A program made the position numbers and the translations under genes. A stretch of DNA of 8,436 nt from an uncultured Eubacteriales bacterium (lineage in GTDB: Bacteria; Bacillota_A; Clostridia; Christensenellales; Aristaeellaceae): the NCBI GenBank assembly GCA_944333375.1, contig CALVKX010000078.1, positions 1 through 8,436 on the forward strand, written 5' to 3'. The notes beneath the pieces are model-generated. The model was not told the DNA's origin, did not search any database, and saw nothing but the letters and a program-made list of their open reading frames with translations. This document shows, one piece after another, positions 1 to 8,436 of this stretch (within the stretch, counting starts at the first letter, position 1; the number at the start of each line of letters is the position of its first letter).

Positions 1-419
1 ACGATCATGAGGATAAAGGGCAAAAACTCCATATACCACGGCGTGACCACCGGCGCGCGGTATTCCACGGTGAAGGGCAGGTCGCTGACGCTGACCTCAT
101 CGAGGGACTTGCCCTGGGCGGTGGCGGTCATCTGCCGGACGGTGTCGATGAAGTCCGAGCCGATGGTGGTCTCAAAGTCGTAGCCCCGCTCGGGGAAGTC
201 CGCGTCGGCCACGGTGCCGTTGCGGTAAAGGCCCACCAGCGACGTCCCGCGGATGGCCACAGCCTTGACGTTGTCCTCGCGGATGGCCGTGAGCAGCTCG
301 GGATATTCGATGCGGCGGCTGACGGATTGTCCCAGGCCGCCATTGAGGGCCACAGCGATCAGGATAAAGGCGGCGACGAGCGCCACATAGCCCATCATAC
401 CACGTTGGTTCTTTTTCAA
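1..419 (-). CDS. ftsH: ATP-dependent zinc metalloprotease FtsH, N-terminal part (cut by window edge)
   Basis: Only the first 139 codons are inside the window. The protein starts MKKNQRGMMG, has one membrane helix at about residues 9-28, an extracytoplasmic domain of roughly 95 residues, and then TPWYMEFLPFILMI at 126-139, the start of a second membrane helix. This helix, outer domain, helix order with an aromatic/proline entry into helix 2 is typical of FtsH, the membrane-bound AAA+ zinc protease that degrades misassembled membrane proteins and some regulators. The AAA and protease domains lie beyond base 1 and cannot be checked. The start is TTG at 417-419, chosen because GGAGG (429-433) sits 9 nt upstream; the ATG codons at residues 8 and 9 would cut into the first helix region. 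It is transcribed divergently from the tRNA genes. The family assignment rests on the N-terminal pattern only. Confidence 0.78.
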   Translation of the reverse strand, partial: MKKNQRGMMGYVALVAAFILIAVALNGGLGQSVSRRIEYPELLTAIREDNVKAVAIRGTSLVGLYRNGTVADADFPERGYDFETTIGSDFIDTVRQMTATAQGKSLDEVSVSDLPFTVEYRAPVVTPWYMEFLPFILMI

Positions 420-498
420 AATGAAAGTCCTCCTTGTGTTCAGGGCGTTCCCGCCGCATTTTGGGTATGTCAAGCGCGCGTCGGGACACGCCGAAACC

Positions 499-527
499 AT
501 TATAGCATAGGATGGGCCTTTGTACAA
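499..527 (-). promoter_or_regulatory. Promoter of ftsH, sigma-A type with extended -10
   Basis: On the minus strand TATAAT (499-504) is preceded by TGC (505-507), giving an extended -10. A weak -35 TTGTAC (522-527) lies 17 bp upstream. The predicted transcript starts near 492 and has a leader of about 73 nt before the TTG start of ftsH. The extended -10 may compensate for the poor -35. Confidence 0.6.
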
Positions 528-530
528 AGG
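517..530. promoter_or_regulatory. Perfect 14-bp palindrome overlapping the ftsH -35 box (candidate operator)
   Basis: CCTTTGTACAAAGG is a perfect inverted repeat with no central spacer. It covers the whole -35 hexamer of the ftsH promoter, the position of a typical repressor site. No regulator can be named. A second half-site-like sequence, TTGTACGACAA, occurs near the marR start site (5041-5051). Confidence 0.35.
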
Positions 531-599
531 ATTTTCGTAAAATATGGTTCAGGCCCGAACCCGTTTCCGGGCACGGCGCATGTACACCGAAAAAAATGC

Positions 600-628
600 T
601 TGACATTTCCTTCGCCATCGCCTATAAT
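600..628 (+). promoter_or_regulatory. Consensus sigma-A promoter of the tRNA operon
   Basis: TTGACA (600-605), a 17-bp spacer (606-622) and TATAAT (623-628) match the housekeeping consensus at every position. Transcription should start near 635, leaving a leader of about 14 nt before the first tRNA. Such a perfect promoter fits a stable-RNA gene. Confidence 0.88.
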
Positions 629-648
629 AACTTTCGCACCAAGCGCAG

Positions 649-722
649 TGGGGAATTGTGTAACGGCAGCACCTACGACTCTGACTCGTATTGTCTAGGT
701 TCGAATCCTAGTTCCCCAGCCA
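649..722 (+). tRNA. tRNA-Gln (anticodon CTG)
   Basis: The 74-nt sequence folds into a full cloverleaf. The acceptor stem TGGGGAA pairs with TTCCCCA (712-718). The D stem GTGT/GCAC closes with one G-U pair. The anticodon stem TACGA/TCGTA carries the loop CTCTGAC with anticodon CTG. The T stem CTAGG/CCTAG encloses TTCGAAT. The discriminator is G (719) and CCA is encoded (720-722). The weak first acceptor pair (T-A) is usual for tRNA-Gln. It reads CAG. Its 3' CCA directly touches the next tRNA with no spacer. Confidence 0.95.
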
Positions 723-797
723 GGCTCCATGGTCAAGCGGTTAAGACGTCGCCCTCTCAAGGCGAAATCAGGGGTTCGATTCCCCTTGGAGCTACCA
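723..797 (+). tRNA. tRNA-Glu (anticodon CTC)
   Basis: The 75-nt sequence folds as a cloverleaf. The acceptor GGCTCCA pairs with TGGAGCT (787-793), with a G-U first pair. The D stem is GTC/GAC. The anticodon stem TCGCC/GGCGA carries the loop CTCTCAA with anticodon CTC. The T stem AGGGG/CCCCT encloses TTCGATT. The discriminator is A (794) and CCA is encoded (795-797). It reads GAG codons. It shares the transcript with the tRNA-Gln and is followed after 3 nt by a terminator hairpin. Confidence 0.95.
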
Positions 798-800
798 AGA

Positions 801-833
801 AGGCCCGCAGGCAAATCCTGCGGGCCTGTTTTT
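801..833 (+). terminator. Rho-independent terminator of the tRNA operon
   Basis: A perfect 11-bp stem AGGCCCGCAGG/CCTGCGGGCCT (801-811 and 817-827) with the 5-nt loop CAAAT is followed by GTTTTTG. It begins 3 nt after the CCA of tRNA-Glu. Confidence 0.9.
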
Positions 834-848
834 GTGACAGAAGCAGTG

Positions 849-874
849 AAAAAGCCCCCGTCAGGAGGCTTTTT
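849..874. terminator. Bidirectional terminator between the tRNA operon and the ABC operon
   Basis: AAAAAGCC pairs with GGCTTTTT, and the stem continues past one C-A mismatch with CC/GG to a GTCA loop. The A and T tracts at the two ends give a U-tract on either strand. It lies 9 nt past the TAA of the ABC exporter gene on the minus strand, and it backs up the tRNA terminator on the plus strand. Confidence 0.8.
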
Positions 875-882
875 CGCTGCCT

Positions 883-2796
883 TTATTCCAGCTCAAACGC
901 GCCGGTATAGAGCCGGTAATACGCGCCCTTCTGGGCGATGAGGTCCTCGTGGCTGCCGCGCTCGATGATGCGTCCATGGTCCAGGACCATGATAGCGTTG
1001 GAGTTGCGCACGGTGGAGAGGCGGTGGGCGATGACAAAGACCGTGCGGCCCTGCATCAGCGCATCCATGCCCTTTTGCACGATGCTCTCGGTGCGGGTGT
1101 CGATGGAGGAGGTAGCCTCGTCGAGGATCATCACCGGCGGATCGGCCACGGCGGCGCGGGCGATGGAGATGAGCTGGCGCTGGCCCTGGCTCAGGCCGCT
1201 TCCGTCGCCGGTGAGGATGGTCTGATAGCCGTTGGGCAGCATGCGGATGAAGGCGTCGGCGTTGACGAGCTTGGCGGCGCGGATGCAGTCCTCGTCGGTG
1301 GCGTCGAGCTTTCCGTAGCGCAGGTTCTCCATCACGGTGCCGGTAAAGAGGTTGACATCCTGAAGCACCATGCCCAGCGAGCGGCGCAGGTCGCTCTTGC
1401 GGATCTTGTTGATGTTGATGCCGTCATAGCGGATCTTGCCATCGGCGATGTCGTAGAAGCGGTTGAGCAAATTGGTGATGGTGGTCTTGCCCGCGCCCGT
1501 GGCGCCCACGAAGGCGATCTTCTGACCGGGCTTGGCATAGAGGGAGATGTTGTGCAGCACCGTCTTGTCCGGCACGTAGCCGAAGTCCACGTCGTCCAGC
1601 ACAATATCGCCCTTGAGCTCGGTGTAGGTCAAAGTGCCGTCGTGATGCGGATGCTTCCAGGCCCACAGGCCGGTTCGCGTTTCGCTCTCCACGAGCTGCC
1701 CGTTTTCGCGGCGCGCGTTGACCAGCGTCACGTAGCCGTCGTCATGCTCGCTGGGCTGGTCCATGAGCTGGAAGATGCGCTCGGCGCCCGCAAGGGCCAT
1801 GATAATCGAGCTGAGCTGCTGGCTGACCTGACTCAGCGGCATCACGAAGCTGCGCGACAGCGTCATAAAGGAGGCGATCATGCCAAGCGTGATCGTACCC
1901 GCGCCGGCAAGTCCCACATTTGGCAGGCCCGCCAGGCTCATGGCCGCGCCCACCACGGCCAGCAGCACGTAGAGCAGATGGCCGAGGTTGTTGTTGACCG
2001 GCCCCAGAATGTTGGCGAATTTGTTGGCCGCGGTGGCGTTGCGGCACAGCTCGTCGTTGCGGCGGTCAAACTCCTCCACGGCCTTCTGCTCGTGGCAGAA
2101 CACCTTGACCACCTTCTGGCCGTTTATCATCTCTTCGATATAGCCGTTGACATCAGCCAGGGACTGCTGCTGCTTGACGAAGTATTTGCCGCTCTGCGCG
2201 CTCACCCGCTTGGTGATGTAGAGCATCAAAACCGCAAAGGCCAGCACGAACAGCGTAAGCCACAGGCTCAGGGAGAGCATGGCGCACACCACCGCCGTCA
2301 GCGAAACCACCGAGGAGAGCACCTGCGGCAGCGCCTGGGCGATCATCTGGCGTAGCGTGTCGGTGTCGTTGGTGAAGTGGCTCATGACCTCGCCGTGGCT
2401 GTGCGTGTCGAAGTAGCGGATGGGCAGGGTTTGCATGTGCGCAAACATCTCGTCGCGCACATCCTTGAGCACGCCCTGCGCCACGGTGACCATCAGGCGG
2501 TTGTAGAAATACGCGCTCACCAGGCCCACGATATAGACGCAGGCCATCATGCCCAGCGCCCGGGCCAGGCCGGTAAACACGGGATTCTCCGTCAGTAGCA
2601 GCGGCGCGATATAGTCGTCGATCAAAATGCCGATAAACGTCGAGCTCAGCACGCTGGCCACGGCGCTGAGGATGATGCAAAGCACCACCAGCACAAGCCT
2701 GAGCCGGTAGCGCGCCACGTAGCTCATCAGCCTGCGGATGGTCTGCCCGACATCCTGGGGCCTTGCGCCCCCGCGAATTCTCATACCCCGCATCAT
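883..2796 (-). CDS. ABC exporter half-transporter, canonical-ATPase subunit of a heterodimer
   Basis: This 637-residue protein has an N-terminal six-helix exporter domain (about 25-335) and a C-terminal ATPase domain (about 395-637). Visible motifs are Walker A GATGAGKT (431-438), Q-loop Q479, signature LSQGQ (535-539), Walker B VMILDE (555-560) with catalytic Glu560, and switch His591. The signature has Gln where Gly is usual, which is the typical pattern for the subunit that lends its signature to the degenerate site of a heterodimer. About 45 extra residues (351-395, with WAWKHPHHDG) join the two domains; I have seen similar linkers in other Clostridia exporters. Its ATG (2794-2796) overlaps the TGA of the upstream exporter gene as ATGA, with GGGAGG 9 nt upstream, so the two are probably translationally coupled. 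It likely exports drugs or other hydrophobic compounds; the substrate is not readable from sequence. Confidence 0.93.
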   Translation of the reverse strand: MMRGMRIRGGARPQDVGQTIRRLMSYVARYRLRLVLVVLCIILSAVASVLSSTFIGILIDDYIAPLLLTENPVFTGLARALGMMACVYIVGLVSAYFYNRLMVTVAQGVLKDVRDEMFAHMQTLPIRYFDTHSHGEVMSHFTNDTDTLRQMIAQALPQVLSSVVSLTAVVCAMLSLSLWLTLFVLAFAVLMLYITKRVSAQSGKYFVKQQQSLADVNGYIEEMINGQKVVKVFCHEQKAVEEFDRRNDELCRNATAANKFANILGPVNNNLGHLLYVLLAVVGAAMSLAGLPNVGLAGAGTITLGMIASFMTLSRSFVMPLSQVSQQLSSIIMALAGAERIFQLMDQPSEHDDGYVTLVNARRENGQLVESETRTGLWAWKHPHHDGTLTYTELKGDIVLDDVDFGYVPDKTVLHNISLYAKPGQKIAFVGATGAGKTTITNLLNRFYDIADGKIRYDGININKIRKSDLRRSLGMVLQDVNLFTGTVMENLRYGKLDATDEDCIRAAKLVNADAFIRMLPNGYQTILTGDGSGLSQGQRQLISIARAAVADPPVMILDEATSSIDTRTESIVQKGMDALMQGRTVFVIAHRLSTVRNSNAIMVLDHGRIIERGSHEDLIAQKGAYYRLYTGAFELE

Positions 2797-4541
2797 TCCT
2801 CATCGCCTCCCTTCATCTGGGACTCATAGACCTCGCGGTAAATCGGGCTTCGGCTCATCATCTCGTCGTGCGTGCCCACATCCATCACACGGCCCTCGTT
2901 GAGTACGATGATCTGATCCGCGTCCATCACGCTGGCCACGCGCTGGGCGATGATGATCTTGGTGACGTTGGGGATCTCCTCCAGAAACGCCTTGCGAATC
3001 AGCGCGTCAGTCGCGGTATCCACGGCGCTGGTGGAGTCGTCCAGAATCAGGACCTTGGGATTTTTCAAAAGCGCGCGGGCGATGCACAGGCGCTGCTTCT
3101 GGCCGCCGGAGACGTTGGTGCCGCCCTGCTCGATGTAGGTGTCATATCCGTCGGGGAAGGACTGGATGAAGCCGTCGGCCTGCGCCAGCTTGCAGGCGTG
3201 AATCATTTCCTCGTCGGTGGCGTGCTCGTTGCCCCAGCGCAGGTTGTCCTTGATGGTGCCGGAGAACAGCTCGTTCTTTTGCAATACGAAGGCCACCGCG
3301 TCGCGCAGGGTTTCCAGGTCATAGCGCCGCACGTCCACGCCGCCCACGGACACGCTGCCCTCGCTTACGTCGTACAGACGCGGAATGAGCTGCACCAGGC
3401 TTGACTTGGACGATCCCGTGCCGCCCAGGATGCCGATCGTCTGCCCGGAGGCGATGTTCAACTTCACATGGTCCAGCACCGGCTTTTCGGCGCTGGCGTT
3501 ATAGCGGAAGGTCACGTCATCAAAGACGATGGAGCCGTCCTTCACCTCCGTCACCGCGTTTTCGGGCGAGACGATGGCGCTTTTCTCCTGCAACACCTCG
3601 TCAATGCGCTCCATGGAGGCGCGGGAGATGACGATCATGACAAACACCATGCTCAGCATCATCAGGCTGGAGAGGATCTGCATGGTGTAGGTAAACAGGC
3701 TGGTCAGCTCGCCCGTGGACAGGCCCAGCACCGCGTCGCCGCCGCAGGCCACCACCGCCTTGGCGCCGAACCAGCTGATAAGCAGCATGCAGCCATAGAC
3801 GGAAAACTGCATCAGCGGCATATTGAAGGCCAGAATACGCTCGGCATGGGAGAAATCCTGATAGATGTCGCTGGAGATGGCGCCGAACTTCTCCTCCTCG
3901 TAAGCCTCGCGCACAAAGGACTTGACCACACGGATGCCGCGCAGGTTCTCGCCCACGACGCCGTTGAGGCGATCATAGAGTTTGAACACGCGCTCAAAAA
4001 TCGGATGCGCGTGGCTGGCGACTAGGTACAGGCCAATGCCCAGAACCGGGATGAAGGCCAGGAAGATCACCGAGAGCTGCCAGTCGATGCAGATGGCGGC
4101 GCCCAGGGAGAAGATCAGCATAAACGGCGCGCGCACCGCGATGCGGATGACCATCTGGTAGGCGTTTTGCACGTTGGTCACGTCCGTGGTCAGACGGGTG
4201 ACCAGGCCGCCGGTGGAGAATTTGTCGATGTTGGAAAAGGAATATTCCTGCACATGGCTGTACATGTCCCTGCGCAGGTTCTTGGCAAAGCCCGCCGAGG
4301 CCATGGCGGAGTACTTTCCTGCCAGCGCACCGAAGCACAGCGACAGAAGCGCCGCCAAAACGAGGATCAGACCCGTTTTGAGAATGTAGGGCATGTCGCC
4401 CCCGTTGATCCCCTTGTCGATGAGGTCCGCCATCACCAGCGGGATGACCACCTCCATGACCACCTCCAGCGATACGTAAATGGATGCTTTAATAGATGGG
4501 ACCCTGAACTCCCGGATGCTTTTCATCAGGCGTTTGACCAT
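2793..4541 (-). CDS. ABC exporter half-transporter, degenerate-site subunit of a heterodimer
   Basis: This 582-residue exporter has a membrane domain at about 15-310 and an ATPase domain at about 335-582. It carries Walker A GGTGSSKS (373-380, Ser for the second-last Gly), Q-loop Q421, a canonical signature VSGGQ (477-481), Walker B VLILDD (497-502) and IIAQRVAS around Q533. Asp502 replaces the catalytic Glu and Gln533 replaces the switch His. The same two changes mark the degenerate-site subunit of TM287/288-type heterodimers. Its intact signature would complete the active site of the 637-residue partner encoded next. The start ATG (4539-4541) has AGGAGGG 6 nt upstream. It lies 36 nt downstream of marR and belongs to the same transcript. 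The family is clear; the cargo is unknown. Confidence 0.93.
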   Translation of the reverse strand: MVKRLMKSIREFRVPSIKASIYVSLEVVMEVVIPLVMADLIDKGINGGDMPYILKTGLILVLAALLSLCFGALAGKYSAMASAGFAKNLRRDMYSHVQEYSFSNIDKFSTGGLVTRLTTDVTNVQNAYQMVIRIAVRAPFMLIFSLGAAICIDWQLSVIFLAFIPVLGIGLYLVASHAHPIFERVFKLYDRLNGVVGENLRGIRVVKSFVREAYEEEKFGAISSDIYQDFSHAERILAFNMPLMQFSVYGCMLLISWFGAKAVVACGGDAVLGLSTGELTSLFTYTMQILSSLMMLSMVFVMIVISRASMERIDEVLQEKSAIVSPENAVTEVKDGSIVFDDVTFRYNASAEKPVLDHVKLNIASGQTIGILGGTGSSKSSLVQLIPRLYDVSEGSVSVGGVDVRRYDLETLRDAVAFVLQKNELFSGTIKDNLRWGNEHATDEEMIHACKLAQADGFIQSFPDGYDTYIEQGGTNVSGGQKQRLCIARALLKNPKVLILDDSTSAVDTATDALIRKAFLEEIPNVTKIIIAQRVASVMDADQIIVLNEGRVMDVGTHDEMMSRSPIYREVYESQMKGGDEE

Positions 4542-4577
4542 AGCTTTCCCTCCTGTCGGAATGATCTTGAAACGGCA

Positions 4578-5006
4578 TTATTCCAGATTTTTGAACATGC
4601 GGTCCAGAAAATCATAGAGCATCTGGATCTCCCCGGCCGTAAATCCACGCATCAGCTGCTCGTCCACGGAGCTGCCGGTCTGACACATCTCCTCAAGCAG
4701 CGCGCGCGAGCGCTCCGTAAGAACCAGCTTTTTCAGCCGCGCGTCGTGCGCCACGCTCCTGCGCTCCACAAGCCCCTTCTGTTCCATCAGCCGCAGAACC
4801 CGCGAGGCCGTGGAACGGGTGATGCCGAACGCCTCCTCCAAATCCTTTTGGTAGATGTCCCGGTCCGCATGCTCGCTCAGGAAGCGGATGATGCGGCCGT
4901 TGCTGCCGCTGACCGCCTCGATCTCGTGCTGCGCAACGGCCCGACACACACAGCGTCGGATGCGGTTGTCCAGCCGGTGAATGTCGATTCCAATCTTTCG
5001 TTGCAT
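4578..5006 (-). CDS. MarR-family transcriptional regulator of the ABC exporter operon
   Basis: The protein has 142 residues, the usual MarR length. A winged helix-turn-helix spans about 51-98: helix YQKDLEEAFGI, recognition helix TRSTASRVLRLMEQKG (63-78), then a wing with the D-x-R motif (Asp88, Arg90) that is conserved in MarR proteins. Flanking helices (about 8-28 and 100-141) would form the dimer interface. The start ATG (5004-5006) has GGAGGG at 5011-5016, a rather short 4-nt gap. It is the first gene of the operon, 36 nt before the exporter pair. By analogy with other MarR-exporter operons it probably represses its own promoter and releases it when a ligand binds; operator candidates lie at 5024-5051. 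The ligand cannot be inferred. Confidence 0.93.
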   Translation of the reverse strand: MQRKIGIDIHRLDNRIRRCVCRAVAQHEIEAVSGSNGRIIRFLSEHADRDIYQKDLEEAFGITRSTASRVLRLMEQKGLVERRSVAHDARLKKLVLTERSRALLEEMCQTGSSVDEQLMRGFTAGEIQMLYDFLDRMFKNLE

Positions 5007-5023
5007 TTGGCCCTCCGTTTAAA

Positions 5024-5051
5024 TGTTTTATATGCAACAGTTGTACGACAA
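5024..5051. promoter_or_regulatory. Candidate MarR operator region
   Basis: Two imperfect inverted repeats lie between the marR -10 box and its ribosome binding site. TGTTTTATATGCAACA (5024-5039) matches at 6 of 8 pairs. TTGTACGACAA (5041-5051) has TTGT/ACAA arms and spans the predicted start of transcription (near 5047). MarR dimers usually bind sites of this size that overlap the promoter. No experiment or known consensus for this protein supports the choice. Confidence 0.35.
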
Positions 5052-5053
5052 AC

Positions 5054-5081
5054 ATTATAGCGCGGAAAAACGATTTGTCAA
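5054..5081 (-). promoter_or_regulatory. Promoter of the marR-ABC exporter operon
   Basis: On the minus strand TTGACA (5076-5081), a 16-bp spacer and TATAAT (5054-5059) match the sigma-A consensus at both hexamers. Transcription should start near 5047, giving a leader of about 40 nt. Both hexamers being perfect suggests a strong promoter held down by a repressor. Confidence 0.82.
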
Positions 5082-5324
5082 TGAAAGAATCCAAAAAAAT
5101 TTTCCGCGCATATCAGCCGCCTTCTCGGGGAAGAAATGGGAAAACCGGGATTGTTTGGACGCCGAAAAACGTTAGTTAGGATGACGCTTCCATCATTTCG
5201 GGGAGGAAATGCGGCCCGAAGGCCGTTTACAAGTTTAACCCATCTGTGACCGGTTGTATCGGATTTGTTGATGAAACTTCGCATTTTCAGGCAAAAGCGT
5301 AATGCTTTTCTTAGAAAGCATACG
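5082..5324. other. Intergenic region between the divergent marR and metallophosphoesterase promoters
   Basis: I see no supportable gene here. It contains an approximate direct repeat (CGGGGAAGAAATG at 5126-5138 and CGGGGAGGAAATG at 5199-5211), a short hairpin CGGCC-CGAA-GGCCG (5212-5225), and a stem-loop next to the downstream promoter (5298-5324). The sequence is more AT-rich than the flanking genes. The in-frame extension of the metallophosphoesterase back to 5265 lies upstream of its promoter and is not considered coding. Confidence 0.5.
5298..5324. promoter_or_regulatory. Inverted repeat directly upstream of the metallophosphoesterase -35 box
   Basis: ATGCTTT (5302-5308) pairs with AAAGCAT (5315-5321) around a 6-nt loop. 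The stem is extended by CGT/ACG (5298-5300, 5322-5324) past one unpaired A. An overlapping alternative hairpin is AAAAGC/GCTTTT (5293-5309). The repeat ends exactly where the -35 hexamer begins, so it may be a protein binding site. It could also be an ancient terminator-like hairpin without function. Confidence 0.3.
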
Positions 5325-5353
5325 TTGACTTACCCGAGCGGCTGGCCTATGAT
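5325..5353 (+). promoter_or_regulatory. Promoter of the metallophosphoesterase-hydrolase operon
   Basis: TTGACT (5325-5330), a 17-bp spacer and TATGAT (5348-5353) each differ from consensus at one base. Transcription should start near 5360, which places the earlier in-frame ATG at 5265 outside the transcript and supports translation from 5382. Confidence 0.75.
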
Positions 5354-5381
5354 GATACTACTATATATGGGGGTGTATGAG

Positions 5382-6464
5382 ATGGGAAAGCGCAAGAATG
5401 AGTATATCTTCGCCCCCGAAAAGCAGAAAACCGGAAGGCTGGGATGCCTGGCGACGGTGCTGGCCATGATCGTGGCGCTGGTGCTGGCGACGTTTCTGCT
5501 CAATCATGCCGCCAACAGCCGCGTTTCGCTCCTGAGCGAGCGCGTCTCGGTGATGGGGCTGGACAAGACCTTTGAAGGCTTTACGGTGCTGCATCTGAGC
5601 GATCTGCACGCCGCGCCGCTGGGAAGCGACATGGAGCTATGGCAGTCGCTGCTCAAGGGCAAGAGCTTTAACGCCGTCGTGCTCAGCGGCGACATGGTGG
5701 GCGGCAGCGGCAACTATGAGCCCATGCTGACGCTGATCCACACGCTCCGTCAGCTGAATCCCAAGGCGCCTGTATACTTTATCGCCGGCGATGACGACCC
5801 CGACGCGGTGGTGACGACGCCGCGGGGGACGCCGGAGGTGCTCAACGACTGGGTGCTCGCCGCCCAGGCCGAAGGCGCCATTTACCTGGACGCGCCTGTG
5901 CGTCAGGAGGTGGGAAAGCTCAGCGTCTGGTTTACCCCGGAATACCTCTATGATGTGAACACCGAAGGCATGGTGAGCAGCCTGGCCAAGCAGAAGGAAG
6001 AGATGGAGGCGCTGGGCCAGCAGTACGAGGCGGAGGGAGGCGCGAGCTACCGCGCGCTGTGTTACCGCCTGGACGTCATGGAACGGACCGTCGCCGCGCA
6101 GCAGGAAATGCTTTCCACCGACCTGCAGATCGCCGTCACCCACGCGCCGCTGATTCAGGACTATATCCGCACCAGCCTGGAATGGGCCGACGAGGAGGCG
6201 GTCTTCGGCTTCCGCTCCATCAGTCTGCTGCTGGCGGGCCATTACTGCGGCGGCCAGTGGCGCGTGCCGGGCGTGGGCGCGCTCTATGAGCCGGACATGG
6301 GCTGGTTCCCGCCGGACAGCGGGCTGGTGGGCATGCAGCGCGTCAACAGCATCAACCAGTATATCTCGGGCGGCCTGGGCGCCAACGAATACCACCCCCT
6401 CAAGGGACGGATGTTCAACAGCCCCAGCGCAACGCTCATCAAATTTACAGCCACCATTGAGTGA
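5382..6464 (+). CDS. Membrane-anchored metallophosphoesterase with altered metal-site motifs
   Basis: The 360-residue protein has a short basic N-terminus, one membrane helix (about 21-41) and a calcineurin-like phosphoesterase domain facing outward. Motifs in order are SDLH (Asp74, His76), SGD (Asp104), IAGDDDP (134-140), THAP (His254) and AGHYCGGQW (285-293). The usual GNH(D/E) is replaced by GDDD and the usual GHxH by GHYC, so one metal-ligand Asn becomes Asp, the catalytic His becomes Asp, and a ligand His becomes Cys. GHYCGGQWRVPGVGALYEP still resembles the C-terminal block of YkuE-type enzymes. A Glu/Gln-rich helical insertion lies at about 195-245. The reading frame is open back to 5265, but the promoter at 5325-5353 and GGGGG (5369-5373) before ATG 5382 favour this start; ATG 5367 is possible. 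The alpha/beta hydrolase gene follows after 7 nt. The substrate is unknown and activity may differ from the family. Confidence 0.85.
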   Translation: MGKRKNEYIFAPEKQKTGRLGCLATVLAMIVALVLATFLLNHAANSRVSLLSERVSVMGLDKTFEGFTVLHLSDLHAAPLGSDMELWQSLLKGKSFNAVVLSGDMVGGSGNYEPMLTLIHTLRQLNPKAPVYFIAGDDDPDAVVTTPRGTPEVLNDWVLAAQAEGAIYLDAPVRQEVGKLSVWFTPEYLYDVNTEGMVSSLAKQKEEMEALGQQYEAEGGASYRALCYRLDVMERTVAAQQEMLSTDLQIAVTHAPLIQDYIRTSLEWADEEAVFGFRSISLLLAGHYCGGQWRVPGVGALYEPDMGWFPPDSGLVGMQRVNSINQYISGGLGANEYHPLKGRMFNSPSATLIKFTATIE

Positions 6465-6471
6465 GGTAACT

Positions 6472-7155
6472 ATGGAGATTACGCTTTATCATGCCGACAC
6501 AGGCAGCGGAAAACCCCTGATCCTGCTTCACGGAAACGGCGAGGACGGGTCGTACTTCGACTGTCAGAAGGACGCCCTCGCCCGGCACTTTCGCGTCATC
6601 GCGCTGGACACCCGCGGTCATGGCCGCTCTCCCAGAGGGACCGCCCCCTTTACGATCTCCCAGTTCGCCGAGGACCTGCGCTGCTTCATGGACCATCAGG
6701 GCATTGCGCGGGCCAGCCTCCTGGGCTTTTCCGACGGGGGCAACATCGCCCTGACCTTCGCCCTGCGCTACCCTGAGCGCGTGGACCGCCTGGTCCTCAA
6801 CGGCGCCAACCTCTTTCCCTCCGGCGTGAGACCTTCCCTTCAGATTCCCATCATCCTGCGCTGTTGCCTCGCCTCCCTGACAGCCTGGACCGGCCCCCAG
6901 GCCCGCCGCAGGCTGGAATTGCTTCGCCTGATGGTCTTTCAGCCGCATATCCACCCTCAGGCGCTCAAAAACCTCACCGTCCCGACCCTTGTGATCGCCG
7001 GCACCCGGGACATGATCCGCGACAGCCATACCCGCAGGATTCATGCCTCCCTCCCCAACGCTGAGCTCGTCATCCTGCCGGGCGACCACTTCATCGCCCG
7101 CAGCAACGCCCAGGCCTTCCGTGAGGCGGTAGAGGCATTTCTTCTCAGGGAATAA
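6472..7155 (+). CDS. Alpha/beta-fold hydrolase
   Basis: The 227-residue protein is a compact alpha/beta hydrolase. The oxyanion-loop motif HGNGEDG occupies 20-26. The nucleophile elbow GFSDGG (85-90) carries Ser87. Asp180 in AGTRDMI is the likely catalytic acid and His206 in PGDHF the likely base. The cap between strand 6 and the acid is short (about 115-165), and no signal peptide is seen, so it is probably cytoplasmic. The start ATG at 6472 follows the metallophosphoesterase stop by 7 nt, and GAGG overlapping that stop acts as ribosome binding site, so the two are likely coupled. The frame is open upstream to 6286 inside the previous gene, but that part is a shadow and lacks hydrolase features. 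General esterase, lipase or peptidase-like activity is possible; the substrate is unknown. Confidence 0.9.
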   Translation: MEITLYHADTGSGKPLILLHGNGEDGSYFDCQKDALARHFRVIALDTRGHGRSPRGTAPFTISQFAEDLRCFMDHQGIARASLLGFSDGGNIALTFALRYPERVDRLVLNGANLFPSGVRPSLQIPIILRCCLASLTAWTGPQARRRLELLRLMVFQPHIHPQALKNLTVPTLVIAGTRDMIRDSHTRRIHASLPNAELVILPGDHFIARSNAQAFREAVEAFLLRE

Positions 7156-7167
7156 ACCCCTCCCCGC

Positions 7168-7191
7168 GGCGCAGGCGCATCCGCCTGCGCC
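7168..7191 (+). repeat. Left hairpin copy, lacking a T-run, 12 nt after the hydrolase stop codon
   Basis: A perfect 10-bp stem GGCGCAGGCG/CGCCTGCGCC with loop CATC. Its position just after the hydrolase stop is where a terminator hairpin would be expected, but it is followed by AGCGTG instead of a U-tract. Bases 7168-7190 recur exactly at 7510-7532. Confidence 0.85.
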
Positions 7192-7484
7192 AGCGTGTCG
7201 AAAAAGCTCGCCTACGGCGATCTTTTCCGCCAGGACACGTTTCCCCTGCGCCTGCGGCGCGGCCGGGGAAACGTGCAAGGAAACCTTGCTGCGCAAGGCT
7301 TCCGAATCCACCGCACATGTCGCTGGATTCGGATTTCATTCGGAGGGGACGGAGGGAAGCGTGTGCCCTGTGGGCACTTGCGCGAAGCGCAAAGCGACCC
7401 GAAGGAGTCAACCGAAACGAGCGGAGGGCGCGGCCAGCGTCCGCCGCGACGATTGAGGTTGCGGGTCTGCGGCCCTCCGAACCT

Positions 7485-7500
7485 CCCTGAAGGGTTTTTT
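7485..7500 (+). terminator. Weak terminator-like hairpin inside the structured element
   Basis: A short stem CCC-TGAA-GGG is followed by six T residues (7495-7500). The stem is too short for an efficient terminator by itself. The T-run also pairs with the A-run of the left inverted repeat (7201-7205), so its role may be structural. Confidence 0.35.
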
Positions 7501-7510
7501 GACAGTCTGG

Positions 7511-7538
7511 GCGCAGGCGCATCCGCCTGCGCTTTTTT
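7511..7538 (+). terminator. Rho-independent terminator at the right end of the structured element
   Basis: The stem GCGCAGGCG/CGCCTGCGC (9 bp) with loop CATC is followed directly by TTTTTT (7533-7538). It would stop transcripts from the metallophosphoesterase-hydrolase operon, or from the element, before the spoIIA promoter. The T-run overlaps a further hairpin TTTTTGC-TGC-GCAAAAA (7534-7550). Confidence 0.82.
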
Positions 7539-7577
7539 GCTGCGCAAAAACCGTCCCGGCCGCATAACTAGACCAAA

Positions 7578-7584
7578 TTCGTCA
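7578..7584 (-). promoter_or_regulatory. Candidate Spo0A box at the spoIIA promoter
   Basis: The minus strand reads TGACGAA, which fits the Spo0A box consensus TGNCGAA. It directly adjoins the sigma-H-like -35 element at 7584-7592. In Bacillus subtilis the spoIIA promoter is activated by Spo0A bound near the -35 region. A 7-bp match can occur by chance, so the support comes from its position. Confidence 0.45.
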
Positions 7585-7610
7585 AAGGATATCCGTGACA
7601 GTACACGAAT
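7584..7610 (+). promoter_or_regulatory. Sigma-H-like promoter of the spoIIA operon
   Basis: AAAGGATAT (7584-7592) fits the sigma-H -35 consensus, and CACGAAT (7604-7610) fits the -10 consensus RnnGAAT except at its first base, with an 11-bp spacer between them. Transcription should start near 7617, about 30 nt before spoIIAA. In Bacillus subtilis spoIIA is a known sigma-H operon, so context agrees with the motif. Confidence 0.62.
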
Positions 7611-7646
7611 CCTACACGCGAAACGACCGCAACGGAGGGTGGAGCC

Positions 7647-7970
7647 ATGCTTGGAGCAAAGACGCAGGATTCCGTCACGGTGGTGATCGCGGGCGAGCTG
7701 GATCATTTCGCCGCCCCGCAGATCCGAAAGCGGCTGGACGAGCTGCTGGAGGACCAGACGGTCACGCACCTGGTGCTGGACCTGGAAAACCTGACATTTA
7801 TGGATTCCTCGGGCATCGGGGTGCTGCTGGGACGTCTGCGCGTATTGCAGGCGCGCGGCGGCAGCCTCAGCGTGCGCAACATGCGGCCGCCGGTGGAAAA
7901 GCTGTTTCGCCTGTCGGGGCTGGACCGCGTCATCGGCGTGGAGGATGAGATCAAGGGAGGTCGGCTGTGA
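7647..7970 (+). CDS. spoIIAA: Anti-sigma F factor antagonist SpoIIAA
   Basis: The 107-residue protein is a single STAS domain. TGELDH of the Bacillus subtilis protein is matched by AGELDH (15-20), and FMDSSGIGVLLGR (51-63) contains the phosphorylation site; the first Ser of DSSG, Ser54, corresponds to Bacillus Ser58. SpoIIAA binds the anti-sigma factor SpoIIAB and frees sigma F in the forespore. SpoIIAB inactivates it by phosphorylating that serine, and the phosphatase SpoIIE reactivates it. The start ATG has GGAGG (7634-7638) 8 nt upstream. The TGA overlaps the ATG of the next gene by one base. Gene order, length and near-identical motifs make the sporulation protein much more likely than another STAS antagonist such as RsbV. 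Confidence 0.93.
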   Translation: MLGAKTQDSVTVVIAGELDHFAAPQIRKRLDELLEDQTVTHLVLDLENLTFMDSSGIGVLLGRLRVLQARGGSLSVRNMRPPVEKLFRLSGLDRVIGVEDEIKGGRL

Positions 7971-8436
7971 TGCAGAATCGAATGGAACTTACCTTTTCCG
8001 CGCTGCCGCAGAACGAGGCGTTCGCGCGGGTGGCCATCGCGGCCTTTGCCGTGCAGCTCAATCCCACGTTGCCGGAGATGGCGGACATCAAAACCGCGGT
8101 GAGCGAGGCGGTGACCAATGCCATCGTGCACGGCTACCGCGGGCGGGAGGACGGGCTGGTCTGCATGAGCGCAGAATACGGCGACCGGCGGCTTCTCACG
8201 GTTGTGATCCGGGACGAGGGCTGCGGGATCGCGGACGTGGAAAAGGCCATGCAGCCCTTCTATTCCACGGGCGACGGCACGGAGCGCAGCGGTATGGGCT
8301 TTTGCGTGATGCAGACCTTTATGGACGCGGTGGAGGTGGACAGCGCCGTAGACAGGGGAACGACCGTCACCATGCGCAAATACATCACCGGCGAGGTGGG
8401 GTTGCACCGTGAGCGAATGCTTGACGAAATCGGCTG
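7970..8436 (+). CDS. spoIIAB: Anti-sigma F factor and serine kinase SpoIIAB (3' end outside window)
   Basis: The reading frame is open from ATG 7970-7972 to the window edge (155 codons). It starts MQNRMELTFSALPQNEAFAR and follows Bacillus subtilis SpoIIAB closely. Arg20, which contacts sigma F in the known family, is present. The GHKL ATPase motifs are the N box SEAVTNAIVHGY (45-56, Glu46 and Asn50), G1 RDEGCGI (81-87) and RSGMGF (106-111), with GTT at 130-132. SpoIIAB binds sigma F in its ATP form and phosphorylates SpoIIAA. GGGAGG at 7955-7960 lies 9 nt before the start, which overlaps the spoIIAA stop (TGATG), a sign of coupling. The Bacillus protein is 146 residues, so this one is a little longer; its stop lies beyond the window. 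Confidence 0.95.
   Translation, partial: MQNRMELTFSALPQNEAFARVAIAAFAVQLNPTLPEMADIKTAVSEAVTNAIVHGYRGREDGLVCMSAEYGDRRLLTVVIRDEGCGIADVEKAMQPFYSTGDGTERSGMGFCVMQTFMDAVEVDSAVDRGTTVTMRKYITGEVGLHRERMLDEIG
8409..8436 (+). CDS. Possible start of the sigma F gene (sigF / spoIIAC), tentative
   Basis: In spoIIA operons the sigma F gene follows spoIIAB. A GTG at 8409 opens a frame (VSECLTKSA) that stays open to the edge and has GAGGTG (8393-8398) 10 nt upstream, which would overlap the 3' end of spoIIAB. Only nine codons are visible and none is diagnostic, so this rests on gene order and the ribosome binding site; the real start may lie outside the window. Confidence 0.22.

What the first reader, a model, noticed from the sequence alone, without database searches (positions are those of the whole stretch)
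7168..7538. Terminal-inverted-repeat element made of tandem hairpins between a hydrolase gene and the spoIIA operon
The left 38 bases match the reverse complement of the right 39 bases with few differences. Each end is also a perfect hairpin, so the outer 22-23 bases are direct and inverted repeats at once. Inside, at least seven further hairpins lie nearly end to end, several with 8-10 perfect pairs. No protein is encoded. This is far more structure than an ordinary intergenic spacer and could be a miniature transposable element, a family of intergenic repeats or a structured RNA with a basal stem formed by both ends. I cannot assign it to a known family.
Basis: partly seen in the sequence, partly recalled or inferred. 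Interest (0 to 1): 0.75.

Follow-up and report, generated by a model that had tools for sequence, protein, structure and literature searches.

The report
Mini-transposon inside a duplicated transcription terminator
A small non-coding jumping element has inserted at the hairpin that ends a gene's transcript and left a complete copy of that hairpin on each side of itself, and a second, structured repeat of unknown kind is nested inside it.

Summary
The mobile element proper is 7191-7509 (319 bp, CAGCGTGTCGAAAAA...TTTTTTGACAGTCTG). The outer hairpins (7168-7190, 7510-7532) are not its ends: they are an exact 23-bp duplication of what was the hydrolase gene's terminator hairpin. Two relatives with the same gene order have one terminator hairpin and no element. 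Of 27 complete elements scored, 17 are flanked by long direct repeats (17-46 matching bases; 0.1% of random pairs), mostly palindromic and different at every locus. Transposase-bearing loci with similar ends belong to the IS1182 family, and 17 of 23 such ends abut a hairpin. Best reading: a miniature (MITE) derivative of an IS1182-family element that targets terminator hairpins and duplicates the whole hairpin. The known relative IS1272 deletes or replaces its hairpin; whole-hairpin duplication was only a drawn possibility there. Nested inside is a second 119-bp repeat (module B, 7348-7466), which also occurs without such ends, has no curated Rfam match and covaries strongly (25 of 35 pairs). 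Its function and means of spread are unknown; a RAYT/REP link was tested and not supported.

The parts
7168..7190 (.). Left copy of the target-site duplication: the complete terminator hairpin stem GGCGCAGGCGCATCCGCCTGCGC, now cut off from its T-tract
   Evidence: Exact 23/23 match to 7510-7532; 17 of 27 complete elements carry such repeats, with a different sequence at each locus
7191..7205 (+). Left terminal inverted repeat CAGCGTGTCGAAAAA
   Evidence: Many BLAST matches begin at or within a few bases of this point; 23 of 33 BLAST-collected copies start with CAG here; it abuts the direct repeat; similar ends at IS1182-family loci
7191..7347 (+). MITE module A, 157 bp, with four predicted hairpins, three of them with compensatory changes
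   Evidence: Repeated in relatives; alignment A3 of 33 copies, 16 of 47 predicted pairs with changes on both sides
7348..7466 (+). Module B: nested 119-bp structured repeat, placed in the loop of an internal hairpin of the MITE (TCGGAGGG|B|CTGCGGCCCTCCGA)
   Evidence: Absent at exactly this point from the ~200-bp copies; 140 bits with its own model R1 (the window copy is in the training set); 25 of 35 pairs covary
7467..7509 (+). Right end of the MITE, including the right terminal inverted repeat 7495-7509 (TTTTTTGACAGTCTG)
   Evidence: Alignment A1 of 16 copies (these were cut at their ends by pattern, so the ends agree by construction); it abuts the direct repeat
7510..7532 (+). Right copy of the target-site duplication: the terminator hairpin still joined to its T-tract (7533-7538)
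   Evidence: terminator-like site; -19.3 kcal/mol; orthologous single terminator in L001/L341 and L342
6286..7155 (+). ORF holding the alpha/beta-hydrolase gene whose terminator was hit (the true start probably lies downstream of 6286)
   Evidence: Pfam Abhydrolase_1, E 4.5e-31
7647..7970 (+). Downstream gene, STAS-domain protein at the head of the presumed spoIIA operon
   Evidence: Pfam STAS, E 2e-23; used to find the orthologous locus

Best explanation
It is a non-autonomous miniature element (MITE) mobilised in trans by an IS1182-family DDE transposase. The transposase binds the 15-bp ends and joins them to a target that is an intrinsic-terminator hairpin, one end at the foot of the stem on each strand. 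Gap filling copies the whole hairpin, so the element ends up between two complete copies of the terminator stem. Only the right copy keeps its T-tract and should still terminate the hydrolase transcript, now about 340 nt later. Shown here: repetition, ends, the hairpin duplication, the element-free state in two relatives, and IS1182-family loci with similar ends that also abut hairpins. Inferred: that this transposase moves this MITE, the strand-transfer geometry, recognition of hairpin structure rather than sequence, and retained termination. The 119-bp module B is a separate repeat nested in this copy.
For: Element-free orthologous sites: L001/L341 (Ca. Limiplasma pullicola, G001) and L342 (G012) have one hairpin plus T-tract between the same genes. 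Repetition: matches to one or both modules in 8 of 9 relatives and in 21 of 60 genomes around and including G001. Flanking repeats: 17 of 27 complete elements have at least 15 matching bases, against 56 of 50,000 random pairs; in the subset found by patterns blind to the flanks, 7 of 11 listed places. 11 of 17 have a T-tract after or an A-tract before the repeat, against 9.5% of control draws. Transposase: NCBIfam IS1182 on both pieces of the frameshifted gene of L175 (222.8 and 91.5 bits, E 8.5e-66 and 5.3e-26), in an IS bounded by similar ends. Of 297 genomes of the order, 3 have the exact short-element pattern (G001, G244, G316) and all 3 are among the 27 with a relative of this transposase. 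17 of 23 end-like sites in transposase-bearing loci abut a hairpin of at least 7 pairs, against 8.3% of random points. L224 is a transposase-bearing element with similar ends and a palindromic repeat on both sides.
Against: 10 of 27 complete elements lack a long repeat: 3 have different hairpins on the two sides (L003, L081, L089), 4 a hairpin on one side only, 3 neither by the criterion. Two IS seen with both ends (L175, L220) also have different hairpins on the two sides. Recombination between copies or misassembly of draft genomes could cause this; neither was tested. PF13751 was found in only 2 of the 8 relatives with element matches (G001, G003); G002, with 57 matched pieces, has none, so the engine is missing or unassembled there. 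No genome is held for the window itself. The transposase pieces score below NCBIfam's whole-protein cut-off of 270, being fragments or frameshifted. MITE and IS ends are similar, not identical. In BLAST-collected copies 10 of 33 do not start with CAG. One published IS1182-family element, ISPse1, has 4-bp repeats (PMC3281130, passage), so hairpin duplication is not general to the family.
Confidence: 0.88

Rival explanations
1. A structured RNA gene or long 3' UTR element, with the two outer hairpins and the covarying interior as one functional fold.
For: z -7.65 fold; covariation in modules A and B.
Against: The outer hairpins differ at every locus but match each other within a locus. The element is missing at two orthologous loci and is repeated many times in several genomes. 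No curated Rfam match. Covariation in simple palindromes can also arise from template-switch correction of imperfect palindromes (recalled knowledge).
Confidence: 0.06
2. REP/BIME-like repeats, or IS200/IS605-like elements moved by a Y1 (HUH) transposase that recognises end hairpins.
For: Hairpin at each end, intergenic, dispersed, modular. Y1_Tnp was found in 7 of the 15 carrier genomes searched, against 4 of the 15 others.
Against: Terminal inverted repeats next to the duplication. 8 of 15 carriers have no Y1_Tnp match (G001-G005, G007, G012, G014), among them those with the most matched pieces; these are drafts. Module B does not border the Y1 genes inspected: one weak hit in 13 loci, which cover 14 of the 30 listed Y1 matches.
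Confidence: 0.03
3. IS1272-type stem-loop replacement: the element replaced the target hairpin, and both flanking hairpins come from elsewhere.
For: Same IS family; the published IS1272/TnSha1 mode (PMC5678879, PMC4923244). It could explain copies with different or missing hairpins.
Against: The target hairpin is kept and doubled, 23/23 here and in 17 of 27 elements overall.
Confidence: 0.03

Closest known systems
IS1272 / TnSha1 (IS1182 family, staphylococci; Wan 2017 PMC5678879, Furi 2016 PMC4923244)
   Same: IS1182-family transposase, inverted repeats of 15-16 bp, insertion at hairpins of unrelated sequence, several of them terminators
   Different: IS1272 deletes or replaces the stem-loop and leaves no duplication; here the whole stem-loop is duplicated. 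Wan et al. draw whole stem-loop duplication only as a possible pathway (Fig 13b legend and text).
IS1182 family in general
   Same: Transposase family; direct repeats of 2-60 bp are recorded in ISfinder according to PMC7335449 (passages read); some members are said to target palindromes (Siguier 2015, seen only as cited in the two IS1272 papers)
   Different: The element here is a transposase-less ~200-bp derivative with nested module B; ISPse1 of the family has 4-bp repeats (PMC3281130, passage)
Bacterial MITEs such as RUP, BOX, SPRITE (PMC10969869, passages)
   Same: Short, non-coding, largely intergenic, able to insert into one another
   Different: No sequence relation was tested; the target here is a terminator hairpin duplicated in full
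REP / BIME repeats with RAYT
   Same: Module B is a dispersed, structured intergenic repeat, sometimes in tandem
   Different: No RAYT association found; B is a 119-nt two-domain fold

Membership tests
MITE (non-autonomous DNA transposon) | Short, no transposase, terminal inverted repeats | tested here: met
   319 bp here, ~200 bp typical; 15-bp ends; no Pfam match for the longest + strand ORF
MITE (non-autonomous DNA transposon) | Many dispersed copies and insertion polymorphism between relatives | tested here: met
   8 of 9 relatives with matches to module A or B; element-free sites in L341 and L342
MITE (non-autonomous DNA transposon) | Target-site duplication | tested here: met
   23/23 here; 17 of 27 elements
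IS1182-family derivative | IS with matching ends encodes an IS1182-family transposase | tested here: met
   L175 IS 1496-2988 with ends CAGACTGTCAAAGAA and CAGTCTGTCAAAAAA; NF033551 and PF05598 + PF13751 matches; the two pieces score below the whole-protein cut-off
IS1182-family derivative | Transposase acts on these MITE ends | not testable with these tools
   Needs a transposition assay; 3 of 3 genomes with the short-element pattern carry a transposase relative, but only 2 of 8 relatives with matches have PF13751
IS1272-type stem-loop replacement | Target hairpin deleted, no duplication | tested here: not met
   Hairpin present twice; L001/L341 and L342 show one hairpin without the element
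IS1272-type target choice | Target is a hairpin, often a terminator, of no fixed sequence | tested here: met
   The 17 repeat sequences all differ; 11 of 17 have a T- or A-tract; 13 of 17 have a hairpin of at least 7 pairs on both sides
REP/RAYT (module B) | Y1 transposase gene in the genome, flanked by the repeat | tested here: not met
   7 of 15 carriers have a Y1_Tnp match, 8 do not (drafts); one weak R1 hit at 13 Y1 loci
Known Rfam RNA (module B or whole element) | Match above the gathering score | tested here: not met
   Only two tRNAs in the window; best sub-threshold match E 0.72

The most novel reading that the evidence does not exclude
Module B (7348-7466) is an independent, structurally conserved element of a new kind: a 119-nt two-domain fold, read as RNA or single-stranded DNA, that spreads through genomes of this group of Clostridia on its own and in tandem, and also rides inside terminator-seeking IS1182 MITEs as cargo.
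Probability: 0.3. Interest if true: 0.7.

Novelty: new variant of a known kind. Interest (0 to 1): 0.55.

Why it matters
If the hairpin's length sets the length of the duplication, the transposase must read a DNA structure (an extruded terminator hairpin) rather than a sequence. That would be a natural, countable record of structure-guided transposition, and it matches a branch that was only drawn as a possibility for IS1272. It also suggests how a selfish element could sit in compact genomes with little harm: it lands at a terminator and doubles it instead of destroying it. The nested module B adds a strongly covarying structured repeat with no curated RNA family.

Tried and rejected
Structured RNA as one unit: rejected as the main reading, because the outer hairpins are locus-specific duplications. 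Rfam: nothing. REP/RAYT or IS200/IS605 origin: tested and not supported, though 7 of 15 carriers do have a Y1 gene. Phage or plasmid residence: no match in 50,697 phage and 72,556 plasmid records; in IMG/VR, 1 contig for an exact module B pattern and 0 for an exact module A pattern. Outward-facing terminators at both element ends: only the left end (minus strand) folds better than shuffles (z -2.33), the right end does not (z 0.85), and a pattern scan of 7100-7660 gave 3 terminator-like sites against 1.0 (sd 0.9) expected; I do not claim it. A fixed gene context for module B in G212: none seen in 13 of the 23 hits that I examined. Further element-free sites for other insertions: two tries gave none. 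L083's flank led to a G012 contig end that I did not inspect further; L205's flank led to other elements at the same terminator in G001 and G003.

Counts to read with care; the L175 row was dropped because the script paired it wrongly (28 rows became 27); three more complete elements listed (L107, L145, L147) had too little flank to be scored, L107 with different flanks. Copies at contig ends could not be scored. One search counts are BLAST pieces with at most 40 candidates scored per genome, and for G007-G009 the rows listed are to module B; one search listed only 7 of the 12 elements in G244; I take the two sets of 297 genomes to be the same, since both were drawn in the same way, but names only 47 of them. 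In one search my typed structure shifted helix 4, so its helix-4 rows are an artefact; one search has the right pairs. In one search the 23 ends are pattern hits in transposase-bearing loci, not each proven to be an IS end; with stems of 6 pairs or more it is 19 of 23 against 23.8% of random points.

Full report
What is in the window. Between an alpha/beta-hydrolase gene (stop at 7153-7155) and a STAS-domain gene at the head of the presumed spoIIA operon (7647) lies a spacer. It holds an exact 23-bp direct repeat, 7168-7190 and 7510-7532, which is itself a hairpin, and between the two copies a 319-bp stretch, 7191-7509. The whole folds far better than shuffled sequence (z -7.65). Rfam finds only two tRNAs elsewhere in the window, and nothing convincing at relaxed thresholds.

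Relatives and the element-free site. No genome is held for the window. The adjacent STAS protein led to L001 (Ca. Limiplasma pullicola, a genus of Clostridia; 88% identical protein), with about 84% DNA identity over 885-7160 and 88% over 7511-8436, and to more distant loci. In L001 the same two genes are separated by one terminator hairpin and T-tract of different stem sequence, with no element. A search with 6300-7155 in 15 genomes gave matches in 14, but only two of them long: G001 (the same site) and G012. G012 also has a single hairpin with T-tract and no element; the 12 with short matches were not inspected. So the hairpin-element-hairpin arrangement in the window is derived. In L003 (Ca. 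Limiplasma stercoravium) an element of the same family sits upstream of the same operon, but with a different left hairpin; the 102 bp of contig to its left show no window homology.

Repetition and boundaries. DNA search with 7160-7545 matched 8 of 9 relatives' genomes, 5 of them with 40 or more pieces; for the three most distant (G007-G009) the rows listed there are to module B. The element matched 21 of 60 genomes around G001, G001 included. Complete copies have ends of the form CAGnnTGTCrAAAAA; these were chosen by pattern, so the agreement of ends there is by construction. In copies collected by BLAST alone, 23 of 33 start with CAG at window 7191. The typical complete copy is about 200 bp; the window copy is 319 bp because of an insert at one exact point. 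The sequences just outside the ends differ between loci but match each other within a locus: 24/24 in L083, 28/28 in L086, 25/25 in L205 and L210, 26/26 in L171. Over all complete elements that my script could score, 17 of 27 have a flanking direct repeat of at least 15 matching bases, 13 of these 17 with a hairpin of at least 7 pairs on both sides; 3 have two different hairpins, 4 a hairpin on one side, 3 neither (one mis-paired row dropped). Random pairs of positions reach that repeat in 56 of 50,000 draws. Among elements found by patterns that ignore the flanks it is 7 of 11 listed places, including G244, whose elements differ in body sequence but have the same ends. 11 of the 17 have a T-tract after or an A-tract before the repeat, against 9.5% of control draws. 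The target is thus, in most of these cases, an intrinsic terminator, and the duplicated unit is its whole stem-loop, 19-49 bp as aligned.

The likely engine. PF13751 occurs in G001 and G003 only, 2 of 9 genomes and 2 of the 8 with element matches; in the other six the engine is missing or unassembled. In L114 (G001; L113 and L174 are the same site) a transposase fragment ends beside CAGCCTGTCAAAGAA, which abuts a hairpin. In L175 (G010) a ~1.49-kb IS has such ends on both sides and a frameshifted transposase whose two pieces match NCBIfam IS1182 (E 8.5e-66 and 5.3e-26) and Pfam PF05598/PF13751. Relatives of it are found in 27 of 297 genomes of the order, some weak. The exact short-element pattern occurs in 3 of 297 genomes of the order (reversed control 0), and all 3 are among those 27. 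In transposase-bearing loci, 17 of 23 pattern-matched ends abut a hairpin of at least 7 pairs, against 8.3% of random points. L224 is a transposase-bearing element with similar ends and a palindromic repeat on both sides. Two IS with both ends seen (L175, L220) have different hairpins on their two sides; I count this against the simple model and can only suggest recombination between copies or misassembly.

How it works. By the DDE chemistry described for IS1272 (PMC5678879; [quoted passage not shown] The authors drew this as a possible pathway (Fig 13b) but observed loss of the hairpin instead. Furi et al. (PMC4923244; passages read) likewise report insertion into terminator hairpins with partial deletion and no duplication. 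PMC7335449 (passages read) cites ISfinder for IS1182-family direct repeats of 2-60 bp, and PMC3281130 (passages read) lists one member, ISPse1, with 4 bp. So terminator targeting and long repeats are known for the family; a MITE family in which the repeat is the whole terminator hairpin is not described in what I found. That statement rests on ten searches of the open-access library, mostly seen as listings; ISfinder itself and subscription papers were not seen. The MITE review PMC10969869 (passages read) does not mention IS1182.

A recurrent target. At one other terminator, G012, G001 and G003 each carry an element of this kind against the hairpin that follows the same gene; the G001 one has a different body that contains module B, and its right end was not recognised. 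Whether that is one old insertion or repeated hits is open.

Module B. The insert at 7348-7466 is an independent repeat. It sits at the same point of module A in copies from several genomes, but also in other MITEs (L086, L194, L207, L208). Of 46 aligned copies, 9 lie between two end-like sites; of the 29 with 400 bp of flank on both sides, 14 have no end-like site on either side (pattern with at most 1 mismatch, so decayed ends are missed). Its alignment gives 35 pairs, 25 with changes on both sides; 95.9% of cells pair; 216 cells have double changes against 58.6 (sd 6.1) in shuffles; the covariation score is 0.406 against 0.035-0.068 when the partners are slid. The structure was derived from the same alignment and the copies are related, so these figures favour it; the window copy folded alone does not form the first enclosing helix. 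Template-switch repair of palindromes (recalled) could mimic covariation in the simple hairpins, less easily in the two enclosing helices. A model built from it hits 6 of 200 genomes of the order; four of these have 17 or 18 hits, the cap being 18, and two of the four (G001, G014) supplied training copies. G212, with a 3.26-Mb contig, is one of the four. Some copies are in tandem. In G212, ten 20-kb stretches chosen for hits hold 23 and the first 200 kb hold none. Of the 13 examined, nearly all lie between genes by a crude ORF call in which short overlapping ORFs were taken as spurious; one overlaps the start of a long ORF. Orientations are mixed, and copies lie near tRNA genes in 3 of 8 stretches. 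Y1 transposases occur in 7 of 15 carrier genomes and 4 of 15 others, but B does not border the Y1 genes inspected. What moves B, and what it does, is unknown.

Verdict. This is an IS1182-family MITE between two copies of its target terminator, with a second structured repeat inside: a new variant of a known kind.

Noticed in passing
window 7348-7466; L248 343-642; L103: Module B: a 119-bp strongly covarying repeat with no curated Rfam match, nested in MITEs and also free or in tandem; origin and function unknown.
   Followed up: partly
window 7585-7611: Upstream of the STAS gene, AAAGGATAT...ACACGAAT resembles a sigma-H promoter (consensus recalled); similar sequence stands at the same place in most of L001-L009. 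The element ends about 75 bp upstream of it, the right hairpin about 50 bp.
   Followed up: no
L334, L335, L205: The terminator after the same gene carries an IS1182-type element in three genomes (G001, G003, G012), with different bodies; a possible insertion hot spot.
   Followed up: partly
L223 297-1486: A direct-repeat array about 61 bp apart (GTTTTCCCCAC-CGCGTGGGGGTGAACCG), CRISPR-like, lies next to an IS1182 transposase fragment in G071.
   Followed up: no
L003, L081, L089, L175, L220: Elements with a hairpin on each side but of different sequence; perhaps recombination between copies.
   Followed up: no
window 649-719 and 723-794: Two tRNA genes side by side.
   Followed up: no
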